From: a virus
DNA: 40,365 bases
Reading direction: 5' to 3' (one strand)
Virus record (IMG/VR): IMGVR_UViG_3300032053_000185
Coordinates: 1-40,365 of that record
In this document: one piece after another, positions 1 to 40,365 of the stretch
Numbering within the stretch: position 1 is the stretch's first letter
How the letters are laid out: the number at the start of each line of letters is the position of its first letter
Program-made: the position numbers and the translations under genes
The notes under the pieces: model-generated
What the model saw: only the letters and a program-made list of their open reading frames with translations
Databases searched by the model: none
What the model was told of the DNA's origin: nothing

Positions 1-246
1 TTGGGATGTCGATCGACGGGAGCTGGATGTCGATCGAAATATCGAATCCTAGGTCTGGAATGTCGAAACTAGGAAGACTAGGCAAGTCGATCGACGGAAG
101 ACTCGGCAACGCAAACGACGGGATTGGGATGTCGATCGACGGGAGCTGGATGTCGATCGAAATATCGAATCCTAGGTCTGGAATGTCGAAACTAGGAAGA
201 CTAGGCAAGTCGATCGACGGAAGACTCGGCAACGCAAACGACGGGA
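1..246 (-). repeat. Exact 123-bp tandem direct repeat (two copies, in frame)
   Basis: Bases 1-123 and 124-246 are identical by eye. The unit is exactly 41 codons, so gain or loss of copies would keep the reading frame. A third, diverged copy begins at 247 and is recognisable only over its first bases. Whether more copies lie left of position 1 cannot be seen. Confidence 0.9.
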
Positions 247-295
247 TTGGAATCTCAATCGAAGGCAGCGTGATGTTGAATTCACAGAGGCTCAT
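1..295 (-). CDS. Pro/Ser/Ile-repeat protein of the baseplate region (partial, runs off left edge)
   Basis: This open frame starts with an ATG at 295 that overlaps the stop of the upstream gene as ATGA, and it continues without a stop to position 1, so its C-terminus lies outside the window. After a short head (MSLCEFNITLPS) the protein consists of 41-residue units built from short LPS-I/L-D-I/L-P steps, ending in a segment like LGFDISIDIQ. Two units are identical at the DNA level (1-123 and 124-246); the codons next to the start form a diverged third copy. Spaced prolines with alternating hydrophobic and Asp/Ser residues suggest an extended fibrous or beta-structured repeat. It is the last visible gene after the hub and spike genes, so a baseplate or tail-tip role is inferred. 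I recognise no family. The opposite-strand reading of this segment is judged a shadow, because this frame continues the tightly packed minus-strand operon. Confidence 0.7.
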   Translation of the reverse strand, partial: MSLCEFNITLPSIEIPIPSFALPSLPSIDLPSLPSFDIPDLGFDISIDIQLPSIDIPIPSFALPSLPSIDLPSLPSFDIPDLGFDISIDIQLPSIDIP

Positions 296-780
296 AGCAG
301 CGGCACCATTGCGCTCGGAGGCGGCGCTACCGTGGCTATGACGGTCAACGAAGCAACATGAAGCGCTGTTGCAATGAGTGTTGCTGCTACCGGAGGAGGG
401 CTAAAAGGAATGAGTACCTGCGCTGTTAAAGCGGCAAGAACACCCGGTCCACCCGTGAACGTTGTAACCGCGCCTACCTGCGGCCCCGCCACTGCGATAG
501 GCGGCGCAAGCCAGTACGTGGTTAGTCCTAGCGACCAAGCGGTTCCCCATGCAGCTGGATTCGGAACAGGAAGCACAAATACCGCGGCCAAGGTAGCAGC
601 CAGCACTTGCTCTTCTAGACCCGTGAAAATGGGCAAACTCAAACCAAACTGTCCGGCCTTCGTATACTTCGAGTAGATGTTGGCCATCTTCGCAGCCCCT
701 GCGATAGGACCGAGAGGGGGTCCTACAAGAAGCGCGGTAAAGTCGGCAATCATGCCAGGCAGTGCTGCCGCAAGAGCCAT
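292..780 (-). CDS. Hydrophobic baseplate-region protein, unknown function
   Basis: This 162-residue protein is very rich in Ala, Pro, Leu and Val. It has several hydrophobic stretches: near the N-terminus (MALAAALPGM), around residues 57-70, around 79-98, and over the last third. It has few charged residues apart from a short KMANIYSKYTKAG segment at about 31-43. The start is supported by a GAGG Shine-Dalgarno about 5 bases before the ATG. It follows the spike gene by 6 bases and overlaps the next gene as ATGA, so it belongs to the baseplate operon. The hydrophobic runs are broken by prolines and glycines, so they may be buried structural segments or true membrane segments. A part of the tail tip that touches or enters the host membrane is possible but unproven. 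I do not recognise the family. Confidence 0.7.
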   Translation of the reverse strand: MALAAALPGMIADFTALLVGPPLGPIAGAAKMANIYSKYTKAGQFGLSLPIFTGLEEQVLAATLAAVFVLPVPNPAAWGTAWSLGLTTYWLAPPIAVAGPQVGAVTTFTGGPGVLAALTAQVLIPFSPPPVAATLIATALHVASLTVIATVAPPPSAMVPLL

Positions 781-786
781 GCAGCC

Positions 787-1764
787 TCAGTCCTGCACCT
801 TCACGGTTTGCGAACAGAAGTCGAGCGGAGTGGGCGGAGGCACCGGTGGAAGCACCACACCAAACGGATAAGGATGTGTATGAAGAGCGAGCCACTTGAT
901 GAGTTTCAAGCCGAGCACGGCGAAGTCGACCGCCTTGCCTCCGACCAAAACACTCCCTCCGTTGATGGCAACACTTTGACCGGAGATGTTAACGTTTTGC
1001 TGCTTCGACACCGCCGCAGAGATAGTGATACCGCTGTCGTTCATGAGGATGTTTCCACCCGACTTGTGAAACACCGCCACGGCGTCATCCGAGGAGATGG
1101 TGTACATGCTCCCCTTAGGCGAAGCGATGGTTAGCGCTCCTTTGCCTTCATCGATCTGAATGATGTAAGAGCTAGCCGTTTTCAAGAGAAAGCCGCCCTT
1201 AGACTCCAACGACAACACAGTGCTCTTCTTGGGATTGAGCTTGGCCGTCTTGGTTCGATCTGTTTTGGCCGGATCTCCATCCGCCGGCTGATTCCACTGA
1301 ATCGTGATTGATTCCTTACCGTCCTCATCATTAAAAATGAGGGAGTGGCCTGCACGGGTAGTGAAACCCTTTTTCTCGGGGTAAGCCCCCTTCGGCTTCG
1401 GAGCCAGCCTTATCGGCACATCGGTCGGCTCATCACCAGTAGGATCGACTTCCCCATACCAACCACCCCAATAGACCTCGGGTCGATCATGGTCTCCTTC
1501 ATAAAAAGATACCCAAACCGTGTCATCTACCTCCGGCACGAAGAACATACCGCGCCTGTTCCCTCCTCCCATTGTTGCAGGAAGAACCCACCTATCGGGT
1601 GCAGCAGTCTGACCCACCTGCGGACAAAGAATTTTTACACGACCTAGACTGTCAGGATCTTTGTTGTCCGTAACAGTTCCACGGTAGATGCTGTAATAGC
1701 GGTTACACGCAACCCCCAACCCCTTTTTCATTAAGTTGGTGAGCCAGTTATCGAAGATAGCCAT
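787..1764 (-). CDS. Baseplate central spike / hub protein, gpV/gp5 OB-fold family
   Basis: This 325-residue protein has an N-terminal OB-fold typical of phage baseplate gpV/VgrG-type proteins at about residues 20-110. The marks are YRGTVTDNKDPDSLGRVKI, then a WVLP segment, FVPEVDDTVWVSF and a GDHDRPEVYWGGW turn. After a linker it becomes Gly/Ser-rich and strand-rich (about residues 180-275), consistent with a trimeric beta-helical spike. Near the C-terminus it has an HTHPYPFG segment followed by a PPVPPP stretch, a common ending in such spikes. There is no lysozyme domain between the OB-fold and the spike, unlike T4 gp5. It starts directly after the stop of the gpD-like hub gene; the two families normally form the hub and tip. 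Family assignment is confident; the detailed spike structure is inferred. Confidence 0.88.
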   Translation of the reverse strand: MAIFDNWLTNLMKKGLGVACNRYYSIYRGTVTDNKDPDSLGRVKILCPQVGQTAAPDRWVLPATMGGGNRRGMFFVPEVDDTVWVSFYEGDHDRPEVYWGGWYGEVDPTGDEPTDVPIRLAPKPKGAYPEKKGFTTRAGHSLIFNDEDGKESITIQWNQPADGDPAKTDRTKTAKLNPKKSTVLSLESKGGFLLKTASSYIIQIDEGKGALTIASPKGSMYTISSDDAVAVFHKSGGNILMNDSGITISAAVSKQQNVNISGQSVAINGGSVLVGGKAVDFAVLGLKLIKWLALHTHPYPFGVVLPPVPPPTPLDFCSQTVKVQD

Positions 1765-3156
1765 CTAGGGCCCCTTCCTCGGTTCCGCAGGAGCGTTTTG
1801 AGCGCTGGGATCTTGAGCGTTCTGGTTGCCCGCAGCCAAGTCCCTCATCTGAGATTCCAACGCGTCAGCGGTGTTCGATATCAAATGAAGAGCAGTAGTG
1901 AAGCCGGAGGCTCCTAGCGAGTGATTCACTTTAAAGACCCCGTAGTTTTGGTCGAGCTTCTTTCCTAGCCCCCGAATACGAACCACATCTCCCGGCTCGA
2001 TAGTAGGCATCCCAATGGTCTCTACATCCAATGGAAGAGCCATGCCTAACGAGTACGTGTCGAAAGCGTGATGGACGTCTTGAAGGGTTTCCTTGTCGGC
2101 GGGGTCGCCGGGCATACGATGCACCGCTGTACGTTCCCCCGGTTTAGGAAGAATGGACTCGTCTTTACCCTTACCGTCAATCGCACCCTTAGAAGCCTGA
2201 GCGGGTTGAGCATCTTTAGCCGTTGTAGCTTTTAAGGTGGCCTTTTTGGTTTTGACATCCATCTCCTCAGAGACGATCTTCTGAATGCCGGCGAGGAACA
2301 ACTCCTTGGGCGTACTCGAAACCGATACGATCGGATAAACAGTCGCACCTAGAAGATCCGCGGCACCGTAATGAAACATCGAGAGGATGATAGTCGGCTG
2401 TTGTTTAACGAATGACGCAGTACGCGACACTATCTTCACGATCTGTTTTTTAGCCGCAGAGCCTTTAGACCCCCACAGCAAAAAACACCGCGCCTCATTC
2501 GCCAATTGCGTCAGGAAAAACATGGGTGTCTGCCACCCTTGCGAACGCGTAATCAACTCCTCCGTAAGAGCAGGGCCTGCTACAGGATCACTCAAAGTAG
2601 AAGGATCTATAACGATCTCCAGCCCGTACTGAATAGCAACCAACTCGAAAATTGACCTCCTTGTAAGTTTTTCAAAGGTTTCCGACCCTTCCTGCTGCAT
2701 CGTGGCAATAGCGCCGTTGAGACCCTGAGCAGTGAGCGTGATTGTGACCTCGCCTGCGCTGATGCTTATCTCAGGCGAGGTAGTAAGCATGCCTTCAAAT
2801 TCACGAAAAACAGGCGCTCCGTCTGCCCCCGCCACATAACCGAATTGAACCTGAATACGGTTGGTTCCCAGTTCCAACAAGTCAGTGTTAATCAGCTTGA
2901 TACCGTCTTCGAAGGGAGGCGCAAGCGTGACGGTGATCTTAGGGATGTTCCCCAAGTCCATCTCTACCTGCAACTCGGTTACAAAAGACAGAGCATTTAG
3001 ATAACCACTAGTACCGGCTACTTTGAGGTGCGTCTTGACATCAAACCCAACAGTCTGAGCCGTACCACCAATCCAAAGAGGGTAGTTTTGACCATCCGAT
3101 GTGATGATCTTGGCCGCCATAAACGGGTTGAAGTAGTCGAACGTGGCCTCAGGCAT
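1765..3156 (-). CDS. Baseplate hub protein, phage late control gpD / gp27-like
   Basis: This 463-residue protein has the layout of gpD/gp27-type tail hub proteins, which form the trimeric ring connecting tail tube and spike. The N-terminal part has the typical VEMDLGNIPKITVTLAPPFEDG and IQVQFGYV segments. It is followed by the FEGMLTTSPEISISAGEVTITLTAQG barrel strands and a FEKLTRRSIFELVAIQYGLEI segment, as in the LysM-like part of gpD proteins. The last domain contains GMPTIEPGDVVRIRGLG, seen in many late-control proteins. The C-terminal ~25 residues are Gln/Ala/Pro-rich and probably disordered. The neighbours, a LysM adaptor upstream and the gpV-like spike directly downstream, match the gpX-gpD-gpV order of P2/Mu-type phages. 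Assignment rests on motif appearance and order. Confidence 0.85.
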   Translation of the reverse strand: MPEATFDYFNPFMAAKIITSDGQNYPLWIGGTAQTVGFDVKTHLKVAGTSGYLNALSFVTELQVEMDLGNIPKITVTLAPPFEDGIKLINTDLLELGTNRIQVQFGYVAGADGAPVFREFEGMLTTSPEISISAGEVTITLTAQGLNGAIATMQQEGSETFEKLTRRSIFELVAIQYGLEIVIDPSTLSDPVAGPALTEELITRSQGWQTPMFFLTQLANEARCFLLWGSKGSAAKKQIVKIVSRTASFVKQQPTIILSMFHYGAADLLGATVYPIVSVSSTPKELFLAGIQKIVSEEMDVKTKKATLKATTAKDAQPAQASKGAIDGKGKDESILPKPGERTAVHRMPGDPADKETLQDVHHAFDTYSLGMALPLDVETIGMPTIEPGDVVRIRGLGKKLDQNYGVFKVNHSLGASGFTTALHLISNTADALESQMRDLAAGNQNAQDPSAQNAPAEPRKGP

Positions 3157-3159
3157 AAC

Positions 3160-3483
3160 TCACTGCGACCCTACATTCGCCTTTTGGAAAAAGGACTGCT
3201 GGATATATCGAGACGAAGGAATTCGCAAAACTCGACCAACATTTAGATCTGTAGGGATAAATTCCATGTCGTTCGCCACAGCGATGACCCACCAAAGAAT
3301 AGGATCCCCGTAGTACTGAACCGCGATGAGATCGATACGGTCGCCGGTCTTCACCTGATACGTCGTGTCGTCCGGCTGCGAAGGGATGGTAGGCAGCTCC
3401 AGTAGGTTCCAAAACTCGAAGCCATCCAGCTCCATGAGATCACCAAACTGAAGGCGACTGCTTTTTCTTAGATTTACAGCCAT
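3160..3483 (-). CDS. LysM-domain baseplate/tail adaptor protein (gpX/gp53-like)
   Basis: This 107-residue protein carries one LysM-like domain at about residues 40-90: TYQVKTGDRIDLIAVQYYGD, then WWVIAVANDM and a GRVLRIPS ending. In tailed phages such small LysM proteins (P2 gpX; the LysM part of T4 gp53) bind the tail tube or hub rather than act as free peptidoglycan binders. It sits between the tape measure gene (5 bases upstream) and the gpD-like hub gene (about 3 bases downstream), the usual place for a gpX protein. I infer a structural adaptor at the tube-baseplate junction. A second frame reading through the same bases is judged a shadow. Confidence 0.85.
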   Translation of the reverse strand: MAVNLRKSSRLQFGDLMELDGFEFWNLLELPTIPSQPDDTTYQVKTGDRIDLIAVQYYGDPILWWVIAVANDMEFIPTDLNVGRVLRIPSSRYIQQSFFQKANVGSQ

Positions 3484-3487
3484 AGCG

Positions 3488-6400
3488 TTACTTACTCGGA
3501 AGTTGCGCCCCGGCTGCCACGGCCGCGCCTGTTGAGGGTCTCAGTTTATCGATCGCTTTGGATATCCCGCCGGTACCAGTCGCCGCCATGGGTACCGCCT
3601 TAATGGCCTTCACCGCGCCAATGAGTTCACCCATCTTGCTGTCGAAATTAGGCCCGTAGATGTTCATGAACCAATCAGGGTGTCTGGCTTGATCCAACAT
3701 CTGCTGATTGTACTTGGTGACGTCCGTCTCAGCCTTTAGCTGCTCGCCCTCCTTGGTACCACTCTTGTTAGCCTCCGTACGCGCCGCTATGACCGCATCC
3801 AGAGCCGCCTTCACTTGCCCCAACTGATTCAGTGACTTCGACAACTCACCAGTCATCGCAACAGACGACTCCAATGTCGTCGTCAAAATCTTAAACCACA
3901 TGTTTTTGAACAGATCGAAAACCTTGTTTGTGAAGCTCGTAAACGCTTCCAGCTGCACCTTGAAAAAGGTCTTCGAGGACTCCGTGGTCGCCTTGAAAGC
4001 TGCCACGAACGCGCTCGTGATGCCCTCCACAATTGCGTCGTAGAGAGTCTTCTGAACGAGAGCGACTACGCCGCCCACGACGTTCTTGATGACGTCCAGC
4101 GCCTTATCCATGCCGGCGCCTATCATGCTCGCCACGGAGTCGCCGCCTCCGCCGAAGATCTTGTCTACGATCTTCGTTACAGGCGCGAACATAGCGCCGA
4201 CGAAGGCCGTCACCTTGTCAAAGATCCCCTTCGCCATCTCCCAGAACGTACTGAAGATGGTAGTGATGGCCTTGAAGCCTCTGTCGAAGGCATCCGGAAT
4301 GGTCGAGTGGCCGAAGAGGTCGTCTACGATCTTCTCGATCCAATCGAAGAAGTCCTTGAAACCCTTTCGTACAGTGGCCCACGCCCCAACAATGACATCC
4401 GCCGCTGAGGTGACCGCCTTGCCGGCCTGGTCAAAAATATTGACGAAGAAGGCGGCTACCGGATCCCAAACAGGCTTGATGTACTTTTCCCATACGGCAA
4501 CGACAATCGCCGCCATCGCGTTCCACTGCGGCTCCCAGACTTCTTTCCAGAGCCACGTCAACACTGCCACAATCGCTCCAATAGCCACTGTAGCGATGCC
4601 TGCCAGTACCTTGAACGCGATGACGACAACGCGATAGATGACGTAGCCAATCGTCTCTAGAGCCGCGAAAACAATCCGGAGCCCGCTCCAGATAACCGTG
4701 GCAGCGAATTTGGCGACAGACCAGAGTACATTCCAGTAGGGGATCAACACCCCGAAGATGACTTCACCAACTGCGCTGAGGACATTCCAAACGGTCTTCA
4801 GTACATCGATGACAGGGTCAAAGGCGCTTGCCGCGCCGCTTAGTGCGTCTCCACCGAAAACCGAATCCCAGACCGCCAACGCTGCTCTTTCGAAGCCTGT
4901 AACGACACCGATCACCAAGTCAATGATGAACTTGATGCCGTCGTACATGCCTCGGTAAGCGCTCTCAATCGTATCGAACACCGCCGTGATGGGTCCTGCC
5001 AACGAGGGGAAGGTCTTGACCAGCCAATCGCGGACGCCCTGCATGATGCCGATGATCACGTCACGGACAAAGTCGAGTGCTCCCTTGATGAGGTCCCCGA
5101 GCCCTTCGAGAATGCTCGGAAGAGCGTGGTAGAACTTCATCAGCAGAGTGCCCGCCAAAGCGAGCAAGCCGACAAGGAAGTCCAAAACTACAGGAACGAT
5201 GTGCTTGAGAGCCCCTCCAACCATGGGGCCTAGTCCGCTGAGCGCCGCCCCAACGCGACTGGGCAAGTCCTTCACAATATCGACAGCCCTGTCGAACACC
5301 TTCGCAATCACGGGCAGCAATTTAGTCCGCAAGATTTCAATCAAAGCGGAGAAACCGGCGCCAGCTTTAGCTACAGCAACCCCCAACCCAGTCTTCAGGA
5401 TCTCTCCGAATTTATCCCAATCGATCAGGTTTTTGGAACCCACCAAAACTTGATCGAGAAGATCGACGACCGCTTCAATGAGCGTGTTCCGCTGAGCAAT
5501 CAGCTGGTCGCCCACCTTTCCGATGATTTCTCCCCACTTCACTTTCTTCGCAGCATCGCCAAGCGACGTCCAAAGCTCCTTCAGCTGCTCGCCGATCGCC
5601 TTCCAATCTATGTTCTTGATAGAATCGCCAATCGACTTCCAAAGGCCGCGCCAATCGATCTCCGTGAATATCGTAGCGAACTCTTCAGCCAGCTCCTTTG
5701 CATAGCCAGGCAGCTTCTTAACAAATGCTTTTGCCTGCTCCCCAAAACCCTTCAGCTTCTCCTTGATAGTCTGAACAAACTCTTTCCGGCTTTCGGCAGC
5801 AATAGCCTTCTCAGCGTCATGCTGCTTAGCCTCTGCCGACTTGAGCTTTTCGAGGGACTCCGCATATTTCGCGCTGGTCTTTGGTAGCTTCGCCAGCTCC
5901 GCTCGAAGCCCCACTACCGCCTTCGAAGAGTCCGAGAAGGAAGCAGACAGCTTCACGTCCTTCTGAACACGAGCCAGATTGGCTTGAGCACCGGTCAATT
6001 TAGCCGATACAAGTGAGTACTCTTCAGTGCCTTCCGTAAGACCCTTGAGCTGTTTCTCTAGGCCGGCAACGGACTTCTGAGCAGCCTGAGTGTCTTTACC
6101 CGAGAGACCCTTGATGTGCGCTTCGGTCTGCTTGAACCCTAGGTGCAAGAGGGTGAAAGCAGCGAGAATCAGCGTGACAGGATTCAGAAGAGCAAGAAGT
6201 GCAGGGACAAGCGGACCAAACGCTTGAACTGCAGTGGCAACCTCCGGACCCAGTTTGCTGAAGACCATCGACATCGGACGAAGAGCCTCAGGAAGGAACG
6301 CTTTAGCGCCTAAGAAGGAGATCTCCGACATCTTGTCGACCATCTTCCCAAGCGGACCACCCTCCTTCGAAATCTTCTCCGCCGAATCGTTGAACTTCGC

Positions 6401-8323
6401 GAACTGCTTGCTCGCATCCGTAACGAATTTCTGAGCGTTGCCTCGACCTAGATTCCGAAAGCGCGCTTCCGCAGCTCCAACAATCAGGTCCATCGACTCC
6501 TTCAGAGTCATCGAGGACCGCCAAGTCTCCTTACCCGCCTCTCCAAAGCTACGACTCATCGCCTTCGAGGCTTTGATCGTCGCCACTTTGGCCTCATCCG
6601 CCTTATCCAAAGCAGACAGCAACACTTCAGAGGCTTGATCTCCGAAGACTTGCGTCATACGCCCACCAAACATCTTCATGATCTGCGCAGTACTCTTGCC
6701 TCCCTTTTTAAGCTTGGCAAACAGATCTGACATGTTGTCAATGAAAGGACCAACGCCGCCCTCGGCCGACTTAAAGGCCTTCGTTACGTCCCCTGTAACA
6801 ACCGAGGTGTTGGTCAAAAATCCGTGCAGCTCACTCTCCGTGCCCGTAAACATGTTCCGCACGGATTCCAACGACTCAACCAGCTTACCTTCGATCGTTA
6901 GAGCCGCCTCCTGCGCGCCCTTCGCGTTACCCGTTAGAGCATAAAGCGATCGAGATGCCTGATTGATACTCATCACGGCATCTTTGCCGCCAATTGTTTT
7001 GACTCCTTGAGCAAGCAAGTTAGTGCGTCGTTGGGCGAGAGACATGATCTCGTCCATGTGCTTGATCGGCCCTTGTACATCGCCAACAGCCTCGCCTGTA
7101 GCCATGAAAGACCGGCTGAGGTTTCCCAAGTCCTTGTCAGTCAGCTTTAGCCCCTTCTGCATCCGATCGAAGTTTTGGGCTGTTTCATAGATCGGTATGC
7201 CTAGGCCGTCCTCCAATTTCACTCCGGTAGCCGCACTATCCACACCGATAGCCTTCAACACAGGACCGAACTTGATCATCGCGGACGTCGCATGACCTGC
7301 GGTTTGAGCAGAGACTTTCATCCCCATCACCAAACCAGCGGCCTCTTGATTGGCCTTGTTCAACTCCTTACCCATGAGTCCGGTATTCGCGACTATCTTG
7401 CGCGTATCCACGGAGTTCTGCTGAGCTGCAGCCTCGAAGCCTGTAGTGAGTTCACCACCCGCACTTCCTATGTTCCCGAGCGCGCCGGCTACCCCAGCCA
7501 AGCGCTTCATAGGCATCTTATCGAGGAAGCTTTTGAACTTGTCCCCTGAGGTGCCGACAGACTTTCCCATCTTCGACGCGCTTTCGTCGATCTTCTGAAA
7601 GCTGCGCGATACCTGATTCCCACCCGCCTCGATTCCATCCGCACTGCGCTTGAACTTCTCGCCCCCTTTTCGGGCTGCAGCAGGAAGTTTTTGACCAAGG
7701 GTGCCACTAAGGGTCTTCACCGCTTGGTCCATGCCTTGAGCTTTTGCCGCCGCGTCTTTCGACGCAAAGTGCTGCAATGGCTGGGCAGCCTTCTCCGCCC
7801 CTTGCCCAACCTGCTCAAAACCCTTCTTCATTCCGAAGAGGCGCTGCGCAAAATTGCCAGCCATCCCCATCGAAGTCTTGATCTGCTCGCCGACCGCCTT
7901 GAACCGCTCTACCGGAATCTGTTCCGCGAACTTCTGAATGCGATCCCCAACAAGCTGCTGATAGACCCCCTTCAAGGAGTTCTTCACGTTGTCGAAGGAC
8001 ATGCCGATGCCTTCGCCAGCCGCGTTGTACGACCGCTCAGCGTCCTCCATCATCTTGGAGCCCTTGAGCACCCCTTCGAAGACGGACCCCTCCAGAGCGT
8101 TACCAACGTGCTCTAGACCCTCTGCAGCACCCTCAAAAACCTTGCCGCCAAAGGAATTGGCTAGGTTCACCATTGGCTGCGTAGCTTTTTCCGCCGAGGT
8201 TCCGAACGTACGAATGCCCTCCGCCAACCCATCCACGCGGGTCAACACGTCTTTTAAGACGCCACTGAGGCCAGAATCCTTCGCACCGAAGGAAAATCCG
8301 AGCCCCATGAAGTTCATCGCCAA
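3488..8323 (-). CDS. Tail tape measure protein
   Basis: This is the longest gene in the window (1611 residues), placed directly after the tail chaperone genes, as expected for a tape measure. The N-terminal ~650 residues are helical, Gly/Ala/Lys-rich segments with phage tape-measure features such as the KMFGGRMTQVFGDQASEVLLSAL stretch (split here by description only). A hydrophobic block follows near residues 695-720 (PLVPALLALLNPVTLILAAF). Coiled-coil segments come next, then a Trp-marked repeat region (about 885-975) and a long hydrophobic half with many V/I/A/F runs. By the usual rule of about 0.15 nm per residue, the tail would be roughly 240 nm long. The TTG at 8323 has AAAGGAGG about 8 bases upstream; an in-frame ATG at 8317 is the alternative. 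No peptidase or lysozyme motif is obvious. The product fills the tail tube lumen and sets tail length. Confidence 0.92.
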   Translation of the reverse strand: MAMNFMGLGFSFGAKDSGLSGVLKDVLTRVDGLAEGIRTFGTSAEKATQPMVNLANSFGGKVFEGAAEGLEHVGNALEGSVFEGVLKGSKMMEDAERSYNAAGEGIGMSFDNVKNSLKGVYQQLVGDRIQKFAEQIPVERFKAVGEQIKTSMGMAGNFAQRLFGMKKGFEQVGQGAEKAAQPLQHFASKDAAAKAQGMDQAVKTLSGTLGQKLPAAARKGGEKFKRSADGIEAGGNQVSRSFQKIDESASKMGKSVGTSGDKFKSFLDKMPMKRLAGVAGALGNIGSAGGELTTGFEAAAQQNSVDTRKIVANTGLMGKELNKANQEAAGLVMGMKVSAQTAGHATSAMIKFGPVLKAIGVDSAATGVKLEDGLGIPIYETAQNFDRMQKGLKLTDKDLGNLSRSFMATGEAVGDVQGPIKHMDEIMSLAQRRTNLLAQGVKTIGGKDAVMSINQASRSLYALTGNAKGAQEAALTIEGKLVESLESVRNMFTGTESELHGFLTNTSVVTGDVTKAFKSAEGGVGPFIDNMSDLFAKLKKGGKSTAQIMKMFGGRMTQVFGDQASEVLLSALDKADEAKVATIKASKAMSRSFGEAGKETWRSSMTLKESMDLIVGAAEARFRNLGRGNAQKFVTDASKQFAKFNDSAEKISKEGGPLGKMVDKMSEISFLGAKAFLPEALRPMSMVFSKLGPEVATAVQAFGPLVPALLALLNPVTLILAAFTLLHLGFKQTEAHIKGLSGKDTQAAQKSVAGLEKQLKGLTEGTEEYSLVSAKLTGAQANLARVQKDVKLSASFSDSSKAVVGLRAELAKLPKTSAKYAESLEKLKSAEAKQHDAEKAIAAESRKEFVQTIKEKLKGFGEQAKAFVKKLPGYAKELAEEFATIFTEIDWRGLWKSIGDSIKNIDWKAIGEQLKELWTSLGDAAKKVKWGEIIGKVGDQLIAQRNTLIEAVVDLLDQVLVGSKNLIDWDKFGEILKTGLGVAVAKAGAGFSALIEILRTKLLPVIAKVFDRAVDIVKDLPSRVGAALSGLGPMVGGALKHIVPVVLDFLVGLLALAGTLLMKFYHALPSILEGLGDLIKGALDFVRDVIIGIMQGVRDWLVKTFPSLAGPITAVFDTIESAYRGMYDGIKFIIDLVIGVVTGFERAALAVWDSVFGGDALSGAASAFDPVIDVLKTVWNVLSAVGEVIFGVLIPYWNVLWSVAKFAATVIWSGLRIVFAALETIGYVIYRVVVIAFKVLAGIATVAIGAIVAVLTWLWKEVWEPQWNAMAAIVVAVWEKYIKPVWDPVAAFFVNIFDQAGKAVTSAADVIVGAWATVRKGFKDFFDWIEKIVDDLFGHSTIPDAFDRGFKAITTIFSTFWEMAKGIFDKVTAFVGAMFAPVTKIVDKIFGGGGDSVASMIGAGMDKALDVIKNVVGGVVALVQKTLYDAIVEGITSAFVAAFKATTESSKTFFKVQLEAFTSFTNKVFDLFKNMWFKILTTTLESSVAMTGELSKSLNQLGQVKAALDAVIAARTEANKSGTKEGEQLKAETDVTKYNQQMLDQARHPDWFMNIYGPNFDSKMGELIGAVKAIKAVPMAATGTGGISKAIDKLRPSTGAAVAAGAQLPSK

Positions 8324-8344
8324 GGTCGCATCCTCCTTTCCGGC

Positions 8345-8361
8345 AGTACCGCACGGTACCT
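8345..8361 (-). promoter_or_regulatory. Intergenic palindrome GTACCG-CA-CGGTAC (copy 1)
   Basis: Bases 8346-8360 read GTACCGCACGGTACC. This is an inverted repeat around a CA centre, about 22 bases upstream of the tape measure start and just 5' of its Shine-Dalgarno. The same 15 bases recur at 29416-29430 in the equivalent place upstream of another gene. It could be a protein-binding operator or a small RNA hairpin. I have no evidence of which. Confidence 0.5.
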
Positions 8362-8378
8362 GTCGGGCATTCTAGCTT

Positions 8379-9331
8379 TTATTTACGCCGCGACGCGGCC
8401 TCCATGCGGGCTTTTCGTTCTTGTTCGAGTTCGATTTTCTTCGTGATGAGGCGATGTCGGCGGGTCGAGGGCAGGCTCATGAATTCGGAGTAGGCGTATC
8501 CTTCCCAGGCTTCGAGAAAGAAGAGGTACTGCGCTTCGAGTTCTTCTGAACCCGAGAAGGGAAGAAAAAACCGGTCTGGCCTACATCAAGTTCGGTCTTG
8601 AATCCCTCTCCGCAAGCCGGGCACTGGAGATCCATCTCGGTCTCGATGCCGCCTTCTTCGACGTTGAAGCACTCTTCTCGAAGGAAGTTTCGGTCCTTCA
8701 TGTTGAGCGACTTGATCGTATCCATGTCTGTCGGTTGCCCATCCAAGAGGTCAACTCGGACGAGGATGCTGAGGGAGAGCTGATCGAGGTTCTGGAACTT
8801 CGAAAGACTCTCCTCCTCTTTACCTGTCATGACATGCCAACGAGCCGGCTTTCCCGAAGGCAATACGACATCAAACACTCGCTTGTTTCGGTTGACGGTC
8901 GTTTTGACCTCCAGCTCCGCCAAGTTAATAGAAAAGAGATTCTTCTTGTCGCACTCATTACACTTGGCTTCGAACGGGAAGTCGTCTCCGAGCGTCACAC
9001 GGCGAATCGCCAACATGAGGAAAACTCGATCGCCAATCATCAAGCTACGGACGCAGTTCGCCAACTCCGTCTTGTCGGTGATGGTCCCCAAGCGCTCCAA
9101 ACAATTGGTGATGAGCTGCGTCACCTTCTTACCCGAGGGGATGTTCTTCGCCGCCAGCATGTCCTCTTCGATACCGGTGATCTCCCTGACCTTCACCTCA
9201 GTGACAAGCTCACCTTCTGGACTGAGATAGCCACAGGGAAGCTCGAAGATACCCTGCGTCGCCTTCGGCACAGCCATCTGGTTCTGAACGAAAAAAGACT
9301 CTTGGCTCTGGTTGAACGATTCTTCAGACAT
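8379..9331 (-). CDS. Tail assembly chaperone, long -1 frameshift product
   Basis: A -1 shift at the slippery heptamer 8564-8570 joins the first 256 residues of the 284-residue chaperone to a 61-residue extension ending at the TAA at 8379-8381, giving 317 residues. The extension reads through GSEELEAQYLFFLEAWEGY and a LPSTRRHRL step into a charged helix (KKIELEQERKARMEAASRRK). This resembles the second half of phage tail chaperone pairs, such as the T part of lambda G/GT. It lies directly upstream of the tape measure gene, where such shifts are conserved in many tailed phages. Without a shift, the same frame offers only a 33-codon ORF from an ATG at 8480. The sequence supports the shift strongly; it is unproven experimentally. 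Confidence 0.75.
8477..9331 (-). CDS. Tail assembly chaperone (T4 gp26/gp51-like baseplate chaperone family), unshifted product
   Basis: This 284-residue protein opens with a disordered ~20 residues, then MAVPKATQGIFELPCGYLSP and VREITGIEEDMLA. Both are typical of the family often labelled T4 baseplate/tail assembly chaperone. Two Cys pairs, CNECDKK at about 144-150 and CPACGEG at about 237-243, look like a four-Cys zinc site. The C-terminal ~25 residues are Ser/Lys/Pro-rich. The gene lies directly upstream of the tape measure, the usual place of chaperones that bind the tape measure during tail assembly. It contains a canonical frameshift site near its end, so a longer product is also expected. 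Assignment is by motif and position. Confidence 0.82.
   Translation of the reverse strand: MSEESFNQSQESFFVQNQMAVPKATQGIFELPCGYLSPEGELVTEVKVREITGIEEDMLAAKNIPSGKKVTQLITNCLERLGTITDKTELANCVRSLMIGDRVFLMLAIRRVTLGDDFPFEAKCNECDKKNLFSINLAELEVKTTVNRNKRVFDVVLPSGKPARWHVMTGKEEESLSKFQNLDQLSLSILVRVDLLDGQPTDMDTIKSLNMKDRNFLREECFNVEEGGIETEMDLQCPACGEGFKTELDVGQTGFFFPSRVQKNSKRSTSSFSKPGKDTPTPNS
8564..8570 (-). promoter_or_regulatory. -1 ribosomal frameshift slippery site T_TTT_TTC
   Basis: On the minus strand, the chaperone codons GGT TTT TTC contain T_TTT_TTC, a canonical X_XXY_YYZ heptamer in the correct frame. Slipping by -1 opens a 61-codon extension with protein-like, charged-helix composition instead of the 28 remaining zero-frame codons. 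Confidence 0.75.
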
Positions 9332-9340
9332 AGGTTCCTC

Positions 9341-9928
9341 TCAAGCCTCGCCGACCGGTGTTCGACGCTCGATGTTGATCTCACTCTGTTCCTCATACAT
9401 GCGTATGAGCGACTTAATGGCGTCAGTGACGGTCATCCCTCGCTTATCCAGAAGTACTTTGAAGGTGTCGTAGCGGTCACGCTCAACCCACACGTTCAAC
9501 TTCGAGTCCGCCCCTTCGTCTTGGTACAGCTCCAGGTCATCGAAACGACTTTCGTCTTCGATGTACTTGGAGATCAAGTACCGAACCAAGGACCCCATCG
9601 AGTTGAACGCCTTGTATGTCTGGAGCCCCTCTTGAATGCGATCGAAGAGCCTTCGACTCACCCAAAAATTCACCAGCCGCTGGTCGTTCGCCTTTGAGTC
9701 CTTCTTGGAAGCCTCCGCTGCCATCTCGCAGCTCCTACAAAGAAGCACTCCATTCGACTCCGACATCTGGCCGCCCGCTTCTAGCGGAACGATCATTTTG
9801 ACGCGAAGTCTCTCTTCTTGGCCGCAATTCGCGCATCGGCTGCGATAGCGCTGCCAAATCTTCTTTTCCCAGTCACTCGTCACTGAAGAGACGGAAACAG
9901 GGCGTTCGATCTTTTCGGCCGTCATCAC
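9341..9928 (-). CDS. Probable DNA-binding protein: inactive HNH-like zinc domain plus two ribbon-helix-helix-like segments
   Basis: This 195-residue protein has three visible parts. Residues ~20-70 have the HNH layout: CANC at 32-35, VKMIVPLEAGG at 43-53, Asn59, and CRSC at 64-67. The catalytic His positions are replaced (KM where HH is usual, Glu68 where the last His is usual), so I expect zinc binding but no cleavage. Residues ~86-125 (LVNFWVSRRLFDRIQEGL, then SLVRYLISKYIED) and ~143-180 (LNVWVERDRYDTFKVLLDK, then TDAIKSLIRMYEEQ) each look like a strand-helix-helix unit of the ribbon-helix-helix kind. Together this suggests a sequence-specific DNA binder, perhaps a late-gene regulator, lying inside the tail operon. 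The start is a GTG at 9928 or the adjacent ATG at 9925; no strong Shine-Dalgarno decides. Function is inferred. Confidence 0.6.
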   Translation of the reverse strand: MMTAEKIERPVSVSSVTSDWEKKIWQRYRSRCANCGQEERLRVKMIVPLEAGGQMSESNGVLLCRSCEMAAEASKKDSKANDQRLVNFWVSRRLFDRIQEGLQTYKAFNSMGSLVRYLISKYIEDESRFDDLELYQDEGADSKLNVWVERDRYDTFKVLLDKRGMTVTDAIKSLIRMYEEQSEINIERRTPVGEA

Positions 9929-10008
9929 GAAGCCGAATATACGTTAAAGTAGTTGCCTAGTGGTAGCCATATCTACTGCGCATCTGACTAAGATGCTACT
10001 GTCTAGGT
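9929..10008. other. Divergent intergenic region between the regulator-like gene and the HNH gene
   Basis: These 80 bases separate divergently oriented genes, so promoters in both directions would have to lie here or inside genes. On the minus strand a TATATT box sits about 16 bases before the regulator-like start, but without a clear -35 box. On the plus strand a TTGCCT and a TAAGAT can be found at non-ideal spacing. I cannot call a promoter with confidence. Confidence 0.3.
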
Positions 10009-10644
10009 ATGTATTCCAAAAGAAAGAGGTGCACTAAGTGCGAACAGACAAAACCTGTCTCAGAATTTCAGCGGAACAGAGCCACCGCGGACGGCTTGCA
10101 GACACGCTGCACTACCTGCCAAAACACAACCAATCGGGCTCAACAACGAGCCAAACGGGAAGCGGTCTACCACTACTTACGCCGCCATCCCTGTATCGAC
10201 TGCGGAGAAGCAGATCCGATCGTTTTGGATTTTGACCATGTTCGAGGGGTAAAGAGCTTAAGTGTCGGTACAATGATCAGCCGACAGAAATCCCGAGCAG
10301 TTATCGCAGCGGAGATCGAAAAATGCGAAGTACGATGCTCTAACTGCCATCGACGCCGAACCGCTAAAAGCAGGGATTGGTACAGCGGCTTTGCCGATTT
10401 CAAATTCGGGCCTGCCCCCAAACCAGACACACCTATTGATCAACAAGCGATAGCAGTAGCCGAGCGGGTTCTAGCTGAGAACCCTAATTGGCGGACAAAC
10501 ATAAAAGGCTTGTTAGCCGAGCTACAAACACAAGTAGACGCCGAATTATGGCCGATAGCGTGGTCCAGTGTTCGGGATAGCGTCAAACGACGTGTGTTGG
10601 AGTTACTAAACCCCCGCACTAATCGCCAGGAGGCGGCGGAATAG
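10009..10644 (+). CDS. Free-standing HNH endonuclease (likely selfish/homing type)
   Basis: This is the only convincing plus-strand gene in the window (211 residues). The N-terminus has a zinc-ribbon pattern with CTKC at residues 8-11 and CTTC at 34-37. An HNH-like nuclease core follows: CIDC at 62-65, LDFDHVRG with Asp76/His77, and VRCSNCHRRR with Cys110/Cys113/His114. The basic, partly helical C-terminal half may bind DNA. Such solitary HNH genes, inserted between phage structural genes and reading against them, are commonly homing endonucleases. It separates the chaperone-side genes from the small gene after the tube paralogue. The upstream AGG is almost adjacent to the ATG, so the start is not firmly set by a ribosome site. 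Target and activity are unknown. Confidence 0.8.
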   Translation: MYSKRKRCTKCEQTKPVSEFQRNRATADGLQTRCTTCQNTTNRAQQRAKREAVYHYLRRHPCIDCGEADPIVLDFDHVRGVKSLSVGTMISRQKSRAVIAAEIEKCEVRCSNCHRRRTAKSRDWYSGFADFKFGPAPKPDTPIDQQAIAVAERVLAENPNWRTNIKGLLAELQTQVDAELWPIAWSSVRDSVKRRVLELLNPRTNRQEAAE

Positions 10645-10653
10645 AGATCAATA

Positions 10654-10881
10654 TCAACGACGATATCGATCTGACCCTTGCATCGGGCTGTAATCAAGCG
10701 CGCACAGTTGCCCCTCTGGACAAGGCGCATAAGGTGCTCGACCCCCCGAGCCATACGGGTAATCCCGCTGCAACATGCCACCCAACGGAATCGGATAGGC
10801 CCCAACATTGGCCGAAGTGGTGGCCTCATGTTGAGCATCACGCTGAGCGAGGAGAGCGGCTAGGTCGAGCGTTTCCCACAT
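10654..10881 (-). CDS. Small tail-region protein, unknown function
   Basis: This 75-residue reading frame starts at the ATG at 10881 (MWETLDLAALLAQRDAQHEA), 20 bases after the tube-paralogue stop. It includes a NVGAYPIPLGGML stretch followed by a Tyr/Gly/Pro-rich part and ends at 10654, nine bases from the convergent HNH gene. A longer version of the frame would overlap the upstream gene by about 50 bases and begins with atypical residues, so I prefer the ATG at 10881. It could be a short structural or baseplate protein of the tail operon. No family is recognised, and no strong Shine-Dalgarno is seen. Confidence 0.5.
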   Translation of the reverse strand: MWETLDLAALLAQRDAQHEATTSANVGAYPIPLGGMLQRDYPYGSGGRAPYAPCPEGQLCALDYSPMQGSDRYRR

Positions 10882-10901
10882 ACGGATATTGTAGCTCGGG
10901 A

Positions 10902-11633
10902 TTACCCTAGGAGCGCAATTTCTTCCACCATCTCTACAGCCAACTCGCACTGCATCAGTGAAATGGCCGAGGACGAAGCGTCAAAGTCACCACCCACTTT
11001 GTAGCGAATAGGTAGGGCCCCGTGAAGCATCCACGCTTTAGCCGGAATACGCGCCGCGAACTCAAAAGGACCAATCCCAAAGCCAGCCAACGCGTTCCCA
11101 ATGCCTCCGATGAGAGCAGTGGTGAGACCTGACGCAAGAATTTGCCCGCCTGTAGCCCCTGCCAAAGCCGCTCCACCAGTTGCGAGCCCTCCCTGAATCA
11201 AGGTCGCCGCAATCGCGCCACCCGCGCTCGTAGGCGGCGCAATCATAGGTCGCGTGAAGAACTGCACAAGCATCAGCGTGCGACGCGGTGTAATCCCGCC
11301 AATCTTCAGACTCACAGGCCCGATCCCCAATTTCGAGTTGGATAGGTCACCCGTCATCGCCGCCACAATCCACCGCCAAAAGTCGGAATCGTACCAAGAG
11401 ACGCCGCGCTCTAGAGTGATGTTCCCAACATCGGCGTTCTTGATCACCTTCTTCTTGAAGAACCAGTTACCCTCGGTGATATCCATCGTCTCCAGCGTTA
11501 TTTCAGGCGCCGTGATAGACGAGAACCCAAACAAGGGTGTGAGAATCGGCAAGGCTAGAGGCTCAATCGGATACGCATCCAAAAGCCAAAATGGGTAGAC
11601 CTGCAGCAGGTCGCTGACGACAGATCTGGCCAT
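10902..11633 (-). CDS. Tail tube-family paralogue with large insertion
   Basis: This 243-residue protein shares the gp19-type tube layout with the 172-residue tube protein downstream in coordinates. It has ITAPEITLETMDITEGNWFF and NVGNITLERGV-type strands (here DVGNITLERGVSWYDSDFW), matched in the true tube by IPEATIEAVEYKEGQF and FGDVTMSRGVARKDAAFW. It ends with the matching pattern LPIRYKVGGDFDASSSAISLM. Between the halves is a Gly/Ala-rich, hydrophobic insertion at about residues 130-190. A tube-like protein just after the main tube gene and before the chaperone genes could be a tube initiator, tube terminator or baseplate-proximal ring subunit. The role is inferred from paralogy. A terminator-like hairpin separates it from the main tube gene, consistent with lower expression. 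Confidence 0.75.
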   Translation of the reverse strand: MARSVVSDLLQVYPFWLLDAYPIEPLALPILTPLFGFSSITAPEITLETMDITEGNWFFKKKVIKNADVGNITLERGVSWYDSDFWRWIVAAMTGDLSNSKLGIGPVSLKIGGITPRRTLMLVQFFTRPMIAPPTSAGGAIAATLIQGGLATGGAALAGATGGQILASGLTTALIGGIGNALAGFGIGPFEFAARIPAKAWMLHGALPIRYKVGGDFDASSSAISLMQCELAVEMVEEIALLG

Positions 11634-11652
11634 GCCTTACCCCTTAAAAGAC

Positions 11653-11683
11653 CTCACCCCGAATGTACTCCATTCGGGGTGAG
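11653..11683 (-). terminator. Rho-independent terminator after the tail tube gene
   Basis: There is a perfect 13-bp stem with a 5-base loop: CTCACCCCGAATG, a GAGTA loop on the minus strand, then CATTCGGGGTGAG. On the minus strand it is followed by GTCTTTTAAG, a short T-rich tail. It lies between the tube gene stop and the tube paralogue start. It would lower transcription of the genes beyond the abundant tube protein, with some read-through needed for the rest of the operon. Confidence 0.75.
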
Positions 11684-11700
11684 CGCGTTACTGCATTTCC

Positions 11701-11718
11701 GACAGATTAGAATCTGTC
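11701..11718 (-). repeat. Inverted repeat overlapping the tail tube stop codon
   Basis: GACAGATTAGAATCTGTC is a perfect palindrome; as RNA it gives a 7-bp stem with a 4-base loop. It overlaps the TGA at 11717-11719 and lies about 18 bases before the 13-bp terminator stem. It may help stop transcription or protect the 3' end of the tube mRNA. Confidence 0.5.
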
Positions 11719-12235
11719 AGGGCTCGATCATCTCACAGTGCTCGTAAGCGACGTCCAACTCCATGATGGAGACTCCGGAGTCTGTCGCGTCCAAGTCCGA
11801 AGACAACTTATGCCGAGTCGGGAACGCCTGCCAAAGCTTGTAGATCTTGGCAGCCGCCTGGAGGTTGAGATTCTCCGCCGGAGGAGCCGAAGGCCCAGGC
11901 AACGTGTCAGCACGGTGGAAGTGCTTGATGAGCAACTCCGTCCGGTACTCGCCGGTGCCCTCGATGACGGTGCGAATCCACTCCCAGAACGCCGCATCCT
12001 TACGAGCTACGCCACGAGACATCGTGACATCGCCGAAGGTGACGTGTCCGGGATACTTCCGCGTGTACAGGAACTGCCCTTCCTTGTACTCGACCGCTTC
12101 GATGGTCGCTTCAGGAATGGTGCACGCAGAAAACCCGGCTTGCGCGTTGATCGTGTTCAGTGGGACGTAGTTCTCCACTGCGGACACGTGGAACCGCATA
12201 TTGTGGAGGTAATCGAACGCTTGCGCTCTTGCCAT
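11717..12235 (-). CDS. Tail tube protein (gp19-like)
   Basis: This 172-residue protein has the length and pattern of contractile-tail tube subunits. It has an N-terminal FDYLHNMRFHVSAVENY strand, then IPEATIEAVEYKEGQFLYTRKYPG, FGDVTMSRGVARKDAAFWEWI, a loop region around LPGPSAPPAENLN, and a final RHKLSSDLDATDSGVSIMELDVAYEHCE. The DLDAT...MELDVAYE ending is characteristic of gp19-type tube proteins. It lies directly after the sheath gene and a 198-residue structural gene, as sheath-tube order predicts. It is followed by two hairpins, consistent with an abundant, separately terminated product. It forms the inner tube through which DNA passes. Confidence 0.9.
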   Translation of the reverse strand: MARAQAFDYLHNMRFHVSAVENYVPLNTINAQAGFSACTIPEATIEAVEYKEGQFLYTRKYPGHVTFGDVTMSRGVARKDAAFWEWIRTVIEGTGEYRTELLIKHFHRADTLPGPSAPPAENLNLQAAAKIYKLWQAFPTRHKLSSDLDATDSGVSIMELDVAYEHCEMIEP

Positions 12236-12282
12236 GATCGTCTCCTACTGAACCGGGTTTCCGTCGCCTGTTCCTGACCCGC

Positions 12283-12879
12283 TCAGGTTTCCGGACGAAC
12301 TGTGATGACGATTTCGCCCGCCACACCGCGGTCCGAACGACGAAGGAAGAGTCCTACGCTCGCACCGTTGGTGATGACCTGCGAAGCAGTGACGGTAGCC
12401 GTCTGGCCTTGGCGACCGGCCGTCGCGCTGCTCATCTCAGCGCAAAGCGTTCCCGCTCCACCCGAGACCGTACGAACCTGCAGCGTGGTTGCTGCGATAG
12501 CTGTCGAGACGATGGCGAACGCGTCCACGATACGCATCTTCTTGTAGGGAAGAGCATTGAGCGCGTAGAGCACCACGTCGTCCGGCGTACCTGCAACAAG
12601 AGCGGTGAAGGGGATACGGATGACGTCGTCGTCTCCGATTCCAGATGCGCCAGGAGCCGGCGTGCCAACATCGACAAGGCCTGACGCTTTTTCAGCCGCC
12701 GTATAGGTTATGGCAGCAGCCAACGTTCCCGCAGCGATGAGCGCCTGAAGAGACGCCATGCGCGGCAAGTCGGAAGACGCGCGCGAAGTACTGATCGAGC
12801 CGGAAGCCGGAACGGTCGCGTAGAGATCGGTGACAAACACCGGGCTGGTCGTCAGGTTCGAAACTACTAGAGTCGCCAT
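12283..12879 (-). CDS. Structural protein between sheath and tube genes, unknown role
   Basis: This 198-residue protein is Ala/Thr/Val-rich. Its N-terminal part (MATLVVSNLTTSPVFVTDLYATVPASG, split here as a beta-rich segment) leads into a helical stretch around MASLQALIAAGTLAAAITY. The C-terminal half is jelly-roll-like and strand-rich (IRIPFTALVAGTPDDVVLY, KKMRIVDAFAIVS and LQVRTVSGGAGTL). Such composition is common in virion decoration or tail-surface proteins. A good Shine-Dalgarno (GGAG, 8 bases before the ATG) supports the start. Its place between sheath and tube implies production together with the major tail proteins. I do not recognise the family. A head or tail decoration protein, or a collar or sheath accessory, is possible. 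Confidence 0.7.
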   Translation of the reverse strand: MATLVVSNLTTSPVFVTDLYATVPASGSISTSRASSDLPRMASLQALIAAGTLAAAITYTAAEKASGLVDVGTPAPGASGIGDDDVIRIPFTALVAGTPDDVVLYALNALPYKKMRIVDAFAIVSTAIAATTLQVRTVSGGAGTLCAEMSSATAGRQGQTATVTASQVITNGASVGLFLRRSDRGVAGEIVITVRPET

Positions 12880-12919
12880 TTGTTCTTCTCCATCCTCAAA
12901 GTTCTAAACCCGCGCCGCC

Positions 12920-15850
12920 TCATCCAACCGTTGTCTGCTGGAACCGGAACCGAACGAACTCGGCCGGCTTGTTCGGAGCGACTCCGACATCGATGATGAC
13001 TTGGCCGGCATTGATTGTTGCCGCCGTGTTGTTGGTCTCGTCACAGATGACGAAGAACGCCTGGTCAGGCGTAGATCCAGCAAAGTAGCTGTCGTTGAAC
13101 AGTCCGAGCAGGAAGCCCTGGACCTGCGCTTTGATACGCACCCACAGCGACGGTCCGTTGTTCTCGAAGACAATCCAGAACGTCGAGTTGTAGATCGACT
13201 TCTCCAAGAACATGAAGAGTCGACGCGCGTTGATGTACCGCCACTGCGAATCAATCGCGATGGTACGAACACCCCAGACCGCGTTCCCTGTCTGAGCCGA
13301 CGAGATGAACGGGTTGATCTTGTTCGGGTATACGTAGTCGCGCTCTCCCTGCGTCGGAACGGATTCCAAACCGATGAGGAAGTTGAGCTGTCCGTCCACC
13401 GTGCCGCCCGGCGACTTGCCCACGTTCCGGTTGACGTCAGTACGAGCGTAGATACCCGCTACGTGCCCGAGGCCAGGAATCGTCAGCTTGCGACCGTTGG
13501 CGAGAGGGTCCGCCACGTTGATCCAAGGCCAGTACAGCGCCGAGTAGTTCGAGTAACGACCCAAGCGATTGCGGAACCAATCGACCGCCTCGGTAGCATT
13601 CGACCCCTTCGGGACCGTGAGAACAATGAAGCGGTCTCCGCCTGAAGATGCTCCTGCGCGAGCATCGGCGTAGTCGATGAGGTCTCCCGTCACCGTGGTA
13701 TCACCGGCAAAGTCCGGAATGATGACCTGCATCAGCTCGTCGATGCGATCGAGAGCGTAGAGACCCTTGTAGTCGACCTTCAGACTAGGGTCAGTGAACC
13801 GGTTACGGCCAAAGTTGGTGGAGTCGAACGTTCCGTCCGTTCCCACCGTGTAGCCCTTGGTCGTATCGCCAAAGCTCTCCTGATGAGCCGTCTCGGTGGC
13901 TACCGTGCGGTACGTTGCCAGAACCAGTGTCTGGTCTTGGATGCCGAGCGGGCCGATAACGGCGACAGTCTTGAAGTCGACAGCCCCCGTCGTGTAGTTG
14001 ACCGTGTTGGCAGTCGCTCCCACGTACGCAACATCGATGTCGCCCGTGAGGTTGCCAGCGCCATCATCCTTGATGGTCCGAGCCACACCAAGCGAGTCGG
14101 TGTACGTGATGATCAAGCTACGCTTGGCAATCGGATTTCCGACCAGCGAAGTCGTGATGACGCGACCAGCATCGGTATCATCGCCCGCCGCAATTCGCAT
14201 CACGTTGGGCAAGCCTTGCAGCTCGCCTGGAGCCTCAAGACCTCCAGGATCGACCACCGTAACGAGATTGGAGAACTCGTTGACGATGTCAGCGAAGTAA
14301 AAAATCGACAGCGGGTCATCGAAGACCACGTCTTCGTAGGTCTCCTGAATAGCCGTCTGGCCATTCACATCCGTCTGAAGAATGAAGACCGTGAAGCGCG
14401 AGTAGATCTGTGTTGGCGTGTCGAAGTAGTTGGGACTTCCCTGGATCTGAACCTTGAGCGAGTTGCCCCAGGCACCAGCCGAGATGGGATTGAACGTCCA
14501 GGCGTTGATCTTGTACGTCGCAAGCAGCCGCGCCGTGTTGTGCGGAATGTTCGTCGCACCCGCTGCGAAGACCAGCTGATACGCGCCATTCGCGACGTTG
14601 ACGAACGATTGTGTCACACCAGGAGTTCCCAGTGTAAGAGCCGCCGTCGTGGTGCCGCCGCCGTTGAGGCTGGCGCCCAGGATACCCATGTTGCTATCAA
14701 CATTGGCAGTCGTATCACTGGTCAACAGCTTGGTCGTGCTGGCCGGCGTGTACGCCGTCGTCATGTTGATACCGTTGTCCGCCAAGACCGGAATCTCGGC
14801 TGCAACAGTCGTCAGAGAGAAACGGCCGCTACGAAGGTCGATCGTAATCGAGCTGCCTGCACCATTCACCTTGGTTGCAACCGGCGTCGCCAAGTCAGCA
14901 CCCGTGAAGACGATCGTCTTGACAAGGGAGTTTGCCGTCCACGTGATGGTCAACGTGCCAGGAACGACTCGATCCAAGTCCTGATCGAAAAGCGGAACAC
15001 CGGTTAGAGGTGTCACCGCGAAAGTCGCCAGGAGTCCGAGACCCGTACCCTGAGCAGTCGCTGTAACAAGCGCGTTAGCGGCTGGGAATCCAGCAATCGC
15101 AGCTACCGCTCCAGCAGCTGTCGTGGTCGCCAAACCACCGCCATCCGTCGCCGAGTTGACGACGATTGCCGTACCCGTAACAGCCACGCTGAGTGCAGTG
15201 CTGAGACCGGCAACGACAACCTGAATGGTGACGTCCTGACGCGCATCCTGAACCGAACGGACGTAGAAGTCCCCGTTCGGCGAAGTCGCTCCAACGACCA
15301 TCAACGTCGACTTGGTATCAACGATACCTTCGTAGAGCGCAACACCCGTTGCACTCGTCAGAGCCGTGATGTCGTTACGCTTGCGAGCGACTTGCGCAGT
15401 AACCGCCGCTTGCGTTGCGCGGTACTTCAGCGAGAAGGCCCCGGTAACGAGCGGCGAAGCGCCCGTATTGTCCTTCAAAACGCTGGTTGCCGAAGTCTTC
15501 GAATAGGACGTGGCTGCGCCATCGCCTGTTTCGATTTGCTGACTCGTCGTCAGACTTTGAATCTTAGCCTGTGCTTTGACAGCATTGGCCGGCGTAACAC
15601 GAACCGCGAAGGCACGACGCCCTCCGTTCGCAAAGAACGCGGCCATCGAATAGGCGCCGAAGGAGCGCCGATCGAAGGTTCCGAAGGTCTTGACGTACTG
15701 ATCGAACGACGTCACCAACGTCGCCTTGTCAGTCGGTCCCTGCGAGGTCCACGAGATGATGCCCATGTTGCTCGTTGAGACAGGACCGACCACCTGCGTG
15801 GTCGCCGGAACCTCCTCAATGAATACGCCGGGCGAAAGAAGCTCAGCCAT
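12920..15850 (-). CDS. Contractile tail sheath protein (gp18-like)
   Basis: This 976-residue protein starts with the classical sheath opening LSPGVFIEEVPATTQVVGPV, then TSNMGIISWTSQGP and FANGGRRAFAVRV. The C-terminal ~400 residues are the conserved core: RFIVLTVPKGSNATEAVDWF, ALYWPWINVADP, VAGIYARTDVNRNVGKSPGG, a YPNKINPF segment, VWGVRTIAIDSQWRYINARR and IVFENNGPSLWVRIKAQV. The middle (about residues 120-600) is Thr/Ala/Val-rich beta domains, larger than the equivalent in T4 gp18 (about 659 residues in total), so the sheath surface should carry extra domains. It is preceded 3 bases upstream by a small connector-like gene and followed by structural and tube genes. It forms the contracting outer layer of the tail. 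Confidence 0.95.
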   Translation of the reverse strand: MAELLSPGVFIEEVPATTQVVGPVSTSNMGIISWTSQGPTDKATLVTSFDQYVKTFGTFDRRSFGAYSMAAFFANGGRRAFAVRVTPANAVKAQAKIQSLTTSQQIETGDGAATSYSKTSATSVLKDNTGASPLVTGAFSLKYRATQAAVTAQVARKRNDITALTSATGVALYEGIVDTKSTLMVVGATSPNGDFYVRSVQDARQDVTIQVVVAGLSTALSVAVTGTAIVVNSATDGGGLATTTAAGAVAAIAGFPAANALVTATAQGTGLGLLATFAVTPLTGVPLFDQDLDRVVPGTLTITWTANSLVKTIVFTGADLATPVATKVNGAGSSITIDLRSGRFSLTTVAAEIPVLADNGINMTTAYTPASTTKLLTSDTTANVDSNMGILGASLNGGGTTTAALTLGTPGVTQSFVNVANGAYQLVFAAGATNIPHNTARLLATYKINAWTFNPISAGAWGNSLKVQIQGSPNYFDTPTQIYSRFTVFILQTDVNGQTAIQETYEDVVFDDPLSIFYFADIVNEFSNLVTVVDPGGLEAPGELQGLPNVMRIAAGDDTDAGRVITTSLVGNPIAKRSLIITYTDSLGVARTIKDDGAGNLTGDIDVAYVGATANTVNYTTGAVDFKTVAVIGPLGIQDQTLVLATYRTVATETAHQESFGDTTKGYTVGTDGTFDSTNFGRNRFTDPSLKVDYKGLYALDRIDELMQVIIPDFAGDTTVTGDLIDYADARAGASSGGDRFIVLTVPKGSNATEAVDWFRNRLGRYSNYSALYWPWINVADPLANGRKLTIPGLGHVAGIYARTDVNRNVGKSPGGTVDGQLNFLIGLESVPTQGERDYVYPNKINPFISSAQTGNAVWGVRTIAIDSQWRYINARRLFMFLEKSIYNSTFWIVFENNGPSLWVRIKAQVQGFLLGLFNDSYFAGSTPDQAFFVICDETNNTAATINAGQVIIDVGVAPNKPAEFVRFRFQQTTVG

Positions 15851-15853
15851 GAC

Positions 15854-16186
15854 TCATCCCTTCCTACGTCGCGACGGGTTATCGGAATTTTTCTCGCCGC
15901 TCATTGACGACTCCGAAGGGCTGTCGGGAGGAGGCGAAGGCGCATCAGGAGTCTTGACATCCGAAACCGCCTCTTGCGTAGTCGCAGGAGGGGAGACAGA
16001 AGCGGGTGCCGTCGCCGGCATCGTAGAGCGGATAATGAAACCCCGCTGAACAGCCCGAATCACATCTTCGGAGCCTTCTTCGTCCGCCGGGATCTCCGTC
16101 CAGCTTTTTCCAGCCAGAAACGCAGTTCCGCCGCTTTTCAGTGTGACAGCCAAAGACACTGGACTTTTGTTGTAATATTCGGCCAT
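15854..16186 (-). CDS. Small beta-domain protein with Pro/Ser-rich tail, upstream of sheath
   Basis: This 110-residue protein has a compact N-terminal ~55 residues (YYNKSPVSLAVTLKSGG, AFLAGKSWTEIP and a RAVQRGFI ending). A long Pro/Ser/Thr-rich, probably disordered tail follows, ending in the basic RRRKG. Proteins with such a small beta-rich head are common just before sheath genes in contractile-tail phages. Its architecture parallels the 109-residue gene at 20056-20385: small folded head, disordered linker, basic end. It stops 3 bases before the sheath start, so the two are translated together. The function is unknown; a minor virion or tail-assembly protein is likely. Confidence 0.65.
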   Translation of the reverse strand: MAEYYNKSPVSLAVTLKSGGTAFLAGKSWTEIPADEEGSEDVIRAVQRGFIIRSTMPATAPASVSPPATTQEAVSDVKTPDAPSPPPDSPSESSMSGEKNSDNPSRRRKG

Positions 16187-16198
16187 CGAAGAGACACC

Positions 16199-16951
16199 CT
16201 ACAGTTGGTGACCGCGAACAGTCAATGGGCGTTTCACTGTTTGGAGAGTAATCGGATCTTTCAAATCCAATTCGGCTTCAACCCGAAGTGTAATCGAAAA
16301 ACCCAACTCTCTCTCCGTAACTTCTCCAACATTATCGATGTTGGAGATGCCCTCATTAAATGCCTCATACCCACGCAAATCGCCAATACTATCGACTACG
16401 TTAACTTTGCCGTAGGGCGGATAGATTCGGAGAACATGCGCAAACATCGCGTTCGCCTGGTTGCGTTGCCCTGTGGCGCCGCGATAGCGAGCACGAACTT
16501 GAATCGTGTAAGTGATGTCGAACGGAATGGCTTGTCCGAGCTGCTCCATGCGATCAAACCCCGTAACAGGTCCCGCTGGAGTCGAAGCGATAAAAGGGAC
16601 AGCCCCGTAACCAGGCGCACGATACTGATACCCGGCCGGCTCCCAACGCTCCATAGCCGCCGAAATGTCTTCTCGACGCACCAGGATAAATGGATCTTTG
16701 TAATCCTGAAGAACGTCTTCAGGATAAGCAAAAACGATCGGAATACCCGGCAACCCAGGTGGCCCGCACGCTACATCACCGCCCGGTCCCGAATTGACCT
16801 TCGTCCAGTACTTTGGAAGGCCTGCCCCGTCGTTCGCAATAAAGCCGCCTAAAGTAACAACAACACCTTCATCGAAATTCCGGATACCGACTGTGCCGGT
16901 TCGGTCTTTGCCATCAAGGCGACGATTGATGGCGTCTTCGGCCGCGCCCAC
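16199..16951 (-). CDS. Putative tail terminator / tail completion protein
   Basis: This 250-residue protein begins at a GTG (MGAAEDAINRRLDG). The N-terminal half contains a Gly/Pro-rich stretch (about residues 54-71). The C-terminal half reads like a tail completion protein: IPFDITYTIQVRARYRGATG, QANAMFAHVLRIYPPYG, and a last strand ELGFSITLRVEAELDL. Position supports this: in T4-like and other contractile phages the tail terminator gene lies between neck and sheath genes, as here. It would cap the tube and sheath and join the tail to the neck. The family assignment is from pattern and order only. No strong Shine-Dalgarno is visible before the GTG. Confidence 0.55.
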   Translation of the reverse strand: MGAAEDAINRRLDGKDRTGTVGIRNFDEGVVVTLGGFIANDGAGLPKYWTKVNSGPGGDVACGPPGLPGIPIVFAYPEDVLQDYKDPFILVRREDISAAMERWEPAGYQYRAPGYGAVPFIASTPAGPVTGFDRMEQLGQAIPFDITYTIQVRARYRGATGQRNQANAMFAHVLRIYPPYGKVNVVDSIGDLRGYEAFNEGISNIDNVGEVTERELGFSITLRVEAELDLKDPITLQTVKRPLTVRGHQL

Positions 16952-16954
16952 GAC

Positions 16955-17338
16955 TCAGGCGCCTCGCGCCGCTTTCAGAACCAAAGCTCCGAATCCCATC
17001 GTATTCGCCTTACCCAACCAACCCGCCAGCTCTTCAGGATCTGCATCATCACTTGGCAACGCCGGAAGACGCCCATCTTCGGAGGAGCGATCGGCGTGGT
17101 CGAAAACAAGCTCCAGAGCCTCGTCCTCATCCATGCCGGTTACCAACACGAGCTGGTCCGCAATGTCCGCGAGATACTTGTCCACCGCATCATTCGCGTC
17201 AGGAATGTTGTCGGCCTCCCCCACACCAGGCTCACCAGCAAAATGGGAGTGCGCGCCAACCGCATGATGCTCTGGGCCAGACGCCGCCTCCAACTGTAGG
17301 CGAATAGAAGCCATTTTTGCATTGATCGCGGGAGTCAT
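16955..17338 (-). CDS. Acidic neck-region protein, unknown function
   Basis: This 127-residue protein is acidic. It has many Asp/Glu clusters in the middle (GMDEDEALELVFDHADRSSED and SDDADPEELAG, described here in parts) and an N-terminal helix rich in Ala/Leu with several His. The start at ATG 17338 has AAGG about 5 bases upstream. It sits between the 277-residue neck candidate and the tail terminator candidate, with 3-base and 7-base gaps. Nothing in it points to an enzyme. It is probably a small structural or assembly protein, but I do not recognise it. Confidence 0.6.
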   Translation of the reverse strand: MTPAINAKMASIRLQLEAASGPEHHAVGAHSHFAGEPGVGEADNIPDANDAVDKYLADIADQLVLVTGMDEDEALELVFDHADRSSEDGRLPALPSDDADPEELAGWLGKANTMGFGALVLKAARGA

Positions 17339-17345
17339 GGACGCC

Positions 17346-18179
17346 TTACGGGTGGATGCCCAGTTTCTTCTGAAAGTTGACGTACTTTTTAGCCTGAACC
17401 GTCGTAACCGTGTGTCTAGTACGCGTGGGCCACTTCGACCAAATATTAGAAGACAGCTTGGTCAAAGGAAAGACGAATATGTCCCGCGAAAAGGAACGCA
17501 AGCCCCCTCGAATCAAGCTGCGTACACCAAGACGCCAAGCCGGGCGAGGACGAGCACCACCCAACCCGAACTCCAACTTGAGAGCATCCATCGCCACATC
17601 AGGGATAGAAGACACGCTAGATGAGATCTTCAACCGCGTGTCTTTTCGAATCTCCCTGAAACCCACACGACTCAGCTCGCGCGACCACTTCGAACGCTGT
17701 TTAGTTCGAGCTAGAGTGACTTTCGAAACTCGTTTGGCAGTCGCCTTCCGCTGAATCACGATGCCTAGCTTACGATCTGGTTTGAACGGCAACGACTCCA
17801 CAGTCCAAGGATTGAACTTCTCCAAAACAAGGACAGCAGGATCCGGCTTCGCTGAACGCTTCGTGGGATGTACTTCCAGAAGAACCGTGTGCGTCTTCAC
17901 CTGCTTCACAAGACGATTCTTCATGTCGATCTGAACGGTATAGCTGTACTGACCCGGCCCCACGCCTTTGGTACGAGCCACCTCGATGGAAGCGCGATAC
18001 GGTCGTGAAGCCTGAGACTTCGGTAAGCGTGACTTAACGAAACGCCGAACGTAGTCCGCCGAGAGATACACCAGCTGCGCCTGCACATGCTGCATGCGTT
18101 CCGGCCATTCTTTAACCAAACGAAGCGTCTGCTCCGTTCCAGCATCCAAACCGAAGGAAATTTGGAGTCCCTTACCCAT
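17346..18179 (-). CDS. Basic neck/head-tail joining protein candidate
   Basis: This 277-residue protein is strongly basic, especially in the second half (KATAKRVSKVTLARTKQRSK, RKDTRLKISSS and repeated Lys/Arg). The N-terminal ~60 residues (LQISFGLDAGTEQTLRLVKE, then QAQLVYLSADYVRRFVKSRL) look like a helical head-tail joining protein of the HK97 gp10 kind, although it is longer than usual. Its start overlaps the upstream zinc-protein gene by 8 bases. The position between gp13-like/neck genes and the tail terminator candidate supports a connector role. The basic character could serve DNA contact at the neck. The assignment is tentative. Confidence 0.5.
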   Translation of the reverse strand: MGKGLQISFGLDAGTEQTLRLVKEWPERMQHVQAQLVYLSADYVRRFVKSRLPKSQASRPYRASIEVARTKGVGPGQYSYTVQIDMKNRLVKQVKTHTVLLEVHPTKRSAKPDPAVLVLEKFNPWTVESLPFKPDRKLGIVIQRKATAKRVSKVTLARTKQRSKWSRELSRVGFREIRKDTRLKISSSVSSIPDVAMDALKLEFGLGGARPRPAWRLGVRSLIRGGLRSFSRDIFVFPLTKLSSNIWSKWPTRTRHTVTTVQAKKYVNFQKKLGIHP

Positions 18180-18630
18180 CAGCCTTGAACGTGCCCTTCT
18201 GCATCTCCAGCATCGCGTGAGCGAGTGTCTTCTTTGGGGCGTCGATGAACACCTTCTCCACCGGAGACTCCCCGGAAGGAGCCAAGATGGTCATCGGCAC
18301 TACAGGCAGATGTCGGGGTTCTTTAGGAGCAAGACGCACTACGTAGTCCACGTGCGTGTTGCAAGCCCCGATCAACCGCACATGACCCTTAACGCGGATC
18401 CCTTTTGTCGCGGGCTGACCACACACGAAGCAAAATCGCAAAAAGTCTGTGATGGGCCCGTCGTACTCGTGGAACGTGTCCCCCGCGATAGGAGAACCAC
18501 AACCGCTCTTCGCCGTGCACTTCTCTGAGCCTTGCTCCGCTCCCTCCGCCCACTTTTTACAGGTAGCGCAGACCATAGAAAGGCCTGACGCAATGGCGAG
18601 CTGTAGTTCACGTGTGTCCATTTTGATCAT
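18172..18630 (-). CDS. Double zinc-site Cys-rich protein
   Basis: This 152-residue protein has two candidate zinc-binding clusters: Cys21/Cys24 with Cys38/Cys44, and Cys67/Cys70 with Cys90/His93. The C-terminal ~50 residues lack cysteines and contain a FIDAPKKTLAHAMLEMQKG helix. The start overlaps the upstream gene as ATGA and the end overlaps the downstream gene by 8 bases, so it is firmly within the neck/connector operon. Whether it is a virion part or a regulator or chaperone made late is unclear. The order of metal ligands is visible in the sequence; metal binding is inferred. Confidence 0.65.
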   Translation of the reverse strand: MIKMDTRELQLAIASGLSMVCATCKKWAEGAEQGSEKCTAKSGCGSPIAGDTFHEYDGPITDFLRFCFVCGQPATKGIRVKGHVRLIGACNTHVDYVVRLAPKEPRHLPVVPMTILAPSGESPVEKVFIDAPKKTLAHAMLEMQKGTFKADG

Positions 18631-19244
18631 TCACAAGGGTCATTGGGCCCCTTGCCGGGACCACTGGGAGGAGTGATGAACTGTTGCTCCGGTGTGAAGT
18701 TGCTGCGCCTCTTCAAGTCGCACCGAAACCCTACGAAGGCGGCGTTGTCGATGAGATGGCCATCGTCATTGACCTTAATGAGGTCGAAGTAGAACCCGCT
18801 TCCAGGGGTGTTTTGATTTCGGGTCGCTACCTTGTTGAAGTAGGGGAGATCCCAGAAGCGAATCACGTCACCTTCAGAAGGAGGTCGTGCACGCGCTTCT
18901 TCCAGAGTCCTTCGAGGAATCCAAATGCCCGAAGGCCACAAGGTCCGCATTCCCAGCTCCGATACGTCCGGAGTGCCTTCCGGCCACTCAACTTGAACCA
19001 TGAGCAAGTACGGACCGACAAAAGCACTCACGATTGGCTCCGAATAGAGCGGGTCGGCCTTGGTATTTTTCAGGTCACGCTGGAAGAGCCAACCCTCGGT
19101 TCCGGCAGCATTTACAGGCTCCTGCGCGAAGTTGTCGAACATGAACAACTCACTCGCATCGAGCCGAAATGCCGGGTCGACCAGCCTGTTATCCGAGGGC
19201 TGCGGTACTGGCTTCGGATTCATCGGCTTAATGTACCGAGGCAT
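18627..19244 (-). CDS. Neck-region structural protein (possible gp14-like position)
   Basis: This 205-residue protein begins with a Pro-rich segment (MPRYIKPMNPKPVPQPSD), then a body with FDNFAQEPVNAAGTEGW, VSAFVGPYLLMVQVEWPEG, IRFWDLPYFNKVATRNQN and FYFDLIKVNDDG. The C-terminus is Pro/Gly-rich. It follows the gp13-like gene by 41 bases, so by T4 order it may hold the position of the second neck protein (gp14), but I see no clear sequence signature for that. The start ATG at 19244 has GAGG almost touching it, so the exact start is uncertain. It ends in an ATGA overlap with the zinc protein gene. Confidence 0.55.
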   Translation of the reverse strand: MPRYIKPMNPKPVPQPSDNRLVDPAFRLDASELFMFDNFAQEPVNAAGTEGWLFQRDLKNTKADPLYSEPIVSAFVGPYLLMVQVEWPEGTPDVSELGMRTLWPSGIWIPRRTLEEARARPPSEGDVIRFWDLPYFNKVATRNQNTPGSGFYFDLIKVNDDGHLIDNAAFVGFRCDLKRRSNFTPEQQFITPPSGPGKGPNDPCE

Positions 19245-19285
19245 CCTCGCAGTTTAGCCCAGCATCGAGCCGTTTTCGAGACCGT

Positions 19286-20011
19286 TTACCCAGCCCTAAA
19301 GCCCATCGGGAAGGCGCTGAGGGAGATCTCTTTTTCAAGCACTTCGAGTTCCGCCGCCGCTTCGTTGAAAAGACGGTCTGAATCCAGCGTGGCTGGGCCT
19401 TGGGCGCCTGCGAATTCGCCGTACTTAGACCGATTTCGACCGAGCTGCTGTTTCGCGTAGGTCAGTGCGTACCGCTTCACTAGGTCGTGGTCGCGCTCTG
19501 CCAGCTGCTCAATCGTAAAATCATGCGACTTGAAGTCCATGATCATAGTGCCGCTGGTTTTCGGGTTTGGGAAAATGAGCAGATTCCTACCGTCTTGCCG
19601 CCAATCTGGCTCCGCGTTCAAGATCCTCTTCGCCATCTCGACGTATTGGATCGTCTGCGTGTAGCTGGAGTAGATACCGACCGCAGAGGGCGCGGCAAAG
19701 ACGTCATACGGAACCTTCTCGTCCTGCAAAATATAGGGCGAGAAGACCAACGAGATGTCCATCGGCGACACCGGAAAGGACACATCCAAAACGAGATTCA
19801 CATCGTCCGGTAGCTTGTACTCCACGATGTTTGGGAAGAAGAACATGCCTCTTTGGCGTATGACTCCCTTCTTCGCAGAAAACCAGCGGCGTGCTTGTTC
19901 TACAGCGTCGTCAAGATGATCGCCGGTTAGCTCGACCTTCCAGAACGGGGCGCCAAGCCGACGCAAAATCCACTGCTGGAGCTGCGCTTCGTTCATCAAG
20001 CTGTTAGGCAT
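19286..20011 (-). CDS. Neck / head completion protein (gp13-like)
   Basis: This 241-residue protein has features of T4-type neck protein gp13: an N-terminal helix (QLQQWILRRLGAP), a HLDDAVEQARRWFSAK segment, then FFPNIVEYKLPDDVNLVLDV. The conserved C-terminal part is DHDLVKRYALTYAKQQLGR, followed by a LDSDRLFNEAAAELEVLEKEI helix. Such proteins plug or extend the portal after DNA packaging and receive the tail. The start at ATG 20011 has GGGAG about 5 bases upstream. It stands between the AT-hook protein gene and other neck candidates. Confidence is moderate to good. Confidence 0.7.
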   Translation of the reverse strand: MPNSLMNEAQLQQWILRRLGAPFWKVELTGDHLDDAVEQARRWFSAKKGVIRQRGMFFFPNIVEYKLPDDVNLVLDVSFPVSPMDISLVFSPYILQDEKVPYDVFAAPSAVGIYSSYTQTIQYVEMAKRILNAEPDWRQDGRNLLIFPNPKTSGTMIMDFKSHDFTIEQLAERDHDLVKRYALTYAKQQLGRNRSKYGEFAGAQGPATLDSDRLFNEAAAELEVLEKEISLSAFPMGFRAG

Positions 20012-20055
20012 CGCCGCTCCCTACCTCTTACGGCAATATATCGCCTTTTTGGTCT

Positions 20056-20385
20056 TCAGGCATTCTTGCGCGGACGACCACGCGGACGCTTCTCTTCAGG
20101 TGCTGCCGCAACAGCAGCTAGAGGAGCTTCTTCTTCGAGCTTCAGGGGCTCAGGCGTAGGAACCGGAATCGCGGGTGCATGCGTCGGTTCAGTCAACAGA
20201 GAAGGCCCGGTGCGAGGCTGTGTGCTCTCCAATGGAGCGCCATTAGGCATCTCAGGTACTTCAGTCAAAAAACGAGGCGCAAACTTGCCGTATTCGTCTC
20301 CCACAAGAACCATCCCTTCAGTGAGCCGACCGACTCCAGGAATGAAAACCTGGCTCACGTCAGCATTTTTTACGTAGCGTTTCAT
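20056..20385 (-). CDS. Small protein with C-terminal AT-hook motif
   Basis: This 109-residue protein has a compact N-terminal ~45 residues (YVKNADVSQVFIPGVGRL, then MVLVGDEYGKFAPRFLTEVP), a Pro/Glu-rich linker, and a basic end EEKRPRGRPRKNA. The R-G-R-P core flanked by Arg/Lys/Pro is a classical AT-hook, which binds the minor groove of AT-rich DNA. The ATG overlaps the stop of the acidic gene upstream as ATGA. In head-tail connector clusters the small beta-rich head suggests a virion part. The AT-hook could hold DNA near the portal, or bind DNA in a regulatory way. The motif is seen directly; the function is inferred. Confidence 0.65.
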   Translation of the reverse strand: MKRYVKNADVSQVFIPGVGRLTEGMVLVGDEYGKFAPRFLTEVPEMPNGAPLESTQPRTGPSLLTEPTHAPAIPVPTPEPLKLEEEAPLAAVAAAPEEKRPRGRPRKNA

Positions 20386-21086
20386 GTCAACCTCTTCTCC
20401 GCATCTGCCTTGAGCGAGGCAATGAACCGATGGCGTCTATCCAACACCGAGCCAGGTTCTGACGACAACCCGCCTTCTGAGGTGGGCTTTACGTTCTCGT
20501 CGACACCCAACGTAATGCCGGCAGCCTCGTTCTCCTTGTAGAAGTCGAGGATGGCGTTGTTGGTTTCTACGGGTTCCTCACTCTCGGAAGGAGTCTCAGG
20601 GGCTTCAGGGGCTTCAGGGGCTTCAATGACAACAAGCGGAGGCTCGATTACTCCCTCTTCAGCTACCCCCTCGTCTTCGTCATCTTCGTCGTCCTCGCCC
20701 TCGGCGCTGTCATCCTCTTCATCCTCTTCGCCCTCACCCTCCAGCCCCTCATCGGTTTCTGAAGACGCCTCAATGTCCGGCGCAGAGGATTCATCGGACT
20801 CTTCGTCCAACTCTTCATCCGACTCGCCTTCCGACCACAGGTCTCGCATCTGAGAGAAGGTCTCTTTCAGTTCGACCTGAATCTGGATGTTCACGTCTAG
20901 AAGCTCGACGACACGATCGCAGAAAGCGACCATGAGGGCTCCGCGTGAGTCGCGAAGTACTGCGGAGGGTTTGGCACGTTCGATCGTAATCTCGGATACC
21001 GATTCGGCGGCGATAGCCGGAGGCACAGGCAAAGAACCGATGGCTCCGATCTCTTCCAATTCAGCGAGAATATCTTTTGCGCCCAT
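20382..21086 (-). CDS. Acidic protein following the major capsid gene, unknown function
   Basis: This protein is about 234 residues long with the ATG at 21086 (MGAKDILAELEEIGAIGS). A longer frame from a TTG at 21149 would run through the capsid terminator hairpin and has GAGGAGG directly against the TTG, so I reject it. The N-terminal ~100 residues are ordered-looking (VLRDSRGALMVAFCDRVVEL). The middle (about residues 85-145) is dominated by Glu, Asp and Ser. A short EAPEAPEAPETP repeat follows, then a C-terminal helix RRHRFIASLKADAEKRL. It may be a head accessory protein, a head vertex or decoration partner, or an assembly factor. No family is recognised. Confidence 0.65.
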   Translation of the reverse strand: MGAKDILAELEEIGAIGSLPVPPAIAAESVSEITIERAKPSAVLRDSRGALMVAFCDRVVELLDVNIQIQVELKETFSQMRDLWSEGESDEELDEESDESSAPDIEASSETDEGLEGEGEEDEEDDSAEGEDDEDDEDEGVAEEGVIEPPLVVIEAPEAPEAPETPSESEEPVETNNAILDFYKENEAAGITLGVDENVKPTSEGGLSSEPGSVLDRRHRFIASLKADAEKRLT

Positions 21087-21110
21087 CTGGTAGTTCGTAC
21101 CACAAAACAC

Positions 21111-21145
21111 CGAAGCCCCGAACCTGTTTCCAGGCCGGGGCTTCG
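21111..21145 (-). terminator. Rho-independent terminator after the major capsid gene
   Basis: A 10-bp stem, CGAAGCCCCG with CGGGGCTTCG, encloses a second stem CCTG-GAAA-CAGG read on the minus strand. It is followed by GTGTTTTGTGG, an interrupted T-rich tract. It starts 20 bases past the capsid stop codon. The strong stem fits the need to limit transcription beyond the most abundant virion gene. Confidence 0.75.
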
Positions 21146-21164
21146 ACAACCTCCTCTGCGGAGA

Positions 21165-22661
21165 TCAGAGGTTGAGAACGCGGAGCTGTCCGTAGAACTC
21201 TGGACGAAGCAGCTTCTTCGCGTAACGGGTACGGAGCCCCTTACGGAAGCTGAAGTCCGAGGGATCCAGGAACGTCGGCGTGACCTGGAGCGGGATGTAC
21301 GGCGCCCAAACGTAGCCGGCGTCGAGGAAGCTGCCTCCCTTGAGACCGATGAGCATCTGGTCGCGCTGGAAGAACGGGTCCTCGTAAACCAGCCACTTGT
21401 TCATCAGTGTGCCGGTCTTGTAGATGCCGAACTGTCCGTGCTGCGTCATGGGACGCGGCATGTCGGCCGGGCCGTACGGGCTCTCTCCGCCCGATACCCA
21501 AAGCGGCCTGAAGTCGCCATGGGTCGTGAGCTGCGAGAGAAGCGCCGAGACCTCGGGGCTTGTCACGATGAAGTTCGCCGGTGCTCGCAGCGTCTTCTTG
21601 TGGATGAGGTTCGAGACCGTGGAGATCTGCGTGATGAGCGCGCGCAGGTGGTCGATTTCCGGAATGCCCGCAGGCGGCACACGGTCGAACGAGCCCGTCG
21701 TACCCGTCGAGGATGCGAACAGGTCTTGAACGATTTCGCGGTCGATTTCGAGCGCGATGTCCTGGGCCACAGCTGAGACCATCTCGGTCTCTGCATCGAG
21801 GCCGTGGAAGGCGCGGAGGTCTTCCGCTGCTTCTGCCGACCAAAGGGCCTTGAGCCGACGCGCCTGGGCCTCGACAGGAGCCTTCTTCACGTCGAGGTTG
21901 ATCTGCGGAATCTTCTGATTCAGCTCCCCGTCGTAGTAGTAGAAGGCCTTGATTTGGTTCCCGGACGCCGGAGGCGCCGTGAACAGGAAGCCTGCGATGG
22001 CGCCGTTCGAGTAGTTGATGGAGCCGGCAGTCACGTTACCGGTGAAACCACCCGTACCGTTGTCCGTCGCGGCCTGAATCACGTTACCCGTAGAATCCAG
22101 CTCCTGAATGACGCAGCTGAAGCCACGCGTCGAATCAAGAGGCCGAACCGGGTTGTACGACAGAGACGACGACAGCGCCGTACCGGCACCACCGAAGGCC
22201 ACCGCGTTACCGGTCGCCAAGATCTCGCCCGAAATGAACTCCGAAGAGTAGTTCCGGTCGAAGTCTCGGGGGAAGACGTTCCCCGCCTGCGTTCCGCCCT
22301 TGCTCGACCCGTAGACGTAGTCGAGATAGAACACAGCCCCTACCGGAGCTGTCATCGGCTGAACGGAGACGATCTCGTTCGCGATGAGGTTGGGGAAAAC
22401 TCGACGAAGAATCGGGAAGATGAACTTGGTAAAGCTACCAACGTTCACCGTTCTCGTATCCTCGTTGAGATTCAGCAAGTGCTGAGCCTCATTTTCCATG
22501 AGCAGAGCGGCGACTCCAAGGGAGTACCTCTGCTGCTCGGTGCGGTCCGGAATTCCTTCGAGGAACTCGCCCCATTTGGAAATGAGGGCGCGGACGTAGC
22601 CCTTGTCGGCGATCGTCCGACGAGAGTCCTCTGCCAATAGATTGCGAGCCTCGACGCCCAT
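21165..22661 (-). CDS. Major capsid protein (T4 gp23-like)
   Basis: This protein is about 498 residues, using the ATG at 22661, which has GGAGG 8 bases upstream; the ATG at 22667 is only 2 bases from it. Marks of the gp23 family are ILRRVFPNLIANEIVSVQPM, then GAVFYLDYVYGSSKG, VEAQARRLKALWSAEAAEDL, HGLDAETEMVSAVAQDIALE, and a C-terminal MLIGLKGGSFLDAGYVWAPY with a YAKKLLRPEFYG ending. The ~60-70 residues before the conserved body probably form a propeptide removed by the gp21-like protease. Leu-x-Glu sites (LNE about 67 and LME about 56 in this numbering) are candidates. It follows the protease/scaffold gene and is closed by a strong terminator hairpin. It forms the capsid shell. Confidence 0.95.
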   Translation of the reverse strand: MGVEARNLLAEDSRRTIADKGYVRALISKWGEFLEGIPDRTEQQRYSLGVAALLMENEAQHLLNLNEDTRTVNVGSFTKFIFPILRRVFPNLIANEIVSVQPMTAPVGAVFYLDYVYGSSKGGTQAGNVFPRDFDRNYSSEFISGEILATGNAVAFGGAGTALSSSLSYNPVRPLDSTRGFSCVIQELDSTGNVIQAATDNGTGGFTGNVTAGSINYSNGAIAGFLFTAPPASGNQIKAFYYYDGELNQKIPQINLDVKKAPVEAQARRLKALWSAEAAEDLRAFHGLDAETEMVSAVAQDIALEIDREIVQDLFASSTGTTGSFDRVPPAGIPEIDHLRALITQISTVSNLIHKKTLRAPANFIVTSPEVSALLSQLTTHGDFRPLWVSGGESPYGPADMPRPMTQHGQFGIYKTGTLMNKWLVYEDPFFQRDQMLIGLKGGSFLDAGYVWAPYIPLQVTPTFLDPSDFSFRKGLRTRYAKKLLRPEFYGQLRVLNL

Positions 22662-22685
22662 GTTCATCTCCTCCGGTTTGCCTGC

Positions 22686-23726
22686 TTACTGTTTGGCGTT
22701 GTCGCCCATACCCGAGAGCCTTCTAAGCTCGCCGAGTGAGACGCCGAGTTCGCCGTAATGCCCAGTCCCTGAACGTGATTTCGGGGATTGTTCCTCGTCC
22801 ATAACGGTAGGACCGTGCCCGCCCCGCGTAGCGGCGCGAACTCGGGACCGAACTTGTTCGAGATCCTCGGCGTCCCGCGCAGGTTCGCGGAACTGAGACA
22901 GAATGCCATCCACGTCTTGACGAGACTGTGGATTGGCGGATTCGATCAGGGGTCGAATCTTGGCTGCCTTCGGGTGGTTTGCGAGCCGACTCTCGGCGTA
23001 GACATTCAGCATGAGCTGCTTGTTTGCGTCGAGGGACTTGTCCAGCGCCGAGCGGAGCTTCTCATTCTCTTCGCGCAACGAACGCTCGGCCTTGACGGCA
23101 CGAGAGCGCTCCTTCTCTTTGCGCGCGTGGTCTACCGCTTTTTCAGCTTCGAGTTGCTCCGAGAGCTGCTCTTCTTTTGCGCGCTTCTTTTCGAGGTCCG
23201 CACGTACAGACTCTACCTTCGACTTCAAGTCGGTAGAATCCTTGTAGTTGTGAACGTCGCCGATGAGCTTGCGAATCAAGTCCGCATCCGGATCACCCGC
23301 GATGTGCCGCTCGATGAAGAACTTGTAGCCCGCCTCTTTTGCACACCGAGCGAGCTTGGCGTTCTCCTCTTCCAAATCCTTGAAGTGGAGAGCGTTCTCA
23401 GCCAACTGGCTACGAAGCTTTGCAATCTCAGCGTCCTTCTGCTCCGTAACTGTCCGCGCATCTTCCGGCAGAACATAGGGACGAAGAACGTCTTTGATCT
23501 TGTCGAGCGCGGTACGAGCGCCAGCGACCGCAGGGTCCGAAAGCAGCTCGCCACGAACCTGCTCCACCACCTGAGCCCGAAGCTCGCCAAGACGCGTCAG
23601 AGTCTCCCGAGCAAACTCCTCACGAAGCGTAGCCTCAGCATGCCCACGCTCTTCGCGCTTGGCATCCTCAATGGCGCGAGCGAACTTCTGAGCCATTTCC
23701 GCTTCGGCGTCGGAGTCGCGATCCAT
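22686..23726 (-). CDS. Nested in-frame scaffold protein (internal start)
   Basis: Inside the protease-scaffold gene the bases AAAGAGGAAAACATG give a Shine-Dalgarno GAGG 5 bases before an in-frame ATG, exactly at the junction between the protease domain and the coiled-coil part (residue 194 of the long protein). Translation from it would give a 346-residue protein starting MDRDSDAEAEMAQKF, made of the scaffold part only. Lambda C/Nu3 is the known example of such an arrangement. Protease fused to scaffold would then be the minor product and free scaffold the major one. This is inferred from the ribosome site and domain border. Confidence 0.6.
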   Translation of the reverse strand: MDRDSDAEAEMAQKFARAIEDAKREERGHAEATLREEFARETLTRLGELRAQVVEQVRGELLSDPAVAGARTALDKIKDVLRPYVLPEDARTVTEQKDAEIAKLRSQLAENALHFKDLEEENAKLARCAKEAGYKFFIERHIAGDPDADLIRKLIGDVHNYKDSTDLKSKVESVRADLEKKRAKEEQLSEQLEAEKAVDHARKEKERSRAVKAERSLREENEKLRSALDKSLDANKQLMLNVYAESRLANHPKAAKIRPLIESANPQSRQDVDGILSQFREPARDAEDLEQVRSRVRAATRGGHGPTVMDEEQSPKSRSGTGHYGELGVSLGELRRLSGMGDNAKQ

Positions 23727-24305
23727 GTTTTCCTCTTTGTGCTCGTAGAAGACTTCGGGGAACGCGTTTTGGTCCGCCGGGTCCGCTACGAAATCGAAAG
23801 TCACCAATCTGTAGTCGTCTCCAACTACATCATGGCCCTTGTCATTCGTACGCGTCGAGCCGTACCCACGCGAGCTAATTCCGACACGACCGCCCGCCTG
23901 AAGAATGGCCTTCAGATTCCGTCCACGCTCTGTGTCCAGAACCTCCGCCTCCCCAATAACCAGACCATCTTTGATCTGCAGATTGGTAAGCAGGTGAGAA
24001 ACACGCGCCAACTGCGTACGACCATCACTGGGATGATCTAGCTCGCCGTAGAGTTGACGGCCCTCCATCGCCTTATTCAGACGACGAATCTCGCGCTCCC
24101 ACAACTGCCCTGTGTAAACACGCTTGTTCTCTGTCGGAATATCGCAGCGGGCGAACTCACCACGAAGACGAACTTTCCCCTCACCCGCTTCCCCTTCAAC
24201 AAGTTGAAGAGAAACCGAACGCGAGTCCACAAGAAGGCGGTTAGGCGCCTTTGCGGGAGCCGGCGTGGAAGCCGGTGTTCGGTGCGGGTGAGTGTGGATT
24301 TCCAT
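22686..24305 (-). CDS. Prohead protease (gp21-like) fused to coiled-coil scaffold
   Basis: This 539-residue protein uses the ATG at 24305. Residues ~25-190 carry the gp21/herpes-type prohead protease: LRGEFARCDIPTENKRVY, LYGELDHPSDG with His91, GGRVGISSRGYGS with Ser144/Ser145, and LVTFDFVADPADQNAFPE with Asp171. From ~195 to ~500 it is long charged coiled coil (Glu/Lys/Arg/Ala heptads), as in scaffold core proteins such as T4 gp22. The last ~35 residues include GHYGELGVSLGELRRLSG. So one gene covers what T4 splits into genes 21 and 22. An internal start at 23726 probably yields the scaffold alone. The frame extends to 24443 upstream, but no convincing start lies there. Protease assignment is good; scaffold is inferred from coil content and position before the capsid gene. 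Confidence 0.82.
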   Translation of the reverse strand: MEIHTHPHRTPASTPAPAKAPNRLLVDSRSVSLQLVEGEAGEGKVRLRGEFARCDIPTENKRVYTGQLWEREIRRLNKAMEGRQLYGELDHPSDGRTQLARVSHLLTNLQIKDGLVIGEAEVLDTERGRNLKAILQAGGRVGISSRGYGSTRTNDKGHDVVGDDYRLVTFDFVADPADQNAFPEVFYEHKEENMDRDSDAEAEMAQKFARAIEDAKREERGHAEATLREEFARETLTRLGELRAQVVEQVRGELLSDPAVAGARTALDKIKDVLRPYVLPEDARTVTEQKDAEIAKLRSQLAENALHFKDLEEENAKLARCAKEAGYKFFIERHIAGDPDADLIRKLIGDVHNYKDSTDLKSKVESVRADLEKKRAKEEQLSEQLEAEKAVDHARKEKERSRAVKAERSLREENEKLRSALDKSLDANKQLMLNVYAESRLANHPKAAKIRPLIESANPQSRQDVDGILSQFREPARDAEDLEQVRSRVRAATRGGHGPTVMDEEQSPKSRSGTGHYGELGVSLGELRRLSGMGDNAKQ

Positions 24306-24515
24306 CTTTGCTTTTAGAGAGCGCAAACTCTCAATAAGATCGCCAGCGAAAGTTACTTCGGAATTTCGTATACTGCAACACCGACTTGTTCTTGTTCTTA
24401 ACTTTTCTGTCGATAATCCGAAACGGGCTCTTTTCGAAGCCAATTACTTCTCGTCGACCACTCGGATAAGCGGTGCGCCGAACTCTCGGCGCCTCGCTCA
24501 AATCCTCTTCACCAC
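24306..24515 (-). other. Gap between poly-Asp protein and protease genes
   Basis: This 210-base gap is one of the two longest on the minus strand. On the minus strand it contains GCGCCGA-gagt-TCGGCGC (24475-24492), a 7-bp hairpin without a T-tract. A TTGCAG / TAACTT pair 17 bases apart lies close to the protease gene and might be a weak promoter. I see no convincing gene. It could carry the start of a transcript for protease-scaffold and capsid. Confidence 0.35.
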
Positions 24516-25798
<1,283 letters not shown>

Positions 25799-25802
<4 letters not shown>

Positions 25803-26764
25803 CCTTCCTTGGTGCCCGTGTTCTCAACGAGGCTCCGAGACATCTTTCCGACGAAAAGTCCGGCTACCTCATAACGAGGAAGTTCGTTGGCCAAAACGTC
25901 GTAGATTTTTCCGAAATCGTCAACACCATTCAAAAGGCTATTCGCCTCCGAAAGTGCTTTTTTGATCCCTCGAAGGTCTGCAACGTAATCCTCCGAAAAG
26001 GACTCAAACATCTTTAGCGTCGCGTCTTTTTGCTCTGTTTTGAGAGCCGGAACCGCACCCTGAAACAGGGAAATGGCCTTCTCCGTCTCTGACAAAATAG
26101 AATCGACGCGCTCACCCAGATACTTCAAGTCTGAAGTAACCAACTCGCGATATCCGACCAACTCCGAGGAAGGAATACTCCCATCATAGAGACGTCGGAA
26201 CTTCTCTCCCCGAGCAGGATGCGACTCCTTCAGCGTTTGAAGTTCGTCTTTCACGGTCGACTGAATCTGACCAAGACGCTCGGCGTAAACCTTCTTCCAG
26301 CCCCGCTCACCCTTAACGAGGTTCGAAAATGCCTCGCTTATTTTCGCAGGGACCGGTGCAGGCACACGCTCTTTCACGAGCGGTAGAATGTTCTTCAGGT
26401 GATTATCGGCATTCGACTTCGACCCTGAAAGGAACGCGTCGACATACGCCTGCGCCTCTTTCATCACGAACTTGTCGAGCGTCTTAGGCGAATAGGCCGG
26501 CACCGAAATCGCTTCAGCAGAGATCGGAGCGATTTCGCCCTGGTCCGTCTTCTCGAACTTGACCCGGAACACCTGCTCATTCTCAGAAAGAACGATCGCG
26601 TATCCGGAGAAAGTTCCAAGCACCTGAACAGGGTCATTCGATCCGAAAAGTCGATCTCTCGACTTTTCAATCGACGCCTCTACCTGGACTCTCAGATGTT
26701 CGTAGCTCCCCGAAGTGAGCTTCCGAATTTCTTCGGTCGGAACAAAACTCGAAATGAGAGCCAT
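25799..26764 (-). CDS. Helical head-morphogenesis protein, unknown family
   Basis: This 321-residue protein lies directly after the portal gene and overlaps the next gene as ATGA. It has an N-terminal ~100-residue part with strands (VLGTFSGYAIVLSENEQVFR, VKFEKTDQGEIAPISAEAI), then mostly long amphipathic helices to the end (KTLDKFVMKEAQAYVDAFL, TVKDELQTLKESHPA, YVADLRGIKKALSEANSLL). By T4 gene order (20-67-68-21) it occupies the prohead core position, which fits a helical protein, but I see no family signature. It could equally be an internal head protein. Confidence 0.6.
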
Positions 26765-26811
26765 TTCTCAGAACCTACTTGTCTATTTCCAAACTGTCAA
26801 CGCTATAGACT

Positions 26812-28692
26812 TCATCTTCGTCGACCAGAAACCGCCTGATTCAACTCTCGAAGCATCGCTCCGAGTTCATGAAGTCTACCGGCTTGGAGCCGATCTCCTT
26901 TTAGAAGTTGATCGAGTTTCTCCTGAGCCCTCTTTTCGGACTCGCGATTTTGGCCCTCAAACAGCTGTTGCTCCCTGCCATAGAGTCGTCGCGGAGGAGT
27001 TGAGGGCTTCACAATAATCAGGGGTCCGCGAATCCGACTCTCTTGCGGTTTTGCAGTAGCCGCAGGAGCAGGCGCTGCCCCAGGTTGCGCCGGTTGACCT
27101 TCCTGACCCGGAGGTGCAGGCGGAAGAGACGCAGCCTGCATAGACTGAGCATCAATCTGTCCTGCGGTCTGTCCGGCAATACCAGCCTCCGCTACAGCCT
27201 TCCCAATAATGCTCTGCGCATTAGCCTGCGTGTACGCATCGCGCTCGGCGTCCTCATCGCGCTCTTTAAAGATGGTCTGAATCTCTTCATCGTTCATCCC
27301 GAAGACATTCGACATGATCCAATGCAGCGATACGAACTCCCGCATACGCGAAGCCAAGTCCGCTCGCGCATTCTTAACCTCCAACTGCGCCAGCTCAAAA
27401 ATGGCGGAGGGAACAGTGAGGTGAACGTTGTACTCGACAGCCTGGGGGTCGATGTTGAGCGCCGCCAAATGGACGCGCGCAATTTTCGACATACCGTTTC
27501 GAAGTTCGCGCTGGATGCGAAGAACAGTTCGAGCAAAACGAACGTCCTCACTCGATAGAATGGCGCGACTCGTACTCTCCGATTGAGCGAGATAGGCCTT
27601 CGGAATCTTGATAGCTGCGAACAGTTTGTCTCGGAAGTACTCGATGTCCTCCATGTGCTGCCAAGACGGAGCCCCGAGAACCTCAATTCGAGTCCCTTCT
27701 GCACCCTGCCGAACCGGAATGAAGAAGTCCTCGTCTTGCGACATCGGATCGAACTTCAAGTCCAGCTTGCCAGTGGTGGGGTTGACCCACTTCTTCTTCC
27801 GGTGTTGCTGACGAACTCTGTTGAGATAGGCCATCGCCTCGTTAGGAGGCAGGTCACCGATATCTACATAGAAGGCGTATCTCTCAGGTGCTCGCTGCAA
27901 GCGATAGATGAGAGCGGCGTCTTCAAGCAGCATAAGCCGCTTCCAAATCCACCGCGCAGGCTCCAGAACGGAGTACCCGTAGACAGACCGTCGATGCTTC
28001 CCTCGAAGACGAAAGTGCACCACTTCCCAGTCTTCGAGCGCTGAAATGCGGTCTCGGCCTCCTAGCCCTCCAGCTTGATCTGCACCACCCTGCCGCATTG
28101 CAGCGCGTGTAGACATGATTTGCTGAAACTCAGCCGGGCTGTAACCAAAGCGACCCTTGAAGTCTTGGACGAACCCATAGAGTTCCCCTCGCGGCCCTTC
28201 AATCCGCCGTACTGTTGGAGGAGCCAGGAAGTTGAGACCTCGTACACCTTCGTCGGTGACCAAGATCTCCTCGAAGTCGTTACCGTACTTGACTACGGTA
28301 CGCGCGATTTCCCAGATCTCTTCATCCAACCGCAACTGGCGATGAAAGAGGTCATTGAGGATCTGCTCGGTGGTCTCATCTTTAGACGTAACCCAAACAG
28401 AACGATGTTTCTGCGTCTCGGGCTGCGAAGCGTCATCCGCAAAGATATCAATCGCTGTGGCGACCTCAGGATAGTCATCCATCTCCTCGTAGTCGATGTA
28501 TCGACTAAGAAGATCATGTTCGAGTTTTAGGAAGTCCGAAAGGACATCATACCCGTAGGCCTGCAACAGATCGTAACCGGACGTCGGATAGCCAGAGGCG
28601 GTTGAGCCTTTGGCGATCTCCAGACCGACCTGTTCCTTGTCGCGCCTGAAATAACCACGAATTCGTCCAGCTACGTCCCCAAAAAATCCCAC
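26812..28692 (-). CDS. Portal protein (T4 gp20-like)
   Basis: This 626-residue protein starts at a GTG (28692) with AGGCAGG upstream. It carries portal marks: YEEMDDYPEVATAIDIFADD at about 68-87, VWVTSKDETTEQILNDLF, EEIWEIARTVVKYGNDFEEI, WEVVHFRLRGKHRRSVYGYS and RWIWKRLMLLEDAALIYRLQ. Also present are APERYAFYVDIGDLPPNEA, a KKKWVNPTTGKLDLKFDPMS stretch, FFIPVRQGAEGTRIEVLGAP and RDKLFAAIKIPKAYLAQSE. These are all of the gp20 type. The C-terminal ~100 residues are Ala/Pro/Gln-rich followed by a basic helix. It forms the dodecameric ring at the head vertex through which the terminase pumps DNA. Neighbours are the packaging genes upstream and prohead genes downstream. Confidence 0.95.
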   Translation of the reverse strand: MGFFGDVAGRIRGYFRRDKEQVGLEIAKGSTASGYPTSGYDLLQAYGYDVLSDFLKLEHDLLSRYIDYEEMDDYPEVATAIDIFADDASQPETQKHRSVWVTSKDETTEQILNDLFHRQLRLDEEIWEIARTVVKYGNDFEEILVTDEGVRGLNFLAPPTVRRIEGPRGELYGFVQDFKGRFGYSPAEFQQIMSTRAAMRQGGADQAGGLGGRDRISALEDWEVVHFRLRGKHRRSVYGYSVLEPARWIWKRLMLLEDAALIYRLQRAPERYAFYVDIGDLPPNEAMAYLNRVRQQHRKKKWVNPTTGKLDLKFDPMSQDEDFFIPVRQGAEGTRIEVLGAPSWQHMEDIEYFRDKLFAAIKIPKAYLAQSESTSRAILSSEDVRFARTVLRIQRELRNGMSKIARVHLAALNIDPQAVEYNVHLTVPSAIFELAQLEVKNARADLASRMREFVSLHWIMSNVFGMNDEEIQTIFKERDEDAERDAYTQANAQSIIGKAVAEAGIAGQTAGQIDAQSMQAASLPPAPPGQEGQPAQPGAAPAPAATAKPQESRIRGPLIIVKPSTPPRRLYGREQQLFEGQNRESEKRAQEKLDQLLKGDRLQAGRLHELGAMLRELNQAVSGRRR

Positions 28693-28709
28693 GGTGCCTG
28701 CCTATCAGA

Positions 28710-29051
28710 TTAGCCCCGAAGTTTCAGCTGCTCGATGAGAGCTTTGACGAAAACCTCGGGGGCCGCTGCCAGTTCGCTAGCCACCATGCCCGCTACCATT
28801 TGCGGCATGTCAGGCAAGTCCACATAATCCGCGGGACGTAGAGCCATAGCCTCCAGTTCATTTGCGATCTCGCGCGCCACAATGAACCCGATATCCCGGA
28901 TGATGGGGTCCAGGTCTAGCTGCTCGATCGCCTGCGACGCAAGCTCTTTAGTCACCCCAGAGGGGAGATTTAGTACGCGAGCGGTAGCGCTGAGCCCCTC
29001 TTCCTTAGGAGCTGGAAACACCCCACGCAGTCGTTCCAGCGGCGTGCTCAT
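28710..29051 (-). CDS. Small protein between terminase and portal, unknown function
   Basis: This 113-residue protein overlaps the previous gene as ATGA and ends 17 bases before the portal start. It contains LERLRGVFPAPKEEGLS, a helix LASQAIEQLDLDPIIRDIGF and a C-terminal helix VFVKALIEQLKLRG. The composition is ordinary for a small helical structural or assembly protein. I recognise no domain. Its coupling to the next small gene and to the portal suggests a packaging or head-assembly accessory role. Confidence 0.6.
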   Translation of the reverse strand: MSTPLERLRGVFPAPKEEGLSATARVLNLPSGVTKELASQAIEQLDLDPIIRDIGFIVAREIANELEAMALRPADYVDLPDMPQMVAGMVASELAAAPEVFVKALIEQLKLRG

Positions 29052-29395
29052 CCAATGCCGCCACTCATAAGTTCGCGAACGGCTCTTTGCGTCTCAGGTC
29101 CAATCGCCAGCTTCAACACCGCCTGCTTTGCCGCGCCTCGCCAAGTCGCGCCAATGTGCTTGCGACCCGTAGTGGGCTCCATCTGGCCAGCTCGGTACAC
29201 CGTGATACGAAACGTTGTGAAGGCGCGCATCTCTTCTGCTGATAGCGCGTCCATTTCCGGACTATCGACTGCCGATCTTAACAGATTATGCAGCTGCCCG
29301 TACACCGGATCGCTCATCAGCGCTTCGGATTGTCCAGGAATAGACACAGGTACTAGAGCCCGAAGGTCTTCCACTAGATCACGAAGATGCGCCAT
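29048..29395 (-). CDS. Small protein downstream of terminase, unknown function
   Basis: This 115-residue protein starts at an ATG with GGGAG about 8 bases upstream, just after the second GGTACC palindrome. It is helical with many Ala, Arg and Met (MAHLRDLVEDLRALVPV, then MDALSAEEMRAFTTFRITVY and a C-terminal RAVRELMSGGIG). It contains a short basic segment (TTGRKHIGATWRGAAKQAV). It overlaps the following gene as ATGA. It lies between the large terminase and portal genes. The function is unknown. Confidence 0.6.
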   Translation of the reverse strand: MAHLRDLVEDLRALVPVSIPGQSEALMSDPVYGQLHNLLRSAVDSPEMDALSAEEMRAFTTFRITVYRAGQMEPTTGRKHIGATWRGAAKQAVLKLAIGPETQRAVRELMSGGIG

Positions 29396-29414
29396 GGCAG
29401 AGTCTCCCTAATTT

Positions 29415-29430
29415 GGTACCGCACGGTACC
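29415..29430 (-). promoter_or_regulatory. Intergenic palindrome GGTACCG-CA-CGGTACC (copy 2)
   Basis: GGTACCGCACGGTACC is a perfect 7+2+7 inverted repeat between the terminase stop (29432) and the next gene's Shine-Dalgarno. It shares 15 bases with the element at 8346-8360. As RNA it could form a 6-bp stem with a GUGC loop. Confidence 0.5.
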
Positions 29431-29431
29431 C

Positions 29432-32400
29432 TTATGGACGCCAGGGTCCATTCCAATCATCGCTTGTACCAGACCCGAGCAAAAAGGCAGGCAGCAAACT
29501 AGAGTTCCCGGCAGCTTCCAGATTCCCAGCCATTCCTGCCTGCCGCTGTTCTTCCATCCAGGCGTCGCCAGAGTACGGCATGCTTTTCAGGATAGGAAGC
29601 GGCTCCGACAGCTTTTGCTGGGACAAAGAGTGCAGAATGGCCGCCATAGCGTCGGATACGTCTTTCGATCCGTTCGAAGGGTGGTCAATTTTCCTCTTGT
29701 TACCGGACAAGTCCTCCTGCAAAAACGTCAGCTCATCAATCAACGGTTGGTAGTGGTACATCCGAACACGATCTTCGTACAACGCCATCTTCAACGTGTC
29801 GTAAGGCGCTGCTGTCGTGTCTACGGAAAGCAAACCCGACTGGTACCCACGCGAGGAAAACGTTTGAATCGAGTCAGCCGATTGAAACTGGTCCAGTGTC
29901 ACACTGGTGATCATGTAGCCGTGAGCGGTCAGGTCGTAGACCAGATGCCGAACTTCAGACAACAAGACTTCCCCGCCTATCGGAGGGACTACTCGAAGCG
30001 CCAAGTCGATGATGTAAATGGGAGCACGTTCGGCGAACTCACGGCCGTCATCCGTCCTACGACGAACATCTTTCCAGCCCGCCACATGGCCCATACAGAG
30101 CCCCAAGGCATCCTTCCGCAAACCAATGTCGATGTGAATGTGACGCGCGGCATGAGGGCTAATGATGGGGCGTAGTCGCTGGAACTCCACCCGACCCGGA
30201 GCCTTCTCCGTCTTCATCGCCACCATCTCATCCCAAAGAAAACGACCGCCCTTCGACATGTCGTAAACGAGGGTTGAAAAGGGGTGTTTGCGGGAAGGAT
30301 CTACAGCCTCTCTAATTTTCTCTCGACGCTGAATGAAGGGGTGAACGGCAACCGTTGCTACGCCCGCAATGTCACGAATGGCGCCTTCTAGGTCCACTTC
30401 AAAGTCGTGGCGAAAATCCTCCGGCACATCGATGACAGCAGAACCTTCAGGAATGTTGTCCCTGTAGTGCTCTCCCTCTTCATCCGTTAAGATCTTGGAC
30501 GCTGTTTCAGCGTTACCGCAAAGCACCCAAAAGCGCTTCGTCTTGAAGTAGTCCTCAGGCTTGACGTCCCAAAGAGCGTAGTCGCGAACGAACGTCGTCG
30601 GATCATTGACCGATTCATTGATTCGCTTGGCCGTGAAGTCGTCGTTGGTCTTCTTTGAGGAGACCACGAAGAGCATGCCCGGCAACTTACCCTGCCGTTC
30701 GAAACGGCTCTTCATACGACGCTTAATCGTGTTGTAGAGCGTCTCAGCTCGACTCTCCTCGCCTAGCACTGTCTTGCGCTTCGCTAGGAAGTTGGACTCG
30801 TCAATGATTCCAGCAATCGTGTTCAAGCCGAGCGCGCTAGTGTCGGTCGAAGCGCGAGGTGCCACCCAGACCGCCTTAGGGAATCGAAGCTCCTTCTTCG
30901 TAGGCTCAAACGGAAAGTGCTCCTGGAAGTAAGGACTGGCTTTGATTTTCGTAACGATGTTCTCGTAGACAACCTTCTGGGCCAACGCCTCGCTGACAGA
31001 GAAACAGACCAACGCGATGTTGGTGTCCTTCGCCAGACCGAAGCTGGCATGCGGATCCTTCATACAAGACAGCTCGTAGAGAATCCGACATAGCCCGATC
31101 GAAGCGAGGAAGGTGTTGTGGAGCACCATCCCGTTGCCAACAAAAGAGTGAGTCTCGTTCACTGACAGATCGTAAACGTCGGCCACTCCATAAGGTTCGA
31201 CGGAAGATACGTGCTCCCAAAGAAGATCGGATTGAGCCAACCAAGCGTGCTCGCCTTGATACAGCGTCTCCTCGCACAAGCGCTCGAACCGAGCACGACT
31301 GAAAAGTTGGCCCTCGGGACACCCAAATCGCGCCGTTAGACCAGAACCCTGGCTGCCTAGCTCGTGTCGAATCTCTTTAAGCTCGTCAAAACCGACAGGC
31401 ACTACATCCGTGTTCGTATTCGATTTGATCCCCGAGCACGCATCTCGTAGCGCCTCGCACGTCGCCTCTTTCCCTAGAACCGGCCCAACAACATCCAGGA
31501 AATGAAGCAGATTAGAGGCGCCGGTGACCGTTAACGACCAAGCCGCAAAGGAACGTTTTTCGCCGGAAGGCGTACGGTAGAATTTCGTCTTCGGGTACTT
31601 TCGAGCGTGGACGCCCAACCGAAGCAACATGAATCGAAGATCGTCAACCATACCCTCCGACGCTAGAGTGACTTCTGCTTTCGCCGGTGCACGTACGGAA
31701 AGAGATCCATCACAGGCCCAAAATCGATTGAGGAAGGCCGAGAGGTGTTCACGTCGTAACCCGTAAAATTCGGCCGGAACCCTTTTTTCCCGTGAGTGGT
31801 CATCCAAACCCCACCTACGAACGAAGGCCATAACCCCGCGCACATTAAGTGTCGTAGCCTTGCCAGCATTCTGACGAGCGGCAGGACGAGCATCGGGCGG
31901 TAGGCCGTTGCGAATCGACCCTACGGTACGAACAAGTCCCACGAACTCATCCAAAATACTGGGCGTCTCATTCGTAAACGTGATGCTGTGCGTGCAGCCG
32001 CCATCAGAGAGAAGATAGGCCGCCAGCTTTACTTCATCCTCCGACACATCACAGAACCGTTCCGGATCCGGAATAGATCTTGGTGTGGCTACAAGATCTC
32101 CTTCGCCAATCAAAGCGGCTTCAACCCAACCACGAGAAGTGAAAACCTTGTGGTCGGTGCTGAGTATGAGGTGCTGGCCTCCGGCAAGAATCAGCCGAAC
32201 GCAGGACTTTCTACCTGAAGGAAAAGCCTTTGCGGCTTTGCTTAGGATCTTACCTTTCGCGTCCATGGAAGGGACGCAGAACTCACCAGCTTCTGCAACT
32301 GTTCTCCGTCTGCCCGAAGACAGATCGAATACCTCAGTTGTACTATGCACACATTTACCCCAACCGATCGACCCCGTAAAAATCGCCTCAACGTAGTAGC

Positions 32401-32713
32401 CGCCTTCAAACAGTTCGACGAGATCTTCCTTCAGCTTCGGATAGACACCGTCGCAGGTAGCACCCAAGTAATAGGGGTCCTTGATGAAGGTCATGATGTC
32501 AACGGGAGGGGTGTTGTACTCCGCGTTTCCGAGGACATCGATGAGCCGCCGCTCTTGTGCCTGCGGCGCCTTCTGTTGCATCTCCTTGAGAACGATCTCA
32601 AGAGTCGCGCGTTCGGCCGGCGTAAGATGCTCCATCTCCTTGCGGAGCAAGTCCTCCACCTCTTCCGGAGTCCGCTCGCTTCGCGCGCGTCCATTTTTAA
32701 GAAGGATCGGCAT
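29432..32713 (-). CDS. Large terminase subunit (gp17-like) containing an intein
   Basis: This 1093-codon gene encodes the packaging motor ATPase-nuclease, with a 413-residue intein at 121-533; the spliced product would be 680 residues. Extein marks are an N-terminal IKDPYYLGATCDGVYPKL segment, the Walker A GSIGWGK-T formed by residues 114-120 plus Thr534, and Walker B IAGIIDESN at about 633-641. A VAPRASTDTSALGLNTIAG segment precedes Walker B, and an RNase H-like nuclease part has HIHIDIGLRKDALG near 860. It overlaps the small-subunit candidate as TGATG. The C-terminus is short and Gly/Ser-rich. The protein docks on the portal, hydrolyses ATP to pump DNA, and cuts concatemers. Activity depends on splicing because the P-loop is interrupted. 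Confidence 0.93.
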   Translation of the reverse strand: MPILLKNGRARSERTPEEVEDLLRKEMEHLTPAERATLEIVLKEMQQKAPQAQERRLIDVLGNAEYNTPPVDIMTFIKDPYYLGATCDGVYPKLKEDLVELFEGGYYVEAIFTGSIGWGKCVHSTTEVFDLSSGRRRTVAEAGEFCVPSMDAKGKILSKAAKAFPSGRKSCVRLILAGGQHLILSTDHKVFTSRGWVEAALIGEGDLVATPRSIPDPERFCDVSEDEVKLAAYLLSDGGCTHSITFTNETPSILDEFVGLVRTVGSIRNGLPPDARPAARQNAGKATTLNVRGVMAFVRRWGLDDHSREKRVPAEFYGLRREHLSAFLNRFWACDGSLSVRAPAKAEVTLASEGMVDDLRFMLLRLGVHARKYPKTKFYRTPSGEKRSFAAWSLTVTGASNLLHFLDVVGPVLGKEATCEALRDACSGIKSNTNTDVVPVGFDELKEIRHELGSQGSGLTARFGCPEGQLFSRARFERLCEETLYQGEHAWLAQSDLLWEHVSSVEPYGVADVYDLSVNETHSFVGNGMVLHNTFLASIGLCRILYELSCMKDPHASFGLAKDTNIALVCFSVSEALAQKVVYENIVTKIKASPYFQEHFPFEPTKKELRFPKAVWVAPRASTDTSALGLNTIAGIIDESNFLAKRKTVLGEESRAETLYNTIKRRMKSRFERQGKLPGMLFVVSSKKTNDDFTAKRINESVNDPTTFVRDYALWDVKPEDYFKTKRFWVLCGNAETASKILTDEEGEHYRDNIPEGSAVIDVPEDFRHDFEVDLEGAIRDIAGVATVAVHPFIQRREKIREAVDPSRKHPFSTLVYDMSKGGRFLWDEMVAMKTEKAPGRVEFQRLRPIISPHAARHIHIDIGLRKDALGLCMGHVAGWKDVRRRTDDGREFAERAPIYIIDLALRVVPPIGGEVLLSEVRHLVYDLTAHGYMITSVTLDQFQSADSIQTFSSRGYQSGLLSVDTTAAPYDTLKMALYEDRVRMYHYQPLIDELTFLQEDLSGNKRKIDHPSNGSKDVSDAMAAILHSLSQQKLSEPLPILKSMPYSGDAWMEEQRQAGMAGNLEAAGNSSLLPAFLLGSGTSDDWNGPWRP
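31115..32353 (-). mobile_element. LAGLIDADG-type intein in the terminase Walker A loop
   Basis: The intein is 413 residues, starting at Cys121 (CVHSTTEVFDL) and ending with His-Asn (GNGMVLHN), followed by Thr as the +1 residue. Splicing block B is GGQHLILSTDHKVFT with the T-x-x-H type pattern. Block F/G is VYDLSVNETHSFVGNGMVLHN (described in parts here). Between them are two LAGLIDADG-like helices, LAAYLLSDGG at about 230-239 and LSAFLNRFWACDG at about 324-336. This makes it a full intein with a homing endonuclease domain that appears intact by these motifs. Its removal restores GSIGWGKT. Splice borders are set by Cys1, HN and the restored P-loop. Confidence 0.93.
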
Positions 32714-33525
32714 CAGTCTTCTTCAGGCAAAGGAGCGATGGGCTCCGCTAGAGGGTCCAACTCGTCCTCTTCCGCCAACAAGTTCCCCTCGAAAGGCTCT
32801 TCGTCGAGCACCACCGTTTCAACAGGCTCCCCTTCCACGTCCATAACAGCCTGCGCTACCGGTTCCTGAACCAAGGCTCCAGCCGATTTGGACATGAGCC
32901 TCTCTACCAAGCTCAGGACTTTTTTACGCGACTGAGGATCGCTGAGCACGGTCTGCACTTCGGTTTTGTTGTACCGAAGAGCCACATCGGCCATCACACG
33001 AGCATCCACGTCCATATGACCTAGATGTCTCTTAGACAAGCCAAGATCCATCTTCAGATCAGCATAGGTAGACAAGATCTCTCTCGCGATACGGACCTCT
33101 TGTCCTGTCGTAGGAAGCAGTTTCTTGATGTTCTTCTCGTTTTGAACATCAATATCAATGCGGCGCATCTGCAGCTTGTAGAGCTTTTCTATTTCTCTCA
33201 GCTCGTCTAGCCCCTCCTCGACCTCTTTAGCGGCATCGACAAAAACAGGGGTCAGGCGCTTCTTCAGAAGTTCTGCAGGCGGGATGGTCCCACGGAAGTC
33301 CTGCAAGGACTGCATCAGACTTCCGCGTGTGAGATCGGTCGCCTCTTTTTTGACATCCTGAATGAAGCGAGCCACCTCAGAGAGGGGCCACCCCTCCAAG
33401 ATGCGCCCGTACACCTCATCAAAGCAGGTCAATTTCCGAATGCGCCCCTGCCCAGGCTCTCGGCTTTGAGGCCGCATGCGGTAGGATCTTTTTGCTTTGA
33501 CGCCAGGCATTCGTGTGGGCTCCAC
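32713..33525 (-). CDS. Putative small terminase subunit
   Basis: This 270-residue protein starts at a GTG (33525) with GAGGAG about 6 bases upstream. After a basic N-terminus (KAKRSYRMRPQSREPGQGR) comes a helical part that may recognise DNA (YGRILEGWPLSEVARFIQDV). A long helical middle with coiled-coil character follows (VDAAKEVEEGLDELREIEKL, YKLQMRRIDIDVQNEKNIKK). The acidic, Pro-rich tail (EPFEGNLLAEEDELDPLAEP) may contact the large subunit. It lies directly upstream of and overlaps the large terminase gene, the classical place for the small subunit. The assignment is mainly by position and general architecture. Confidence 0.6.
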   Translation of the reverse strand: MEPTRMPGVKAKRSYRMRPQSREPGQGRIRKLTCFDEVYGRILEGWPLSEVARFIQDVKKEATDLTRGSLMQSLQDFRGTIPPAELLKKRLTPVFVDAAKEVEEGLDELREIEKLYKLQMRRIDIDVQNEKNIKKLLPTTGQEVRIAREILSTYADLKMDLGLSKRHLGHMDVDARVMADVALRYNKTEVQTVLSDPQSRKKVLSLVERLMSKSAGALVQEPVAQAVMDVEGEPVETVVLDEEPFEGNLLAEEDELDPLAEPIAPLPEED

Positions 33526-33561
33526 AGGGATCTCCTCAACTCCCCGTATTCTAGGCTAAAA

Positions 33562-35322
33562 TCACTTCTCTGCCCAACTCTCGCCGATTCCTCCTTCAAC
33601 TACGACAGGAACTTTACGCAGCATGGGCTGAATCCCCTCAATCATGCCTTCTTCAAGATCCCGTTGCACCGACTTAAGGAGATCAGGATCTTCGTCCGCT
33701 TCGACAATGATTTCGTCATGGACCATGTGAATCATCCGAGCGGCGCCGTTGTACTTTTTCATTCGCTCATACACGAGCCACAGCGAGCATTTCAAACCAT
33801 CGGCTCCAGTTCCTTGCACCGGAGTATTTGCAAATTCATTGTGGGACTCGGGCTTGAGGTAGCGTAGCCGGCCAGCCACTGTTCGCGTCATCCCGCTGCG
33901 CTTGTTGTGGTCGCTAAAGATGTCTCGATGCCAGCTTTTTATCCCTGCATAGCCCTCGAAATAACGGTTTCGAAAAGTCTCGGCTTCTGGAACAGACATG
34001 GAAACGCCGTAGTTGGCTTGGGCGTATTGAACGAGCTTCGGTGCCGCCATTCCGTAGATCAATCCGAAATTAACAGCCTTCGCCATCTGCCGCTGTTCTT
34101 TTTTTACCTGATCTAGAGGAATGTTGGAAACCAGACTGGCGGTCTGAGCATGCGCGTCTTCGCCGCGCTGATAGACACCCATCAACGTCTCGTCTTCCGC
34201 CAGTTCAGCGGCTATTCGCAACTCGATTTGCGAATAGTCGGAAACGACCAACTTCTTACCAGGCGGTGCGCGAAAACAGGCGCGGAATTCCTTTTTTCTG
34301 GGAATCTGCTGCAGGTTCGGGTCAGAGGAGGCGTAACGACCGGCTCCCGTAAAAGGGTAGTAGTTGGTGTGGATTCTCTGAGTGACCGGACTGATGTGCT
34401 TCAGATACTCGACACCGAAGGTCTTCACCGACTGCGAGTAGCCACGCCACTCCAAGATCTTCTTGATAATGGGGAAGTCTTTAGCGCACATGGCCAGCGT
34501 AATCTCGCTGGTGTTGTCGATCCGCAACCCAATCATCCGCAACGACTTGAGTAGTTGGTCGGGCGAGTTCAAGTTGAAGTCGGGATCGAAGCCGGGAAGA
34601 GCTATCTGTTTTGCCGGATGCGGCAGCTCATGGAGCAGCTCACGTTGGAGCTTCTTCGCTTGAACACCGTTCGACTCGGCCAACCGAAGCCAAGCCTCCT
34701 TGTCGAAGGCAAACCCCGCCAGCTCCATGGCCGCTTCTGGAAGAATCGCGTGGAATTCGATCATCGCGACCGAGTTCAAACGGTTCTCTCGAAGCTTGGG
34801 TTTCAGCGAATCCCGCAGCTTGGGCAAGTGAATGACGTCTTCGGCGGCGTAATCCAGCTGCCCTTGATTGAGAACAGGCGAGGTCCAATCGGAGGCTCCA
34901 TTTTCTGGAGCTTCAGGTCCGATTTGCAACTCACGCGAATACAAAGCGTAGAGGTCTTGTGTTCCTTTCCCCATGAATTGCCCGTTATAGACAAGGCAAG
35001 ACGCGCGGTAGGTATCAAAGATGGGCCAGAGTTCCAGATCAAAGTAGTGCAGCAAAAACTTCTGATCGAACTTCAGGTTGTGCCCAACCTTCACACCTTT
35101 CGAATCACGAAGCGCTTGAATGACCGGTTCTAGGGTCCCCGTCGCGAACGCGTCGATGACGTAGACCCCTTTCCCGGTGTTGATGCTGAGAAGCCGTATC
35201 TTGGACGAATGAGGAGTCAGGCCTGTGGTTTCCAAGTCGAGGCTGATGACCTCGGCTTGGGCTATCTCTTCCGCGATGGCCGGAAGACGCTCCGCATGCC
35301 TGACAACCTCATAGGTGTTCAT
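33562..35322 (-). CDS. Family A DNA polymerase (Pol I-like) with 3'-5' exonuclease
   Basis: This 586-residue enzyme uses the ATG at 35322, which overlaps the upstream stop as ATGA; a longer frame to 35451 would overlap the upstream gene heavily. Exonuclease motifs are ISLDLETTG with Asp29/Glu31, GHNLKFDQKF with Asp86, and LDYAAEDV with Tyr158/Asp162. Polymerase motifs are LVVSDYSQIELRIAAELAED (motif A, Asp362), RQMAKAVNFGLIYGM (motif B, with Phe419 and Tyr423) and MIHMVHDEIIVEAD (motif C, His535-Asp536-Glu537). All catalytic residues are present. There is no 5'-3' exonuclease domain, so it is a replicative phage-type enzyme. It lies directly upstream of the terminase genes, which is unusual for a replication gene. 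Phe at 419 corresponds to the Phe/Tyr position that controls dideoxy selection in Pol I enzymes. Confidence 0.95.
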   Translation of the reverse strand: MNTYEVVRHAERLPAIAEEIAQAEVISLDLETTGLTPHSSKIRLLSINTGKGVYVIDAFATGTLEPVIQALRDSKGVKVGHNLKFDQKFLLHYFDLELWPIFDTYRASCLVYNGQFMGKGTQDLYALYSRELQIGPEAPENGASDWTSPVLNQGQLDYAAEDVIHLPKLRDSLKPKLRENRLNSVAMIEFHAILPEAAMELAGFAFDKEAWLRLAESNGVQAKKLQRELLHELPHPAKQIALPGFDPDFNLNSPDQLLKSLRMIGLRIDNTSEITLAMCAKDFPIIKKILEWRGYSQSVKTFGVEYLKHISPVTQRIHTNYYPFTGAGRYASSDPNLQQIPRKKEFRACFRAPPGKKLVVSDYSQIELRIAAELAEDETLMGVYQRGEDAHAQTASLVSNIPLDQVKKEQRQMAKAVNFGLIYGMAAPKLVQYAQANYGVSMSVPEAETFRNRYFEGYAGIKSWHRDIFSDHNKRSGMTRTVAGRLRYLKPESHNEFANTPVQGTGADGLKCSLWLVYERMKKYNGAARMIHMVHDEIIVEADEDPDLLKSVQRDLEEGMIEGIQPMLRKVPVVVEGGIGESWAEK

Positions 35323-35747
35323 GCAGGTTGAGCGGCAGCCGCTTGCGACTCCAAGAGAGCGCGACCGGTGTTGGACAGGCGGTACGTGCCCTTGCCCACC
35401 TTGTCGACCCACTTGCCGCGCACGAGGCGCCGGAGCGAGTTCCTCACCCAAGAGTTTGCCTTCGAGGAGGCTTGGTCGGCAAAGCAGTTGGTCGCCAAAG
35501 CGTTGATGGGGACCGGATTGGCATCCCCGGCCAACACCGCCACAACACGTGATTCTTTGCTGTTGAGCTTGTCTTTCGCGAGATCAACAGGCGGTCCGCT
35601 TTGACCGCTCGTGGGTTGTGCTGCCTTCTTACGGGCCGGTTTCGCCTGGGCGACCTTCTTCGCCTTCGTCTTCTTGGCGGCTGCCACCTTCTTGACCGCC
35701 TTCTTCGGCGCGGCCTTTTTCGCTGTCTTCTTCTTCTTAGCGGCCAT
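35319..35747 (-). CDS. Histone H1-like Lys/Ala-rich protein with C-terminal winged helix
   Basis: This is a 142-residue protein. The first ~45 residues are Lys/Ala-rich with Pro (AAKKKKTAKKAAPKKAVKK and similar), resembling histone H1 tails or bacterial H1-like proteins. Residues ~55-130 look like a winged-helix fold: LNSKESRVVAVLAGDANPVP, INALATNCFADQASSKANSW, RNSLRRLVRGKWVDKVGKGT and YRLSNTGRALLE. The start has AAGGAAG about 7 bases upstream. It overlaps the DNA polymerase gene as ATGA. It probably binds DNA non-specifically, in replication, compaction or host takeover. The basic tail is seen directly; the winged-helix fold is a pattern-based inference. Confidence 0.7.
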   Translation of the reverse strand: MAAKKKKTAKKAAPKKAVKKVAAAKKTKAKKVAQAKPARKKAAQPTSGQSGPPVDLAKDKLNSKESRVVAVLAGDANPVPINALATNCFADQASSKANSWVRNSLRRLVRGKWVDKVGKGTYRLSNTGRALLESQAAAAQPA

Positions 35748-35951
35748 CGGATTCTTCCTTCAGTGCGCGGTGTCAAACCGCTTGGTTGTAGAGCAGCCGA
35801 GAAAACCTCGGAGCCGCTCATACATATTGATCTTGTTGAATTGGAACAATCCGAAGAAGATCAACACGCAAGGAGTGACACTACGATGGAAAATCCATCG
35901 AAGTCAAGATCGAGATCGAAGTTCGACCTTGCTGATTCAAAAATCAGATCT
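35748..35951. other. Intergenic region upstream of the histone-like gene
   Basis: These 204 bases have no minus-strand gene I can support. On the minus strand a TTGTTC and a TATGTA box stand 17 bases apart, near 35830-35860, a weak promoter candidate for the histone-like/polymerase genes. CGATGGA-aaa-TCCATCG at 35884-35900 is a 7-bp inverted repeat. On the plus strand an AAGGAG stands 10 bases before an ATG at 35886, opening a 41-codon frame to 36011 that runs into the neighbouring gene. Confidence 0.4.
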
Positions 35952-36320
35952 TTAGGACGAATCGCTATCGGGGGTTGTTCGTTCGACCGGCACGGCCGTT
36001 ACCCCGAATAGGCGGGCATACAGTTCCGCTTTTTTGCCGTCACTGCGGTGTACAGCCAAAACCAAGATTCCTCGAACTTTGGACACCACACCACGCTGAT
36101 CACACACTTTACCGTCTCCGTGACCGAGAGCGCGACAGCGCACGCCGTTGTCCTGGAGCAGGATTGCAAATTTACCCGCACGAACGCGCTGCGAAGGAAC
36201 CACAACCAAGCAGAATTCGTCCGGCCCAGTATCAGCCAACAGCCCGCTTGAATGAAGCAAGGACCGCATCTGTTCGAGATTCTGTTTCATGGATGGCCCA
36301 CGAAACTTCGAAGCTACCAC
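35952..36320 (-). CDS. Small protein after the ParB-domain gene, unknown function
   Basis: This protein is 122 residues from a GTG at 36320 that overlaps the ParB gene stop, or 112 residues from the ATG at 36290 (MKQNLEQMRSLLHSSGLL). Neither start has a clear Shine-Dalgarno. The body contains EFCLVVVPSQRVRAGKFAIL, then a Gly/Cys-containing middle (NGVRCRALGHGDGKVCDQRG) and VSKVRGILVLAVHRSDGKKA. It looks like a small alpha/beta domain of unknown family. Its place between ParB-domain and histone-like genes suggests a DNA-metabolism role, but nothing specific is visible. Confidence 0.55.
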   Translation of the reverse strand: MVASKFRGPSMKQNLEQMRSLLHSSGLLADTGPDEFCLVVVPSQRVRAGKFAILLQDNGVRCRALGHGDGKVCDQRGVVSKVRGILVLAVHRSDGKKAELYARLFGVTAVPVERTTPDSDSS

Positions 36321-37198
36321 TCTGGTTTGGCACTAGCAACGGCGCTCGACCCGTTGACCGCTTCCTCTTGTTTCTTCCGTTCAATATCGATTGCAGCCTT
36401 CTTCGTAAACTCGTCAAAAATCGGTCTCAGGAAGTCATTGATGTCCTGTCCTGTGAACCGGCAGCATTCCATGACCCGGTCCATCGACTTTCGCAGCTTC
36501 GCATCCATCGCGATGTAGACATGCTGCTGCTTGCCGTAGGTAAACACCATGAAGGATTGATTGACGGTCTCACCGTACTTGTTGAACAGGTCTTGAATGA
36601 TCTTGGAGAGGTCCGCCACCGACTTGACCTCCTTGGTTGCATCCTCGATTTGTTGCCCCATCTCCTTGGGCAAAGACTGCTTGAGCCCCTTCTTCACCCA
36701 ACCCAACATCTTCTGGAACTGCTGCGTATCCGCATAGCCCATCAAGCGCTGCATCGAGTCCGCCCCATACTTCTGGGCCAGCTCGTTGTAGAGCACCACG
36801 AACTTGTCAGAGTCGACCTTGCCGTGGATAACGTTCAGACGCACCGTCACGAACTTCTGAAGGTCTTGATCCTTCCACTTCGTATCCGTGAGAAGGATGC
36901 AGGGGACCTCCTCGAAGCCTAGGTTCTTAGCCGCACGCCAGCGGTGCTCACCACCCAAAATGACGTACACGTCTTCTTCTAGAGCTACGACCTCAATCGG
37001 ATCAATTAGCCCTACCTCAGCGATCTCGTCTTGCAGGATGTTGAACGTTATCTCGTCCTGCGTGTTGACGTTCCAGCTGTTGGGAATGATCTGGTCTATC
37101 GGAACCCACTTGAAGTCGATGTTCCGCTTTTTGGGATCTGCAGAAACCTTTGCAGTCTCCGGCTCCTGCGCCTCTACCGATGCCTTTTTCCTACCCAT
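36314..37198 (-). CDS. ParB/Srx-domain protein
   Basis: This 294-residue protein has the ParB N-terminal nucleotide-binding fold: VPIDQIIPNSWNVNT at about 32-46, DEIAEVGLIDPIEVVALEED, and the box II-like VILGGEHRWRAAKNLGFEEV at about 79-98. The following ~190 residues are helical (QKYGADSMQRLMGYADTQQF, VKSVADLSKIIQDLFNKYGE) and end in a polar tail. There is no obvious helix-turn-helix of the chromosome-partition kind, and no parA gene is beside it. Phages use ParB-domain proteins as nucleases, regulators or partition factors, and in ParB relatives this fold binds CTP or ATP. The role here is open. The downstream gene overlaps its stop. Confidence 0.8.
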   Translation of the reverse strand: MGRKKASVEAQEPETAKVSADPKKRNIDFKWVPIDQIIPNSWNVNTQDEITFNILQDEIAEVGLIDPIEVVALEEDVYVILGGEHRWRAAKNLGFEEVPCILLTDTKWKDQDLQKFVTVRLNVIHGKVDSDKFVVLYNELAQKYGADSMQRLMGYADTQQFQKMLGWVKKGLKQSLPKEMGQQIEDATKEVKSVADLSKIIQDLFNKYGETVNQSFMVFTYGKQQHVYIAMDAKLRKSMDRVMECCRFTGQDINDFLRPIFDEFTKKAAIDIERKKQEEAVNGSSAVASAKPEW

Positions 37199-37251
37199 AG
37201 ATCGAATACAAGCACGAACCGTGCTCGAAATCGACCCGTTTTCAGGACGAA
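37199..37251 (-). terminator. Short hairpin between the 75-aa gene and the ParB gene (weak)
   Basis: AGCACG-AAC-CGTGCT at 37211-37225 is a 6-bp stem (7 with one G-T pair on the minus strand). On the minus strand it is followed by GTATTCG rather than a T-tract. It may be an attenuator or simple mRNA structure just upstream of the ParB gene start. The evidence is weak. Confidence 0.3.
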
Positions 37252-37479
37252 TTAGGCCATTTGATCTTCCGCCATGATGTTCGCTAGGCCATCGAATTTG
37301 GAGGCTATGAGCTGAAACTCACCCACCATCTCTTTGCGAAAGGCTTCGAACTGCAGCTCATCCCCAGCAGGAATGTCGACGCCAGGAATACCCTCATCCA
37401 ACCGCAGTTGCCACTTGTTGAGAATGCGTTGAGCGAGGGTTAGTTCTTCCTTCAGGACGGCTTTGGAAATAGACAGCAT
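37252..37479 (-). CDS. Small helical protein, unknown function
   Basis: This 75-residue protein starts immediately after the stop of the 306-residue gene (TGAATG). It is helical throughout: MLSISKAVLKEELTLAQRIL, then NKWQLRLDEGIPGVDIPAGD and a C-terminal helix KEMVGEFQLIASKFDGLANI. A single central Pro/Gly turn separates two helices, so a helical hairpin or small dimer is possible. No family is recognised. It is translationally linked to the upstream DNA-metabolism gene. Confidence 0.6.
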   Translation of the reverse strand: MLSISKAVLKEELTLAQRILNKWQLRLDEGIPGVDIPAGDELQFEAFRKEMVGEFQLIASKFDGLANIMAEDQMA

Positions 37480-38400
37480 TCAGTCACCCGCGATGATTTT
37501 CAGAGTGTCGATTCCGTAGATGATCTCTTTCGACTCCGGGTCTACCGCCATCAGGCGCACACCGAGCGTTCGCTCGATTTTAGCGATGTAACGCAAACGC
37601 TTGTCGGAATCGCCAGCCATACTGTCGTTCGTCGCGATGAAATCGGTGCAGATGAGATCGAGTTGGTGGCCCCTCTTGTCAGAGTGAGCCAGCTCCGACG
37701 CCCGTGAAAGCGCCAAACGGACGTTCACGAGCTGCGCCGGAAAAAGGTCAAAACCTTCCCGAGTCGGCTTCTCATGAACCGCGTTGGTGTCGTCCACATG
37801 GGCCTCAGGAAGCGCAGCAAGCGGCTCACCGTCGTCATCCTCCCCCGCACCCAACTCAGCCTCCGCGACTCCACGACGGCGGTTCTCGTCCGCCACAGTG
37901 GCCTCCAGCTGCTTGTAGTTCATCGTCTCGGCTTGCGAGATGAGCACCTCGGCATTTCGAGAAGTAAGAACCTTGATCAGCTCGCGAACCTTCGAATAGC
38001 CGAGATTCACCACCCGCTGCTTCAGTTCAGGTGAAAGGTCTTTGAGCTGCACTTCCAGAACGAACCAGATGCGACGAAGGCGCTCGGCCTTCTTATAATG
38101 CAGCCCTAGTTCGCGTTCGGCGTAGTCCTTGAAGCTCTCGAAGCCCCAAGCCGTAAAGACAGCCGCCCGACGCGCATCACCCATCACAGGTGTGTCCCAG
38201 ACCTGGTAAAAAATACGAGCCAGCTCCATGTAACCCGAGTCAAAGAGCTGCACCAACTCCTTGGCGCGACGACGAACCTTCGTCGACCAAGCCTTGGAGC
38301 CTACTACCGGCCCACTTTGATCGGACAAGTCCAGAGCAGTCGTGGGGTCGCTCTTGCCCCCCTCGATGACGGTAAGACCTTCAGAGCGTTCTTGTTGCAT
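37480..38400 (-). CDS. Possible DNA-binding protein in the replication cluster, unknown family
   Basis: This 306-residue protein follows the SSB-like gene with a 20-base overlap. Residues ~40-165 are rich in Arg/Lys helices (KVRRRAKELVQLFDSGYMEL, FESFKDYAERELGLHYKKAE, RLRRIWFVLEVQLKDLSPEL). The FKDYAERELGLHYKKAERLR segment looks like a helix-turn-helix-type DNA-binding region of the kind found in some ParB/RepB-like proteins. An acidic linker follows (about 205-213: GAGEDDDGEP), then a C-terminal ~100-residue domain with RYIAKIERTLGVRLMAVDPE. The last domain could be an assembly or ligand-binding part. It may work with the nearby ParB-domain protein. This is inferred from pattern only. Confidence 0.55.
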   Translation of the reverse strand: MQQERSEGLTVIEGGKSDPTTALDLSDQSGPVVGSKAWSTKVRRRAKELVQLFDSGYMELARIFYQVWDTPVMGDARRAAVFTAWGFESFKDYAERELGLHYKKAERLRRIWFVLEVQLKDLSPELKQRVVNLGYSKVRELIKVLTSRNAEVLISQAETMNYKQLEATVADENRRRGVAEAELGAGEDDDGEPLAALPEAHVDDTNAVHEKPTREGFDLFPAQLVNVRLALSRASELAHSDKRGHQLDLICTDFIATNDSMAGDSDKRLRYIAKIERTLGVRLMAVDPESKEIIYGIDTLKIIAGD

Positions 38401-38710
38401 TGCGACCCTCCAATGGAAAAATAATTTGAGTAGCCCGAACCTCGATCAGCTCTTCCTGCTGACCCTTCCGATTCATCAGCTCCCCATCTACAAGCACGTA
38501 AGCCCCCAATACAAGCTTGACTCGCAAGACGGTTACGAGACCTCCACCATACGCATTGATTTTCACCCGAACTCGAACCACAGAATCATGCGTGTGCCGT
38601 TCGCAGAGCACGTAAAAGGAAGCCGCAGCACTACTGTTCGTGGTCTCGCTAAAGCTGAAGCGGCCTGCTACTTCCCCCGAAATCGCGACCCTATTGATGC
38701 CGCGATTCAT
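38381..38710 (-). CDS. SSB-like OB-fold single-stranded DNA binding protein (putative)
   Basis: This 109-residue protein resembles a short SSB. It has NRVAISGEVAGRFSFSET at about 6-23, SFYVLCERHTHDSVVRVRVK strands in the middle, and LGAYVLVDGELMNRKGQQEE, then LIEVRATQIIFPLEG. These follow the beta-strand order of bacterial SSB OB-folds (the NxxxLxGxLxxxPE opening, the GxxVxVEGxLxxR step and an EVxAxxI ending). It lacks the acidic tip typical of the bacterial SSB C-terminus; here it ends RNATRTL. It overlaps RuvC upstream as ATGA and the next gene by 20 bases. The recombination context supports a role in coating single-stranded DNA. Confidence 0.65.
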   Translation of the reverse strand: MNRGINRVAISGEVAGRFSFSETTNSSAAASFYVLCERHTHDSVVRVRVKINAYGGGLVTVLRVKLVLGAYVLVDGELMNRKGQQEELIEVRATQIIFPLEGRNATRTL

Positions 38711-39267
38711 GCGGCCATGCTTCGAAGCGCGCGAATGACTTCGCTATTCTCTAACGTTGCAACAACCGCCGCCATCGAGTCATACGCGTGTTCTCGAACT
38801 GAGGGAGTCACAGCCTCTAGCAGCTTCTCGGCATTCCCGTAACGGTTTCTAACCGCTGCGCCGATCTCCTCCTTCGACGCGCTCTTATTCCCGCACAACA
38901 CCTTCTTGACCTCTTGAGGGGAAGACTGAACGATCGGTAGATTCCGAAGCTGAACAAACGTCGCCAACGAACCCCAACACATCGCCATCTTAGCCGCAGC
39001 TGAGGAATTCCGCGGGAAGCTCATAGACTCGGCGCAGACCACCGAAATAGGAAAGCGGTTGAAGACTCGATCGAGTTCGGCCGCCATCTCGCGTGCCCGA
39101 CGCAGGTTGTCATCGCTAGCCAGCACCTTCCGCTTGGCATTCGACTTTTCAGTGCGTCGAACACCACAATCAACGAGGACTTCCAGATCTGGGAGCAACT
39201 GAAGGACGGACCAACCCATGTTGGCGAGACCGGGATCTACTCCCAACAGATACACGCTCTTACTCAT
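38707..39267 (-). CDS. RuvC-family Holliday junction resolvase
   Basis: This 186-residue protein uses the ATG at 39267, which overlaps the upstream stop as ATGA; an upstream extension would overlap the previous gene. It has the RuvC pattern: YLLGVDPGLANMGWSVL with Asp11, VVCAESMSFPRNSSAAAKM with Glu80, IVQSSPQEVKKVLCGNKSAS, and SVREHAYDSMAAVVATLE with His160 and Asp163. These acidic residues form the metal site of RuvC-type resolvases. Phage members resolve branched DNA during packaging or recombination. It stands with an SSB-like gene and a RecB/Cas4-like nuclease, a coherent recombination set. Confidence 0.88.
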   Translation of the reverse strand: MSKSVYLLGVDPGLANMGWSVLQLLPDLEVLVDCGVRRTEKSNAKRKVLASDDNLRRAREMAAELDRVFNRFPISVVCAESMSFPRNSSAAAKMAMCWGSLATFVQLRNLPIVQSSPQEVKKVLCGNKSASKEEIGAAVRNRYGNAEKLLEAVTPSVREHAYDSMAAVVATLENSEVIRALRSMAA

Positions 39268-39623
39268 CTGGAACCCCCTAGACGCTGCTGCCGAGCATCG
39301 AACACTTTGTTCCCTGCAACAATCGCGAAGGCAATGCAGTCCGCGTCCACCTCTTTGGATAGGATCCCGTTCTCGTGACAGAGGAAGGCTACTCCGCGAA
39401 CCTTCTCCGTTTCTCGAATCAACCAATCGATCTTCGATCGTTGATCACACAACAACTTCAGTTTGTACAGAAAGCAAAAAGAACAGGTGTAGTTCCATTC
39501 TGCTTTTTCACCGAAGTCCCAGCGTGCAGGGTTCTCCTGACAGTTCGTACAAACGACCTTGTCCAGCAGCTCCGGCGGAACCGGACGAACAACCAGACCT
39601 TGGAGATCTACCGACTTGGACAC
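39264..39623 (-). CDS. Zinc-binding small protein between nuclease and RuvC
   Basis: This 119-residue protein uses a GTG at 39623 with AGGAG 4 bases upstream, 8 bases past the nuclease stop. A longer TTG-started version would overlap the nuclease gene. Cys pairs CTNCQENPARW and CSFC, about 20 residues apart, form a likely four-Cys zinc site in the N-terminal half. A basic helix follows (LYKLKLLCDQRSKIDWLIRE), then LCHENGILSKEVDADCIAFA. It overlaps the RuvC gene as ATGA. It may be a DNA-binding partner of the resolvase or nuclease. No family is recognised. Confidence 0.6.
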   Translation of the reverse strand: MSKSVDLQGLVVRPVPPELLDKVVCTNCQENPARWDFGEKAEWNYTCSFCFLYKLKLLCDQRSKIDWLIRETEKVRGVAFLCHENGILSKEVDADCIAFAIVAGNKVFDARQQRLGGSR

Positions 39624-39630
39624 GTGACTC

Positions 39631-40365
39631 CTAGGGGTTCTCAAAACAAGGCCCCACCAGCGCGCACTTTGCAGCTCTAGGACAGGACGCCGAAGTACAG
39701 ATTCGTTGGGGGTAATGACCTATGGAGATGCCGTCCCAGATAGATCGAATTAGTAGCCTTACCTGATCGAGAGTGTCCTCGTCTCGTTCAATCGTGTGCT
39801 CGATAAGAGCAGAGGCTCCGTTCCCACCCTTCTCCCAATACAAGATCTTCGCCCATTGCAAACCCGAGAGCCACATGTAGCACTGAGCCTGAACGACATG
39901 ACCGACGTTGGGGGTTTGGCGCACTTCCCACGCACCGCGTGATCCTATCGACTTGCACTCGACAATCCCCATCCCCGGCATCCCTTGAAGCACTAGAAAC
40001 CCGTCAGGGTGCCCACCAATGCGGTACTCCTCGTTGATGAAGTGCTGCTCGCGATAATGAAAGTCCTCGCAACCGCATTCACACTTCTTGGGCTTACGAA
40101 CCAGCGTCTGAGATTCAGAGATGTTGCCGTCCAGCTTACCGAACTGCTTGGCGCACTCCACGCAACGCCAGATACCTAGAAGCGCCCCCGTCTCCGCCAA
40201 CACCTTGTTCTGCAGAATGTAGTGAAGCGCGTGCCCATGCGCGAAAATTAGGGCCAGGTCTGGGTCCACTGTTCGGCGGCGCGCCACCTTAAAGGTAGAG
40301 GCTAGTACCTCTTCACGAGGACAAAGGTCGGCCAAAGCCGAGACCCGTAGATACGACTTCTCGTC
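39631..40365 (-). CDS. Cas4/RecB-like PD-(D/E)XK exonuclease (partial, N-terminus beyond window)
   Basis: The frame is open at the right edge, reading SYLRVSALADLCPREEVLAS, typical of the Cas4/RecB-like N-terminus; a TTG start at 40335 would fall inside this motif, so the real start lies beyond 40365. The nuclease core is seen in GGHPDGFLVLQG (Asp), GIVECKSIG (the E-x-K of PD-(D/E)XK) and HVVQAQCYMWL (the Q-x3-Y motif). One Cys in LCPREE plus the C-terminal cluster CTSASCPRAAKCALVGPC could hold a 4Fe-4S cluster as in Cas4/AddB. A separate CVEC ... CECGC insertion may bind zinc. No cas1 or CRISPR is seen, so it is probably a recombination exonuclease. Confidence 0.8.
   Translation of the reverse strand, partial: DEKSYLRVSALADLCPREEVLASTFKVARRRTVDPDLALIFAHGHALHYILQNKVLAETGALLGIWRCVECAKQFGKLDGNISESQTLVRKPKKCECGCEDFHYREQHFINEEYRIGGHPDGFLVLQGMPGMGIVECKSIGSRGAWEVRQTPNVGHVVQAQCYMWLSGLQWAKILYWEKGGNGASALIEHTIERDEDTLDQVRLLIRSIWDGISIGHYPQRICTSASCPRAAKCALVGPCFENP

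Follow-up and report, generated by a model that had tools for sequence, protein, structure and literature searches.

The chaperone gene and its surroundings

The window, by which we mean the whole 40,365-nt stretch analysed (IMG/VR virus record IMGVR_UViG_3300032053_000185), carries on its minus strand an ORF of 284 codons (9331..8477, stop included) whose product is a member of the T4 gp26/gp51 family PF12322 (T4_baseplate). The 284-aa protein matched this profile with E=5e-13 (49.7 bits, cut-off 24.5; profile positions 15-112 of 219) and PHROG 150 with E=1.4e-13, and profile comparison revealed that T4 gp26 and gp51 both match PF12322 strongly. Two zinc-type CxxC knuckles are present, C124/C127 and C237/C240, and both pairs, together with an FFFP motif, are invariant as amino acids across 22 relatives. 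The AlphaFold model of the protein reached a pLDDT of 85, falling below 50 in the tail (residues 268-283). When this model was compared with the viral library BFVD using Foldseek, the best match was a 'baseplate hub assembly protein, T4-like' (E=7e-26), with the SP-15 hub subunit and gp26 of Aeromonas phage 25 among the further top matches; a fold search of the PDB with the same model gave no match. We refer to this zero-frame product as TAC-N, a T4 gp26-like tail assembly chaperone. Only one PF12322-type gene, that of the chaperone, was matched in the window record, which is a fragment.

The gene is placed between the tube genes and the tape measure gene. The next gene downstream (3488..8323, minus strand) encodes the 1611-aa tail tape measure protein (PHROG 1272, E=1.2e-25) and starts with a TTG at 8323, with AAGGAGG upstream. 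On the other side, two paralogues of the T4 gp19 tail tube family (PF06841) lie side by side on the minus strand: the tail tube gene itself (11717..12235, E=4e-20) and a second tube-like gene (10902..11633, E=1.8e-12). An HNH endonuclease gene (9341-9928, minus strand) intervenes directly upstream of the chaperone gene, and beside it an opposite-strand ORF (10009-10644, plus strand) also looks HNH-like; both could be homing insertions in the tail module. The window further contains T4-type head genes (Gp23 capsid, Peptidase_S77 protease and Portal_T4) and tail genes that include a sheath and the gp19-like tubes, and therefore the original prediction was correct in setting the gene in a contractile phage with T4-like head genes. 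Its assignment to a T4 gp26/gp51-type zinc chaperone is likewise borne out by the profile common to both T4 proteins and by the two knuckles.

Three other features of the window were recorded. A terminase-like gene (29432-32713, minus strand), assigned by position and sequence, is split by an intein in which both splicing and LAGLIDADG domains were recognised (PF14890, PF14528); an ORF that runs off the record (2-295, minus strand) is built of a repeated PSFALPSLPSIDLPSLPSFDIPDLGFDISIDIQLPSIDIPI unit; and a head-region ORF (24516-25802, minus strand) contains long aspartate runs of simple sequence.

A slippery heptamer and an overlapping -1 frame

The end of the chaperone ORF reads GGT TTT TTC TTC CCT, which places the heptamer T_TTT_TTC at 8570..8564 (minus strand) in the X_XXY_YYZ register that fits a tandem -1 slip. 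Beyond it, the zero frame continues for 28 codons and a stop (8477..8563), a tail modelled with low confidence whose length varies from 5 to 28 codons among relatives. This tail is overlapped by a -1 frame (8379..8564, minus strand), which would be entered by reading the last base of the heptamer twice, and which comprises 61 codons, LPFSGSEELEAQYLFFLEAWEGYAYSEFMSLPSTRRHRLITKKIELEQERKARMEAASRRK, and a TAA stop at 8381..8379. The -1 frame is closed eight codons upstream of the site. Joining it to the 284-codon gene would give a fusion of 317 aa, with a junction peptide containing ...TGFFLPFSGSEELEAQ..., and so the heptamer in the correct frame of the chaperone gene, the 61-residue extension and the 317-residue product of the original prediction were all recovered from the sequence, as was the end of the extension just before the tape measure gene (stop at 8379, next gene from 8323). 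The extension, a putative T domain, was modelled as three helices (pLDDT 80.5), and on its own it gave no significant match in a viral fold search.

Among the listed window genes, 2 of 19 FF pairs are encoded as T_TTT_TTY, which makes the heptamer at 8570 more than a chance occurrence. A second in-frame T_TTT_TTC, at 9296 (codon 12), was rejected as a slip site: the -1 frame is open there for only 26 codons, and the relative L034, with the N-terminus MSSKESLIIESQ, lacks the heptamer. The region is unchanged in two other IMG/VR contigs, which is evidence against a local assembly error.

Stimulatory RNA structures downstream of the slip site are frequent in G/GT-type frameshifts, but they are not obligatory. 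RNAalifold applied to the relatives' alignment gave no conserved pair downstream, single folds had a mean z of -0.57, and an Rfam search of the window gave no match. In the window alone a hairpin follows soon after the heptamer, with a z of -1.5, not better than many shuffles. We therefore claim the site and not a stimulator.

Conservation of the site and of the -1 frame in close relatives

A search with the sheath yielded three chaperone homologues with a -1 extension, while the sheath-found loci L027-L030, L032 and L035, with no recognisable chaperone in the fetched stretch, were left out. Alignment of four zero-frame proteins then led to 35 viral contigs and one metagenome-assembled bacterial contig. 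The set of relatives comprised 35 loci, the window copy (L037) included, of which 22 were distinct. Since the scan pattern consisted of FFFP at the amino-acid level only, codon choice at the site was not selected by the scan. The 3.5-kb contig L072, binned as Candidatus Sulfotelmatobacter, is either a prophage or a mis-binned virus; the relative that it carries is close, at 60% identity, and has the same site.

An in-frame T_TTT_TTC was present in all 35 loci. In 34 of them it lies at the first FF, where exactly six T are followed by a C and the codon phase is that of a tandem -1 slip, and in L051 the run GGG TTT TTT TTC puts the same heptamer one codon later. The -1 extension was open in every locus (54-80 aa) and shares the motif LP.....LE.E.FYLME......M.MP.SRR.RL. 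A long ORF begins 3-118 bases past the -1 stop in 20 of 21 loci. Loss of the heptamer or early stops in the -1 frame of relatives, which the original prediction had proposed to look for, occurred in none of the 35 loci.

Codon choice at the site departs from that of the same genes elsewhere. All 22 distinct loci use TTT for the first Phe of the heptamer, versus 28 of 169 (17%) upstream, and the codon before it, for Gly or Ser, ends in T in 21 of 22, versus about 18% elsewhere. The naive products of these choices come to about 1e-17 each, but they take no account of common ancestry and should not be quoted as probabilities; nevertheless, the direction of the bias is clear, because the zero-frame proteins of the relatives differ by 40-69% from that of the window and the G+C content of the genes spans 34-72%. 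Past the zero-frame stop, pairwise differences fell on the first, second and third positions of the -1 codons 75, 48 and 140 times, respectively, and the -1 frame remained without stops, whereas almost every sequence has stops in the zero frame. Over the extension, pN/pS ranged from 0.17 to 0.64 in eight pairs. These comparisons indicate that the site and the -1 frame are conserved by selection, which acts on codon choice as well as on the protein of the -1 frame.

Distant relatives and possible routes to the T domain

More distant members were sought by tblastn in named phages, and ten were analysed: XaC1, XacN1, Atu_ph07, Phosso, Vibrio 2.275.O, RAS14, PA5oct, 121Q, RaK2 and the huge phage LR756511. 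In each of them, the FF that follows the second zinc knuckle lies in a T_TTT_TTC or T_TTT_TTT, and the -1 extension comprises 70-81 aa, counted from the FF. Jumbo phages such as 121Q, RaK2, PA5oct, Atu_ph07, XaC1 and Vibrio 2.275.O resemble the window in three respects, namely a PF12322-type gene, a T_TTT_TTY at the FF beyond its second CxxC, and a homologous -1 extension, but differ from it in that their zero frame often stops one or two codons past the site. None of the annotations examined for these gp26-like genes bears a frameshift label. The extension profiles of the distant phages and of the window clade matched each other with an hhalign E of 6e-6, compared to 0.05-0.6 for scrambled columns.

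The distant extension profile also matched, with E=3e-10, a domain found in the +1/-2 frame in SP-15, LIS04, GXN1, Mel-JY01, immuto and L036, in which the codon before the FF never ends in T. At the end of the PF12322-type gene in L009, L010, L011, L014, L021 and L036, the homologous T domain lies in the +1/-2 frame, with FF or FL at the same place and no preceding NNT codon. Slicko01 is without the FF and has its +1 frame open, and in LR756508 (L012) neither the -1 nor the +1/-2 arrangement was found at that place. One reading of these data, to which we give an even chance, is that a single homologous chaperone family supplies its T domain in three ways: by slipping -1 at T_TTT_TTY in many jumbo phages as well as the window clade, by changing frame by +1 or -2 at the same FF in SP-15, LIS04, GXN1, Mel-JY01, immuto and L036, and by using separate genes in T4, so that the FF would stay while the decoding rule changes.

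Alternative explanations

The extension might be a separate small gene that has a start of its own or is translated by ribosomes re-initiating past the zero-frame stop, with no fusion being made. In several distant relatives it is indeed annotated as a hypothetical gene in its own right (121Q gene 595, Vibrio NVP2275O_435 and SP-15 SP15_046), and hence the claim that ordinary gene calling would miss this short ORF holds for some genomes but not for these. However, ATG, GTG and TTG are absent from the -1 frame ahead of the conserved T-domain motif in 21 of 22 close loci, and therefore independent initiation cannot make the whole T domain. Moreover, the conserved FFLP that opens the -1 reading sits in the heptamer itself, and a separate gene leaves the codon choice at the heptamer unexplained. 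We consider this explanation very unlikely.

Just as improbable, in our estimation, is a change of frame during RNA synthesis, in which the polymerase slips on the T6 run and produces a mixed mRNA. A run of T6-T8 does occur at the site, and transcriptional slippage is known at longer runs, but six is short for such a run; the exact T6 plus C in the tandem -1 slip phase (34 of 35 close loci) and the T_TTT_TTC or T_TTT_TTT kept by distant members speak against it as well. Least credible of all is that the heptamer is a chance by-product of an FFF motif in the protein, with the 284-aa baseplate hub protein alone being of importance, given that, despite the amino-acid invariance of FFFP and the chance heptamer at 9296, the synonymous choice at the site opposes genome usage, the -1 frame is kept as protein beyond the zero-frame stop, and no relative out of 35 combines TTC TTC at the site with a broken -1 frame.

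Comparison with known systems

The window gene differs from lambda gpG/gpGT in its slip site, which is G_GGA_AAG in lambda, and by the profiles searched the two chaperone families are unrelated. The viruses differ too, that of the window being a contractile phage with a T4-type capsid and portal. In the lambda system, as described by Atkins et al. (PMC5009743), the short form serves as a coat for the tape measure protein and the long form, which is the minor one, delivers tube subunits; both dissociate.

T4 gp26 and gp51 share both PF12322 and PHROG 150 with the window protein. T4 gp26 ends in ...LKEFFELL, just after an FF which is that of the window slip site, and gp51 has 22 extra C-terminal residues weakly resembling the T domain: the hhalign E was 0.013-0.022 against two distant-phage T-domain profiles, a weak match, and 0.35 against the window clade, with shuffled controls at 0.1-0.8. 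In T4, the short and long forms come from two separate genes, whereas the window record, a fragment, has one gene with a slip site. T4-like tail assembly chaperones were identified by Vladimirov, Gautam and Davidson (2022, Virology 566:9-15), as cited in PMC10885494, on the point that some T4-like phages encode the short and long forms in separate genes, and in PMC12846349, on the point that T4-like phages have poly-T -1 signals in their TAC-N genes. PMC12846349 itself describes a conserved -1 site (GTTTTT) at the end of TAC-N in the contractile Vandenendeviridae (Pseudomonas phage Adele) and the TAC locus of Andersonviridae. Like the window, these are contractile phages with a -1 site at the end of TAC-N, and their extension is annotated separately (PMC12846349); they belong to different phage families and are likened to the window by the layout of the locus. 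The original prediction that G/GT logic extends to a contractile phage thus holds here, but not as a novelty, being preceded by Adele and the Vandenendeviridae and, as far as the citing papers report Vladimirov et al., by T4-like chaperones.

Proposed mechanism and significance

The explanation that we favour, with a probability of about 0.9, is that -1 programmed ribosomal frameshifting makes a long isoform of the tail assembly chaperone (TAC-NC), the counterpart of lambda GT. The family, the site, the open and conserved -1 frame and the selection acting on both codon choice and the -1 protein all favour it; the conservation of FFFP also as protein and the lack of a conserved RNA structure downstream weigh against it. 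Most ribosomes would read the zero frame and produce the short form of 284 aa, TAC-N, while a minority would slip back one base on U_UUU_UUC and produce the predicted 317-aa TAC-NC, in which the 61-residue helical T domain would replace the disordered zero-frame tail. By analogy with lambda G/GT, TAC-N, in many copies, would form a coat on the tape measure protein, TAC-NC, in few copies, would recruit tail tube subunits through its T domain, and both forms would leave before the virion is completed; the tail tube protein encoded at 11717..12235 is the likely partner of the T domain, as gpV is in lambda. We infer the slippage itself, its frequency, the binding partners and the departure from the virion, with the binding roles resting on lambda.

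The -1 frameshift is a well-known device in phages, and the window appears, from sequence comparison, as a well-supported and long-conserved case of it in the T4 gp26/gp51-type family. The finding corrects two annotations in the virus group of the window and in well-studied jumbo phages such as 121Q, RaK2 and PA5oct: that of a gene which routinely goes by the name 'baseplate hub', and that of a small ORF which is either overlooked or called hypothetical. It also provides a large natural set in which one heptamer has been kept across genes of 34-72% G+C, useful for asking how much slippage must occur for tails to assemble and whether this calls for a stimulator.
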